The notes beneath the pieces were generated by a model. The model searched no databases and was not told the DNA's origin. It worked only from the letters and a program-made list of their open reading frames with translations. This document shows positions 1 through 49,928 of a stretch of 49,928 nucleotides of DNA, in pieces (the stretch's first letter is position 1; each line of letters starts with the position of its first letter). The translations under genes were made by a program, and so were the position numbers. This stretch comes from Flammeovirgaceae bacterium (GTDB lineage Bacteria > Bacteroidota > Bacteroidia > Cytophagales > Cyclobacteriaceae): positions 1 through 49,928 of the forward strand of contig JABMNK010000127.1 in the NCBI GenBank assembly GCA_013204595.1, written 5' to 3'.

Positions 1-262
1 ATTGGTACTAAATTAGGGGAGTGTTACACTGTTTCGGTATTTCAGGGCGTTAATGATTGCTGACTAGTTATTATCGGCTGCTTTTTAGAAGAATATATAT
101 TTGATGATAGAATTCTCCTCTCAGTTTCGGTCGCATTAGATGATCAGCTTGAATATCAGTAATGCGATAATACTCACTCGATAGTAAGGCATGGAATGAT
201 GAATTTTGAAAGTGTCTTTAATCTAGATAAATTACACACTAAAACGCTAATTGCCGATGCTT
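1..262. other. Left-edge non-coding stretch
   Basis: No gene is recognised here. One plus-strand frame is open from base 2 or so to a TGA near 61, about 20 codons. It could be the tail of a gene cut by the window edge, but 20 codons is easily chance and the peptide is not recognisable. The remainder is the upstream region of the small lipoprotein that follows. Confidence 0.3.
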
Positions 263-736
263 ATGATCAAAAAACTTCTTTTTTCAATAATCTCTTTGTA
301 CTTATTTTTTTCTTGCCAAGATACTAAAATGACCATTAATTCCATGGCGCAGGAATTGAAAGAAAATGGATATTTTGTTAAGGGGGGATTTAGGGATAGT
401 CTTGTGAGTGTTTCAAAAAATGATCAACGGGCGTTGCTATTGCTTCAAGAAATTGACAGTTTGTCACGTGTGAAATTAGTCTTAGATCTAAAAAGTTACA
501 CCATTGCAGGCGTTTATCAGAAACAAATTGCTGATCTCTACCTCGCCTTAAAAGAGCCGAGGATATCTTCGGATGAAAGGAAAGAATTGGAAGTTAAATT
601 AAAGGAACGGGAGACTCAGTTAGTGGATGAGAAAAAACGAATTAGTGAGCAAAATATGCTATCAAAAAGCCACGAAAAAACAATAGGTCATTTAAAGGAG
701 AAATTCAATCAATTGAATTATGACACTAAGTTGTAG
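263..736 (+). CDS. Small putative lipoprotein with coiled-coil C-terminus
   Basis: I do not recognise the family. The N-terminus is a short signal peptide (MIKKLLFSIISLYLFFSC) ending in a lipobox-like FFSC, which suggests export and lipid anchoring. The C-terminal third is rich in Lys, Glu and Arg with heptad-like spacing, so a coiled coil is likely. I chose the ATG at 263 because MIKK directly precedes the hydrophobic stretch. An ATG at 257 and a TTG at 251 are also in frame. The gene stands alone and converges on apt, whose end is about 50 bases away. Secretion is inferred; function is unknown. Confidence 0.6.
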   Translation: MIKKLLFSIISLYLFFSCQDTKMTINSMAQELKENGYFVKGGFRDSLVSVSKNDQRALLLLQEIDSLSRVKLVLDLKSYTIAGVYQKQIADLYLALKEPRISSDERKELEVKLKERETQLVDEKKRISEQNMLSKSHEKTIGHLKEKFNQLNYDTKL

Positions 737-786
737 CTTATATTGACCATTATCTTAGCCGAAGTGTTCAAAAGACTTAAATTATT

Positions 787-1323
787 TTAGTCAAATTCAA
801 TTATTGTTTGGATATGATATCCGTTTTCCCTGATTAGGGCACTTCCTTTCAGCCCTGGTAAATCAATTACCGTTTGAATTAAAATATTTGACTTTGGTAC
901 ATTGAATTGTTCATGAATTAGTGAAGCGCATGCCATTGCGGTACCACCAGTGGCAATTAAGTCATCCAAAATAATCACACGATCGGTAGGGCTGATTTTA
1001 GAATTCTTTTGGATTTCCAAAGAACTACTGCCATATTCTAATTTATGCTCTTTTTTAAAAGTTTTGTTGGGTAATTTCCCGGGTTTCCTGGCCATTACAA
1101 AAGGAAGTTTTAAGATATTGGCCAAAGGAGCGCCAAATACGAATCCTCGGCTTTCTATTCCTACAACAATGGTCCCTTTGAATTCATGTATTCCAAGGGC
1201 AAGTGTATTTATTGCTTGATTGAAAGCAGTAGGATCTTCTAATAAACTTGTAATATCTCTGAATTGTATTCCTTTAATTGGAAAATCAGGTACTGTCCTG
1301 ACGCTAGTTTTTAAATCGTTCAA
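787..1323 (-). CDS. apt: Adenine phosphoribosyltransferase
   Basis: This is the purine salvage enzyme that converts adenine and PRPP to AMP and pyrophosphate in the cytoplasm. The 178 residues match the family's usual length. The N-terminus carries the signature VRTVPDFPIKGIQFRDITSL. A central VVGIESRGFVFGAPLA segment supplies the base-binding loop. The PRPP-binding motif VIILDDLIATGGTAMA lies near residues 116-131. The ATG fits the family start. The gene sits alone on the minus strand, about 170 bases downstream of an unrelated unknown gene, so it is probably its own transcription unit or the second gene of a loose pair. Nothing in it looks damaged. Confidence 0.95.
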   Translation of the reverse strand: MNDLKTSVRTVPDFPIKGIQFRDITSLLEDPTAFNQAINTLALGIHEFKGTIVVGIESRGFVFGAPLANILKLPFVMARKPGKLPNKTFKKEHKLEYGSSSLEIQKNSKISPTDRVIILDDLIATGGTAMACASLIHEQFNVPKSNILIQTVIDLPGLKGSALIRENGYHIQTIIEFD

Positions 1324-1496
1324 GAGTTTTGTTGTTTCTTAGGTTTATAAATCAAGTCAAATTTGTTTATGAATAATTCGGACCTTTGGATTAGTTTTTT
1401 TGAAATAAAATAGCTTGGCCTCATGACTAATTATTTTATCGATTTATTTTGTTCACAGCGTATTTGACCTCTGCTCGATCGTTTGTTTCGTATTAT

Positions 1497-2051
1497 TTAA
1501 TTTGCCTCCTTCATCACACCAAATTTCTTAATGAATCCATTTGTTTTTAGTTGCTGATAGGCTTCATAAAGGTCTTTTTTCTTATCCAGTCCAAATAAAC
1601 GCATACAAAAATAGGTTAAAAAAGGTTTTAATTCGAGTAGAGATTCCTCTGCGAACACGTCCTCTTTTGCCATGTTATAGATCGCTATGACGACATTAGT
1701 GTAGCCATCTTCTGGGTTTAATTTTTTGCATATTTCGTCCAAAGTACCTTTTCCTTCTTTGATGATAGGTGTTTTGGGAATAAAGCCGACTCTTTTCTCT
1801 TTTTCTTCTAAATACGTTTGTTCAATTTTTCGGATAAAGAATAACCGCCATTTTATTAGTTGTGGTCTGGGAAGTTTGACAGCCATGACACTGCGTGCCC
1901 TGCGCTGGAAGAGCGTCATATTGTTTAGATCCAATAAAAATGCTTCACATTCTTTTCGGTAGGTTTCGAACATTTCACAATCTTCAGTAGTATCAAATTG
2001 CAGTATTTCAGTGATTCCATTTAATTCTATTTCAACTTCTTGAAGTGACAT
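1497..2051 (-). CDS. Hypothetical cytoplasmic protein
   Basis: The protein is 184 residues and I do not recognise it. It has no signal peptide or membrane segment. It is rich in charged residues and predicted helices, with several aromatic and basic clusters around residues 60-80 (ARSVMAVKLPRPQLIKWRLF). It starts with a plain ATG (MSLQEVEIEL) and its composition resembles real genes in this window. It lies upstream of apt on the same strand with a gap of about 170 bases, so co-transcription is possible but not compelling. It could be a lineage-specific protein; no function is assigned. Confidence 0.6.
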   Translation of the reverse strand: MSLQEVEIELNGITEILQFDTTEDCEMFETYRKECEAFLLDLNNMTLFQRRARSVMAVKLPRPQLIKWRLFFIRKIEQTYLEEKEKRVGFIPKTPIIKEGKGTLDEICKKLNPEDGYTNVVIAIYNMAKEDVFAEESLLELKPFLTYFCMRLFGLDKKKDLYEAYQQLKTNGFIKKFGVMKEAN

Positions 2052-2897
2052 AATTTCGATGATTAGATGACAAAATTATATTATTGATATGTATTTGGGG
2101 ATACTATTTTAGAAGATTAAGAAAAAAATGTCCAGAGGAAGCAATCGATGGTATATGTTACTTTTGAAATAAAGACTTTAGAAAATTCAGGCATAGGCTT
2201 GATTACTTAATTCCTTTTTAGTTAAGCTTATTGGCTATAGTTTTCATTGATCAACATCAAAATAAAAATTGTGATTAAGAGAGATCTATCCATCAGGTTG
2301 ATAATGTAGGGCGCGCTGATAACCAAGGTTGAAGAGGCGATAGAACTGATTAGTTGAATGTATCACAAAAGAAAAAATCAATAATCTACTAGGACAGGAG
2401 GCTTAAAGGATGGCTATGATGTCGTGGTTCGCCAAGATAAAGTTGATCTCGGCATAAACCTTTGATGAAACAAGCATATCCATCGCGAATGCGTCACCAT
2501 ATTGGCGTGGTTGCTAATGTACATGGGCTCATATTAGTAATTAGCTTTCATCGATCCCTATTGGCGGTCTTTTACATTTTTTCGGGCAGGAGTTGGCGTA
2601 TTTTGCTATTGCACGTAGGTGTGACGACTATGGTAGGGTCGTTGGGCGATAGGTGATCACCAAGATGAGGGTCAGGACCTGGATCGATATCAATAATTAA
2701 TGAAAAAAGCTTGGGGTCATTATGGAAAATATATTCATTTTTTATTCTACTAATGAGGGTGATTATTTGGAAGTATGCTTCTAATGTATAATTTTATCTC
2801 ATAATTGAATGGCACAGCTTGAGAGACTAACTTTTAACTGATTCCAAATGATAAATCAACAAATAAATAGGAGATTTTAGATTAAGTTCTAGAAATA
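2052..2897. other. Long intergenic region without recognisable gene
   Basis: This is about 850 bases between two unrelated genes. A plus-strand frame at 2462-2656 is open for 64 codons, but its product is not recognisable and its codon use is not gene-like. A second open stretch just before it ends at a TGA near 2463. The length and these fragments could reflect an eroded gene, but I cannot identify one. The last 60 bases are AT-rich and presumably carry the promoter and leader of the next gene. Confidence 0.3.
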
Positions 2898-3218
2898 ATG
2901 GAGAAAGTTAGAGTTACAAAAGAATATGATAAATTGAGTGAATCACTCAAAGAGCAAATTAAGTTGGACTACCCCAACGGATTCAGTGATTATTTAATTT
3001 CATTTACCAATAAAGAGGGTAAGAAAATGACAGCCTTGCGCTTTGAGACCGAGGATAAGATATACTTAATACGTATGACATTTGATCAAGCAGTAGGTAT
3101 TGTTGAAGCAGATGACGACTATGACGACGAGGGTGTCTTACATGATGAGGTGAAGTCGGAATATGAGCAAAAACAGGCCGATGGTGATTATGACGAAGTT
3201 GACGTTGATTTTGATTAA
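2898..3218 (+). CDS. Small acidic conserved protein
   Basis: The 106-residue cytoplasmic protein starts with MEKVRVTKEYDKLSESLKEQ and has a strongly acidic C-terminus of repeated Asp/Glu runs from about residue 74 onward. I recall small proteins of this shape as common in Bacteroidota genomes without an assigned function. The N-terminal half looks like a compact alpha/beta fold (SDYLISFTNKEGKKMTALRF). It is followed after 29 bases by the SET-domain gene in the same direction, so the two are probably co-transcribed. The acidic tail could mediate binding to basic proteins or cations, which is inference only. Confidence 0.75.
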   Translation: MEKVRVTKEYDKLSESLKEQIKLDYPNGFSDYLISFTNKEGKKMTALRFETEDKIYLIRMTFDQAVGIVEADDDYDDEGVLHDEVKSEYEQKQADGDYDEVDVDFD

Positions 3219-3247
3219 TATTATTTTCAATATTTATAGGATTCTTT

Positions 3248-3841
3248 GTGATACATCCAAAAACCGAATTACGTTTAATTAATAATCAAGTTGGATATGG
3301 CGTTTTTGCCATAGATTTCATACCTGAAGGCACCATTACCTATGTTAAGGATAGTTTAGAATTAGTGATTACTCCTACGGACTACCTTATCCATTCTGCA
3401 GAAATGCAGCAATCAATAGAGAAATATTCATACAGAGATGAAAACGGAAATCGGATTGTGAGCTGGGATTTCGCCAAGTATGTCAACCATTGTTGTAATT
3501 GTAATACCATAAGTACCGGTTATGGATTCGAAATTGCGATTAGAGATATATTTGAAGGAGAACAAATCACCGATGAATACGGAATCTTTAATTCTGATGA
3601 TGAAATGGAATTAGTTTGCGGTGAATCCAATTGCCGTAAACGAATACAGCCAAATGATTTCGACACATACTACAAGGAATGGGATGATAAAATAAAGAAG
3701 GCTATTGGTAGGCTCTTCGAGGTAAATCAACCTTTGCTCGCGTTGGTTGATAATAATGTCAAAATAGAACTAGATGGCTTCTTTTCAAATCCAGAGTCCT
3801 ATAAGTCGGTGTATTCATTGAAATTCCACTCAAATGGGTAG
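3248..3841 (+). CDS. SET-domain protein, putative lysine methyltransferase
   Basis: SET domains transfer a methyl group from S-adenosylmethionine to lysine side chains. The 197-residue protein shows the domain's landmarks in order: GYGVFA near residues 16-21 (the GxG cofactor segment), a VNHCCNCNT segment at 79-87 in place of the usual NHSCxPN, and ITDEYGIF at 107-114 matching the ITxDYG catalytic motif. A CGESNCRKRI stretch follows at 124-133, as in many bacterial SET proteins with post-SET cysteines. The start is GTG, giving MIHPKTELRL. It follows the acidic small protein closely, which may mean they act together. The NHSC-to-NHCC change is unusual, and the substrate is unknown. Confidence 0.85.
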   Translation: MIHPKTELRLINNQVGYGVFAIDFIPEGTITYVKDSLELVITPTDYLIHSAEMQQSIEKYSYRDENGNRIVSWDFAKYVNHCCNCNTISTGYGFEIAIRDIFEGEQITDEYGIFNSDDEMELVCGESNCRKRIQPNDFDTYYKEWDDKIKKAIGRLFEVNQPLLALVDNNVKIELDGFFSNPESYKSVYSLKFHSNG

Positions 3842-4005
3842 TCTATAAATCGTTAAGATAATCAATATTATATATTATACAGGGATTGACGGCCACGTGG
3901 TTGATTAATGAATAATCTAGGTTTTGATAGTAGTCTACTGATGTATATTTAACACTTTGATGTTAAGTGAATTTTTGGTAGCTTCCATGAGCAGTTACCG
4001 CTTCC

Positions 4006-5103
4006 ATGTTAATTTCAAAGTTTATGTTAGAACACGCTAGAAAATGCTCGATATACTTTTCAAAGGGCTTTTTTTTAATATTTTTTTCGTACAGCTATCA
4101 TTCCAATAGTCAGTCGCTTACACTTTTTGACCCGATTAATGTGATAGGATTGACGCTAAGTGGAGATTTGAATAGCGTTTTCAAGGATCGTAAAGATTCG
4201 CCTGATTACCATCCGGTGACACTGTCTTATCAAGATAGGGATGAATGGATAAACATTCCAATTAAGATAAAAACGAGAGGGCATTTCCGTAAGTCATCAT
4301 CCAACTGTAAATACCCGCCATTATTGTTCAATTTCCCAAAAAAGTCGCTTAGTGAAAATTCGATCTTTTCAGGTCAAGATAAGTTGAAATTGGTAACGCC
4401 ATGTCAAGGTGATCAATATATTCTCCATGAATATTTGGTATACCAACTTTATAATCTCTTTACCGAGAGAAGTTTCAAAACACAACTTGTACGGGTCACC
4501 TATTTGGATTCTTTGAAAAAAAAGAAGCCAATGATCTATTATGGAATGCTCATAGAGGATGAGGACCAAATGGCCATGCGTAATGCATCCGTGATGACTA
4601 AGAAAATAGGGTGGCGCCCGGCGGAGATACAGCGCGAAGATTTCCTTCAGATGGCTGTTTTTGAGTATATGATAGGTAATACCGATTGGTCTGTTCAATA
4701 TCAACAGAACACTAAGCTAATTATGAAAGATAATTCAGCGGCCCCAATTGCTGTGCCTTATGATTTTGATCATGCAGGAATTGTAAGGGCACCTTACGCA
4801 AAACCAGCCCTTGAGCTTCAATTGAGCAGCACCCTCAATAGACGTTATCGAGGGTTTTGTATTAAAGACATGGAGGAACTCAAGGGAACTTTTGATCAAT
4901 TTAATCGGCTTAAGGAATCGATTTATGGGCTTTATATAAATAATAGTTTATTGAATGAAGGCTACCGAAATCAGACGATAAAATTCCTTGACCAGTTTTA
5001 TGAAACCATCAATGATCCCGAAAAGGCAAAAAACGCATTTACCTATCCTTGTGATAGCTCCGGTACGGGCAATGTCGTGATTAAAGGTCTTAAAAAGCAA
5101 TGA
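4006..5103 (+). CDS. CotH-like secreted protein
   Basis: The 365-residue protein resembles CotH-type atypical kinases seen in many Bacteroidota genomes. Landmarks are IPIKIKTRGHFRK near residue 84, which corresponds to the lysine-containing strand, MAVFEYMIGNTDWSVQYQQN at 216-235, and PYDFDHAGIV at 251-260 with the metal-binding aspartates. A hydrophobic stretch near residues 20-30 suggests export, though the N-terminus is poor and the true start could be an in-frame ATG at residue 7. It stands alone. CotH in Bacillus is a protein kinase of spore coats; here the substrate and even the activity are unknown. Confidence 0.7.
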   Translation: MLISKFMLEHARKCSIYFSKGFFLIFFSYSYHSNSQSLTLFDPINVIGLTLSGDLNSVFKDRKDSPDYHPVTLSYQDRDEWINIPIKIKTRGHFRKSSSNCKYPPLLFNFPKKSLSENSIFSGQDKLKLVTPCQGDQYILHEYLVYQLYNLFTERSFKTQLVRVTYLDSLKKKKPMIYYGMLIEDEDQMAMRNASVMTKKIGWRPAEIQREDFLQMAVFEYMIGNTDWSVQYQQNTKLIMKDNSAAPIAVPYDFDHAGIVRAPYAKPALELQLSSTLNRRYRGFCIKDMEELKGTFDQFNRLKESIYGLYINNSLLNEGYRNQTIKFLDQFYETINDPEKAKNAFTYPCDSSGTGNVVIKGLKKQ

Positions 5104-5120
5104 ACTTTTCCTTTTTAAGG

Positions 5121-5147
5121 CCATCGCGATGGTAAGGTAGTTTTTTT
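5121..5147 (+). terminator. Possible terminator after the CotH-like gene
   Basis: The self-complementary CCATCGCGATGG is followed eight bases later by a run of seven T. The stem has almost no loop and the T run is displaced, so this is only a weak candidate. Confidence 0.3.
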
Positions 5148-5571
5148 GAAATGAATCGGACAAGTGTGTTTTTGTTTGGCTTATCCAAGATGGGAGGTTA
5201 ACGGGGCGCCATTCTCTTTGAGCTCATTTCTGTTGACGATAATGATCCTTAAGACGTCATTCTTAAACTATCGGACCGATTCAGTGCTTATTTGTTCACT
5301 AGAGGGCACCTATGGAGATAACTGTTATCGTCAGCTTTCTGCCCTTATAATCATCAATGATTCGTTGGTAGATTCTTTTTAATTTAGAGATGACTTGTAT
5401 TTCCTTTTTTAGAGCGAGTTGGCTGGTCAAATCTTATTTATTATTTACCACTTTTAAGATCAATTAATCAGCTATCTGATCTTTATTATTGATGACATAT
5501 GCCAAAATTAAAGTCTGGTTACAACGCAAATGAGACCACCAGTAAAATGCCCTTTATTTTGATTTTATGTT
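5148..5571. other. Intergenic region, nothing recognised
   Basis: An open frame on the plus strand (5164-5382) and short frames on the minus strand give no recognisable protein. No repeat, RNA or strong hairpin is visible. It separates two genes that converge here. Confidence 0.3.
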
Positions 5572-6297
5572 TTAGGATCCAAACACTTTTTTAAGTAAAT
5601 CAGATGTTCTGAAATTATTATTACTCCTGATGTTTCGCTCTTCTTGGGCAATCATTTCGAAAAGTCCGCCAGTAGCGCTTCTTGTAGAATAGTCAGTAAG
5701 ATCAGGATTGATCTTTTTGACAAATGGAATTTTATTATAGAGGCTCATGACATCTCCCCAGTACTTGGTTGCACCTGTTTTACTCAAAGCGTCTTCTATT
5801 ATAGGTTTGAATTTAATAATGAGTTCTTCAGTAGTTGTATCTTCTAAATATTTGGTAGCCGAATCTTCCTCACCTTTGACGATACTTATGGCATCTGTTA
5901 GGCTCATTTGTTTAATAGCTATTAAAAAAATAGCTAAGGCCTCTTTGGATGCAAGCTCGGCACTTCGGTTAATGGCCCATATAACTTCATTACATTTTTG
6001 GTTTCCGCCAGGTAGTTTTCGAACCGCGCTTTCGATTTCATCTGCTTCGGGAGGAAACGGTATTTTAATCAATGGATTTTCAAAATAGCCATCAGGTTTG
6101 CTTACCAATGACACCCCTTTTTCTATTCCATTTGATAAGGCTTCCTTTATGGCGTCGGCGGCTTCTTCTTTGGTAAATGACTTACTGTCAGCTGTTAGTT
6201 TAGCTAATTCTTTCTTGAGATTTTTAAATTGACCCATAAGAGGGACGTCGTTAAAAAAAAGTGAGAATATGACTATTATAATCGCCTGAGTTTTCAT
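5572..6297 (-). CDS. DUF4197 family secreted protein
   Basis: This is a 241-residue protein of the uncharacterised DUF4197 family, usually exported. A signal peptide covers about residues 1-22 (MKTQAIIIVIFSLFF then a small-residue end near MGQF). Family hallmarks follow: IKIPFPPEADEIESAVRKL at 72-90, TGATKYWGDVMSLYNKIPFV at 174-193, INPDLTDYSTRSATGGLF at 196-213, and the terminal SDLLKKVFG. The start ATG directly precedes the signal peptide. It is a single gene. The family's function is not established; a periplasmic location is inferred. Confidence 0.9.
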   Translation of the reverse strand: MKTQAIIIVIFSLFFNDVPLMGQFKNLKKELAKLTADSKSFTKEEAADAIKEALSNGIEKGVSLVSKPDGYFENPLIKIPFPPEADEIESAVRKLPGGNQKCNEVIWAINRSAELASKEALAIFLIAIKQMSLTDAISIVKGEEDSATKYLEDTTTEELIIKFKPIIEDALSKTGATKYWGDVMSLYNKIPFVKKINPDLTDYSTRSATGGLFEMIAQEERNIRSNNNFRTSDLLKKVFGS

Positions 6298-6421
6298 GAT
6301 GTGGTGGTTTATTTGTAAAGTAATAATATAGTAAAAGAAATCAGGAATACATTATATTTTTTCGACTGACGTCTTTTGTGAAAACCAATATAGTCAAATA
6401 AATAAGTGAAACTACTTGTAC

Positions 6422-6466
6422 AATAAAAAAGTAGCACCACTTAACAGATGATGCTACTTTTTTATT
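6422..6466 (-). terminator. Rho-independent terminator
   Basis: A 15-base stem (AATAAAAAAGTAGCA paired with TGCTACTTTTTTATT) lies just beyond the 3' end of the minus-strand gene that ends at 6476. The A and T runs on the two arms allow it to work in either direction. Confidence 0.8.
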
Positions 6467-6475
6467 CAATGAAAA

Positions 6476-6973
6476 TTATTGCTGATACTTATAGTAATCT
6501 TCAATTGGAATCATTAAATGGGCATATTGCGTCTCAGAAAACATCAAATACGGGGGTCCTTCATTAAAATCAGTCGTATATCCAGCGAGGGTAGCAGGAT
6601 CTTTGGGCATCAACATCAAATAGGGACCGGATTCAATCCATTGATTTGGATCTTTGTCTTCCGCTTTACTCATTACTATGGGCGTAGAATTATCCTCATC
6701 CATATCACCATGTAGCATCCAAGCAAACCCATCAAAATCCAATTCAGGTTTAGTTCCAGACATAAAGGTTTTTACCCATTTCAAGGATTGCCCATCTCCG
6801 ACCATTGGCATCGCTTCATGGGGTGTTTTCCACCCATTTTCAATATCTGACATTCCTCTTGGATTGGCTGCCATAGCTGTCCAGCCATTAGTGCCTTGGC
6901 ACAATATGGTAGTCATGTCTGAGTCTATTACGGTACAGTTTGCAGCAATGTACGAGGGAGCCGCTGAACTCAA
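6476..6973 (-). CDS. Secreted-family hypothetical protein with damaged N-terminus
   Basis: The 165-residue open frame from a TTG start matches, by my recollection, a Bacteroidota family of exported proteins with the pattern SAAPSYIAANCTVI, CQGTNGWTAMA, and a C-terminal PPYLMFSETQYAHLMIP. Its function is unknown. The frame is in fact open further upstream to a TAA near 7037 (reading ...ENYTQHTSTEWKIWALSSAAP), but no ATG or GTG start lies in that part. A hydrophobic, signal-peptide-like segment (IGFTGLLCLRLSY) exists in another frame between about 7025 and 7075. Joining them would need a one-base shift. So either the gene has lost its signal peptide or a frameshift is present. Confidence 0.65.
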   Translation of the reverse strand: MSSAAPSYIAANCTVIDSDMTTILCQGTNGWTAMAANPRGMSDIENGWKTPHEAMPMVGDGQSLKWVKTFMSGTKPELDFDGFAWMLHGDMDEDNSTPIVMSKAEDKDPNQWIESGPYLMLMPKDPATLAGYTTDFNEGPPYLMFSETQYAHLMIPIEDYYKYQQ

Positions 6974-7079
6974 AGCCCATATTTTCCATTCCGTGGAAGT
7001 GTGCTGGGTATAATTTTCACTCGCTCTTGTATGATAACCTTAAACACAATAATCCTGTAAAACCAATAGACACATTAGT

Positions 7080-7552
7080 CTGGCAATTAAAAAATTATGG
7101 GCAAAGTACTTGAGCTGAATTTTTACTGCTCTTGAGAATGGGGGGGCGGGAAAATCACAAGCCCTCACTGTTATTTTAACACGAGCCTCCTCTTTAAAAA
7201 AGCGGCCCTTTACCAAGAAAAAATATCAGCTGAACCCGCTAAATAATTACCGAATATAAATAATGTCATAATGAAAAAAAAATCTTGAGTTATTTACAAA
7301 GAACATAACCGTCCCATTACCTAAATACAACACACCAAGAGATCAGCGAGAAGAGCCCTATCAGCCATTTGAACAATTACGGAATGTAATAACGAAGCGA
7401 TTTCTTTAGATACGATTTCGTGCTCCACCCCCATCCAAACCGGAGTCAATAAGATTCCTTAATGATTTCGCTAACTAGTTTTTTTTTAAAAAAAGACAAA
7501 TCCGCTACACCAGAAACCACAAAAATAACCATCTATAACAATAATACCATCC
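7080..7552. other. Intergenic region, nothing recognised
   Basis: This stretch has a G7 run near 7140 and a T9A7 tract near 7479-7496, which should give curved DNA or a transcription effect upstream of the aminopeptidase gene. I see no coding sequence, RNA or hairpin that can be defended. Confidence 0.3.
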
Positions 7553-7681
7553 TTGATCTTGGCGACAATTGTAATTATGGAACTAAACGTTTATTTTATG
7601 ACCTCAATTATAAGTATTGAACCAATAAATTATATTAAGCACGTAATTTTAACAGGTCGCCCGAACTTTAACTATTTTCTC

Positions 7682-9346
7682 GTGAAATACAATAGCTATT
7701 TATTTTTAAAAAAACCCGTCGTCCTTAGCCTACTATTACTGACGTTCTATATTCCTTCATTAGCAGACAAATACCCCTTTAATCATGCCATAGATATTCA
7801 GCATTATGATTTCCATCTCACCTTGTCTGATAATACTGATCAAATCATCGGTGTCGCTGAGATTGAGATCTTATTTTTGGAAAAAAATATCTTTGAATTT
7901 CGTTTGGACTTGGCCAATAAAACCAAATCTCGCTTAGGCAAAGGGATGGAAATCGTTGCAATTAATTCAGAAGGAAATCCATTAGCATACGTTCATCAAG
8001 GGGATTCATTAATGATTCAACTCAAGGATCCTAGCCGTAAAGAATCCATCCAAAGTTTCACTATACAATACCAAGGGATTCCTGAAAAGGGATTAGAAAT
8101 AAAAAATAATCATCATGGAGATCGGACTTTTTTCTGTGAAAGTTGGCCGAACAACACCAGACATTGGCTGCCCACCATTGACCATCCTTATGAAAAAACC
8201 ACAGTCGAATTTAGGATTGTGGCACCGTTAAAATATAAAGTAGTGTCCAATGGACTTTTGCTTGAGGAGTCTCAAATGGACCCAATCAACAAGCTCACTC
8301 ATTGGAAACAATCCGTTCCCATATCTTGCTGGCTATTTGTCATCGGTGTAGCCGAATTTGCGGTACAAGAGGTAGATAAATTTGAAGGTCGGTCAATTCA
8401 ATCTTGGGTGTATTATCAAGATAGAGAGGCTGGATTTAAAGATTTCGCAAACCAAACCAAAAATGTGCTTCAGTTTTTTTCAAATTATGTAGGTCCTTTT
8501 GCCTATGAGAAATTGGCCAATGTACAATCTGCTAGTGTAGAAAATGGTGCGATGGAAACTGCAAGTGCTATTTTATACAGTCAGAACCTAATTTCTGGTC
8601 AAGAATCAGCGCGTTTGCGAAACGTCATGATACATGAAATAGCGCATCAATGGTTTGGCAATTCCGTCACAGAATCGACCTGGGACGATGCTTGGCTCAG
8701 TGAAGGTTTTGCTACTTACTTTACTTTGTTATTTCATGAATACCAATACGGACATCATGAATACATAAAAGGCTTAAAAGAAAGTAAGAAATCCGTATTT
8801 GATGCTCAATTAAGAGATCCTTTCTTCAGTGTGATTGCTGATCGAACGGCCGAAACCGGCCCTGTGATTAGCGGACTTACCTACCAAAAAGGGGCTTGGT
8901 TTTTACACATGCTTAGGAATCGAATAGGCCATGAAAATTTCAAATTGGGCATACAGGAATACTACATGAAGTATTTCAATGGACATGCCGATACCGGAGA
9001 CTTTAGAGGGGTAATGGAACATATAGTTAATGAAGATCTAGGAGCTTTTTTCGAACAATGGCTCCTGCACCCAGACTTACTAATTATTAAAGGCGAATGG
9101 ACTTTTGACGAGAAAACGGATAAAATTGATATTAAATTAACCCAAGGGACAGATAAAGAAATTTTATTTGATATGCCCGTTGAATTTGAAATTCAATACG
9201 CAAACGGTGCCCCTGCTTTATTGGTGAAATTAAACTTGAATGCCCAGACACAAGCCTTCAAGATACCGAGTGAATATAAACCTGCAGTCATCGTAGCTGA
9301 TCCGAAAACCAATTTGCTTGCCCGCATCGATATCAATGAACTTTAA
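7682..9346 (+). CDS. M1 family metallopeptidase (aminopeptidase N-like)
   Basis: This is a zinc aminopeptidase of the M1 family, which removes N-terminal residues from peptides, probably in the periplasm. Counting from the longest frame (TTG at 7553), the zinc site is HEIAH at 361-365 with the third ligand in WLSEGFATY at E384. VENGAMETAS at 329-338 is the exopeptidase GAMEN-type motif. The N-terminal beta domain precedes these and the helical C-terminal domain is short. I prefer the GTG at 7682 because it leaves a basic n-region and hydrophobic core (KKPVVLSLLLLTFYIPSLA) as a signal peptide. In-frame ATGs at 7577 and 7598 are alternatives. The gene is single and intact. Confidence 0.93.
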   Translation: MKYNSYLFLKKPVVLSLLLLTFYIPSLADKYPFNHAIDIQHYDFHLTLSDNTDQIIGVAEIEILFLEKNIFEFRLDLANKTKSRLGKGMEIVAINSEGNPLAYVHQGDSLMIQLKDPSRKESIQSFTIQYQGIPEKGLEIKNNHHGDRTFFCESWPNNTRHWLPTIDHPYEKTTVEFRIVAPLKYKVVSNGLLLEESQMDPINKLTHWKQSVPISCWLFVIGVAEFAVQEVDKFEGRSIQSWVYYQDREAGFKDFANQTKNVLQFFSNYVGPFAYEKLANVQSASVENGAMETASAILYSQNLISGQESARLRNVMIHEIAHQWFGNSVTESTWDDAWLSEGFATYFTLLFHEYQYGHHEYIKGLKESKKSVFDAQLRDPFFSVIADRTAETGPVISGLTYQKGAWFLHMLRNRIGHENFKLGIQEYYMKYFNGHADTGDFRGVMEHIVNEDLGAFFEQWLLHPDLLIIKGEWTFDEKTDKIDIKLTQGTDKEILFDMPVEFEIQYANGAPALLVKLNLNAQTQAFKIPSEYKPAVIVADPKTNLLARIDINEL

Positions 9347-9399
9347 GCTTTCCCAGGACGCAATTCTTATGGCCTTTATCCGTTAATTAAAAAGAAAAA

Positions 9400-9422
9400 A
9401 GGACTGCTGTGATGGCAGTCCT
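9400..9422 (-). terminator. Terminator downstream of the DUF2490 pseudogene
   Basis: The stem AGGACTGC/GCAGTCCT has a 7-base loop. On the minus strand it is followed by a T-rich run (TTTTTTCTTTTT), which fits a terminator for the decayed minus-strand gene. It is also placed to stop plus-strand transcription from the aminopeptidase gene. Confidence 0.65.
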
Positions 9423-9527
9423 ATCCAATAAAAAAACCGTAAACGTTCAAAATGGATTTAATAAATGTTCACTTCGGCTAAGTGAGGTTATTGAATCCAA
9501 TAAAAAAATACTTGTAATACAATACAA

Positions 9528-10280
9528 CTATTTATTATACGAATAATTTAAGTAGTGTCTTATTTGAAAGCCCAAAACATTGGTGTAGGTAAAATTTCCC
9601 ACAATACTCCCCGAAGCCAATTGACCATGCCAGGTTGCAGAAATTGACCAACTTTTGTTTAGCTGAAAAGTGGGGCTTATAATGACCCTATTTTGATCAA
9701 AAATGACCTCTCTTCCTGAATTAATGAAGATTTCATCGCCTATCATCAATATTAGCTGTGCCTACGGATTGGCCGCTGAAAGTTGCACAAGGGGCACAGA
9801 CACCATTATTGACTACCGAAATCGAAAGTTAAAACGATCATCTTTCCGAGCATTGTCCTCAGTTGAATGAAAAAATCTTTCCTCTATCCTCAAACGATGA
9901 TTGATTTGAACAACACCAAACGTACTCTTGATTGTTAGTTCTTGATACGGGCGAAATTCCGTTTTATAGACCCGATCAGCCTGATGAAATCCTAAATGTG
10001 CTAATCCTGCCAAAAAACTCACTCAGGGGTGCCTGGAATAGACAACTCCTGCTCTTAGAATGTATTGAGAAGGCTCTCCAAACCCATCCATCATGCGGAA
10101 GCCTCCATCTGTTACCAATATCCCGTGTTCCCCAAATCTAATCTGATTGTAATATTGAATCCATTGTTGATTGCCCCTTGTGATTATTTTCTGCTGGGCA
10201 AGGAGAACTGTTGGACATAATATACAAAGCAACAAAACTCCTTTTAACGCCCATCCTAGGTCTATATTTTTTATCATCAC
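9528..10280 (-). pseudogene. DUF2490 outer-membrane protein with three in-frame stops
   Basis: The frame runs 251 codons from ATG to the natural end with no indel. It is interrupted by TGA at 10023-10025, TAG at 9813-9815 and TAG at 9762-9764. Across all three stops the translation still aligns with the DUF2490 pattern: a signal peptide ending LLAQQK, then WIQYYNQIRFG, INHRLRIEERFF, and DEIFINSGREVIFDQNRV followed by beta strands to the end. DUF2490 proteins are predicted outer-membrane beta-barrels of unknown role. The clean frame suggests recent inactivation. The upstream neighbour on the same strand is the M16 protease (gap about 37 bases), so they may have been one operon. Confidence 0.85.
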
Positions 10281-10317
10281 AGTTAAGACAAATTAATAGC
10301 CCTATAAAAACAGCAGC

Positions 10318-13149
10318 CTAATAAATTAAATTTCCATTTATATCCATTTCAATAACGGCACCTTTTCCCAATGAATTCAATTCTTTAAGCTGTGTCTTCT
10401 TGTCCCCTACTACCACATAAAACATCTCATTTTCAGGTAAATATCGCTCAATGATTTCCTTGAAATTTCCCAAAGTCATCCCCATCAATTCTCGCTGATC
10501 CTCCTCAATATAAGTCATCGACTTTCCGTACTTACTTAAGTTGCTTAAAATATCACGTTTGGCGTAGAGACTTTCATAAGTCAATGTATTGCCTTTGACG
10601 ATTTTGTTTTGAGTAATTTTCACTTCTTCTTCAGAAAAATTTACCCCATAATTTTGAAGTAAGTCCGTGATGATTTCAATAGAAGATTTGGTCGCATTGG
10701 CCCTTACACTACTATAGGCGACAAACGGAGAAATGGCAATGTTCTGCTGAAGAAAAGAATAAGCACCATAGGTGTAACCCTTCTCTATTCTCAGAATCTG
10801 AAATAATTTACCACTAGACCCACCACCTAATATCTCATTGGCAAATGCCAAATTATTATAATCCGAATCTGCGGCAGATAACGCTAATTTTCCTACGAAT
10901 ATTACCGATTGTTTGGAACCTGGTACATCTATGAAGTAAACATTGTTTCCATTTTGATTGAAGTTTTTTTCGTAATTTGGCCATGTCACATCCTTGATTT
11001 TCCAATTTCTGTCCAGCCCCTCAAACGCATTGACGACTCGTTGCTGATCAACCAATCCCACCACATGCAGGGTTGCCATTGAGGCGCTAAAATTATTCGC
11101 ATAATAATTTTTCAAATCTGCCAATTCAATATTTTTAATCGTCTCATGAGTACCTCTAGAGGCTACACCTAAAATATGGTCTGCACCATACATTAATTTA
11201 GTAAGATTCGAATAAGCAATCGTAGTTGGATTGGACTCGTTTCCCTTCAATCGGGTTTCCAAGGCCTGTTTTAATCTATTGTATTCCACTTCATCCCAAC
11301 GCGGTTCAAGAATCATTTCCTCAATGAGCGCCACGGTCGGCTCAAAGTTTTTTGCCAAGCAAGTGGCATCAATACTGATTTCTTCATTTCCACTACTAAT
11401 ATTAATAGAGGCTCCAAGCAAGTCAATAGCCTCTTCTAATGCTGCTGAAGTTCGCTTGGCTGTTCCCTCCATCATCAAATCAGCCAAAAGTGCGGCTGCC
11501 CCTGATTTTTCAATCGGATCCAAATAATGCCCCCCCTTAATCGTAATATTGAAGGCTACCAAGGGCAGCTCATTATTTTCAATACCATAGACGGAAATTG
11601 AATTTTGAGGCAATTGAGTCGTCCAAATAATAGGCATCTTAAAAAAAGGAAGTTCTCCAAAATCAGGCTCAGAACGATCCTGAATACTCGGCGTTTTTTC
11701 ATAATCTGCTTCCTCCCCTTGGCCGACTTCTTCATCTAAGACATTTGCAATGATCTCTTCTTGATACACTTCCGCCTTGATCGACCCCTCAACCACAAGA
11801 TCCAATTGCCCTTTGGGGACAAAGCTTGTCATGATATAGGGTTTCGCCTTAAGATATTTTTCATAAACGCGCTTGACATCTTGGGCCGTAACGGCACTAG
11901 TCAACGACGCTCTTTTTGTGATAAAACTAGGATCTCCTGCGAATTCGTTGTCGTTTACCAATGTATATGCTTTGTCCAAAACAGTCTCTATTCCCCGGTA
12001 CAACCCCGTTTCTAACGAAGCTTTGATTCGAAGTAGTTCATTGTCATCAAATCCGTCTTTTTCAAATAGTTCAAGACTATGTGTTAAGGCTAATTTTACA
12101 GAATCCAAATCGATTCCCTCATTGGCCCTGATTCTAATCACAAATTCCCCAGCCAATTCGCGGCCGTTTTGTCCACTCGAAACGGAAGGTGCATATTCTT
12201 TTTCTTTGACCAACACTTTATAAACCGGCGATTTTTTACTGCCCGTCAGCAACTGACCTAAGACATTCAAAGCATATTCATCCTCGTGATAGTTTTCAAC
12301 TGTGGGGAATACCATTCTTAACTCTGGAAGTTTGGCGAAATTATCTTCAAAGTACAATACCTTCGATTCATTCAACTCGACAGGCATGGGTTTTAATTTT
12401 TCCACGACGGGCCCTTTTCTGATTTCACCAAACCATTGCTGCACCTTCGTCTTTGTCTGTGCTATGTCAATATCACCGGCAATCACTAGGGAAGCATTAC
12501 CCGCACCGTAATATTGCTCATAAAATTCTTTGACATCATCCAATGTCGCTGATTGCAGATCCGATAACTCTCCGATCATTGTCCAGCTATAAGGGTGGCC
12601 TTCAGGGTAAAGATTCTTAATAATGACCTCATTGGTGAACCCATAAGGCGCATTGTCCACTCGCTCTCTTTTTTCATTTTTTACCACTTGTTTTTCCCTT
12701 TCCAGCGCTTCTTTGGTCACGGTGTTGATCATGTAACCAAAACGATCCGAGTCGACCCATAATATTTTATCAAAGGCATCTTTCGGAACTACCTCGTAGT
12801 ATATAGTGCCGTCATTCCATGTGCCGCCATTCCTTACCCCTCCCCATTCTGGAATCAATTTTCTATTGGCTCCGAGAGGGGTGTTTTCAGAATCATTGAA
12901 AGACATATGTTCAAAAAAATGGGCGAATCCAGTACGACCAACTTTTTCTCTATTGGATCCAACATGCATGACCGTGGCCACGGCCACGATTGGATCCGAA
13001 TGATCCTCGTGCAATATGACTTCTAATCCATTGTCCAAAGTAAATTTTTCATAATGAATAGAAAATGGCGCTTCGGCCGTCTGCTCGATAGCGTTACAAC
13101 CAACAAATGCTAATGCGAAAACAAAAAATGAAGTATTGATGTGTTTCAT
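10318..13149 (-). CDS. M16 family zinc protease, lipoprotein
   Basis: This is a two-domain inverzincin (pitrilysin/insulinase family) of 943 residues, the usual size for Bacteroidota members. The N-terminal 18 residues form a lipoprotein signal peptide with lipobox AFVGC, so the enzyme is probably anchored in the envelope. The active-site motif HFFEH occupies residues 77-81, with E159 in the EREKQVVKNEKRE helix as the likely third zinc ligand. The second half (from about residue 500) repeats the fold without the zinc motif and contains the family's GGGSSGKLFQILR and KGYTYGAYSF segments. It probably degrades exported peptides. The gene is intact, and its downstream neighbour is the broken DUF2490 gene. 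Confidence 0.95.
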   Translation of the reverse strand: MKHINTSFFVFALAFVGCNAIEQTAEAPFSIHYEKFTLDNGLEVILHEDHSDPIVAVATVMHVGSNREKVGRTGFAHFFEHMSFNDSENTPLGANRKLIPEWGGVRNGGTWNDGTIYYEVVPKDAFDKILWVDSDRFGYMINTVTKEALEREKQVVKNEKRERVDNAPYGFTNEVIIKNLYPEGHPYSWTMIGELSDLQSATLDDVKEFYEQYYGAGNASLVIAGDIDIAQTKTKVQQWFGEIRKGPVVEKLKPMPVELNESKVLYFEDNFAKLPELRMVFPTVENYHEDEYALNVLGQLLTGSKKSPVYKVLVKEKEYAPSVSSGQNGRELAGEFVIRIRANEGIDLDSVKLALTHSLELFEKDGFDDNELLRIKASLETGLYRGIETVLDKAYTLVNDNEFAGDPSFITKRASLTSAVTAQDVKRVYEKYLKAKPYIMTSFVPKGQLDLVVEGSIKAEVYQEEIIANVLDEEVGQGEEADYEKTPSIQDRSEPDFGELPFFKMPIIWTTQLPQNSISVYGIENNELPLVAFNITIKGGHYLDPIEKSGAAALLADLMMEGTAKRTSAALEEAIDLLGASINISSGNEEISIDATCLAKNFEPTVALIEEMILEPRWDEVEYNRLKQALETRLKGNESNPTTIAYSNLTKLMYGADHILGVASRGTHETIKNIELADLKNYYANNFSASMATLHVVGLVDQQRVVNAFEGLDRNWKIKDVTWPNYEKNFNQNGNNVYFIDVPGSKQSVIFVGKLALSAADSDYNNLAFANEILGGGSSGKLFQILRIEKGYTYGAYSFLQQNIAISPFVAYSSVRANATKSSIEIITDLLQNYGVNFSEEEVKITQNKIVKGNTLTYESLYAKRDILSNLSKYGKSMTYIEEDQRELMGMTLGNFKEIIERYLPENEMFYVVVGDKKTQLKELNSLGKGAVIEMDINGNLIY

Positions 13150-13245
13150 AATAAAATCGAAAAGGTAAAGAGCAAATTAACAAAAAAAATGCATTGCAGA
13201 AATGACCCATCCATATAAAATAGTCTTTTTACAGCTAAGCGACTA

Positions 13246-14388
13246 CTACAACATCAATTGAAACAGATAAATCGTCAATAACCCCCAAATAGTACCCGTT
13301 GCCATACTCAAAATAGACAAAACCATGGCATGGGGCATTAATTTTTTATCATAGCTAGCCGTCACCGCAGGTGCTGTGGAAATACCACCCAAATTTGCCA
13401 TACTAGTAATAGCCAACCATTGAAAAGGGATTTTGAGTATTAAGGTATTGAGTACAATCCATACCAAATGAAGTGCCAGCCAGATGAGCATAATAGCCGT
13501 AAAACTCATAGGTAAATTTACCTGGGTAAAATCTAATTTTAGGCCTAAAATAGCCATTACCAATACGATACAAAACTCACCCAACTTCATCGCAAAACCT
13601 TGATTCCATTTCGAAAAAAAATTACCTAAAAGCAAACCTAATGCCGAGGAAATCAACACTAAGATGATAAAAGATTTGATAAGTAAAAAAGATGAAAAGA
13701 CCAATCCCAATAAAATAGTAAGTGTTATGGGTTTACTATAGGTGTCTTTTTGATGCGCTATTGTAAATGCCACTATAGGCGGATTGTTGATTTTGAAAAA
13801 GACATTTAACCGATCTGATTTGGCAATCAATTGAAACATCCCAATCGTCCATAAATTAACAATGATATTGTCCAAAACCAAGACAGATAAAAATAGCACT
13901 TCATTGGTATTTATCTGCTCTTTCAGTACTATTTGGGAAGTAGAACCGCCGATCCATCCACCCACTACGGGGACAAGGCCTTTCCAAAGCGCTCCTTCCA
14001 TGAAATTCAAAAAGGTATCCTTTGCAAGGAATTTAAGTGCCAACACCAACAAAGGCGGTAAAATAGCAATAATAAAAGACCCGGAAACAAATAAAAATAA
14101 CGGCTTAAACCATACCATTTTCAATGAGCGAAATGTCATCGTAGACATGACAGAGATGATGGCCAAAGGAATAACGATACCTTTACTGAAATCATGGATG
14201 ACTAGCTGAGAAAAATTAATTTCAAAAGGCAATACCAATAACGCAGGAACCACATAGGCAAAGAGAATCGGAGGAAACCATGTCAACAATCGGATAACCA
14301 GACGGTTATTTTGAGCTTTTATCCCGATCACTGCCACCAACGTGATGGCTACAATGACTACAGTAATCAACAGATCAATCATCATCAA
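13246..14388 (-). CDS. DUF819 family integral membrane protein (copy 1)
   Basis: The 380-residue protein has about ten hydrophobic segments and matches the DUF819 family (YjcL-like), whose transport role is unproven. Diagnostic segments are GGWIGGSTSQIVLKEQ in the middle and the C-terminal ANLGGISTAPAVTASYD, followed by two last membrane helices. Its start is the first of three ATG codons (MMMIDLL), and any could be used. It is followed by the M16 gene about 100 bases away on the same strand. A diverged paralogue lies at 37390-38532. Substrate unknown. Confidence 0.88.
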   Translation of the reverse strand: MMMIDLLITVVIVAITLVAVIGIKAQNNRLVIRLLTWFPPILFAYVVPALLVLPFEINFSQLVIHDFSKGIVIPLAIISVMSTMTFRSLKMVWFKPLFLFVSGSFIIAILPPLLVLALKFLAKDTFLNFMEGALWKGLVPVVGGWIGGSTSQIVLKEQINTNEVLFLSVLVLDNIIVNLWTIGMFQLIAKSDRLNVFFKINNPPIVAFTIAHQKDTYSKPITLTILLGLVFSSFLLIKSFIILVLISSALGLLLGNFFSKWNQGFAMKLGEFCIVLVMAILGLKLDFTQVNLPMSFTAIMLIWLALHLVWIVLNTLILKIPFQWLAITSMANLGGISTAPAVTASYDKKLMPHAMVLSILSMATGTIWGLLTIYLFQLML

Positions 14389-14737
14389 TGAACTCCGTTA
14401 AAATTGATAGACCGCTCAATATATTGCGCCATAGGGAAATTTTCCACCTCTAATACTAGGTTATTTTTGGGATAAAATGAAAATTATTTTTTGCCCTATA
14501 CTGAAGCACGAATACCCTATTAATGATCAATGAAAATAAGCGGCTTATCGAAAAATAATATGCGTAATTCAAAGTAGCCACTGCACCCTGAATACTAAAA
14601 ATATTAAGCAGCCAACAAAGAAAAACCCCTCCAGATACACACCAGAGTTTAATTTATAAAGTTGTTGTTTTAGTCAACCAACTCGATTAATTTGGGAATT
14701 CCAAAAAAAATGATTAAATAAAATTAAACGATCAAAT
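14389..14737. other. Divergent intergenic region
   Basis: The region separates the DUF819 gene (minus) from the lipase gene (plus), so it should hold two outward promoters. It is AT-rich. I see no clear consensus promoter pair, hairpin or coding remnant. Confidence 0.3.
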
Positions 14738-15829
14738 ATGATCAGAATTATTTTCTTAAGTTTCCTCGTATTGATGGTAGCGCTCAGCTGTTTTGCTCAA
14801 AAATCAAAACTAACCCCTGGGTTTGATAAGCTAGAATTCACTGAACTTCTCAAAATATCTACCCGTCAAGGAGATACACTCTACAATAAAGACCTTCCAG
14901 CACCAGAAAAGTTTCACAAAGTGCATCGATCCAAAATGATTGGCCTAGACAACCGATGGGAATTGTGGTTTTCAGATGATTCCATTGCAGCCATCAGTAT
15001 ACGCGGTACCACGCCCAACCTAGCCAGTTGGACGGAGAATTTATTTGCTGCCATGGTTCCCGCCACAGGAAGTCTGACATTTAGTCAAGAAGATGTATTC
15101 TATTATCATTTGAGTGATCAAGATCAAGCTGCGGTCCATACTGGTTGGCTGATCGGTACCGTCTCCATTTACAGAGATTTAATCCCAAAACTTGATTCCT
15201 GCCTAGCCAATGGCATCACCGATTTTTATTTAATTGGTCATAGCCAAGGGGGTGCCATTGCTACCTTACTCACTTCACTTCTGCTGCATCTCAAAAAAGA
15301 CAATCCACAATACGCCCCACTCACGATCAAAACCTATGCGAGCGCTGCGCCCAAAACCGGAAATCTCTATTTTGCTTATGAGTATGAAGCCCTAACGCAA
15401 GAAGGCTGGGCTTTTAATGTTGTCAATTCGGCGGACTGGGTACCTGAGGGTCCTTATGCCATTCAAACCATTGACGACTTCAATACCATCAACCCATTCA
15501 AATCGGCTCGAAAGGGCTTTAAAAAAGTGCCCTTTCCAAAAAACATTGCGATGAAATATGCTTTTAACCAGCTCGATAAGCCTACGCAAAAAGCAACTAA
15601 GAAATTCAATAAATACCTCGGTGTACGGATGAGTGATCAGATTCGAAATTACCTGCCAAACTTCCAAACTCCTCGATTTTCCAACACCAACAACTATGTG
15701 CGGACGGGCCATACAATCGTATTATTGGCCGATGAGGCATATTACAAATTGTTCCCCAATGACGAAGGGACAATCTGGCAGCACCACAAATTCGAACCTT
15801 ATTTTTATTTACTCGAACAATTAAAGTAG
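14738..15829 (+). CDS. Secreted lipase, class 3-like
   Basis: This is an alpha/beta-hydrolase with a lipase class 3 architecture. A signal peptide covers residues 1-20 (ending LSCFAQ; the C could make it a lipoprotein, but the site looks more like signal peptidase I). The oxyanion strand IAAISIRGTTPNLASW is at 83-98. The nucleophile elbow LIGHSQGGAIA spans 165-175 with catalytic Ser169, and SADWVPEGPYAIQ around 232 probably supplies the acid. The 363-residue length is typical. The likely role is hydrolysis of exported lipids or esters. It lies 106 bases upstream of the M20 gene in the same direction and could be co-transcribed. Confidence 0.88.
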   Translation: MIRIIFLSFLVLMVALSCFAQKSKLTPGFDKLEFTELLKISTRQGDTLYNKDLPAPEKFHKVHRSKMIGLDNRWELWFSDDSIAAISIRGTTPNLASWTENLFAAMVPATGSLTFSQEDVFYYHLSDQDQAAVHTGWLIGTVSIYRDLIPKLDSCLANGITDFYLIGHSQGGAIATLLTSLLLHLKKDNPQYAPLTIKTYASAAPKTGNLYFAYEYEALTQEGWAFNVVNSADWVPEGPYAIQTIDDFNTINPFKSARKGFKKVPFPKNIAMKYAFNQLDKPTQKATKKFNKYLGVRMSDQIRNYLPNFQTPRFSNTNNYVRTGHTIVLLADEAYYKLFPNDEGTIWQHHKFEPYFYLLEQLK

Positions 15830-15935
15830 GTCAAATGATCTTTTCAGCTTATTTAATCTTCATTAAATAAATACTACATACTAGTTTCATCAAAAATAAA
15901 AATTACATTTAACGTTCAACTAAACTAACTACCCA

Positions 15936-17249
15936 ATGAGAACTATCTCCTTTTTCTGTTCGATTATATTTTTAAGCACAACCCTCAATTTGGTTGGACA
16001 AAATGATAAATCCAGAAAAAATATAGCAGCTGAAGCTAAAAAGATTGAACAAAAAGTCATTGAATGGCGGCGGGACATTCATGCCCATCCTGAATTGGGC
16101 AACCGCGAAGTGCGCACGGCAGCCTTAGTGGCCAATCACTTAAATTCCTTGGGAATGGAAGTCACTACCGGTGTAGGTGTTACGGGCGTGGTGGGAATTC
16201 TTAAAGGGGGTAAACCAGGGCCTGTCATCGCATTAAGAGCAGACATGGATGGCTTACCCGTATTGGAGCGAACCGCTGTTCCTTTTGCTTCAAAAGAACT
16301 GCGCAACTATAATGGCATAGAGACTCCAGTGATGCATGCTTGTGGGCATGATTCACATGTAGCTATTCTAATGGGTGTTGCCGAGATTTTGTCTGATATG
16401 CAAAAAGATTTAAAGGGCACGGTTAAATTCATCTTTCAACCTGCTGAAGAAGGTGCTCCAAAAGGAGAAGAAGGGGGTGCTGAACTCATGGTCAAAGAAG
16501 GTGTCCTTCAAAACCCCAAGGTCGATGTGATTTTTGGGTTACATATTAACTCAAAATTGGAAGCTGGCAAAATCTCCTATCGACCAGGGGGTATGTTTGC
16601 CGCCGTTGGCGATATGAAAATCACGGTTAAAGGTATCTCATCACACGGTGCTGAGCCCTGGTCATCGGTAGATCCCGTGCTGACCGCTGCGCAAATCGTC
16701 TACAGTTTGCAAACCATTTTGAGCCGCAATATCAACGTGACTGAGAATGGCGCTGTGGTCACTATTGGGGCTATTCATGGTGGAAATCGATCCAATATTA
16801 TACCTGAGCAGGTAGAAATGTTGGGTACGGTCCGTACGCTAAGTGCTGGGGATGAGGCATTGATCTACGAGCGCATCCGACAAATCGCTACACACACTGC
16901 CGCTGCCAATGGCGCCGAAGCAATAGTCGAATTGCCTTATTCGTCTCACTACCCCATCACCATCAATGATCCAGCCCTGACCGCACAAATGATTCCCTCT
17001 CTAAAGAAATCAGCCGGTGACGGAAATGTGTTGCTCATTCCGGCAGAAACCGGTGCAGAAGATTTTTCATTCTTTGCCAACGAAATTCCAGGGCTGTTTT
17101 TTTATCTTGGTGGAGCAGCTAGAGGAAAGGATCCAGTCTTGGCAGCACCTCATCATACTCCTGACTTTTTCTTGGACGAAAGTGGATTTATTACTGGAAT
17201 TAATGCATTGACCAATTTAGTGGTAGACTATATGGAGATGTCAAAATAA
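15936..17249 (+). CDS. M20 family amidohydrolase (exported)
   Basis: This metal-dependent amidohydrolase belongs to the M20D group, which includes IAA-amino-acid and N-acyl-amino-acid hydrolases. A signal peptide precedes the enzyme (residues 1-22, ending LVGQ). The signatures are RDIHAHPELGNRE at 46-58, ALRADMDGLPV at 99-109, HACGHDSH at 134-141 with metal ligands C136 and H138, and QPAEEGAPKG at 168-177 with E171/E172. A dimerisation lid begins near residue 210 (GDMKITVKGISSHGAEPW). It follows the lipase gene and ends at a strong terminator. It probably cleaves N-acylated amino acids or dipeptides in the periplasm. The exact substrate is not readable. Confidence 0.93.
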   Translation: MRTISFFCSIIFLSTTLNLVGQNDKSRKNIAAEAKKIEQKVIEWRRDIHAHPELGNREVRTAALVANHLNSLGMEVTTGVGVTGVVGILKGGKPGPVIALRADMDGLPVLERTAVPFASKELRNYNGIETPVMHACGHDSHVAILMGVAEILSDMQKDLKGTVKFIFQPAEEGAPKGEEGGAELMVKEGVLQNPKVDVIFGLHINSKLEAGKISYRPGGMFAAVGDMKITVKGISSHGAEPWSSVDPVLTAAQIVYSLQTILSRNINVTENGAVVTIGAIHGGNRSNIIPEQVEMLGTVRTLSAGDEALIYERIRQIATHTAAANGAEAIVELPYSSHYPITINDPALTAQMIPSLKKSAGDGNVLLIPAETGAEDFSFFANEIPGLFFYLGGAARGKDPVLAAPHHTPDFFLDESGFITGINALTNLVVDYMEMSK

Positions 17250-17284
17250 CCATCTGCCCTTTGTTCTATCAATAGCTAGATCAT

Positions 17285-17318
17285 AAAAAAAGCAACACTC
17301 ATCAACGTTGCTTTTTTT
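17285..17318 (+). terminator. Rho-independent terminator after M20 gene
   Basis: The inverted repeat AAAAAAAGCAAC / GTTGCTTTTTTT has a 10-base loop and ends in a T run, 36 bases past the stop codon. Confidence 0.85.
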
Positions 17319-17744
17319 ATTTCACTCGAGAAATGATCACCATGGAATTTTCACGGGCTATAGTAAATAATGAGAGATTCGATAATATTCTTAAGCCTAA
17401 ATCAAGAAAAGCTTGAGTAAAGCAAAAAGACATAAAAATTGGTTGAAATTGGTTGAAGTATGTCTCAATAATCAACCTACTTTATCCAATTTTAATTCAG
17501 CCACAACTCCCCTCTTTTTCAGAATCATCCCTACTGATTGCCTGAAATTTCTTTAATCAGATCACACATAAAAAAATTGAGTTATTACCAAAAAAATATC
17601 AAAAATTGACACTCGATTTGGATTAGCAAACGTTTGCAATAAGATAAATGATCATTAATTGTCAATTGGTTACCTATTATTATTTGAGAACATTACATAT
17701 TGCTTAGTAAAGCTGGTAAAATTTAATTTATATATCCTTCTATT
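17319..17744. other. Upstream regulatory region of the sucrose operon
   Basis: This region has no gene. It holds the LacI-type palindrome listed separately and a short tandem repeat (TTGGTTGAAA twice near 17440-17458). It is AT-rich and presumably contains the operon promoter downstream of the palindrome. A convincing -33/-7 pair is not evident. Confidence 0.4.
17626..17637. promoter_or_regulatory. LacI-family operator upstream of the sucrose operon
   Basis: A perfect 12-base palindrome GCAAACGTTTGC lies 108 bases before the transporter start. The central ACGT with GCAAA arms is the classic form of operators bound by LacI/PurR/CcpA-type regulators. No lacI-like gene lies in the window, so the cognate repressor must be elsewhere. 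Control by a sucrose- or fructose-responsive regulator is inferred from this site and the operon content. Confidence 0.7.
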
Positions 17745-19073
17745 ATGTCGTTTAAGCCCTCGTTGAAGTTTTCGCAGATCATCAATATGAACGTAGGTTT
17801 CTTGGGTATTCAATATAGCTTCGGTTTGCAACAATCTGCCGTAAATCCCATTTATGATATGCTGGGTGCAAGCCCTGATCAAATCCCCCTATTAAATTTG
17901 GCCGGTCCGATGACCGGATTAATTATTCAACCCATCATCGGAGCGCTAAGTGACAAGACTTGGTCTCCACGTTTTGGTCGTAGAAAACCCTATTTTATGA
18001 TTGGGGCCATTTTCTGTAGTATCTGTTTGTTTCTCTTTCCATTCAGCAGTGCATTATGGATGGCAGTAGGCCTACTATGGGTGTTAGATGCTGCCAACAA
18101 TACGGCTATGGAGCCATATCGAGCGTTTATTGCCGACAAACTTCCTACCGCTCAACATGCTACCGGATTTCTTACCCAAAGTTTTTTCACTGGGCTGGGT
18201 ATTACCTTAGCCAATCTCTCGCTATTTGTCTTTCAAAAGCAAATCGTAGGTCATTTTGGTAGCTTACCCTATTGGGTTTATGCCTCCTTTTTTTTAGGGA
18301 GTTTCTGCTCCATTGCATCGGTAAGCTGGTCCGTTTTAAAAACGCCAGAGATACCACCTACAGAGGAAGAACTTGCCTTACTTCGAAAAGAACAAATCAA
18401 TATTCATACGCCGTTTATTGAGATTTTTAAAGCCATAAAACAAATGCCCAAGGTCATGTGGCAATTGTCTTTGGTCTATCTTTTCCAATGGTATGCATTG
18501 TTTTGTTATTGGCAAAATGCTTCCAAAAGTATCGCACAATCCGTTTGGGATACTAATATTTATCAAAATAACCCTCTTTATGATGAAGCTGTTGGCTGGT
18601 CTGGGCTCGTGAATGGGTGGTACAATATAGTTACTTTCGTTTCCGCATTTGGTCTTCTTTGGTTGTCAAAGAAAATGAGTCCAAAAATGATCCATGTTAT
18701 TTGTTTGGTAATGGCAGGGGTGGGTTTGTTGGCTTTTCCTCACATTACAGATAAAAACATGTTGTTTCTGCCCATGACTGGATTTGGAATTGCATGGGCC
18801 AGTATGATGGGCATCCCTTACTTGCTCGTGGTCGACAAAATTCCTAAAGAAAAATATGGTGTCTACATGGGTATCATCAATATGATGATTGTAATTCCCA
18901 TGCTTCTGCAGAATATAAGTTTTGGTTTTATCCTAAAACATTTTCTGGATAATGATCCAGGCAAAGCCATTAGTTTCGGAGGTGTTTTTTTAATCATAGC
19001 CGCTTTTCTGACCTTACTCATCCAAAATAACCATCAGAAAAATAATCAGGCAAATGTGCCAATGACTCATTAA
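17745..19073 (+). CDS. MFS sugar transporter (SLC45/sucrose-type)
   Basis: The 442-residue protein has about 12 hydrophobic helices and fits the major facilitator group that includes SLC45 and plant sucrose/H+ symporters. The loop 2-3 signature reads GALSDKTWSPRFGRRKPYF. Further family marks are LLWVLDAANNTAMEPYRAF in the fourth helix region and AWASMMGIPYLLVV in the C-terminal half. It is the first gene of a three-gene operon followed after 19 bases by fructokinase. Together with the GH13 enzyme, this points to import of sucrose (or a similar disaccharide) across the inner membrane. It is intact, starting at ATG with MSFKPSLKFSQ. Confidence 0.9.
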   Translation: MSFKPSLKFSQIINMNVGFLGIQYSFGLQQSAVNPIYDMLGASPDQIPLLNLAGPMTGLIIQPIIGALSDKTWSPRFGRRKPYFMIGAIFCSICLFLFPFSSALWMAVGLLWVLDAANNTAMEPYRAFIADKLPTAQHATGFLTQSFFTGLGITLANLSLFVFQKQIVGHFGSLPYWVYASFFLGSFCSIASVSWSVLKTPEIPPTEEELALLRKEQINIHTPFIEIFKAIKQMPKVMWQLSLVYLFQWYALFCYWQNASKSIAQSVWDTNIYQNNPLYDEAVGWSGLVNGWYNIVTFVSAFGLLWLSKKMSPKMIHVICLVMAGVGLLAFPHITDKNMLFLPMTGFGIAWASMMGIPYLLVVDKIPKEKYGVYMGIINMMIVIPMLLQNISFGFILKHFLDNDPGKAISFGGVFLIIAAFLTLLIQNNHQKNNQANVPMTH

Positions 19074-19092
19074 CTAAAAAAACCCGAACCAA

Positions 19093-20043
19093 ATGAAAGT
19101 ATTATGTATTGGAGAAGCGCTGATTGATATGATCTGTACCGACCGAGGTAGTCGTTTGGCCAATGGACAAAACTTCCTCAAAAAAGCAGGTGGGGCGCCT
19201 GCTAATGTTGCTGCAGCCATCGCTGCACTCGGAGGTAAAGTGGGTATGGCTGCAAAAGTGGGCCAAGATCCATTCGGAGACTACCTCATCGATCTTTTAG
19301 AAGAAATGGGTGTCGATACGCAATGGGTCATTCAAGATCCCAAGTCTTTTACGACTTTTGCTTTTGTCTCTTTAATGGAAGACGGTGAAAGAGATTTTTA
19401 TTTCAACCGCGGTGCGGATGGTCAATTAAGTACCGCCGACTTGGCACAGATATCATTATCAGCATACAGCATTGTCCATTTCGGTTCGGCAACCTGCTTT
19501 TTACCAGGTCCGTTACAACAAACCTATCTTGACCTTTTGTCAAAAGCAACCGAAAACAACTGCATCATCAGCTTTGATCCCAATTATAGACATTTATTAT
19601 TTAAAGACAATATCTCAAGTTTCATTGACCAATGTTGGCCATTTATCCGACAGGCTCATTTTTTTAAACTCAGCGAGGAAGAAGCCCTGCTCATTACTGG
19701 GTGCTCTACAGTAGCTGATGCGGCGATCTCCTTGCGGGGAACCTCCACGGGTCTCTTTGCCATTACCCTAGGTAAAGACGGAACCATGCTCAGTGCTGGT
19801 TCAGATCTGGAAATCATCGCCAGTATCCCCATAACTCCCATCGACGCGACAGGTGCTGGAGATGCTTTTGTTGGGGCGGTTCTCTATCAATTAATTAATT
19901 CCAATCCAATAGCCTTAAAGGAAATCGGCTTCAAGGATTGGGAAAAAATAATATGGAATGCCAATAAAGCAGGAGCACGTACCTGTGAATATCTAGGTGC
20001 TATGGAAGCATTTAAATATCTAAATTCATCGATTTTAAAATAG
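19093..20043 (+). CDS. PfkB-family fructokinase
   Basis: This ribokinase-like carbohydrate kinase of 316 residues probably phosphorylates the fructose released from sucrose. It has the N-terminal GEALIDM and GGAPANVAAAIAALGG motifs (about residues 7-48) that bind sugar. The C-terminal anion hole and catalytic base lie in DATGAGDAFVGAVL near residue 253. The gene starts 19 bases after the transporter and ends 12 bases before the GH13 gene, so the three are one operon. Fructose specificity is inferred from this context rather than from diagnostic residues. Confidence 0.9.
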   Translation: MKVLCIGEALIDMICTDRGSRLANGQNFLKKAGGAPANVAAAIAALGGKVGMAAKVGQDPFGDYLIDLLEEMGVDTQWVIQDPKSFTTFAFVSLMEDGERDFYFNRGADGQLSTADLAQISLSAYSIVHFGSATCFLPGPLQQTYLDLLSKATENNCIISFDPNYRHLLFKDNISSFIDQCWPFIRQAHFFKLSEEEALLITGCSTVADAAISLRGTSTGLFAITLGKDGTMLSAGSDLEIIASIPITPIDATGAGDAFVGAVLYQLINSNPIALKEIGFKDWEKIIWNANKAGARTCEYLGAMEAFKYLNSSILK

Positions 20044-20055
20044 CAGACGTTCGAC

Positions 20056-22005
20056 ATGAATACTTCTTCCTTAGCTGAATTTGGTCAAAAATTACTAGAA
20101 ACTTATTTCAAGAAGCCCTCAATGGCAGATAAAGTGTTCTCAAATCGCTTTTTGGATAAACTAAGCCAAATAGAGTCCTTATTTGATCATATATATAGCC
20201 AACACCCGAGCCGAAACAATGCCTTCGATGGGCTATTAACCACCCTGATAAAGCAACATAAATCAAGGTCTTCGCTCTTTCTGAAAAAAGATGCTACCAA
20301 GACAAAAAAAGGAAACTGGTTTTTGAGCAATGAAATTACTGGCATGAGCCTATACGTAGATCGCTTTGCAGGGGATCTCAAAGGACTTGCTGACAAACTT
20401 GGCTACTTCCATGAACTCGGTGTTAATTTTTTGCATCTAATGCCTGTATTTGAAAGTCCCATTAACGAAAGTGATGGAGGCTATGCCGTTTCCAATTTCA
20501 AAAAAGTCGCGGCACAATTTGGGGAAAATTCAGATTTGCATGCGCTCATTAAACGGATGAATGAGCAACGAATGTACTTGATGCTGGATATTGTCCTCAA
20601 TCATACCTCAAACCAACACGAATGGGCCCTCAAAGCAAAAGCTGGGAATCCCTATTACCAAGATTTTTTCTATTTCTATGACGACAGAAGCCTACCTGAT
20701 CAATTTGATCAAACCATGCCAGAGGTCTTTCCTGACCATACACCTGGGAACTTCACCTTTATTCCGGAATGCAATAAATGGGTGATGACCGTATTTCATC
20801 GCTACCAATGGGATTTAAATTACAGCAATCCTGAACTCCTAGTGGCCATGCTAGATAATATCCTTTTTTATGCCAACATGGGTGTTGATGTCTTACGTTT
20901 GGATGCCCCAGCCTTTATCTGGAAACAACCAGGCACAACAAGTCAAAATTTACCTAAAGCGCACATGCTATTACGCCTCATTAAACAATGTGTATCGGTT
21001 GTGAGTCCTGGCATGGCACTTCTTGGTGAGGCTATTGTAGCTCCCGAAGAAATCTTAAAATATTTCGGAACACAACAGACCATCGGCTCAGAATGCGATC
21101 TCGCTTATAACGCTACCCAAATGGCACTGCAATGGGATGCTCTTGCAACTGGAGATACCAGTGTCATGATAGCTGGTCAGCAAGTTATTTCGCAGAAACC
21201 CATAGGATGCTCTTGGATTTCCTATACACGATGCCATGACGATATAGGCTTGGGTTATGATGATTATATGATAGCCCAAGCAGGATTCAACCCATTCCAT
21301 CATCGTTCCTTTTTAAAAAATCATTATGCAGGTTGGCATGAAAATTCAATGGCCAAAGGGGCGTTATTCTCGGTAAATCACAAAACCAATGATGCGCGCA
21401 TCAGCGGATCGTTGGCCTCACTGTGTGGCCTAGAAAAAGCTATTGAATTATCAAATCAAGATGAAATAGAGCTTGCCTTAAAAAAAATTATTTTAATGCA
21501 AGCGCATGGCTTATTTATGGGCGGTATTCCCATGTTATTTTATGGGGACGAAATGGGGTATACTAATGATTATAGCTATTTGAAAGATGAAGGAAAAAGC
21601 TATGATAATCGATGGATGCATCGCCCTTTGATCGATTGGAAGCGAAATGAAAAAAGATTGGATCCTGCTACCCTTGAAGGCCGCATTTTTGGTGATACTC
21701 AAAAATTGATTACCCTTAGAAAGGAACTCAGCATTTTAAGTGATCATAATAATGTGATTTGGATGACGCCACACAATGTGCACATGGCTGGGTTTATTCG
21801 CACAGAGGAAGATAAAAAATTATATTGCCTTTTCAATTACGCGGCATCAGCCTCCTATCTGACTTGGTATGCCTTTAAAGAGTTCGGTGCGCAACCTACC
21901 CATTTGAAAGACCTTTGGACAGGGCAAAAACACAAAGTTGGAAAAGATCAGGAGCATTTCATACTTCCTTCCTTTGGCTTTGCCCTATTGGAAATGGCTG
22001 ATTAA
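20056..22005 (+). CDS. Amylosucrase-like GH13 enzyme (or sucrose hydrolase)
   Basis: This is a 649-residue GH13 subfamily 4 enzyme that splits sucrose, either polymerising the glucose into an alpha-glucan (amylosucrase) or releasing it (sucrose hydrolase). The barrel motifs are DIVLNHTS at 178-185, RLDAPAFIW with nucleophile D283, LLGEAI with acid/base E325, and CHDDIGLGYD with H394/D395. These closely match the positions I recall for Neisseria amylosucrase (D286, E328, D393). The sucrose-pocket pair also seems present: D140 in ESDGGYAVS and the Arg of DNRWMHRP. No signal peptide is visible, so it acts in the cytoplasm after import by the MFS protein. It is the last gene of the operon. Confidence 0.9.
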   Translation: MNTSSLAEFGQKLLETYFKKPSMADKVFSNRFLDKLSQIESLFDHIYSQHPSRNNAFDGLLTTLIKQHKSRSSLFLKKDATKTKKGNWFLSNEITGMSLYVDRFAGDLKGLADKLGYFHELGVNFLHLMPVFESPINESDGGYAVSNFKKVAAQFGENSDLHALIKRMNEQRMYLMLDIVLNHTSNQHEWALKAKAGNPYYQDFFYFYDDRSLPDQFDQTMPEVFPDHTPGNFTFIPECNKWVMTVFHRYQWDLNYSNPELLVAMLDNILFYANMGVDVLRLDAPAFIWKQPGTTSQNLPKAHMLLRLIKQCVSVVSPGMALLGEAIVAPEEILKYFGTQQTIGSECDLAYNATQMALQWDALATGDTSVMIAGQQVISQKPIGCSWISYTRCHDDIGLGYDDYMIAQAGFNPFHHRSFLKNHYAGWHENSMAKGALFSVNHKTNDARISGSLASLCGLEKAIELSNQDEIELALKKIILMQAHGLFMGGIPMLFYGDEMGYTNDYSYLKDEGKSYDNRWMHRPLIDWKRNEKRLDPATLEGRIFGDTQKLITLRKELSILSDHNNVIWMTPHNVHMAGFIRTEEDKKLYCLFNYAASASYLTWYAFKEFGAQPTHLKDLWTGQKHKVGKDQEHFILPSFGFALLEMAD

Positions 22006-22247
22006 TCAATAGCGTTCATGAGTAACTCTACTGCTTTTTTTAAATTAAATATTGTTATCATTTCAAATTGAATTTTACGCTGCATAAAACAAGTATCACC
22101 AACAGCGCTGATCGGCTATATCCATGATTTGCATCTTCTCATCTTTAAAATGGAGAAAGCCATAATCACTCTAGTCCTTTGATTCGATTTCTGAATAAAT
22201 CATTCTAATTTTTCATGAATCATCTATGATATCTTTCGAAACATTAG
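22006..22247. other. Intergenic region after the sucrose operon
   Basis: No gene and no strong terminator hairpin is visible after the amylosucrase stop. The distal part merges into the promoter of the next gene. Confidence 0.3.
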
Positions 22248-22280
22248 TTTGAAGACTTACAATATGCTTGTTATATTTAC
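22248..22280 (+). promoter_or_regulatory. Candidate Bacteroidota promoter
   Basis: TTTG at 22248-22251 and TATATTTA at 22272-22279 are separated by 20 bases. This agrees with the Bacteroidota -33 TTTG and -7 TAnnTTTG elements. The start codon is about 30 bases further downstream. Confidence 0.5.
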
Positions 22281-22296
22281 TTTTTTTTTAAACACT

Positions 22297-22309
22297 AAAC
22301 CATAATCAA
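22297..22309 (+). promoter_or_regulatory. Leader motif AACCATAA (copy 1)
   Basis: The octamer AACCATAA sits just before the ATG of the secreted two-domain protein. The same octamer occurs in the leaders of its two paralogues (near 26266 and 40498). It should lie close to the mRNA 5' end. Confidence 0.45.
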
Positions 22310-23053
22310 ATGAAAAAAATAATATTCTTACTATTTGTGCTTGCTCAAAGCCATCTCATCTTCGCTCAAAATATAGTGCTTGATTTTACATTTATCAAAG
22401 CAGAAAATATTGCAGAATATGATGATCAATTAAACACCTATTTTAAAGTAGCCAATCAAAAAATGATTGATGATGGCCAGGCCTTGGGTTGGCATGTATG
22501 GAAGGTGATCAATGGCCCACAAACGCCCTTTACCCATGTTGCCGTCACCACATACGATCTTGATAAAATGGATGAAGACTATAAAGTATCTAGCTGGGCA
22601 GAGCGCCTCCCAGATATCACCGAAGATCACTTGCAATTAATTGGTCAAAGCATCAATGCAAATCGAAAAATAGTCTTTAGCACTACCGTATTAAATGTAG
22701 CGGAAGTCATGCAGACCGGTGTCACTACAATCCCCGACATTGCCGTTATGAATTTAATGAAGGCTAAGCAGGATAAATACAAATCATATGAGGATTTTGA
22801 AAAATCGATGACCAAGTCAATTCCGACAGGTAACCCTAGAAAAGGGTGGTCTTTGGCTCGAAGAATTGACCGCGTGGGTACTGAGATGAGTTGGACTCAC
22901 TTTACCGTAGATTGGTATGACAAGTATTCTGATTTTCTAAAAACCACTACTGGGCCCGCTTGGGATGCTGACAAGTCCTACCAGGAATTAATGAAATTAA
23001 GGGATCTAACCGATCGTGTTGTTTTGGAAAAATTTATTTTTTTAAATAACTAA
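22310..23053 (+). CDS. Secreted protein with two ferredoxin-like repeats (paralogue 1)
   Basis: The family is not named to my knowledge. A clean signal peptide covers residues 1-20 (MKKIIFLLFVLAQSHLIFAQ). The mature part is an internal duplication. The first half contains GWHVWKVINGPQTPFTHV from residue 60, and the second contains GWSLARRIDRVGTEMSWTHF from 179. In each a predicted helix is followed by a Gly-Trp strand and a Thr-His strand. This pattern resembles dimeric alpha/beta-barrel (ABM/NIPSNAP-type) domains in tandem, which is inference. It is monocistronic with its own promoter and terminator. Two paralogues lie at 26284 and 40517. Confidence 0.8.
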   Translation: MKKIIFLLFVLAQSHLIFAQNIVLDFTFIKAENIAEYDDQLNTYFKVANQKMIDDGQALGWHVWKVINGPQTPFTHVAVTTYDLDKMDEDYKVSSWAERLPDITEDHLQLIGQSINANRKIVFSTTVLNVAEVMQTGVTTIPDIAVMNLMKAKQDKYKSYEDFEKSMTKSIPTGNPRKGWSLARRIDRVGTEMSWTHFTVDWYDKYSDFLKTTTGPAWDADKSYQELMKLRDLTDRVVLEKFIFLNN

Positions 23054-23060
23054 TTATCCT

Positions 23061-23098
23061 ACGGATAAAAAACCTCCAAATCGAGGTTTTTTATCCGT
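23061..23098 (+). terminator. Strong Rho-independent terminator
   Basis: A perfect 16-base inverted repeat (ACGGATAAAAAACCTC / GAGGTTTTTTATCCGT) with a 6-base loop lies 8 bases past the stop of the secreted protein gene. Confidence 0.9.
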
Positions 23099-23334
23099 TT
23101 TAACTATTGATTATTTCGAACAAGCTCTTGACGCCATTTTGGAAAAACAAGCGTTGCACTTCTTATCTAATTTCACAAGCCATCGGATATTAGCACTCAT
23201 TTAAGTAATCTAAGTGGTCTCTGCATCAGATTGCCCTGAGTTGAAATCGGAATCTCCACATCTTGCTATTAAGAATAGATCTACTCAGCAACACGCAGTG
23301 AGCCCCTCACTTTTGTTTTTTACATCCTTTTTTG

Positions 23335-24912
23335 CTAACAACTTTTGAAAAAGATCGCCGGGGTTTCTTCGAGTAAGGCTTCTATTTTTTTGGCCGCAGG
23401 TGTCATCGATAATCCGCCTAAATTGGTACAGCGCAACGTATGATGAATTTGATCGCCGACTTCCTTCATTGTTTGAATTACTTCATCCAAAGGAATCAAA
23501 TGCTGGTAATTCGATAAAGCCATATTGGCGCAGGATATCGCATTGGTCGCGGCCATCACATTGCGTCCTAAGCAAGGAGCCTCCACTCTATTACCAATGG
23601 GATCACAAACAATTCCCAGAGAGTTTTGCAACGCGAGTGAAGCCGCTGCAATGGATTGATCTAGACTTCCGCCATTCATTTCGACAAGTGCAGCAGCAGC
23701 CATCCCGCCACCTGAACCTGTCTCGGCCATACAACCCCCAACTTCAGCCGCAAAGGTCGCATGAGCCGCTATAAATACGCCGATCAATCCAGCAGAAAGC
23801 ATGGCTTTGACAATCATCTCTTCCTCTAGAAGGAGGCAATGGGCCGTACCAAAAACAACTCCAGGTAACCCTCCACATGAACCCGCTGTAGGCGCTGCTA
23901 CAATCACACCCATCGAACTTTTTACTTCCATGATAGCTGACACATACATGATGGTCTTATTCAATACGTCTCCTCCAATCAATTGATCAGATTCAAATTT
24001 TTTCTTATAAGCAGGGGACTGGCTTCCCAAAATACGATCGGTATATTGGGTGCCCTTTATACCCCTTTCAATTGCATTCCCCATAATCCGGACAATTGAC
24101 CTCATTTTTTCTATCACCTCCCCCTTGCCTATATTGCCTCGAATACTTTCATAGTCAACTGCCAACTCCCAAAGCGCTTTATTTCTCCCTTCATTATAGG
24201 TCATCATCTCTGCACAAGTGATAAAGGGTACAGCTAACCCTTTTCTGGCCATAATGGGAAGCACGGGTCTGATCCTTTTGACCGCCTGTACATCCAACAT
24301 TTGCTGGATTTCCCCACAAATATTTTCAGCAAGAGGCTGTTGCGATCTTATTTCAATAAATGATTTCTCACCTTGATGATAAATAACATCATCATAAGGT
24401 ATCGTCGACATTATATAAGGCATCACTTGATCCGCATTGACACAAAAAATGAGGGTTTCGTAATAATCCCCAGCCATAGACACCCTATTACCGTCAATAT
24501 CAATTACCTCAATCATGCCTCCACCCGTAGAGATAGCAATTAATTCGCGGTATTCGGTATCATTTGTTAAGGATATCTTATAAGTATTGGGATGCTTATT
24601 GGCTAATTCAGTTATTTGAATGGCATAATTAATACCTGCCTTAGATAAGTGTTTTTCTGATTCAGGTAAACGCTCATCGTCCGCATCCCAACCTAAAAAA
24701 CCACCAAATAATCCCATATCTGAGCCTTGACCTTTATGGGTCGTTGCCAAAGACCCATTGGGGTCAAACTCGATCAGAATATCCTTTATTTGACCACCCA
24801 TTAAATCAAGACAAATACGAGCGATACGAAGAGATGCTGCGCAATGTGAACTTGAGGGGCCCCTCATAACGGGTCCAATAACATCATTAAATATACTTGG
24901 GTAATTAGACAT
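23335..24912 (-). CDS. sdaA: L-serine ammonia-lyase, iron-sulfur type
   Basis: This single-chain L-serine dehydratase converts serine to pyruvate and ammonia with a [4Fe-4S] cluster. The beta domain begins with MSNYPSIFNDVIGPVMRG followed by PSSSHCAAS, the substrate-binding signature. The alpha domain has AAPTAGSCGGLPGVVFG, the GSGGGMAAAALVEM stretch and CDPIGNRVEAPCLGRN; cysteines in these segments are the likely cluster ligands. The frame is open upstream to 25017, but that part overlaps the TauE gene, so I use the ATG at 24912 (525 residues). It starts 26 bases after the TauE/SafE stop and is probably co-transcribed with it. All key residues appear present. Confidence 0.93.
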   Translation of the reverse strand: MSNYPSIFNDVIGPVMRGPSSSHCAASLRIARICLDLMGGQIKDILIEFDPNGSLATTHKGQGSDMGLFGGFLGWDADDERLPESEKHLSKAGINYAIQITELANKHPNTYKISLTNDTEYRELIAISTGGGMIEVIDIDGNRVSMAGDYYETLIFCVNADQVMPYIMSTIPYDDVIYHQGEKSFIEIRSQQPLAENICGEIQQMLDVQAVKRIRPVLPIMARKGLAVPFITCAEMMTYNEGRNKALWELAVDYESIRGNIGKGEVIEKMRSIVRIMGNAIERGIKGTQYTDRILGSQSPAYKKKFESDQLIGGDVLNKTIMYVSAIMEVKSSMGVIVAAPTAGSCGGLPGVVFGTAHCLLLEEEMIVKAMLSAGLIGVFIAAHATFAAEVGGCMAETGSGGGMAAAALVEMNGGSLDQSIAAASLALQNSLGIVCDPIGNRVEAPCLGRNVMAATNAISCANMALSNYQHLIPLDEVIQTMKEVGDQIHHTLRCTNLGGLSMTPAAKKIEALLEETPAIFFKSC

Positions 24913-24938
24913 GATAAGTGAATTTAGTCCATTTAAAT

Positions 24939-25805
24939 TTAAGCTTTTAATTGGGGTTTCCACGCACTCCAAAACATCGTAGCTGAAGTATAAAGAATGA
25001 TTCCCAAAATCATCCATCGCAGCGCGTCAAGGGGCAACGATTTGACAATAAAAGCTGCGATAAGTACTGCAAGAACACTAGGAATAGCCATTCCCAATGC
25101 CGCTTTTTTATTATAAGCACCTGATTTAATAAACTTATAAGACGCCGGCGGCATTAAAAAAGCACAAGAGCCCATCATAATTGGAAAAGCGACTTGCGGA
25201 GATAACCCCAATAAAAATACCAACGCCATACACGGCGCATACAAACCCACACCAGCGGTCATGAGTGCTCCCAATATAAAATTCACTACACAGGCGATGA
25301 TCAATTTCCATCCATGAATACCGATAGCCACCCCTTCACCCTGTATCCAATCCATTTGATTAGCAAACATGAACCCAGCAGTTATTAACAACGCGATGCT
25401 CATGGTGAACCTAATTTTATTTTCGGAGAGCTTGGCTACGATATCTGCCCCAATAATAGCACCTAGCATCGCTGCTAAAAACATTAAGATTAACGTGGTA
25501 GGTTCAACTTCAATTACTTGTATAAATATAATGGCCTGAATAAGGACCGAAAATGTATTGGCCACATTCATGGTACCTGGTATTAACTTGTCGGAGGTTT
25601 GTTTGGTGAATTTTAAAAGAGCCGTTTGGGGCGCAAAGGCACCTATCCCTAGTACGTCAAAAAAATTAACGCCAAAACCTATCAGTCCTGTTTTGATCCA
25701 ACTTACCGGTTCTAGCTGCTCTCTGTGCTCGATGATATCCGCAACAAAAACATACAGAAACCAAACGGCAAATCCGACTAAAATAACCCATGTAATTATG
25801 ACCAT
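24939..25805 (-). CDS. TauE/SafE (DUF81) family transporter
   Basis: The 288-residue inner-membrane protein has about eight helices and fits the TauE/SafE sulfite-exporter-like family. Its two repeats each carry a glycine-rich helix (GFGVNFFDVLGIGAFAP near residues 47-63 and NFILGALMTAGVGLYAPCMA near 174-193). TauE-family proteins are proposed to export sulfite, sulfoacetate or other organic anions. It sits just upstream of the serine dehydratase, which raises a role in exporting a small acid made from serine or pyruvate. That link is inference from position only. Confidence 0.88.
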   Translation of the reverse strand: MVIITWVILVGFAVWFLYVFVADIIEHREQLEPVSWIKTGLIGFGVNFFDVLGIGAFAPQTALLKFTKQTSDKLIPGTMNVANTFSVLIQAIIFIQVIEVEPTTLILMFLAAMLGAIIGADIVAKLSENKIRFTMSIALLITAGFMFANQMDWIQGEGVAIGIHGWKLIIACVVNFILGALMTAGVGLYAPCMALVFLLGLSPQVAFPIMMGSCAFLMPPASYKFIKSGAYNKKAALGMAIPSVLAVLIAAFIVKSLPLDALRWMILGIILYTSATMFWSAWKPQLKA

Positions 25806-26283
25806 ACCTAGTCAATTTAAGACTTTAAAAGGAAAAAATGAAATATCAAGACCGCTATCATCAACTACCAAACACGGATCCATTTTTCTATTGACCCCCT
25901 TTTAAAAGATTTGATCACCTCCTATAGCAGTTATGTCAATGATTCCTAAAATTACCATCTTGCATAGATCACCGTAATCCATTTCTTGAATAAAATACTG
26001 ATTGGGATTATTTGCCTCGTGGTTAAGGAATTCCCTTTTTAAATTAGAAAAGCTTGATATGAATAAATGATCTTGCCCTAACATCAAGTTATTAAATCAT
26101 CGAGCTTGAGCTGCTCATCTCGCTTTTATGACATACGCTAGGCAAATAACATGAAGCCATTCGGCTATCCTTTTGGTCTTTTTGATTAATTTATAACACC
26201 AAAAAATATTATAAATGAAAAAAAAACATAAATAAATCATTATATTTAAGAATAAAACAACTAACCATAAAACTGATTTAATC
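25806..26283. other. Divergent intergenic region
   Basis: The region separates the TauE gene (minus) and the second secreted paralogue (plus). A minus-strand frame at 25902-26087 could encode about 60 residues but is unrecognised. Near 26241 is TATATTTAAG, a plausible -7 element for the plus-strand gene. The leader contains AACCATAA (listed separately). Confidence 0.35.
26264..26283 (+). promoter_or_regulatory. Leader motif AACCATAA (copy 2)
   Basis: The leader reads CTAACCATAAAACTG before ATG 26284. It shares the octamer with the leaders of the paralogues at 22310 and 40517. Confidence 0.45.
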
Positions 26284-27066
26284 ATGAAAAAAATAATTTT
26301 ACTAATCACCCTTATCGCTCCCTCTTTTGGGTTTGCTCAGCACTTTATGTACGACTTCAGAAGTGTGCCTGAATCTGAGGTATCCATAATGAAAGAAAAT
26401 GAGCGTCATTTTTGGCGTCTGGTCGCACAAGACCAAATTAAAAAAGAAAATCTGACGGGTTGGGCGATGCTAGAAAGAGTCGGAGGCACTGCTGATGAGC
26501 CGAATATCATGTTTTTCATAGGTATTGGTAACGAAAAAAATGTGGCCAATTTGGAAACGACTTTTCAAAATGGTTCTCAAAACGTACTCAATGCAATAGG
26601 TCCTGATGCAGCAGTCTTTGTCCAACGCGCACTCAATGCTCCTTCTTTTCGAGTCGGTCAGGTCATCTTGAAAAGAACCAATTGGGAAGCAGATAGCGAT
26701 TGGAAATTTCACAACTATGTAAAACTCAATTTATCAAAAATCACCAATGTCGCCAAAATGAACGAACTTCAAGGTACGGTTTGGGGTAAATACATCAATA
26801 AAATGATGGTTACAGACGAAACTTCTCAAAAAATATGGACCACTGCACAAGTGTTATCACCATTAGGTAGTGGGTATAACTGGAATTATCTGTCTGCCGA
26901 TGGCTATATGAGTTACGACGATGTGCTTGATGGCGGCTGGAAAAAGACGCCCAAAATCCCTGACCTAACGGAAATCAATTCACTAATGGGTGGTGGGTTT
27001 TACAAGCAGGTGACCTGGAAAGTACTCATGTCAGTCAACACTGATGGTGAATTCCGTGTTCATTAA
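26284..27066 (+). CDS. Secreted protein with two ferredoxin-like repeats (paralogue 2)
   Basis: The 260-residue protein has a signal peptide at residues 1-19 (MKKIILLITLIAPSFGFAQ). The layout matches the gene at 22310. The first half reads helix, then LTGWAMLERVGGTADEPNIM. The second half has a helix rich in Lys/Met and then an IWTTAQVLSPLGSGYNWNY strand pair. Sequence identity to paralogue 1 is low by eye, but the repeat plan, size and leader octamer agree. It is followed 17 bases later by a strong hairpin, so it is monocistronic. Function unknown; a role in the envelope or outside the cell is inferred from the signal peptide. Confidence 0.78.
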   Translation: MKKIILLITLIAPSFGFAQHFMYDFRSVPESEVSIMKENERHFWRLVAQDQIKKENLTGWAMLERVGGTADEPNIMFFIGIGNEKNVANLETTFQNGSQNVLNAIGPDAAVFVQRALNAPSFRVGQVILKRTNWEADSDWKFHNYVKLNLSKITNVAKMNELQGTVWGKYINKMMVTDETSQKIWTTAQVLSPLGSGYNWNYLSADGYMSYDDVLDGGWKKTPKIPDLTEINSLMGGGFYKQVTWKVLMSVNTDGEFRVH

Positions 27067-27083
27067 GTAATAGCAATTTTTCT

Positions 27084-27124
27084 ATTTTATAAAGGACCTC
27101 ATTAAAAGAGGTCCTTTATAAAAT
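27084..27124 (+). terminator. Strong Rho-independent terminator
   Basis: A perfect 17-base inverted repeat (ATTTTATAAAGGACCTC / GAGGTCCTTTATAAAAT) with a 7-base loop sits between the secreted paralogue and the MocA-type gene. Confidence 0.9.
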
Positions 27125-27153
27125 AAGGTACACAAGATAAATAATAACATAAG

Positions 27154-28262
27154 ATGATCGATAAAAAAATAGGGATAGGACTCATTGGCTCCCAGTTTAT
27201 ATCCACCATTCATGCAGAAGCCCTTAAAATGGTCTCAGATGCCTCAATTGTCGCTGTAATGTCTCCTACCAAATCAAATGTCAAGAAATTTGCAGCGCAG
27301 TTTAACATTCCAAACTGGTATACCAACCTTGATGATTTTTTGGCAAATGAAACCATCGATTTGGTGGTAATTGGCGCCCCGAATTATTTGCATTGTGAAA
27401 TTACCCTCAAAGTTGCCAAAGCAAAAAAACACCTCGTAGTAGAAAAACCACTATGTTTAAACCTCCATGAAGCAGATCAAATGATTGCCGCCTGCAAAGA
27501 AAACAAGTGATTGCCGCCTGCAAAGAAAACAAGGTAAAACTCATGTATGCTGAAGAACTTTGCTTTACTCCTAAATATGTGCGGTTAAAAAGCTTGCTAG
27601 ATGAAGGGGCGCTAGGCACGCCTGTGTTTTTCAAACAATCCGAAAAACATGATGGTCCACACGCGGATCACTTCTGGGATGTAGAACGGTCTGGAGGAGG
27701 TGTCACAATGGACATGGGCTGCCATGCCATTCAATTCTTTCGTTGGCTAAATCCAAACGCACGCGTGACCTCAGTCTATGCACAAATGCAAACCTCCGTC
27801 CACGCGGATAAAACCAAAGGAGATGATAATTCCATTATTATTTTAGAGTTTGATAATAATGTAACCGCCCTTGCAGAGGAAAGCTGGACTAAAAAGGGGG
27901 GAATGGATGATCGAGCCGAGATTCATGGCAGTACTGGAGTAGCCTATGCTGATGTATTACAAGGGAATTCAATTCTTACTTACAGTGAAAAAGGGGTAGA
28001 TTATGCTGTCGAAAAAGCAGGCAATACCCAAGGATGGAGCTTTACCATGTACGAGGAAATTTGGAATTATGGATTTCCCCAAGAATTTGCACATTTTGTA
28101 GACTGCGTGAAAAATAATAAAGAACCATTGGTAACCGGAGAAGACGGAAAAGCAGTATTAGAAATTATCCATGCCGCCTATGCCTCCGCTGGAAGTGGGC
28201 AGAAAATTAATCTCCCCTATCGATCTGAAGCCCTAAAACCAATTGCGCTTTGGAAAAAATAG
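27154..28262 (+). pseudogene. Gfo/Idh/MocA oxidoreductase, frameshifted by tandem duplication
   Basis: Intact members are NAD(P)-dependent sugar or inositol dehydrogenases. The N-terminal piece (27154-27510) has the Rossmann motif IGIGLIGSQFISTIHAEAL and EKPLCLNLHEAD. The C-terminal piece continues in another frame with HDGPHADHFWDVERSGGGV and GCHAIQFFRWL. The break is a perfect 26-base tandem duplication (27482-27507 and 27508-27533). The first copy ends the frame at TGA 27508-27510. Removing one copy restores a 360-residue protein of normal family length. So the gene is inactivated by one recent event, or it switches by slippage between copies, or the assembly is wrong there. Confidence 0.9.
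27482..27533 (+). repeat. Perfect 26-bp tandem duplication in the MocA-type gene
   Basis: Two head-to-tail identical 26-base units at 27482-27507 and 27508-27533, each beginning TGATTGCCGCC. 26 is not a multiple of 3, so the second unit shifts the frame and creates a stop at the junction. Confidence 0.98.
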
Positions 28263-28290
28263 TAGCTTCCAAAGCACGTTCAGTTTACTT

Positions 28291-28331
28291 AAAAAAAGTC
28301 TTGTTTTACACTTGAGAACAAGAAGACTTCT
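28291..28331 (-). terminator. Terminator for the Asp-box protein gene
   Basis: Read on the minus strand, the inner stem CTTGTT/AACAAG with an outer AAGTC/GACTT pairing (3-base bulge) ends in a run of seven T. It lies about 50 bases past the stop of the gene at 28383 and between two convergent genes. Confidence 0.5.
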
Positions 28332-28382
28332 TAACGAGCGATTAAAAATTCTTATGGCGTCTAGCCATTGATCGCTAGCTTT

Positions 28383-31300
28383 CTAATTTACAAAAACTGC
28401 TCCAATACCCGCCATTTGACACGCTTGGTTGAAACCTCCAATTTTGTCTTTAAGTAGCTCTTCTCCCGTTTTTTTATGACCCCACCAGACACCGTTTAAT
28501 TCGATCAATTTGGATTTTGCCCCTGCGGTAATCCGCGGAATACGGCTATCTACCGAGTTAATAACTGTCAAGTAATGAGCCGTGAATCCATTCTCAAAAT
28601 TCTCTACATCATCATATGCTTTAGACAATCTTTGTACCATTAGCTCATCCCACTGTTTTAATTCCTGACTAAGGGCTTTGCCCTTGGTCATTAGATCCGC
28701 TTGCTTGGAAGTATCCATTTCGTTTAGCAATGCCTGTAATTTTTCATTCGCTTGATGTAGCTTATTGGTCAGGATGGTCATTTCTGTATAATTTGCTTCC
28801 CCTTGATTCATAAAATCATGATACTCCTGGTAATCTGCCTCGCTTAAGTCAAATAAGGGATTAGGCAGCAGCGCACCCATTGTTTCGTGACGCATTTGAT
28901 CATAGGTAAGGGTCAAATGATAATTACCTGGCATGACTTGATGTCCCGAATAACTACCTTCAATATACACCTTGGGAATACCTGGCATGATAGGATATCT
29001 AAGGTCCCAAACAAATCTATTAAGACCTGTTTTTTTGGATATTATAGGCTTTCTAGATGGATTTCCTTCATAAGAAATATAGTCCTTGTCTTCATTAGTC
29101 GAAAACACATCGACAATTTGTCCATTGTTATCCTTAATAGTCAACAAGACCTCCATTTCTTCATCTAGCACGGGCAAATCATAATATAGAACCATTCCAC
29201 TTGCCGGGTTTACACCAGAAAGAATGCTCGTACCATCGCTTCCCTCACCGTTGAGTTGGCTCGACCAATTGGCAATATATGTCGGTGCGGGTGTATATAA
29301 GTTACCTTTGCCCATCGTACCATCGTACTGACGCAATAATGCTAAGTCATCCAAAATCCAAAAAGACCTTCCTTGCGTTGCAACAACTACATTTCCATGA
29401 CTAATAGCAAGGTCAGTAATCGGCGTAATCGGTAAATTGAGTTGAAAGGGAGACCAATTCAAACCACCATCCCATGAAGCATACATCCCCGTAACCGTAC
29501 CGGCGAAAAGTAGGTCTTTCCGGACATCATCTTCTCGCACTACTTTGGTATAAGCACCTACGGGAATTCCATTAGTGATTAATTTCCACGATTTGCCATA
29601 ATTGGTGCTTTTGTATAGCCCCGGCTGATAGTCGTTGAATTTGTATCGAGTGGTGGCTAGATAAACGGTGGCGGGATCATGAGGGGAGACCTCAATGGCA
29701 TTGATTAAGGTTTCCGGTAGTCCTTTAGGCGTAACATCAGTCCATGTGCTACCCCCATCTTTGGTAAGATGAACCTTACCGTCATTACTTCCTATGTACA
29801 TCACCCCTTTTTCATGAATAGATTCTATAAGATAACTGAGGGCACCATAATTTTCTGCCCCCACCGCCTCTACCGTATAGGGACCACCACCTTTACCTTG
29901 CTTGGCATCGATATTGGCGGTGAGATCGGGCGAGATCACTTGCCATGACAAGCCTTCGTCTCTAGATCTCAACACGTATTGAGCGCCATGATAGTAGGTG
30001 TTTGGCTCGTACAATGATTTTATGATAGGGGCATTCCAATCAAATACATATTTCATGTCTCGGGCGGCAAGACCAAGGTAGAGATTAGGCTCTATCATGA
30101 CTTGAGAGCTCGCCTTGGCCATGGTATTCAATAAATCAATAGAACCCAAATAGCTTCCACCCATTACTTTGACCGGATTATTGGGGTCAAAAGCTAAAAA
30201 AGCACTTTCCCCGCCAGCGGAACTGGTCCAATCCGACTCGTTAATTCCAGAGGACCCCAATCCAATACTGGCTATTTTAACGCTTGTATTATCCTGCTGA
30301 CCTCCGTAAATATTGTAAGGAAATAAGTTGTCTGTGGAGATTCTATAAAACTGTGCGGTAGGCATATTGTCAATCCTTGACCAAAGCTCCCCTCCGTTAA
30401 ATGAAATCTCAGAACCTCCATCACTCGAAAGAACCATGTTTTTCGAGTTTTTTGGATTAATCCAAAGATCATGATAATCTCCATGATGACTTTTTATTCT
30501 ATCCCAATCTTTTCCCCCATTTATTGAGCGATACGTGCTTGCACTTAGGACATAAACCGTATTCTCATCATTAGGATCTAAGCTCAGTTCGATATAATAC
30601 CACGCACGCTGTAAAAGCCGATGATCTTGGCTTATTCGAGTCCATTTTTCCCCTGCATTTTTAGATAAAAATAGGCCTCCCTTTTCTTGCTTCGAATCGC
30701 TTTCAATCAGCGCATATACCCAATCTGGGTTTGCCCTAGATACTGCTATGGCCATCTTTCCTTTTTCTTCAGGCAATCCTTCGTGAATCATATTCCATGT
30801 TTCGCCACCATCTATTGATTTGTATAAACCGCTACCAGGGCCCCCGCTGATCACTTGCCATGGCGTTCTCATATGTTCCCACATAGCTGCATATAAGACG
30901 TCGGGATTTTGATGATTAATTGATAATTCGCTCGCTCCGCTCAATTCATTAACAAAAAGTGTTTTTTTCCATGTTTTACCACCATCTGACGACTTAAAAA
31001 TACCACGATCGGCATTTGGGCCGTTTAAAGCGCCTTGAGCGGCAACCCATAAGACATTGGGATCATTTGGATGAATGACAATCCTCGAAATGTGTTGTGT
31101 TTCTTTTAATCCCATATGATTCCAGGTTTTACCTGCATCTGTAGACTTATATACACCATCTCCATGCGAAGTCATTACACCCCTAGGCGCATGTTCCCCC
31201 ATACCTACATATACCACATTGGATTGACTTTCAGAGACGGCAATCGCCCCGACCGATCCCATTTTGAAGAATCCATCTGAACAATTGAGCCAATGTTGGC

Positions 31301-31511
31301 CTGCATCCGTTGTTTTCCAAACGCCTCCTCCAGTAGTGGCCATATAATAAGTCAAGGGATCCCCCACTACACCCGACGCAGCATTTGCACGGCCTCCTCG
31401 AAAGGGTCCGATACTTCGATATTTTAATTTATTGAATACAGAGTCCAACTTTTGTGATTGGATCTGAAAAGTGAACAGAAGACAGCCAATAATTAAGATA
31501 AATGCACGCAT
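28383..31511 (-). CDS. Secreted Asp-box (BNR/sortilin-like) beta-propeller protein
   Basis: The 1042-residue protein belongs to the WD40/YVTN/BNR-like, VPS10-type group that is frequent in Bacteroidota. A signal peptide covers residues 1-19 ([19 protein letters not shown]). The propeller opens with [20 protein letters not shown] and contains about ten Asp-box signatures of the form S-x-D-x-G-x-x-W (for example [32 protein letters not shown]). After about residue 700 comes a non-propeller domain with beta strands, and near residue 880 a helical segment. Catalysis is often claimed (sialidase-like) but no active site is evident, so a binding or processing role for extracellular polymers is as likely. 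Confidence 0.88.
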
Positions 31512-31783
31512 GTTTTAAATTTTAATGAATAACCCCAACTAAACGAGAGTGTTAATATAACTACCAAGAAGCTGAGAACACTAGGTGCTAGCAACCTCAG
31601 CCGAAAAAAAGAACTAATTTATCCATTTATATTATTAGTCACAATGTATTTTTTTTGAGTGGTCAATTCTCACATTTTAATATTGATAAAGGTATTCAGA
31701 AAGTAGCTTCGCTTCACATAAATTCACTCACTCCATTAGTCGCCTAATAGACAATCAAGCGCATTGCTTTCAATACTTTATGA
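31512..31783. other. Intergenic region, nothing recognised
   Basis: The region lies upstream of the Asp-box gene (minus strand), so it should contain that gene's promoter. No gene or hairpin is evident. Confidence 0.3.
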
Positions 31784-31978
31784 TTCTCAGTTATCTGTTG
31801 TGAATTTTTATGTGATTGGGAATGGAAGAATAATGAATTTAGCCACTTTCTTGAATTACTCAAACCTTTTATGTTTACCCCCAAGAGGATTATTGATGAT
31901 CTTAATCATACCAGTCAACAAGTGGTTGTAGGGATAAATCAACAAAAACAGCTTAAACATTATAAAAAATTTACATAA
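31784..31978 (+). other. Possible coding remnant, 64 codons, no start
   Basis: The frame is bounded by stops and has no good start codon. Its translation is protein-like (CDWEWKNNEFSHFLELLKPF, later NHTSQQVVVGINQQKQL) and ends in a TAA. It may be the 3' end of a lost gene. I cannot name the family, and a chance open frame of this length is possible. Confidence 0.3.
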
Positions 31979-32034
31979 TTGATGATTTTTTATTTTAATA
32001 CAACCCATTTAACTGCACTTACTTATCTTTATAT

Positions 32035-32307
32035 ATGACAGATAAGTATGTAATGTTCGCTATTTTAATGATCTGGAGCATTCCCAGTACCTATTTTAGG
32101 AGTAAGTTCAGGAAAATTGTTTACCAAACTGATGATTGGAAAATCAACATTAGACCTTTGTTCAAAAAAGAGATCCTCGGTTTATTCAACAACATGTATC
32201 CAGATAACATAGCTTACCTCAAAACAAGAAATTACTACCGAATCTATTTAGCAGTTTATCTGATTTTATTCATCATATATTCCTTAATCAACAGCAATAG
32301 CTTATAA
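32035..32307 (+). CDS. Small membrane protein, unknown
   Basis: This is a 90-residue ORF with two hydrophobic segments, one near the N-terminus (YVMFAILMIWSIPSTYF) and one at the C-terminus (IYLAVYLILFIIYSLI), joined by a basic hydrophilic loop of about 45 residues. It is unrecognised. It is preceded by TATCTTTA, a possible -7 element that would give a very short leader, and it is followed 40 bases later by the DUF1295 gene in the same direction, so the two may be co-transcribed. Coding status rests on the ATG start, composition and placement. Confidence 0.5.
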   Translation: MTDKYVMFAILMIWSIPSTYFRSKFRKIVYQTDDWKINIRPLFKKEILGLFNNMYPDNIAYLKTRNYYRIYLAVYLILFIIYSLINSNSL

Positions 32308-32347
32308 CCCTATACTTACAAGGCCTTGTACAAAAACTTAAAGCATC

Positions 32348-33211
32348 ATGAAGCCAGCGCTACTTAATCTATTTTTTGCCCTCATCGCCTTTCTCATTGG
32401 ATCTGCCATCGCGCTTTTGACGGGGCTGCAGATGATTCAGCAGGCTGTTTTTATGGCCTTTCTCATTCAATGGCTTTTATTTATTCCTGCCTATTTTTTT
32501 CAAACAGAAAAGTTTTATGACCTAACAGGAAGTGGTACCTACATATTGATTGTGAGTTATATCAGCTACCATAGTTACGCTTCGATGAACCTCAATTTTG
32601 GGAGTATCCTATTAGCCGGATGCATCATCCTTTGGGCCATCCGTTTGGGCAGTTTCTTATTTAGAAGAATTCAAAAAGCCGGAGAAGATAAAAGGTTTGC
32701 AACGATCAAACCCTCTCCCACACGGTTCTTTATGGCATGGACGTTGCAAGGAATGTGGGTTTCTTTATGTACCATGTGCGCCTTAACCGCAATCGCAAGC
32801 GAAATTGGGGTCATTCTAAATGGATTTTTTTATCTCGGCATGCTGGTCTTTATTTTCGGTTTTGCTGTAGAGATTATTGCCGACTGGCAAAAGTCTAGAT
32901 TTCGAAAAAAACCTGACAATAAGGATCAATTTGTTCACCATGGTCTTTGGGCTTACGCAAGGCATCCCAACTACTTTGGTGAAATCACCTTATGGACAGG
33001 GATTTCCATTATGTCCTTTTCCTCCTTATCAAATTGGCAGTTTATCACTTTAATCTCTCCATTTTTCACTTACTTTCTATTGGTTCATGTAAGTGGTGTC
33101 AGGATTTTAGAAGTTGCTGGTATGGAAAAATGGGGGCATCTAGACAGCTATCAAGAATACATCCGCACGACACCTCCCTTGTTTAGATTTTCTAAGCTAT
33201 TTGAAAGATGA
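32348..33211 (+). CDS. DUF1295 family membrane protein (steroid 5-alpha-reductase-like)
   Basis: The 287-residue protein has about seven hydrophobic helices and fits the DUF1295 branch of the steroid 5-alpha-reductase/isoprenylcysteine methyltransferase superfamily. The C-terminal cofactor region is clear: HHGLWAYARHPNYFGEITLW followed by TGISIMSF, and the end has a VSGVRILEVAGMEKWG segment. Superfamily members reduce enones or methylate with membrane-embedded substrates. The substrate here is unknown. It is the second gene after the small membrane protein and ends at a bidirectional terminator. Confidence 0.9.
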   Translation: MKPALLNLFFALIAFLIGSAIALLTGLQMIQQAVFMAFLIQWLLFIPAYFFQTEKFYDLTGSGTYILIVSYISYHSYASMNLNFGSILLAGCIILWAIRLGSFLFRRIQKAGEDKRFATIKPSPTRFFMAWTLQGMWVSLCTMCALTAIASEIGVILNGFFYLGMLVFIFGFAVEIIADWQKSRFRKKPDNKDQFVHHGLWAYARHPNYFGEITLWTGISIMSFSSLSNWQFITLISPFFTYFLLVHVSGVRILEVAGMEKWGHLDSYQEYIRTTPPLFRFSKLFER

Positions 33212-33299
33212 CAACTAACTGCTGGAACTCAAATTTTAGGGGTTAGCTAGTTTATTTTTTTTAAGAACGAACCTTCAATCGATTAGTTAGATCCTTTTT

Positions 33300-33340
33300 A
33301 TAAATATAAAGCCTTGACAAAGTCAAGGCTTTATATTTAT
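33300..33340. terminator. Bidirectional terminator
   Basis: A perfect inverted repeat with 19-base arms (core TAAATATAAAGCCTTGAC) and a 3-base loop separates two convergent genes. The AT-rich outer arms provide T runs on both strands. Confidence 0.9.
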
Positions 33341-33361
33341 AATTTAAGCTCAAAAGATTCA

Positions 33362-33898
33362 TCACTCATTAGGCGTCATGATTCTTTGGTTAACATAAAA
33401 CATTTGAATCTTGCCATTTACGATAAGGGCATCTAGTACCTGGTTTACCTTTACTTCTGTGCCCCCTTCAGTAAAAGTTAAATCATAACCAGAAGTTACC
33501 CACTGCTGCAGTTGTCCCTCTTTATCGGTATACTCATTGGCTATCACATAATTTCCTTTCCATTGGGGATTAGTTTGGGCAAACCACTCAGTCAAAAAGG
33601 CAATATGCGCATCTGAACCTTCAATTACTTGGCCCGTAGCGTCCCAAACCTTAAAGTTTTCAACTGCATTAATGTTACGGATGGCTTCAAGATCCCTGTC
33701 ATTATGAGCTTTCACGTAATTTTCTACCAATTCAATGGTTGACATGGATCCTCCATAAAGTGGCATCTTGGTGCCATCAACAGAAGTATCATAACCAATA
33801 GAATTGAGAACTACTTCGTGTGTCATTTCTGTTTTTTGTTCAGGAGCACATGAAACAGTAATACCTACTATAAATAATAGTAAAATTATTTTTTGCAT
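33362..33898 (-). CDS. NTF2-like lipoprotein
   Basis: From the ATG at 33898 the protein is 178 residues. I chose this start because it directly precedes a lipoprotein signal peptide (MQKIILLLFIVGITVSC); the frame is open to 33967 but that part is not signal-like. The mature part fits the SnoaL/NTF2-like fold: a helix with IELVENYVKAHNDRDLEAIR, then EGSDAHIAFLTEWFAQTNPQ, and beta strands with YDLTFTEGGTEVKVNQVLDA. Such proteins often bind small hydrophobic ligands, but no catalytic residues can be assigned. It is a single gene, probably facing the periplasm or outer membrane. Confidence 0.82.
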   Translation of the reverse strand: MQKIILLLFIVGITVSCAPEQKTEMTHEVVLNSIGYDTSVDGTKMPLYGGSMSTIELVENYVKAHNDRDLEAIRNINAVENFKVWDATGQVIEGSDAHIAFLTEWFAQTNPQWKGNYVIANEYTDKEGQLQQWVTSGYDLTFTEGGTEVKVNQVLDALIVNGKIQMFYVNQRIMTPNE

Positions 33899-34393
33899 TT
33901 TATTTTTTGTTTTGATTGTTACTCGTAAAGTACGAGTTAAAAAATCTAATATACAAAAAAACACCATTTATTCCATCTTAATTAGATGATAGGGCAAGTA
34001 TCTCAATCATAAAATAACTATAAAATGCGCAGATCAGGTAGTCTCAAAATTTGGTGTTTACCTCCCTCTCTCCACCATAAAAATACTACCCCATTATCAA
34101 TCTGTAACTACTTAAACCAAGAAACTTGGAGATACGAATGAACTGATTTTATTTTTTATCTAGGTTCTTATTGACTTCACAATGAGACAAGACAATTTGA
34201 AATCAACTTGAGCCATCACCTAAAGCTCAAATAAATTAATAAAATTATGGTCATAGAAATTCTTTGGATACTATCCATTAGTAGGGTATTTTAGTAGGGT
34301 CTATAAAGAATATAATTTACATAGCTCCCTAATTAACCTGATAACACAAGCTATATTCTTTTTAAGTCGTCTTTTTCAACTGACCCCCTTGCT
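33899..34393. other. Divergent intergenic region
   Basis: No gene was found. Two copies of TTAGTAGGGT lie about 16 bases apart near 34278-34302 upstream of the serine hydrolase and could be a binding site or chance. The minus-strand promoter of the NTF2-like gene should also lie here. Confidence 0.3.
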
Positions 34394-35881
34394 ATGAAAA
34401 AACTTACGAAACCCTTGCTCTTGATCCCTTTTCTTTTGGCTGCAATCATCAGTACAGCCCAAGTATTAAAAGAGGAAAACAACATGTTGGCTCGAGCTGC
34501 TGAACACACCTTAAATACCTCATACCAAGCGCCTCCAGGCGATGCATTATCCCATCATACAGCAGGCTATGCCAAAATAATGTGTTCTGCCGTATTTATT
34601 ACAGGATTGTCTCCCGAGTTTGCCGCTGAGCATGTGGGCTATTTTACTGCTCCGTATTCAGAAAGAGCCAAGGCTGGAAAACCCATGATCGATTATGAAA
34701 AGAAATCTGTATCAATATCCCTTCCAAACGGGCTAACGCGAACCGCTATTTATACAGGTGACCTGGGATGTATTTGTTTACCTGAAGGGAGAAACTCGTT
34801 GTATTTTGAGCCAGTCAAAATTTCCCGTAATCCTATAGCCTCCACGACCCCTTGGCCGATGGGAAGTATATTGCCTACCTCAGATATGGCCGACATAATT
34901 AACATGGACTTCGTATCAAAAGCGCTAGATGCCGCATTTTCCCTCGAAGAAGCATTAACTGCCGCCTTTGTGGTGACCTACAAAGGTAATATCATTTGCG
35001 AGCGATATGGCAATGGTATAACGAAAAATACAGCTCTGGAAAGTTGGTCTATGGGCAAAAGTCTGTCCGCAACCATTATGGGAATCTTGATTCAGCAGGG
35101 CATTTATAACCTAGAACAATCAGCACCCATTCCTCAATGGCAAGGCAAAGGAGACGGACGAGCCAATATTAGAATTATGGACATCATGCACATGTCGAGT
35201 GGTTTATATTGTAGAGCACCTCAAGATCCTGATTTTGATTCTTCGGCAGGATATCCTGACCATCTCTATCTTTATACAGGGGGAATCAATTCATTTGACT
35301 ACGCGGCTAATTTACCTCAACAATGGCTGCCAAATACAGTCGGTAGGTACCGGAATTCCGATCCTGTACTGATCAATTACCTGAATCGCTTGGGGATAGA
35401 ACGTACCGGGAAAGATTATCACACCTTTCCTCAAAGAGAATTATTTGATAAACTTGGCATTCGCACGATGGTCATGGAAACTGACCCGTACGGCAACTTC
35501 CTTACCCAAGGCTATGAATTTGCTTCTGCCCGTGATTGGGCTAGATTAGGTAATCTCTATTTGCAAGAAGGACTTTGGAATGGTGAACAACTTTTACCCA
35601 AAGGATTTACAAAATTCGTGAGTACACTTGCTGAGCCGTGGCTTGCGGATGGTCGCCCTATTTATGGTGGCCTATTCTGGGTAAACGGGGATGGTCGCCT
35701 ACCGATCCCAAAAGATGCATATATGATGCTTGGGGCAGGAGGGCAATCCGTAACCATCATTCCATCTCATGATTTGGTTATTGTGAGACTTGGGCATTAC
35801 AAAGGACAACAGGCAGCAGCAGAGTCCTTAAGTCAAGCATATCGCATGCTAATAGAAGCCGTTCCGGAGAAAAATAAATAA
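34394..35881 (+). CDS. Serine hydrolase, beta-lactamase class C-like, secreted
   Basis: The 495-residue enzyme belongs to the penicillin-binding/beta-lactamase-like serine hydrolases. A signal peptide spans residues 1-23 (KKLTKPLLLIPFLLAAIIS then TAQ). The active-site SxxK is SMGK at 219-222 within ESWSMGKSLSATIMG. The second motif YxN is probably YRN in VGRYRNSDPVL. The third motif may lie in LGAGGQSVTIIP near the C-terminus. About 150 residues before SxxK form an additional N-terminal segment typical of the Bacteroidota group. It may be an esterase or D-peptidase; a true beta-lactamase role is unlikely. It stands alone. Confidence 0.9.
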   Translation: MKKLTKPLLLIPFLLAAIISTAQVLKEENNMLARAAEHTLNTSYQAPPGDALSHHTAGYAKIMCSAVFITGLSPEFAAEHVGYFTAPYSERAKAGKPMIDYEKKSVSISLPNGLTRTAIYTGDLGCICLPEGRNSLYFEPVKISRNPIASTTPWPMGSILPTSDMADIINMDFVSKALDAAFSLEEALTAAFVVTYKGNIICERYGNGITKNTALESWSMGKSLSATIMGILIQQGIYNLEQSAPIPQWQGKGDGRANIRIMDIMHMSSGLYCRAPQDPDFDSSAGYPDHLYLYTGGINSFDYAANLPQQWLPNTVGRYRNSDPVLINYLNRLGIERTGKDYHTFPQRELFDKLGIRTMVMETDPYGNFLTQGYEFASARDWARLGNLYLQEGLWNGEQLLPKGFTKFVSTLAEPWLADGRPIYGGLFWVNGDGRLPIPKDAYMMLGAGGQSVTIIPSHDLVIVRLGHYKGQQAAAESLSQAYRMLIEAVPEKNK

Positions 35882-36351
35882 TTTAAGATAATCAGAAGTG
35901 ACGTGTTTTGGTACATCAAGGACTGGGAGCCAGTCACTCGGAATCCGTACTACATGTGGCCCTCTATAGCCCCTCTTATTAGCCAGGCATTGACGCTATT
36001 GGGTCATCCCTATTGGTCTACACACCAACTATAAATAAAGAAAGTTTGCTGTATTCTTACTCAATGTATACGCCATATCGGCATCCTCTTTTGTATTCAC
36101 ATTTTCGCCTTCTCTTTTGATTATCGCAGGCGATTTACCGTCCGCTCTATAAGCAATTAAAGATTGTCATTGCTATCAAAATACTATCATTTAGGATTTC
36201 CATAGGATGCGTCCTAAACTGAAAGGTAATTTATATTCAATCAGCAATAGTATTGAGCTATTGCCATCTCTTGAATTTACCGCCCTTATAAAAGTTGTCA
36301 AGAAGAAATTTAAAATCTCGTTATATTGTGATAATAATAAAACAAGATTTT
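35882..36351. other. Intergenic region with possible minus-strand coding remnant
   Basis: A minus-strand frame at 36029-36166 (46 codons, no start) translates to a protein-like segment (LIAYRADGKSPAIIKREGEN, then MAYTLSKNTANFLYL). It may be a 3' relic, but I cannot identify it. The rest shows no gene. The 150 bases before the YceI gene are AT-rich. Confidence 0.3.
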
Positions 36352-36924
36352 ATGACAAACAGATTCCTCATATTGCTATCCATCACGCTTTTAACTCTTA
36401 GTGGTGCCAATGCCCAACTTTGGAAAATAGATCCGAATCACTCTAGTATCATGTTCAATGCAAAACATTCTGGTATCTCATTTGTAAATGGTAGGTTTAT
36501 GCAGTTTCAAGCTTCCGTAGCAAGTGGAACCCCAGCAGATTTCACAGGTGCTAAAGTGACATTTACAGCCCAAGTAAGTAGCGTCAGTACAGGTGCTGAA
36601 GGCAGAGACGAACACCTAAAAAGTGATGATTTTTTTGATATGGGAAATCTTCCAACGATCGACTTTACGAGTAAATCATTCATCAAATCTGGAGGAAATA
36701 CCTACGAAGTGATTGGGGATTTAACGATGAGAGGCAATACCAAAGAGGTCACCCTAACTGCAAATCATATAGGATCAACTAAAACCAAAGATGGTCTTGA
36801 CAAAGTTGGTTTTCAGCTCTTCGGAAGTGTTGATAGAAATGATTTTGGTGTCTCTGGAGCGGTGAGCTCTGTCGCACCCATCATAGAAATCCTATGCAAT
36901 GTTGAAATGTCTGAACAAAATTAA
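36352..36924 (+). CDS. YceI family secreted protein
   Basis: YceI proteins are periplasmic lipocalin-like beta-barrels that bind polyisoprenoids or other long lipids. From the ATG at 36352 the protein is 190 residues with a signal peptide (MTNRFLILLSITLLTLSGANA). The diagnostic start of the barrel is LWKIDPNHSSIMFNAKHSGI. The middle has the typical AEGRDEHLKSDDFFDMGNLP, and the C-terminal part has LFGSVDRNDFGVSG. An upstream in-frame start at 36295 would add a non-signal segment and is unlikely. It is a single gene. Confidence 0.92.
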   Translation: MTNRFLILLSITLLTLSGANAQLWKIDPNHSSIMFNAKHSGISFVNGRFMQFQASVASGTPADFTGAKVTFTAQVSSVSTGAEGRDEHLKSDDFFDMGNLPTIDFTSKSFIKSGGNTYEVIGDLTMRGNTKEVTLTANHIGSTKTKDGLDKVGFQLFGSVDRNDFGVSGAVSSVAPIIEILCNVEMSEQN

Positions 36925-36937
36925 ACGCATAAGATAG

Positions 36938-37159
36938 TCAGCGTTTCAGTTTGCTTTTAATAAAAGACCAGCCGACTTTTCTTTTAAAAAAATGTATGTC
37001 GTCAAGATGGAGTTGATTTCTTATGACAACAAAAACGCTAGCGAATACGATATACTAGAGCTATTTGTACGCTTGTTGGAAAAAGATATCATAGACAACC
37101 CATCCAATTGGTTATGGTCACATAAAAGATGGAAGCACGAATATGAAGATTATCACTAA
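36938..37159 (+). pseudogene. Lipid A/lysophospholipid acyltransferase C-terminal remnant
   Basis: A stop-bounded frame of 73 codons encodes what looks like the C-terminus of an LpxL/HtrB-like acyltransferase. The end reads LLEKDIIDNPSNWLWSHKRW followed by KHEYEDYH, which matches the family's final helix and the NPxxWLWxHKRWK signature. The upstream part (KKMYVVKMELISYDN) fits the preceding strand. Nothing upstream contains the HxxxxD active site or a start for a full gene; the YceI gene ends only 14 bases before. So the 5' three quarters have been deleted. An ATG at 36992 is in frame but would yield only 55 residues. Confidence 0.65.
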
Positions 37160-37389
37160 TAGGCCTCAATACGATTTTAAGGACTTTTTTTATTTAGGCG
37201 ACTAGAAGCCCATAAAGTAACCTCATCACCCCCGTTGCGTTTTGTGACGGCTTCTCTTTTGACTTAACCAAATCATTGAGGACTAGGTCAAATAGGAAGA
37301 TAAAGGCTTAATAATAATGATGTGTAAATATCTGATAGTGAACGGTTTCTTGGCACTTCTTGAGCTCATAAAATGTATAAAATCAGATT

Positions 37390-38532
37390 TCAGAGTAAAT
37401 AAACCACCAGAAAACCTAAATAGGTACCTAATGCACTACCCAAGGTGCCCACTACAATAGCAGGCAATAGCAACTCATTACGGTCAAAGGTTTCAGCCAG
37501 TGCAATGGCAGTTGCTCCACCACCTATATTGGCTTGGCTTACAATCGCAATCATTTCCCAATCAGGATAGATTAACCCACCAAACAGTATGATCAACATC
37601 CCATGAAATATTACCGCCAAACCGCTAAACAAGAGGAGCGTAATCCCTATTTCCTTGAGTTCGGTGACTGCACTGACTTCACAATAAGCCCCAATTACTG
37701 CCAAGAACAAATAGACCAAATAAAGGCCTAAATTGTGACTGCCTTTTAAATTTGCGACAACTTTGATTTGTGCCAAAACGATTCCTATGGTGGATAGTAT
37801 GAGGATCGATGGGATATTAGGTAAAAGACCTGAAAGAATGTCAGAGACATAATAAGATGAAACTCCTAAAAAGATCAACCACATAAGAGAGATTAAATCA
37901 ATACCCTCGTCTTCAAGAGGTACTTCGCTGTAATCGCTAACAGTTGATTTTATCTTGGCTTTGCCTTTCCAGAAACGTTTTAAAACCATTGGAAAAGTCA
38001 AAGTAATCATAATCCATAAAGTGGTGATCACATTGTCTACCGCAATAGTTCCCGCATACAATATGCCTTTTTCCTGAAAGCCATATTCCAAAGCAACCGC
38101 ATTAAAGTTGAGGCTTCCTCCGGTGTATGTTCCGGTCAGCATACCCGCAATAACTTTTCCATCTTCCCCTAAGACACTTTCTGGGGATACAATACTCCAT
38201 GAAAGGAGTATCCCAAGAGTGGTTGCTAATGACCCAATTAAAAACAAACCCACCATCGGTAGTCCCGCTTGTTTAATTGAGGTTAAGTTAACCTTCAGTA
38301 ACAAGTAAAAAATAGAGATGGGTGCGAGGTATTTAAAAATCGCACTATACAAATCAATACTGTTGGATGCAGAAGGGATCAGTTTTAGGTTTGCGAGTAC
38401 CGCGGTCAATAGAATCACGATCAAAGCGGCACCAAATTGTTTACCAAATTTGGTTTTGCCAGCATATACGGATACAATGACCATAAAGCACAAAATCATT
38501 AAAACGTAAATTGGGTTAGTTATAAAGTCCAT
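37390..38532 (-). CDS. DUF819 family integral membrane protein (copy 2)
   Basis: This is a 380-residue, ten-helix membrane protein of the DUF819 family, the same size as the copy at 13246-14388. Characteristic segments are GTYTGGSLNFNAVALEYGF in the middle, AGTIAVDNVITTLWIMITLT, and the C-terminal ANIGGGATAIALAETFD before two last helices. The GGS-x-NFNAVA stretch is the more usual family form, and copy 1 differs there (GGSTSQIVLKEQ). A transporter role is presumed for the family but not shown. A 15-residue charged loop lies near residue 210. It has no close same-strand neighbour, so it is its own unit. Confidence 0.9.
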   Translation of the reverse strand: MDFITNPIYVLMILCFMVIVSVYAGKTKFGKQFGAALIVILLTAVLANLKLIPSASNSIDLYSAIFKYLAPISIFYLLLKVNLTSIKQAGLPMVGLFLIGSLATTLGILLSWSIVSPESVLGEDGKVIAGMLTGTYTGGSLNFNAVALEYGFQEKGILYAGTIAVDNVITTLWIMITLTFPMVLKRFWKGKAKIKSTVSDYSEVPLEDEGIDLISLMWLIFLGVSSYYVSDILSGLLPNIPSILILSTIGIVLAQIKVVANLKGSHNLGLYLVYLFLAVIGAYCEVSAVTELKEIGITLLLFSGLAVIFHGMLIILFGGLIYPDWEMIAIVSQANIGGGATAIALAETFDRNELLLPAIVVGTLGSALGTYLGFLVVYLL

Positions 38533-38786
38533 TTGTCATTGATGGTAATATGAAACACAGCAATAGTTGCTGATCATGACTGATCTACATAAATTATGTT
38601 TAAGATAATAAATTCACCGTATTCTCCGCTACTGAGATGGTGATATAAATAATAACTTTGGACAATCTTCGTCAAATCATAAAATAAAGACCGATAGCTC
38701 ATTGGAGGTATCTAATGAACTTCTTGATTTTGGAATGTTCATTCATTGTATCAACACTAGTTGCAACAATTTTGTCATACATGGCT

Positions 38787-38981
38787 CTATTTAATGTCAA
38801 TAAATTGTTTGGCTACCCAATTGGCCGCATCTGGATCTCCCAAATTTGCGGCCTGTTTACCGTCGGCAAAAGCGCCTCTGAGGTCATTGATTACTTCCTT
38901 GGCAATACCTCTATTTATATAAGCATATGTATATGATGGATCGAGTACAATGGCTACTGAATAGTCTACAATGGCCCTGAC
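38787..38981 (-). pseudogene. TPR protein C-terminal remnant
   Basis: A stop-bounded frame of 65 codons gives a TPR repeat and capping helix: AIVDYSVAIVLDPSYTYAYI, then NRGIAKEVINDLRGAFADG, then KQAANLGDPDAANWVAKQ. These match the consensus of TPR proteins (DYxxAIxLxPxxAxAYxNRGxAK, and the common ending LGDxDAAxWV). The frame starts right after a TAG and has no start codon, and no further repeat is found upstream. This is therefore the 3' end of a lost TPR gene. It lies just downstream, on the same strand, of the BspA-like lipoprotein gene. Confidence 0.7.
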
Positions 38982-39165
38982 CTATCTCATTGGATAGATT
39001 CGTGATCTCTACATGATCATCAGCGAATCGCTTTGAGGTACGTGTATCCTAGCTTTTTGCTCACCTACTTTACCATCATAAAACATTAATGAGTGTCCCA
39101 TTTGCTAAGAATAAATTCTTAGCAAAGGATTAAATAAGGTGGAAGAGAGATGCTTTCTCGCGCTA
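38982..39165. other. Short intergenic region around the TPR remnant
   Basis: No gene was identified here or in 38533-38786 on the other side of the remnant. A plus-strand frame overlapping it (38715-38936) is the shadow of the TPR relic. Confidence 0.3.
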
Positions 39166-40158
39166 TTAATTACAATTGGTAAAGTTGGGCTTGGGCAATA
39201 TCCAAGCAGGCGTATCTCGACTGAAATTCCAGCAATAAACTACATTGCCTACCTTCCAGCCACTGAGGTCTTGATTGAAGGAAGTCGCTTCGTAAAACAT
39301 TTCTTGCATATTGGTGACGCTGATGACATCCCAACTACTAATATCTTGATTGAAGGAGGAAGCTTCCCAAAACATATAATCCATCTTCGTGACGTTGCTG
39401 ACATCCCAACTACTAATATCTTGATTGAAAGAAGTCGCTCTCCAAAACAGATAACCCATCTTGCTTACATTACTTATATCCCAAGAGCTTATGTCTTGAT
39501 TGAATGCATCCGTAAGCGAAAACATCCCTTCCATATCGTTGACATTACTTACATCCCAAGGACTTATGTCTTGATTAAAAGAAGTGGCCTTCCAGAACAT
39601 ATCAGCCATATTGGTCACATTACTCACATCCCAAGAGCGTATGTCTTCATTGAAGGAACTAGCCTCTCCAAAGAGCACACTCATATCGGTAATTTGCGTG
39701 GTGACCACTTTGGTTACGTCCTCATCAAGCTTAATCATTTGAGCCAACATCTCAGCGTCTACCACCACATAGCTTATGTCATTCAATAGGTATACTTCAC
39801 CCACAACAGCACCCTCCATCGCTTTAACGGTAATTCCATTTTCGTCAAGATAAAGGAATATCTGACAACCATTCGCGTCTACTGTTGTACCTATTGCCGT
39901 ATCATCGCAAATATCTAAGTCGTCATTTACACCATCTCCATCAGTATCTTTCTGTGATGCCGCACATCCGTCAAGATCCACTGTCGCTCCGCTAGGCGTA
40001 TCATCACAACTATCTTTATCATCGCTTACTCCATCACTATCTGCATCTAAAATTGTCGCGACGTCATTGCTCAAATCACCGTCATCTCCAGTACAATAGG
40101 TGAACGAAAGCAATGAGAACAGTACGATTAAAAAGAGGAAGTATTTGAAATTTTTCAT
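39166..40158 (-). CDS. BspA-like (DUF285) surface lipoprotein with calcium-binding repeats
   Basis: The 330-residue lipoprotein has a signal peptide ending in SFTYC. Two thrombospondin type 3-like calcium motifs follow at residues 38-51 (DADSDGVSDDKDSC) and 71-84 (DTDGDGVNDDLDIC). From residue 169 six 25-residue repeats follow of the form FNQDISSWDVSNVTNMxxMF, which is the BspA/DUF285 leucine-rich-like repeat known from surface proteins of Bacteroidota and Mollicutes. The last repeat is truncated and followed by a short Asn/Pro-rich end. It probably faces outside and binds a ligand or another cell. The repeat number could vary between strains. Confidence 0.92.
   Translation of the reverse strand: MKNFKYFLFLIVLFSLLSFTYCTGDDGDLSNDVATILDADSDGVSDDKDSCDDTPSGATVDLDGCAASQKDTDGDGVNDDLDICDDTAIGTTVDANGCQIFLYLDENGITVKAMEGAVVGEVYLLNDISYVVVDAEMLAQMIKLDEDVTKVVTTQITDMSVLFGEASSFNEDIRSWDVSNVTNMADMFWKATSFNQDISPWDVSNVNDMEGMFSLTDAFNQDISSWDISNVSKMGYLFWRATSFNQDISSWDVSNVTKMDYMFWEASSFNQDISSWDVISVTNMQEMFYEATSFNQDLSGWKVGNVVYCWNFSRDTPAWILPKPNFTNCN
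39235..39654 (-). repeat. 75-bp direct repeats encoding BspA-like units
   Basis: There are six in-frame units of 75 bases, the last incomplete, with alternating near-identical segments encoding FNQDISSWDVSNV. The DNA similarity between units is high enough for recombination or slippage to change copy number. Confidence 0.9.
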
Positions 40159-40490
40159 TGGTTGAACAAGTTGATTATGGCGAATTTAGCCCTTGAATCA
40201 AACATAAACGCAAAAAAAAAGTTTATTTTCTTGCGTTTCGCGTATTTAATGAGCGGTATATAAAAAAATTAACTAATATATTTTGATGTGATTTCAGGAC
40301 ACTTCATGAATAGAAAAACTACTGACTCAAAGGGTAGCTTGTCTCAATGGTAAATTGGAGTTCCTTTTATCTTTTTATTAAAAAATTTAAGACCATAACG
40401 AATAAAAAAAGAAGTGACGCCGACCATGTATGCATATACTACTGTTTAATTTTTTTCTATGTTTAGAAAAAAAACATTACTTTGTGATTT
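40159..40490. other. Divergent intergenic region
   Basis: The region separates the BspA-like gene (minus) and the split secreted paralogue (plus). It shows no gene. A TTACTTTG near 40478 could be the -7 element of the latter. Confidence 0.3.
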
Positions 40491-40495
40491 AACAC

Positions 40496-40516
40496 ACAAC
40501 CATAAATTATTTAAAC
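40496..40516 (+). promoter_or_regulatory. Leader motif AACCATAA (copy 3)
   Basis: The leader reads CACACAACCATAAATTA before ATG 40517. It shares the octamer with the leaders of the paralogues at 22310 and 26284. Confidence 0.45.
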
Positions 40517-41329
40517 ATGAGAAAATTAATTTTTACGTTCACTTTCTTTTTGTGTTTTGGCTTTTTAAATGCTCAAAATACATTGACTTACGAATCCGCC
40601 ACATACTTCAATGATATTTCTGCTTCAGAGGTGCCGAGATTTATCGAATTACATAAAAAATTTGAAGATTTGGCAATGGGCAAAAACAGAAAGTTGACCG
40701 GCGGATGGCTTTTTAGGCATTGGTATGGTTCTGGCCACACCTTTGTGATCTATGAGCAATACAATACCATGGAGGATTATCATGCTGATGCTGCTCTTTC
40801 AGCTGAAAATATCACAAACAAGATCAATGCCCTCAAAGATCAAAAAGAAAAAGAGGCACTAACCAATGATTGGGCTGAATACAAGGCTTTTTCGGACGGA
40901 CACACAGATGAGGTCAGAGGCGCATATTCAACTACTGGATTTTAAACTGTTGATAAGGTGAATTTTGATGTCCCTTTTGTAATGGTTGTTGGAAAATACA
41001 ATTCTTCAGGAAGCTGGTTTACAATGGGAAATGCATTTTTCGACTGGCGCATCAAGCCTGAAGTAACCGCTGGCACTTCAATCGCTGGGGGCGTGTCCTA
41101 TCATTTTATGGGCTCAGGTCCTGAAGTTGAAGTATGGCAATGCTATAATTCTTTGGTAGACTTTGCTACATCCGTAACCGCTTCCACACCACAAAGTGAT
41201 AGCGCTGATGAATCCAGAAAAACATTTTGGAGTCTTGTCAGTGGCAGTCATGAAGACCAAATTTATCTGCACATTGGTCATGTTGATTTAGAAAAAGGAA
41301 TTTTTGACTTAGCTGGAGAAAATAAATAA
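40517..41329 (+). pseudogene. Secreted two-repeat protein split by in-frame TAA (paralogue 3)
   Basis: The frame runs 271 codons with a single TAA at 40943-40945 (codon 143) and no indel. Residues 1-20 form a signal peptide ending NAQ. The first half has GGWLFRHWYGSGHTFVIYEQ from residue 62, and the part after the stop has GGVSYHFMGSGPEVEVWQC. This is the same duplicated plan as in the genes at 22310 and 26284. A GTG at 40958 could start a separate 123-residue protein without signal peptide, which is unlikely to be useful. A strong terminator follows. The likely explanation is a nonsense mutation; the first domain alone may still be secreted. Confidence 0.82.
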
Positions 41330-41348
41330 ACTCAATAGAACATTTGTT

Positions 41349-41382
41349 AAAAAAACCCTACGAAGTCGTAGGGTTTTTTTTT
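41349..41382 (+). terminator. Rho-independent terminator
   Basis: The stem CCCTACGA/TCGTAGGG with a 2-base loop is flanked by A7 upstream and T9 downstream, 20 bases past the end of the split paralogue. Confidence 0.9.
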
Positions 41383-41542
41383 GCCTCTCTCGTCAGGTCA
41401 ACCGACTCCTAATTAGCTTGGTTTAATAAAACATTAGCTTATAACCGAGTCCCAATAGCAACCTGGGATGTTATTGGCGATCTATTTCTATCTTCTTTTA
41501 AATACTCAAAGATGGGTCGATTGAATAGAATCAAAAGGGGCT

Positions 41543-42814
41543 TTATTCCTTTCTATAAACGATTCCTTCTTTCATGACAAACTTTACTTTTTTAACATCT
41601 GATATGTTTTTACTAGGGTCTCCTCCAACCGCCACTATGTCTGCAATGAATCCTAGCTTGAGAAAACCCAGTCGATCCTCGAGATGAAAAGCCCTCGCAT
41701 TGACACTCGTAGCTGCTTTGAGTGCGTCCATAGTAGGTAAGCCGTATTCCACCATCAGCTCCATTTCGGAGGCATTTTCGCCGTGTGGAAAGACCCCTAC
41801 ATCTCCACCCATGCCTATGGACACTCCAGAAGCAATGGCGTCTTTGAAACTTTGTCTTTTATTCAACACATTTAAAGGTGTTTCAGCACCGCCTTTATCC
41901 CAACCACGGTATTGTGAAATCACATCCACTGCAGAAATCGTCGGTATATAGGTGACGTTATTCGCTTTCATTAATTTACCTAATGCTACATCAATGAAAT
42001 CTCCATGCTCAATGGTTTCTGCACCCGCCAAAACAGCCCTTCTGATTGCTTCTTTTGATTTGGCGTGACAAACCATTACTCTTCCACTGCTTCGAGTAAC
42101 TTCATTGATCAACTTTAGCTCATCAAGGGTAAAAGAAGGGCGGTCTTCCCCATTGATTCCCCAACGATAGTCTGCATAGATTTTTATGAAATCTGCACCC
42201 TTACCAATCTGATCTCTTACCACTCTAATCAAGTCATTGCCGTCAGCGGATTCCGCGCCCAACATAATTTCTTGATCTAAGTCATATCCTTTGGGTCCAT
42301 AAGATCCCGTAGCCACAATCGCTCTTCCGGCCACCATCAATCTTGGTCCGATAATGATTCCTTCGTTGATCGCCCTTTTCAGTGCCACATCAGTATATCC
42401 GGCCCCTTCAGTACCTAAATCTCTAGCAGTAGTGAACCCCGCCAATAAGGTTTTTTCGGCGTGTACTGTAGCCCTGATCGTTCGGTAAGCATCCGTTTCT
42501 TTCAATACTTGAGTGTCCCAATCCGTTATATTATAAGGATATAACAAGAGGTGTGAATGTCCTTCAATCATCCCTGGCATCAGGGTTGCGTTGGGATAAT
42601 TTATTTGAACGGACCCTTCAGGAATGGCTATTGTTTGGCTAGGTCCCACTGAGATGATTTTGTCTCCCTCAACCACCAACGCCCAATCTGTGTGCATGGT
42701 TTCACCGTCAAACAACCTGGGAGCAGTGAGATAGTATTTTGTTTGTCCGTAAACGTTGAAAGCGAGCACACATGTCGCTATGAAACTAAAAATATATTTT
42801 TGATACCTACGCAT
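41543..42814 (-). CDS. Secreted amidohydrolase (imidazolonepropionase/prolidase-like)
   Basis: This metal-dependent amidohydrolase of 423 residues has a signal peptide (residues 1-23, ending VYG). The first metal motif is HSH at 86-88 in MPGMIEGHSHLLLYP. A lysine in DFIKIYADYRW is the likely bridging ligand. The other histidines sit in VCHAKSKEAI and AETIEHGDFID, and the aspartate in GGDVGVFPHG. The C-terminal GFIADIVAVGGDPSKNISD closes the beta sandwich domain. Family members include prolidases and carboxypeptidases for imidazolone or dipeptide-like substrates. It is exported, so the substrate is probably external. It is monocistronic. Confidence 0.92.
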   Translation of the reverse strand: MRRYQKYIFSFIATCVLAFNVYGQTKYYLTAPRLFDGETMHTDWALVVEGDKIISVGPSQTIAIPEGSVQINYPNATLMPGMIEGHSHLLLYPYNITDWDTQVLKETDAYRTIRATVHAEKTLLAGFTTARDLGTEGAGYTDVALKRAINEGIIIGPRLMVAGRAIVATGSYGPKGYDLDQEIMLGAESADGNDLIRVVRDQIGKGADFIKIYADYRWGINGEDRPSFTLDELKLINEVTRSSGRVMVCHAKSKEAIRRAVLAGAETIEHGDFIDVALGKLMKANNVTYIPTISAVDVISQYRGWDKGGAETPLNVLNKRQSFKDAIASGVSIGMGGDVGVFPHGENASEMELMVEYGLPTMDALKAATSVNARAFHLEDRLGFLKLGFIADIVAVGGDPSKNISDVKKVKFVMKEGIVYRKE

Positions 42815-43276
42815 GATTTTTTTATTTATTGGTGTTCATAGACTTATATATGGTCTATTTCTTTGAATGCTTCAGCCTGGATTGATCCAATAAATATTCC
42901 TAAAAATAGCGCTGTCAAACTTAGTGAATTTCTTTTGATTTGCACTCAGCGCCTGAGTCGATTTTTTAGCTGCTAGGTGAGCGATGGCTTCCCGGCTTAT
43001 CTTATCCTATTTTTTGACAAAACGTAAACTTACGTGCCCTTAGGGGGGGGGCGTACCATTGTTCAACTTTGAGATCTTCTTGTCGCTAACCAATCACATG
43101 AATTTCTTTCGTCATGTTTCGAGAGCTCCTTAAAACGGTTCATTTCTTTGGCATAGCATCAGCGCTATTGATACAAAAATAATTGGGTCCTTTTTGACTA
43201 GCCGATGAAACGAGAGACCACATTGGCCACGATCTTGCCACAAGATATGATCAAATCGAAGGTTACCATCTACGCT
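42815..43276. other. Intergenic region with possible minus-strand remnant and G9 tract
   Basis: A stop-bounded minus-strand frame at 42872-43006 (45 codons) reads DKISREAIAHLAAKKSTQAL and then ends INPG. It may be a 3' relic, but the family is not recognised and chance is possible. A G9 tract lies at about 43043-43051. The promoter of the amidohydrolase gene should also lie here. Confidence 0.3.
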
Positions 43277-44029
43277 TTATTTGGTTTTTAAATAAGCAGC
43301 CAAAGCTTCAATTTGATCTGTATTGATATAATCCACTTGTAATTGTTGCAACTCCGCCCATACCGCTGGAACATCTGGACTTCCCCAAAGTCTTACAGGT
43401 TTTCTCATGACATGGGCCTTCTCAATGGCCGCTATGATTTTATCTCGCGCTGCATGAGACATCCGTTCTTTTTTCATCCTACTGGTGAACCTGCCATAAT
43501 CGTCGCTGATCAAGGCAATTTTCTCCAATTGCTCGGTCGTATACGATTTTTCCAACCTACCATCAAACCAGATAAAGGATGGATAATTGGTGTAGGCCGA
43601 TTCGTCGGGCCTATTTCCTGAAATTACAATGCGAATGTCTTCGTTTTCGATAATGCTCGGATATTTTTTCAAAATACTGATCAAGGCTTCAAGTGTTGCA
43701 ATGGGGGATGTTTTGATGTCGATTAAGAGTTGAAGTGAATGACTTGTTTTTTTTATCTTACTCAAAGGAATGAGGTACAATACCTCTAACGTTTCATTAA
43801 CATCCAGATTCTTTGCACTATGTGCCACCAAGAGGTCCCCATTGGCCAAATGGACATCTACCTCCATAGAGCCAAATCCATTTTGGTACGCCGCATAAAA
43901 AGGATGCTGCTGCAGATAGTCATTATGCGAATGGGCATTGGCAACTGAATAGGGCATTTGTTGTGCTTGGACAAAAAATTGGATGGCACAAAAGATGATG
44001 CAAAATGAAATTTTTATAATTGGGGTCAT
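43277..44029 (-). CDS. GDPD/PI-PLC-like phosphodiesterase, secreted
   Basis: The 250-residue protein has a signal peptide (residues 1-22, ending VQAQQ). It fits the family annotated as phosphatidylinositol-specific phospholipase C / glycerophosphodiester phosphodiesterase in Bacteroidota. The entry motif is SVANAHSHNDYLQQHPFY. The catalytic metal-site segment is GFGSMEVDVHLANGDLLVAH, followed by LQLLIDIKTSP and later KPVRLWGSPDVPAVWAEL. It probably cleaves external phosphodiesters of lipids or lipid head groups. It lies on the same strand about 200 bases downstream of the lipid operon, but a functional link is not shown. Confidence 0.85.
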   Translation of the reverse strand: MTPIIKISFCIIFCAIQFFVQAQQMPYSVANAHSHNDYLQQHPFYAAYQNGFGSMEVDVHLANGDLLVAHSAKNLDVNETLEVLYLIPLSKIKKTSHSLQLLIDIKTSPIATLEALISILKKYPSIIENEDIRIVISGNRPDESAYTNYPSFIWFDGRLEKSYTTEQLEKIALISDDYGRFTSRMKKERMSHAARDKIIAAIEKAHVMRKPVRLWGSPDVPAVWAELQQLQVDYINTDQIEALAAYLKTK

Positions 44030-44226
44030 TTTCTTTTCTAAAGATTATCAGTTTGGCAATTCAGCAGCAGGTAACGAAAATAGCCAGAAATACAATGCAG
44101 TGTTGAAGTCATCTCCATAAATGATTAAAATTGACTCTCGGCCAAAGGATCCTCACATTTTCCTAGTAGCAAAGCTTACTTGAAAAGCCTTTCAATCAAC
44201 AGTTACAAAAAGCTACTTTATTTTTT

Positions 44227-45075
44227 TCACTTCTCAAAAGGGTCCCATTTGAACGGGGTATTTCTTGATGTAGCGCGAAATTTTGAATGCTTTATAAATT
44301 CAAGAATATCTTCTCCAATTTCATCAAACGAATAATACATTTCATCATGATTTAATCTGGTATATATCAGTTCATCATAAGATTGTGACATGTCCAAGTT
44401 GGACCAATCAATTGAACCATAACTCATCACTGTTTTTCTAAACATTCGAAGTAATGGGGTTGCCTTACTTTCAATGATTATTCCAATGTGCATTTCATCG
44501 TTGAAAATTGGTGGGTAATTGATCTTACTGAAATCTTCTATAATATCGCCAGACACCATTCTCCCTATTCTTGGGATTCTCTCCGAAATGACTCTCGGAG
44601 CAAGCTCTTGCAACGGGCTTCTGTCATAAATGATCGTTGAAATATTTTGAGCTCCTTGATTATTAATAAAAGTATTGATCGTCCAAGAGCCTAAGATATA
44701 TGAAAAGACATGTACCTTTTTGTATTCATTTAATTTTTGATCTTCAAAAAACTGAGTGAATTTTTTTACGGTAGCTTGGAACGATTCCTTATCAATGTAA
44801 TCTGGAATAAAAAGATCATATCCGACATTTTCAAAATATAGTTTTTGATTATTTCTTCCCTTCTTCGAATCACCAAGACCGGGTAAAATGATGAGTGCTT
44901 CTTTTTCAGCCAAAGGAATTTCTTTATTGTGTATCACAATCACTTCTTTATTATCCTTGGACTGGATCTCTTTTGCCACCAAAATAGCGTCAAGAGATCC
45001 TAGAACAATCGCGGCAATAGAAATACCAATGAGTTTGAATTGTCTTGATTTTATTTGTCTAACAGAGCTACGCAT
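44227..45075 (-). CDS. Alpha/beta-hydrolase-like protein of the lipid operon
   Basis: The 282-residue protein has an N-terminal membrane anchor (LIGISIAAIVLGSLDAIL). LIILPGLGDSKKGRNNQKLY is the oxyanion-region strand typical of alpha/beta-hydrolases. The nucleophile elbow is atypical: instead of GxSxG the sequence reads VHVFSYILGSW. Candidate acid and histidine lie in IIYDRSPLQEL and LNHDEMYYSF. It starts 3 bases after the SMR-like gene and is the last of five tightly packed genes. In E. coli the ynbABC cluster also combines a CDP-alcohol phosphatidyltransferase, a CdsA-like protein and a hydrolase (from memory), so a lipid-related role is inferred. Confidence 0.7.
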   Translation of the reverse strand: MRSSVRQIKSRQFKLIGISIAAIVLGSLDAILVAKEIQSKDNKEVIVIHNKEIPLAEKEALIILPGLGDSKKGRNNQKLYFENVGYDLFIPDYIDKESFQATVKKFTQFFEDQKLNEYKKVHVFSYILGSWTINTFINNQGAQNISTIIYDRSPLQELAPRVISERIPRIGRMVSGDIIEDFSKINYPPIFNDEMHIGIIIESKATPLLRMFRKTVMSYGSIDWSNLDMSQSYDELIYTRLNHDEMYYSFDEIGEDILEFIKHSKFRATSRNTPFKWDPFEK

Positions 45076-45078
45076 AAA

Positions 45079-45421
45079 CTATTTTCCCATTAGGTACATT
45101 CCACCCATTATCAGCACCATCCCTGCTATATTAATTGGTTTAATGGGGGTACCATAAGCCAGCATTGCAATGAGGGCCGTCCATATAAAAGTTGAGGCAT
45201 AAATTGGATAAAGCACCGTCAAGGCACCGCCTTTTTTAAAAGCCGCAACAAAAAGAACCATGACCGCTAGGTAACAAAACACACCCCCTAATAACTTTGG
45301 ATTCGTTAAATAACTTGCAATTGAACCACTGCTTTCTGCACCTTCTTTGTATAAATATTGGCCAATTGCACCGAATATGGCAGCGATAAAAAAAAACAAT
45401 GGATATGATCGGCGTGTTCAC
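45079..45421 (-). CDS. SMR/EamA-like small transporter with homopolymer-shifted start
   Basis: The visible frame is 106 residues from a TTG at 45399, with four hydrophobic segments, as in small multidrug resistance or EamA half-transporters. LTVLYPIYASTFIWTALIAM near the middle is the best match to that group. The expected N-terminus (MNTPIISIV from a GTG at 45421, 6 bases after the plsC stop) lies in another frame. The two frames meet at a T9 tract (A9 at 45388-45396 on the plus strand). Eight T would give one frame of about 113 residues. So the gene is either frameshifted, phase variable or misread. It may export or flip a lipid of the operon. Confidence 0.7.
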
Positions 45422-45427
45422 CCTTGC

Positions 45428-46084
45428 TTAAGTAAGTTCAAATTGATTTCTATCTCGTTCATCTTTTTGCTTTAATTTCAGAATAGCCTCTTTTACCTCT
45501 TCCAATGTCAATTCAATGTTTTCATTACTCGAAAACAGCGGTGCTCCAAACCTGACCTTACAAATAAGCGGGATGATCAATAGACTATCCTTTGGCAAAA
45601 CTCTTCCAAATCCATCTAAATACACTGGAATAAATGGAACTGTGGGGTTTTTCTTCAACAATATAGCGACTCCTTTTTTGAAATTACTGATTGCGCCAGG
45701 GGATCCGCGGCTCCCCTCAGGGAATATTATAATTGATTTACCCTCCTTTAATTTACCATCTAGTATCTCAATAGATGACGGCTCCCCTTCTTTCCTATTT
45801 CGATTTATGAGCACGGCATTAAAAAACAATTTCATCAGCCAGCCCGATACGGATGTTTTTCCGAAATAATCTCTTGCCGCTACCGCACAGGTATGCTGTC
45901 TCTTTTTGGCTGGCAAGCCAGCCATAATTGAAACTGTGTCAAAATGGCTATTGTGATTTGCTACAATAATAAATTGATCTAAGCCCTTGAAAACTTCTGT
46001 GTTTTTGAAGCTCACACCGACGATGTAGGTAAGCCAAGGCTTGACCAGAAATGCATAAAAAAATCGAACGAATATGTTTCTCAT
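45428..46084 (-). CDS. plsC: 1-acyl-sn-glycerol-3-phosphate acyltransferase family protein
   Basis: This 218-residue acyltransferase transfers an acyl chain to a lysophospholipid or related acceptor at the inner membrane. The catalytic HxxxxD motif is HNSHFD at 44-49 (within VANHNSHFDTVSI). The acceptor-binding motif FPEGSRGSPGAISNFKKG follows in the middle. A VPFIPVYLDG segment matches block IV. It begins 1 base after the CdsA stop. Its position in an operon with a CDP-alcohol phosphatidyltransferase suggests remodelling of the lipid made there, rather than the housekeeping phosphatidate step. The symbol reflects the family, not a proven function. Confidence 0.9.
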   Translation of the reverse strand: MRNIFVRFFYAFLVKPWLTYIVGVSFKNTEVFKGLDQFIIVANHNSHFDTVSIMAGLPAKKRQHTCAVAARDYFGKTSVSGWLMKLFFNAVLINRNRKEGEPSSIEILDGKLKEGKSIIIFPEGSRGSPGAISNFKKGVAILLKKNPTVPFIPVYLDGFGRVLPKDSLLIIPLICKVRFGAPLFSSNENIELTLEEVKEAILKLKQKDERDRNQFELT

Positions 46085-46085
46085 T

Positions 46086-47030
46086 TTAATTACTGATGAA
46101 GTAGCTTGATAAATGATAAAACATTGGCGTGGTGATCACAATAGAATCTAATCGATCCATTGCACCCCCGTGTCCAGGGATTAAATCGTCTGTATCCTTT
46201 ATTTTCAAATCTCTTTTTACTGCAGATATGATAGAATCACCTAAGAATCCCATAATTCCCACGGCTAATCCGACAATAAATGATTCATGTAATTCAAGAG
46301 GGGTTAAGAAATTCAGCAAGCCACCTAAAGCCCCTGTTGTTAAAACTCCTCCGACAAAGCCTTCCCATGTTTTATTGGGACTGACGTTTGGCAAAATTTT
46401 TCTCTTGCCAAGTAACTTGCCCCAAGTAAATTGAAAGACGTCATTCAGTGCGGTTAATATGATCAAAAAGATAATTAATGCTCCTCCACCTCCAGAAAAA
46501 CCAGGTACCGCTACATGAAAAAGCAAAGCCATGTGACTGATCATATAAACCGTTAACATCAACATAGCAGGAATCGTAGACATTGACCTTCCTATTAAAG
46601 TAGTATTACCCGAGATAACTAGCATGACAGGTAACCCAATAAACATAATTAAGGGAATGAAATACAGAAATTGATGGTAATAATTGTGATAGGCCAAATA
46701 GTATTGAACTGGAATCGCAAAGTATGCAGCAAATAATGCGCTCCTGTCTGCCTGCCTAAACCTACCGATAGAAAGCATTTCACGCAAGGCTACAAAAGAA
46801 ACATAGGAAAGCATGATTGTTCCAACGATTGCAGGGGCGGTAATTAATATACCAATTCCTAACGCCATCTTCCACCAAGAATTGGTCCGAATAATTAATT
46901 CATCAATCAATTCACTTCTATTCGTTTTAGAAATAATCCAAAATGCACAGGTACAAACTATCAGAATTGAGAAAATAATTAAAAGCGAAAAAAGCACTTC
47001 AACTGATATATAGTAACCTTGAAATGTCAT
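46086..47030 (-). CDS. Phosphatidate cytidylyltransferase (CdsA family)
   Basis: This enzyme makes CDP-diacylglycerol from phosphatidate and CTP. From the ATG at 47030 the protein is 314 residues with about eight hydrophobic helices. I prefer this start because it overlaps the stop of the upstream gene as TAATG, although the frame is open to 47099. The signature is present: SAVKRDLKIKDTDDLIPGHG followed by GAMDRLDS, with the KD and D residues that bind magnesium. SPNKTWEGFVGG is also family-typical. It sits between the CDP-alcohol phosphatidyltransferase and plsC, and probably provides the CDP-activated lipid to the former. Confidence 0.92.
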   Translation of the reverse strand: MTFQGYYISVEVLFSLLIIFSILIVCTCAFWIISKTNRSELIDELIIRTNSWWKMALGIGILITAPAIVGTIMLSYVSFVALREMLSIGRFRQADRSALFAAYFAIPVQYYLAYHNYYHQFLYFIPLIMFIGLPVMLVISGNTTLIGRSMSTIPAMLMLTVYMISHMALLFHVAVPGFSGGGGALIIFLIILTALNDVFQFTWGKLLGKRKILPNVSPNKTWEGFVGGVLTTGALGGLLNFLTPLELHESFIVGLAVGIMGFLGDSIISAVKRDLKIKDTDDLIPGHGGAMDRLDSIVITTPMFYHLSSYFISN

Positions 47031-47623
47031 TAAAATGCTTTTCTTAATCTTGTAAATGTACTTAGAAGAACCATTGCGCAAGCTGCTCCGAAAATCCAAT
47101 TTGCGTATAATTCGATATTACTCCAGAAGAAATCTATCAGGCAAAAAAGACCTAAAAAAAGTGCTCTGTCGCTTTTCCCCATTGGCCCATCGTATCTTCT
47201 TCCTTTACCTAACGCCTTACTCAGTACACCAGAAAACTCATTAAGAATGGCCAATACACCAAATAATACAATAATCAACGGATTAATTCCTGGAATAATG
47301 ATAAATGGAAAAATGATGCATATATCTGAGATCACATCTCCCAATTCATTCAAAACTTCTCCCAATTGACTGTGCATATTGTATTGTCTTGCCATCATGC
47401 CATCCAATGCATTTAGCACCATCCTCAAAAAGAAACCAATTGGAATAATTAAAAGTGCTGAGTGATGGATTTGATATTGAGAAAAACAAAATCCCATGGC
47501 AACTGAGAGGATGATCGCAACTAACGTAAGTTGATTTGCTGTCACCCCCATTTTGTAAAGCCAATGCAAGACCGGCTGGAGGAATTTTTGAAATGCTGGT
47601 TTTAAATGGTAAACTGAAATCAT
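47030..47623 (-). CDS. CDP-alcohol phosphatidyltransferase family protein with altered motif
   Basis: The 197-residue membrane protein is the first gene of the lipid operon. The family signature D-x2-DG-x2-AR-x8-G-x3-D-x3-D is recognisable at residues 71-96 as NALDGMMARQ then LGEVLNELGD. Residue 71 is Asn instead of the first Asp, and residue 92 is Asn instead of the third Asp, which is thought to be catalytic. D74, G75, A78, R79, G88 and D96 are kept. It has about six hydrophobic helices. E. coli YnbA, as I recall it, is of similar size and is also next to a CdsA-like gene. So this may be a distinct subfamily making an unknown phospholipid, or a non-catalytic protein. Confidence 0.85.
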   Translation of the reverse strand: MISVYHLKPAFQKFLQPVLHWLYKMGVTANQLTLVAIILSVAMGFCFSQYQIHHSALLIIPIGFFLRMVLNALDGMMARQYNMHSQLGEVLNELGDVISDICIIFPFIIIPGINPLIIVLFGVLAILNEFSGVLSKALGKGRRYDGPMGKSDRALFLGLFCLIDFFWSNIELYANWIFGAACAMVLLSTFTRLRKAF

Positions 47624-47850
47624 CTTCCATTTTTTATATATTAAATGTAGGCAGAAAATCCCCCTTTAACAAATTGGCTCCCCTTATTTCCATGTGGAAT
47701 AGTGAGTGTTTTTAAAATCCAAATTATACAACTCAAATTAAAAAAAGTAACCAGGTACCCAGATAGGTTTTACTATTATTTAATTGAAAATGAACACTTT
47801 GTGAAATTTGATCGCGCCTATAAGCAGTGGTATGCAGGTTTCTATCTTTT
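47624..47850. other. Divergent promoter region of the lipid operon
   Basis: About 225 bases between the CDP-alcohol phosphatidyltransferase gene (minus) and the Cys-rich small membrane protein gene (plus). No gene is visible. Both promoters should lie here. It is AT-rich around 47720-47780. Confidence 0.35.
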
Positions 47851-48225
47851 ATGAGTTGGACCGATTGTCAAAATTGTCGTATCATTGACCCTGAAAACTG
47901 TGTAAACGCTCGTCCCCTCTTTAGGAATTGTTGTGCCGGCTTCACCTGTAGAAAAAAGGGTAAAAACATGAATAGCTTAAAAACCATATTACTAAAAAAA
48001 ATAGGATTCATCGCCCTAGTCTGTGCGACCTTAGGGCTGGCCCCATTTCATCCAGAACCACATATCTGGGGAAAAATAAAATGGATCATGGGAGGCGCTA
48101 TAGGCATGAAACCTATGGATTGGTTTGACACTTTATTGCATGGAGCACCCTTTCTCTTGCTGGTTTTGGCCCTTATTTTTAAGGCCTTGACGTTATTTGA
48201 TAACAAGAATCTTAACCCATGGTAG
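47851..48225 (+). CDS. Small membrane protein with Cys-rich N-terminal extension
   Basis: The C-terminal 85 residues (from an internal ATG at 47968, MNSLKTILLKKIGFIALVC) match, by my recollection, a small Bacteroidota membrane protein family: TLGLAPFHPEPHIWGKIKW, then GMKPMDWFDTLLHG and a last hydrophobic helix. The frame is open upstream without stop to 47827. From the ATG at 47851 it adds 39 residues with a CxxC (DCQNC), a CC pair and two more cysteines (FRNCCAGFTC). This looks like a small metal- or cluster-binding segment. Whether translation starts at 47851 or 47968 is undecided. The gene is divergent from the lipid operon. Confidence 0.6.
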   Translation: MSWTDCQNCRIIDPENCVNARPLFRNCCAGFTCRKKGKNMNSLKTILLKKIGFIALVCATLGLAPFHPEPHIWGKIKWIMGGAIGMKPMDWFDTLLHGAPFLLLVLALIFKALTLFDNKNLNPW

Positions 48226-48876
48226 CTTTAGGTGCTTTTTCAAGTCCTATAGGCTTCTCCAACGAACTGATCAAACAAGCTGTTTTCAATCCAACCTAAC
48301 TCAAAAACTGCAAGTTCCTTACCTAATCTATAGCTATTATTTGTAGTATTTGAGCTAAGGATAGGCATTACTCGTAAATAACGATAGGAACAGAAAGTTC
48401 AGGTCGTATTCTATCCGGCTTTTCGATCATTTAAGGCCGTTTTCATAAGCCTCAACAAGCCCTTAGGTCCGTAGCCCTTCAAACGATTATTGATAACTTT
48501 GGATGGGTAGATCCTGACAAAAAGAATGTCAATCAAAAGACTGAATGTCAATCGCAACTCGCACAACTAATTGAACAACTATTTTTGGCATCCGAGGACA
48601 AAAGCAGTTTGCAGATAAGCCAACTATTTGCCCGTTGAGGCCGCGCCACATGGATTCCGCAATTTGAGGAGGATTCATTATTGGCTCGTGTAAACGGAAA
48701 ACTAAGCACTAGTATTTACTTATGCTTAGCGCCGTTTGTACAAAAAAGTTAAGGCAGTTTACTAAACCGCTCATTTAGTTCTTAAACAGAACTGTTCTTA
48801 TCAAAAATAAACCTAAAAATTTGGGTTGTTCTCCGAAGCCTATTGGTTCCAGGATATTTTGTTTCTGTACGTTGAG
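48226..48876. other. Intergenic region with possible coding remnant
   Basis: A plus-strand stop-bounded frame at 48435-48638 (68 codons, no start) reads QALRSVALQTIIDNFGWVDP, then LAQLIEQLFLASEDKSSLQI. After its TGA the same frame stays open to 48751. It looks protein-like but the family is unknown, so a relic is possible and chance cannot be excluded. The remainder has nothing identifiable. Confidence 0.3.
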
Positions 48877-49143
48877 TTAAATCGATAATGGCTCAAAAGT
48901 ATACCTTGTAGGGACGAAATTGTGCGTCTTAAAAATTTCCTGGGTGGATGGTTTTGAAAGCCATTCTTTCAGTTTTGCTGGATTGACGTCAAAAAATAAT
49001 TCAACTATGTTTTTTTCATCGATTTTACCAAAGACACATTTTGAGCTATCACACCATTCTGAAAATTCTGATTTGACCGTATTGTAGCCAAATTTCTTGA
49101 AGTCATCTGAATTATTACATCTGGCTGTTAACATTAAATTCAT
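48877..49143 (-). CDS. Small hypothetical protein
   Basis: The 88-residue protein has no signal peptide. I do not recognise the family. The alternation of short strands and helices (MNLMLTARCNNSDDFKKF, then IVELFFDVNPAKLKEWLSKP) is compatible with a single ferredoxin-like alpha/beta domain. It starts at an ATG and has ordinary composition. It is on the same strand as, and about 110 bases downstream of, the NTF2-like gene, so co-transcription is possible. Confidence 0.6.
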   Translation of the reverse strand: MNLMLTARCNNSDDFKKFGYNTVKSEFSEWCDSSKCVFGKIDEKNIVELFFDVNPAKLKEWLSKPSTQEIFKTHNFVPTRYTFEPLSI

Positions 49144-49251
49144 TGTTTTTAATTTTTGGTTGAACGAATAAATTTACGTGAAATCGAATCAATATACAAA
49201 CTCCATCATCCCATACTTCAGCTCATTAGCGAATTCAGAAATACCCTGAAA

Positions 49252-49686
49252 TCACTCTACAGCGGTTAAGGCATACATTTTCCATTCACCATTTGCTTTC
49301 TTGTAGGAGTAGATACCACTTCCCGTATATATACGCTCGTACTTTGAATTAAAACGTGAATAGAAAGCATGAATGCAAGCCATGTTCTCAGAAAGCTGAA
49401 TAACGTTGTAGCGCTCTAATAAGGAATACTTATATCCGGTCTGCATGTGCGCTCTTAGATATTTATAATGTTTAATTAGCTCCTCTTTGTTATTTACTAT
49501 TAATGGTTCTTTTGTGTAATGCAACGTAGTGGGGTAAACAAAGTGTTTCGCTAAATTCTCATAATCCTCATATTCAAAAGACTTACTATACTCAACCCAC
49601 TTTTGGGGAAGTATGGTTTCTATCTCTAGTTTTTCTTGTGCAGAAAGAATGGTAGGAATAAAGAATAAGAAAAAAATAGCTTTCAT
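49252..49686 (-). CDS. Secreted NTF2-like protein
   Basis: The 144-residue protein has a signal peptide (MKAIFFLFFIPTILSAQ). The mature part is typical of SnoaL/DUF4440-like NTF2 folds: a helix with EDYENLAKHFVYPTTLHYTK, KEELIKHYKYLRAHMQ, then strands ending GSGIYSYKKANGEWKMYALT. A catalytic role cannot be assigned. It resembles in fold, not in sequence, the lipoprotein at 33362-33898. It starts at an ATG and is probably transcribed with the small protein downstream. Confidence 0.82.
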   Translation of the reverse strand: MKAIFFLFFIPTILSAQEKLEIETILPQKWVEYSKSFEYEDYENLAKHFVYPTTLHYTKEPLIVNNKEELIKHYKYLRAHMQTGYKYSLLERYNVIQLSENMACIHAFYSRFNSKYERIYTGSGIYSYKKANGEWKMYALTAVE

Positions 49687-49928
49687 GTTAATTCATTTAA
49701 GGGTAATCATTCCCAATATACCACTTATTGAACTTACAAAAAATGATTAAGAGAAGCTATATGTGAGTCATCTGGGATACTTTCTAATCATTTTTAGATT
49801 TGATTTCACTCTCTCAGACACAATCAGCAATAAGGAAGGGTACTTTAAGGGTATAAAATAGGTTCACATCATTGGTGTTATGTGTACCTATTCTTTAGTG
49901 TTTAAAGGTCTTTAAAGTGGGTTAGTAC
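49687..49928. other. Right-edge non-coding stretch
   Basis: No gene recognised. It should contain the promoter of the minus-strand NTF2-like gene. Nothing else is evident. Confidence 0.3.

Follow-up and report, generated by a model that had tools for sequence, protein, structure and literature searches.

The five genes A to E on the minus strand between positions 47623 and 44227 of the window (the whole stretch of 49,928 nucleotides that was analysed, from a Flammeovirgaceae bacterium) are a version of a widespread, uncharacterised bacterial membrane-lipid operon, represented in E. coli by ynbAB. The product of gene A is, judging from its sequence, a class I CDP-alcohol phosphotransferase with a fold like that of phosphatidylinositol-phosphate (PIP) synthases and a metal motif that is changed throughout its family (R67, N71, D74, N92, E93, D96). 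Since the key metal positions are changed in a conserved way, A probably yields a special phospholipid by an unusual route. A role of the cluster in dedicated phospholipid synthesis is likely, and we rather favour reading it as a five-gene version of a YnbA-YnbB-PlsC phospholipid cassette with the pathway proposed below.

The interest of the system lies in a large family that departs in a fixed manner from two "absolutely conserved" residues, with two further positions changing in step: either nature has a variant of the accepted two-metal mechanism, or the protein at the centre of a widespread operon is not an enzyme. As E. coli K-12 has the ynb operon, the role of ynbABCD can be tested in a standard laboratory strain.

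Organisation of the cluster

An earlier note on this DNA had described five tightly packed minus-strand genes, for a CDP-alcohol phosphatidyltransferase, a CdsA, a PlsC, an SMR/EamA-like protein and an alpha/beta-hydrolase-like protein, and the ORF coordinates agree with this packing. Gene A (47030..47623) overlaps gene B by one base (TAATG) when B is taken from the ATG at 47030, a CdsA-like gene thus directly adjoining ynbA. B and C are separated by one base and D and E by three, while the C-D spacing depends on the start chosen for D: 6 bases with a GTG at 45421, a codon outside the frame in which D is otherwise read, and 28 bases with the TTG at 45399. The types named for the first three genes were matched by Pfam, namely PF01066 (CDP-OH_P_transf) for A (42.7 bits, cut-off 22), PF01148 for B (192 bits) and PF01553 for C (72.5 bits). 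Scans for sigma-70 promoters (17 against 14.3 in shuffled sequences) and for terminators (2 against 2.9) did no better than the shuffles.

Gene A and its altered metal motif

The assignment of A (197 amino acids) rests on PF01066, on its identity to YnbA and on its AlphaFold2 (AF2) model. PF01066 is also matched at E<=0.001 by all 32 family members scanned. Aligned over 98-99% of its length, A shares 40% identity with E. coli YnbA, and it carries the motif R-x3-N-x2-DG...G-x3-N-E-x2-D, so that its membership of the YnbA family is virtually certain; the AF2 model, which matches PIP synthases, has the class I fold.

The class I motif, D1xxD2GxxAR...GxxxD3xxxD4, has eight residues that published work describes as absolutely conserved (PMC4634129). 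A reads R67-x3-N71-x2-D74-G-x2-A-R-x8-G88-x3-N92-E93-x2-D96, and on this second reading Asn was again found where the earlier note had placed it, at D1 (Asn71, codon 47411..47413, minus strand, aligned with Asp68 of Mycobacterium tuberculosis PgsA1) and at D3 (Asn92, 47348..47350, minus, aligned with Asp89); the six other residues are present, with Asp retained at D2 and D4. Both Asn residues are invariant in the 89 aligned family members, which include the best-scoring 80 of at least 582 relatives. Those 80 had been collected with two scan patterns, one of which contained N71 and neither of which contained N92. A pattern-free profile survey gave 22 N/N loci among 25 of the first tier, one with Ala at D1 (L178, A/N) and two that were unread, and the first alignment, of sequences found by tblastn, was N/N in 14 of 14. 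The invariance of the pair argues against chance. An isolated damage of A, with Asn unique to this sequence, was rejected, as the N/N pair is common to its relatives.

Comparison of N/N with D/D proteins brought out two further positions. Arg67 (47423..47425, minus), one helical turn ahead of Asn71, occurs in 33/33 N/N proteins and in 0/43 D/D proteins, and Glu93 (47345..47347, minus), which adjoins Asn92, in 31/33 and 0/43, respectively. The latter is not strict, being Lys in one of the 89 members (an E. coli strain) and Asp in one second-tier sequence. L178 was kept in the tree and left out of these counts. The survey comprised 30 loci, including 5 of 14 second-tier places; L161 (pattern in the wrong frame) and L177 (internal stop) were dropped. 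From the paralogue set of 57 loci, five (L147-L151) were removed as family members and nine without a motif-pattern match were dropped, although these nine were kept in the neighbour control.

A changed chemistry of A, suggested earlier, is plausible on this sequence evidence, and gains support from the co-conservation of R67 and E93. A D-to-N change has reportedly been examined in a PIP synthase, at D4 and at neither D1 nor D3. With two metal ligands gone, the motif would fit an inactive protein just as well. A would then be catalytically dead, a protein that binds CDP-diacylglycerol or lipid and either acts on B, as its partner or regulator, or senses the membrane; we consider this improbable. 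Two of the four metal-ligand Asp residues are indeed gone in 89/89 members (including the best 80 of at least 582), and the occurrence of B at 74 of those 80 loci makes a partner role possible; against this, the D4 base, D2, both Gly, the Asn/Thr of the CMP site and the two arginines that hold the acceptor phosphate in PIP synthases (R153 and R192) are all invariant. Loss of the base and the acceptor site as well would be expected in binding-only proteins.

Genes B and C and their neighbourhood

Gene B (46086..47030, minus) encodes a YnbB-type CdsA paralogue (CDP-diacylglycerol synthase). Its ORF opens at a TTG at 47099 (337 amino acids), the start being read as the ATG at 47030. The host genome has two PF01148 matches, of which B is one, and YnbB aligns with residues 66-333 of the 337, whereas the other CdsA of the host does so only over 227-325. 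Gene C (45428..46084, minus) encodes a PlsC-type acyltransferase.

Among the best 80 of at least 582 relatives, B lies within 200 nt downstream of A at 62 loci and inside 1.4 kb on either side at 66; a B-like gene is missing at six, one of them cut by a contig end. B and C are both present at 58 of these loci, and at 52 of the 58 they adjoin. YnbC was found near A in 39, and YnbD in 37, of the 89 loci that include these 80. Among the 25 first-tier loci of the survey in Pseudomonadota, which was unselected and took in roughly 1.5 kb of flank per side, 17 had a YnbC-type gene and only 7 had B, B often lying some 4 kb off there. The neighbour controls covered about 1.5 kb per side, with 25 of the 30 CdsA queries and the B family. 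The proposal that N/N proteins form a clade always neighbouring CdsA and PlsC was borne out for the most part, if not entirely: the N/N sequences lie together in the tree, but two changes are required there, and B stands close to A at only those 7 of the 25 Pseudomonadota loci. The parallel drawn earlier with E. coli ynbABC stands, given the identity to YnbA and the recurrence of the ynbA-ynbB-plsC core among relatives.

YnbB has been called a dedicated enzyme for the glycolipid MPIase, GlcNAc-PP-DAG (PMC6362211), and the pathway might accordingly feed MPIase, with A transferring to a sugar-phosphate-type acceptor. We regard this as slightly less probable even than a dead A. The same source reports that overproduction of YnbB raises MPIase in E. 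coli and that YnbB is unable to replace CdsA for bulk lipids, but also that deletion of ynbB alone causes no significant change in MPIase; the route it proposes takes CdsA or YnbB, with no YnbA step. Nor does such a scheme offer an evident role for partners of the PlsC, methyltransferase and phosphatase types. In view of its neighbourhood, YnbB may perhaps be re-read as the CDP-diacylglycerol supplier of a YnbA pathway, rather than as an MPIase enzyme only.

Genes D and E

Gene D (45079..45399, minus; 106 amino acids from the TTG) encodes a half-EamA/SMR-like protein, with weak matches to PF00892 and ArnE that both lie under the cut-off; no credible match was found among PDB sequences. Its relatives extend about 8 residues further at the N-terminus, the counterparts in L044-L046 are 71-77% identical, and it is also found in two gammaproteobacterial loci. 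The earlier inference that the operon also moves the lipid was overstated, since transport by D rests on the sub-threshold EamA/ArnE match.

Gene E (44227..45075, minus) encodes a protein of 282 amino acids with an N-terminal helix and no Pfam match. The alpha/beta-hydrolase fold named earlier is backed by its AF2 model (pLDDT 88.1) and by Foldseek, which returned hydrolase-fold proteins (probability 1.00, lowest E 2.3e-7, and TM by query between 0.38 and 0.51 for the 50 rows listed). In all 15 aligned sequences the nucleophile Ser of a GxSxG elbow is absent and Tyr126 takes its place, after strand 120-125; as E lacks this usual nucleophile, its activity as a remodelling hydrolase is doubtful.

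Proposed pathway

In the cassette reading, B would supply CDP-diacylglycerol separately from the housekeeping CdsA, and A would move the phosphatidyl group from it onto a phosphorylated alcohol; R153 and R192 would hold this acceptor, and D96 would act as the base. C would (re)acylate the precursor or the product, D might aid the passage of the product across the membrane and E might bind or process it. Many relatives have two further candidates, a phosphatase (PAP2/DSP), which would strip the acceptor of its phosphate, and a methyltransferase-hydrolase (YnbC), which would complete the head group. The most speculative step is that one of the two metal ions is bound less firmly, or has been supplanted altogether, through the two Asp-to-Asn changes together with R67; an Arg-assisted or single-metal site in A is put forward tentatively, as somewhat less probable than its absence.

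For the phosphorylated acceptor we see even chances. A phosphatase would be expected with it, and none is present in the window operon; many of the partners are, moreover, acyl-chain enzymes (PlsC, patatin, hydrolases). Both points would suit a use by A of CDP-diacylglycerol with an unphosphorylated or lipid acceptor, such as another glycerolipid, with PlsC and hydrolases remodelling acyl chains and the phosphatase of other operons serving a different step; the invariance of the two phosphate-holding arginines speaks against it, and we judge it quite unlikely.

Comparison with known systems

In E. coli K-12 (ynbABCD, b1408-b1411), as in the window, YnbA has the R-N-D-N-E-D motif and ynbA adjoins ynbB. 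The K-12 operon differs in having no plsC and in having YnbC (hydrolase/methyltransferase) and YnbD (phosphatase), both absent from the window operon, which instead contains PlsC, the SMR-like protein and a different hydrolase-fold protein. Raised expression of ynbA has been linked to acid stress and to stress by antimicrobial peptides (PMC12871917, PMC12811501). Four loci, L044 and L045 (labelled Balneola), L046 (labelled Saprospiraceae) and L222, show all five genes arranged as in the window, with 52-79% identity gene by gene and, compared by sequence alone, no notable difference.

The structural matches of A, RsPIPS (5d91/5d92) and M. tuberculosis PgsA1 (6h53/6h59), share 15-19% identity with it; A differs from them in Asn at D1 and D3, in an Arg four residues before D1 and in having no counterpart of Arg94. 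That A is itself a phosphatidylinositol-phosphate or archaetidylinositol-phosphate synthase is a little less probable still than an unphosphorylated acceptor: its best NCBIfam and structural matches are of that kind and R153 and R192 are retained, but it scores only 72.8 bits against the archaetidylinositol phosphate synthase model NF040950 (cut-off 180) and 45.7 against that for PIP synthase (cut-off 170), and at the position of Arg94 of PgsA1 (Arg or Lys following the D4 base), a residue that PIP synthase needs, it has Val97, with Val, Ile or Ala in 89/89 members (including the best 80 of at least 582). Inositol-1-phosphate synthase (PF01658) had no match in the host genome, which is 99.85% complete, although the host may use uptake or another route; counting the host, the search covered 15 genomes, and 12 of them gave no match.

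A second N/N subfamily is present among Pseudomonadota (L179-L183), with E values between 7.6e-20 and 4.6e-17 in comparison with the family profile. It shares with A the N/N pair, R67, Glu or Asp at 93 and the company of B and PlsC; it differs from the YnbA family in having Arg at the Arg94 position and in lacking R142 and E129. Together, the two could form a separate class I branch in which R67 and the two Asn replace one metal, the enzymes running on one metal or none, and in which an undescribed class of phospholipid is made through a CdsA-PlsC pathway dedicated to it, which occurs in several phyla and in most E. coli genomes (in E. coli without PlsC); as a whole, this extension of the cassette reading is on the unlikely side. 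No report on the activity, product or lipid of YnbA or its family, or on the N/N motif, was found among the papers listed by the literature searches, subscription papers and preprints lying outside these.

Host genome and spread

That A is a drifted housekeeping PgsA or PssA is highly improbable, for it shares their Pfam family but scores under the cut-offs of TIGR00560 (29.9 bits, cut-off 109.1) and TIGR00473 (27.1, cut-off 107), stands with its family apart from the PgsA-like and PssA-like proteins in the tree (labels assigned from clades and motif, not from annotation), has no strong match among the 38 nearest relatives of the host searched, and coexists in the genome with two other members of that Pfam family, both canonical D/D; nor are the relatives found proven PgsA or PssA enzymes, as the earlier note had allowed.

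The five-gene cluster has apparently been acquired horizontally. Gene A is almost absent from those 38 relatives, which gave two weak matches. The GC content of the operon is just slightly low (0.370 against 0.387, with 15% of windows of equal size equally low), so that transfer is neither shown nor excluded by it. Nine stretches of viral contigs fitted a pattern, none being confirmed, and phages gave no match at 1e-5. Finally, the ynb operon was matched in 4,721 of 5,426 E. coli genomes, at least 80% of the operon being present in 4,239.

The altered motif of gene A

The first of the five minus-strand genes, gene A, encodes a YnbA-family CDP-alcohol phosphotransferase (197 aa, PF01066) which carries Asn71 and Asn92 at the first and third aspartates of the class I motif. 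These replacements, claimed in the earlier note, have been confirmed by reading of the ORF and by profile alignment to PgsA1 of M. tuberculosis, in which Asn71 and Asn92 fall on Asp68 and Asp89, Asp74 corresponding to Asp71 and Asp96 to Asp93. According to the PgsA1 study (PMC6506517), two metal ions are held by four aspartates, and Asp93 is the proposed base.

The two Asn are a family trait and not damage. Using tblastn with no motif pattern, 30 plasmid records matched A, 29 of them covering at least 80% of the query, E. coli YnbA (40% identity) being among the matches; by tblastn, among 395 genomes from the phylum, 7 also matched, the host's own included (E 3.1e-53 or better; next match, 4.8e-9). 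A species-genome scan combining pattern and tblastn confirmed at least 582 relatives, the best 80 of which were retained with their flanks; record titles name Bacteroidota, Pseudomonadota, Bacillota, Planctomycetota, Verrucomicrobia, Latescibacterota and Elusimicrobiota, many relatives being MAGs whose taxon labels may be wrong. In an alignment of 89 members (the window, the best 80 scanned and 8 plasmid records), N71, D74, G75, A78, G88, N92, D96, D100, R142, R153 and R192 are each present in 89/89 and E93 in 88/89; N71 was part of one of the two scan patterns, so that its count is partly built in, and N92 was in neither.

Moreover, when 299 Pseudomonadota genomes were surveyed with a profile, 25 members scored strongly (E ≤2.5e-46), of which 22 had Asn at both positions (N/N), one was A/N and two were not read. 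A second tier comprised 14 places (E 7.6e-20 to 3.9e-11); all five that were fetched were N/N and are grouped as a second subfamily. In the Pseudomonadota loci L217-L221 of this subfamily CdsA and PlsC adjoin, some picked ORFs appearing fused or overlapping, and Arg occupies the position of PIP-synthase Arg94.

The N/N state is linked with two further residues. Among 77 compared proteins, with 33 N/N rows and 43 rows having Asp at both positions (D/D; the sources were the host genome, its relatives and 14 genomes with a family member), Arg67, four residues ahead of N71, occurs in 33/33 N/N versus 0/43 D/D rows, and Glu93, adjoining N92, in 31/33 versus 0/43, D74, G75, G88 and D96 being common to all rows. 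On a tree built without columns 71 and 92, N/N takes 2 changes versus 25.4 in shuffles; this tree, made by a quick method and with several long branches, is compatible with one or two origins. The linkage with Arg67 and Glu93 suggests a re-set metal site, which would have two carboxylates fewer, one guanidinium added and perhaps one carboxylate shifted to position 93. One relative (L178, G731:C1:2662835-2663320) has Ala at the first position and Asn at the third, with R67 and E93 retained; its Ala is possibly a further step away from metal binding. In the literature searched, no report was found of N/N as a fixed YnbA-family trait or of its linkage with R67 and E93.

Operon organisation and neighbourhood

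In the draft genome (137 contigs, 3.01 Mb), the five consecutive ORFs run on the minus strand from 47623 to 44227: A is followed by B (CdsA-like, PF01148, 192 bits), C (PlsC-like, PF01553), D (106 aa, resembling half an EamA protein with a score under the cut-off) and E (44227-45075, 282 aa, no Pfam match). A overlaps B by 1 base (TAATG), and the spacing is 1 base between B and C and 3 bases between D and E. A stretch at 47642-47673, spotted by eye (TTTG, 20 bases, then TACATTTA) and ending 18 bases ahead of A's ATG, resembles the Bacteroidota promoter consensus. Since 197 bases separate E from the following gene (43277-44029), the latter is probably outside the operon; its C-terminus alone matches GDPD_2 (30.3 bits, cut-off 27).

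A B-like gene was found in 74 of the 80 best scanned loci, in 62 of them at most 200 nt downstream of A (overlaps counted), and 58 had both B and a C-like gene, adjoining in 52; around non-family CDP-alcohol phosphotransferases, 0/52 loci had a CdsA-type gene within ~1.5 kb. The unselected Pseudomonadota survey gave a weaker link, with B present in 7/25 first-tier loci, PlsC in 7/25 and a YnbC-type gene in 17/25 (~1.5 kb each side); in similar loci B lies ~4 kb away. ORF clusters over 89 loci, some ORFs having been lost in picking, included YnbB-type (74), PlsC (54), YnbC-type (39), YnbD-type (37), SDR (21), patatin (17), E-type (15) and D-type (4) genes. Recurrent layouts were A-B-PlsC-YnbC-YnbD (e.g. 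loci L079, L083, L097), A-B-patatin-SDR-YnbD-YnbC (e.g. Chryseobacterium) and A-B-PlsC accompanied by E or small membrane proteins. No report of such neighbourhood statistics was found in the literature searched. The exact five-gene order recurs in L044 and L045 (labelled Balneola), L046 (Saprospiraceae) and L222, with gene-by-gene identities of 52-79%, and the host's 38 nearest relatives gave no strong A match, which together suggest transfer of the cassette as one unit.

Genes D and E

Predicted structure and structural search gave E an alpha/beta-hydrolase fold, and the members scanned had no match in Pfam or NCBIfam. As all 15 aligned members have Tyr126 at the nucleophile elbow, E is not a standard serine lipase; Glu202, His243 and R152-S153-P154 are likewise invariant. 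The family also carries a Y-D/N-R-S-P-x-Q-E motif.

D weakly resembles half-EamA proteins such as ArnE. A D relative directly precedes B in two gammaproteobacterial loci of different gene order (L081, L115), so that a link of D to the pathway is likely. D relatives are ~8 residues longer at the N-terminus; at 45399-45430 the window encodes such an N-terminus in a frame other than that of the remaining D, a homopolymer T run separating the two. An assembly error, true slippage or translation starting later, at TTG, could each account for this.

Gene B, the proposed pathway and the E. coli ynb operon

Of 15 genomes searched, 14 hold two CdsA-type genes and one holds three. YnbB aligns with residues 66-333 of B's long ORF and the host's other CdsA with 227-325 alone, in agreement with the published account that only the C-terminal half is common to YnbB and CdsA. 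Two studies report that YnbB makes CDP-DAG in vitro (PMC7018664) and does not complement a cdsA deletion (PMC6362211), which fits a dedicated CDP-DAG supplier.

In the pathway model, of which the gene identities assigned from sequence are the established part, B would convert PA to CDP-DAG and A would join this to a phosphorylated alcohol, giving a phosphatidyl-alcohol-phosphate; phosphatase, methyltransferase and hydrolase steps would come next in loci having them, with acylation by C and movement across the membrane by D. The interpretation of the cluster offered in the earlier note is partly supported.

The motif of A is also that of YnbA from E. coli K-12, and 4,721 of 5,426 E. coli genomes gave a match to the ynb operon. 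The K-12 operon lacks PlsC, whereas ynbA-ynbB-plsC-ynbC is present on an E. coli plasmid that was assigned to the conjugative IncK2/Z type (L037, NZ_CP027341.1, 47457-58044). In E. coli, ynbA is reported to be up-regulated in a study of acid tolerance, with BglJ-RcsB activation cited (PMC12871917), and under an antimicrobial peptide (PMC12811501), which suits envelope adaptation. Finally, ynbD figures on the list of candidate fitness genes from a screen of uropathogenic E. coli (PMC3855560), and a study of E. coli persistence lists ynbC as one of the changed genes (PMC13313352).
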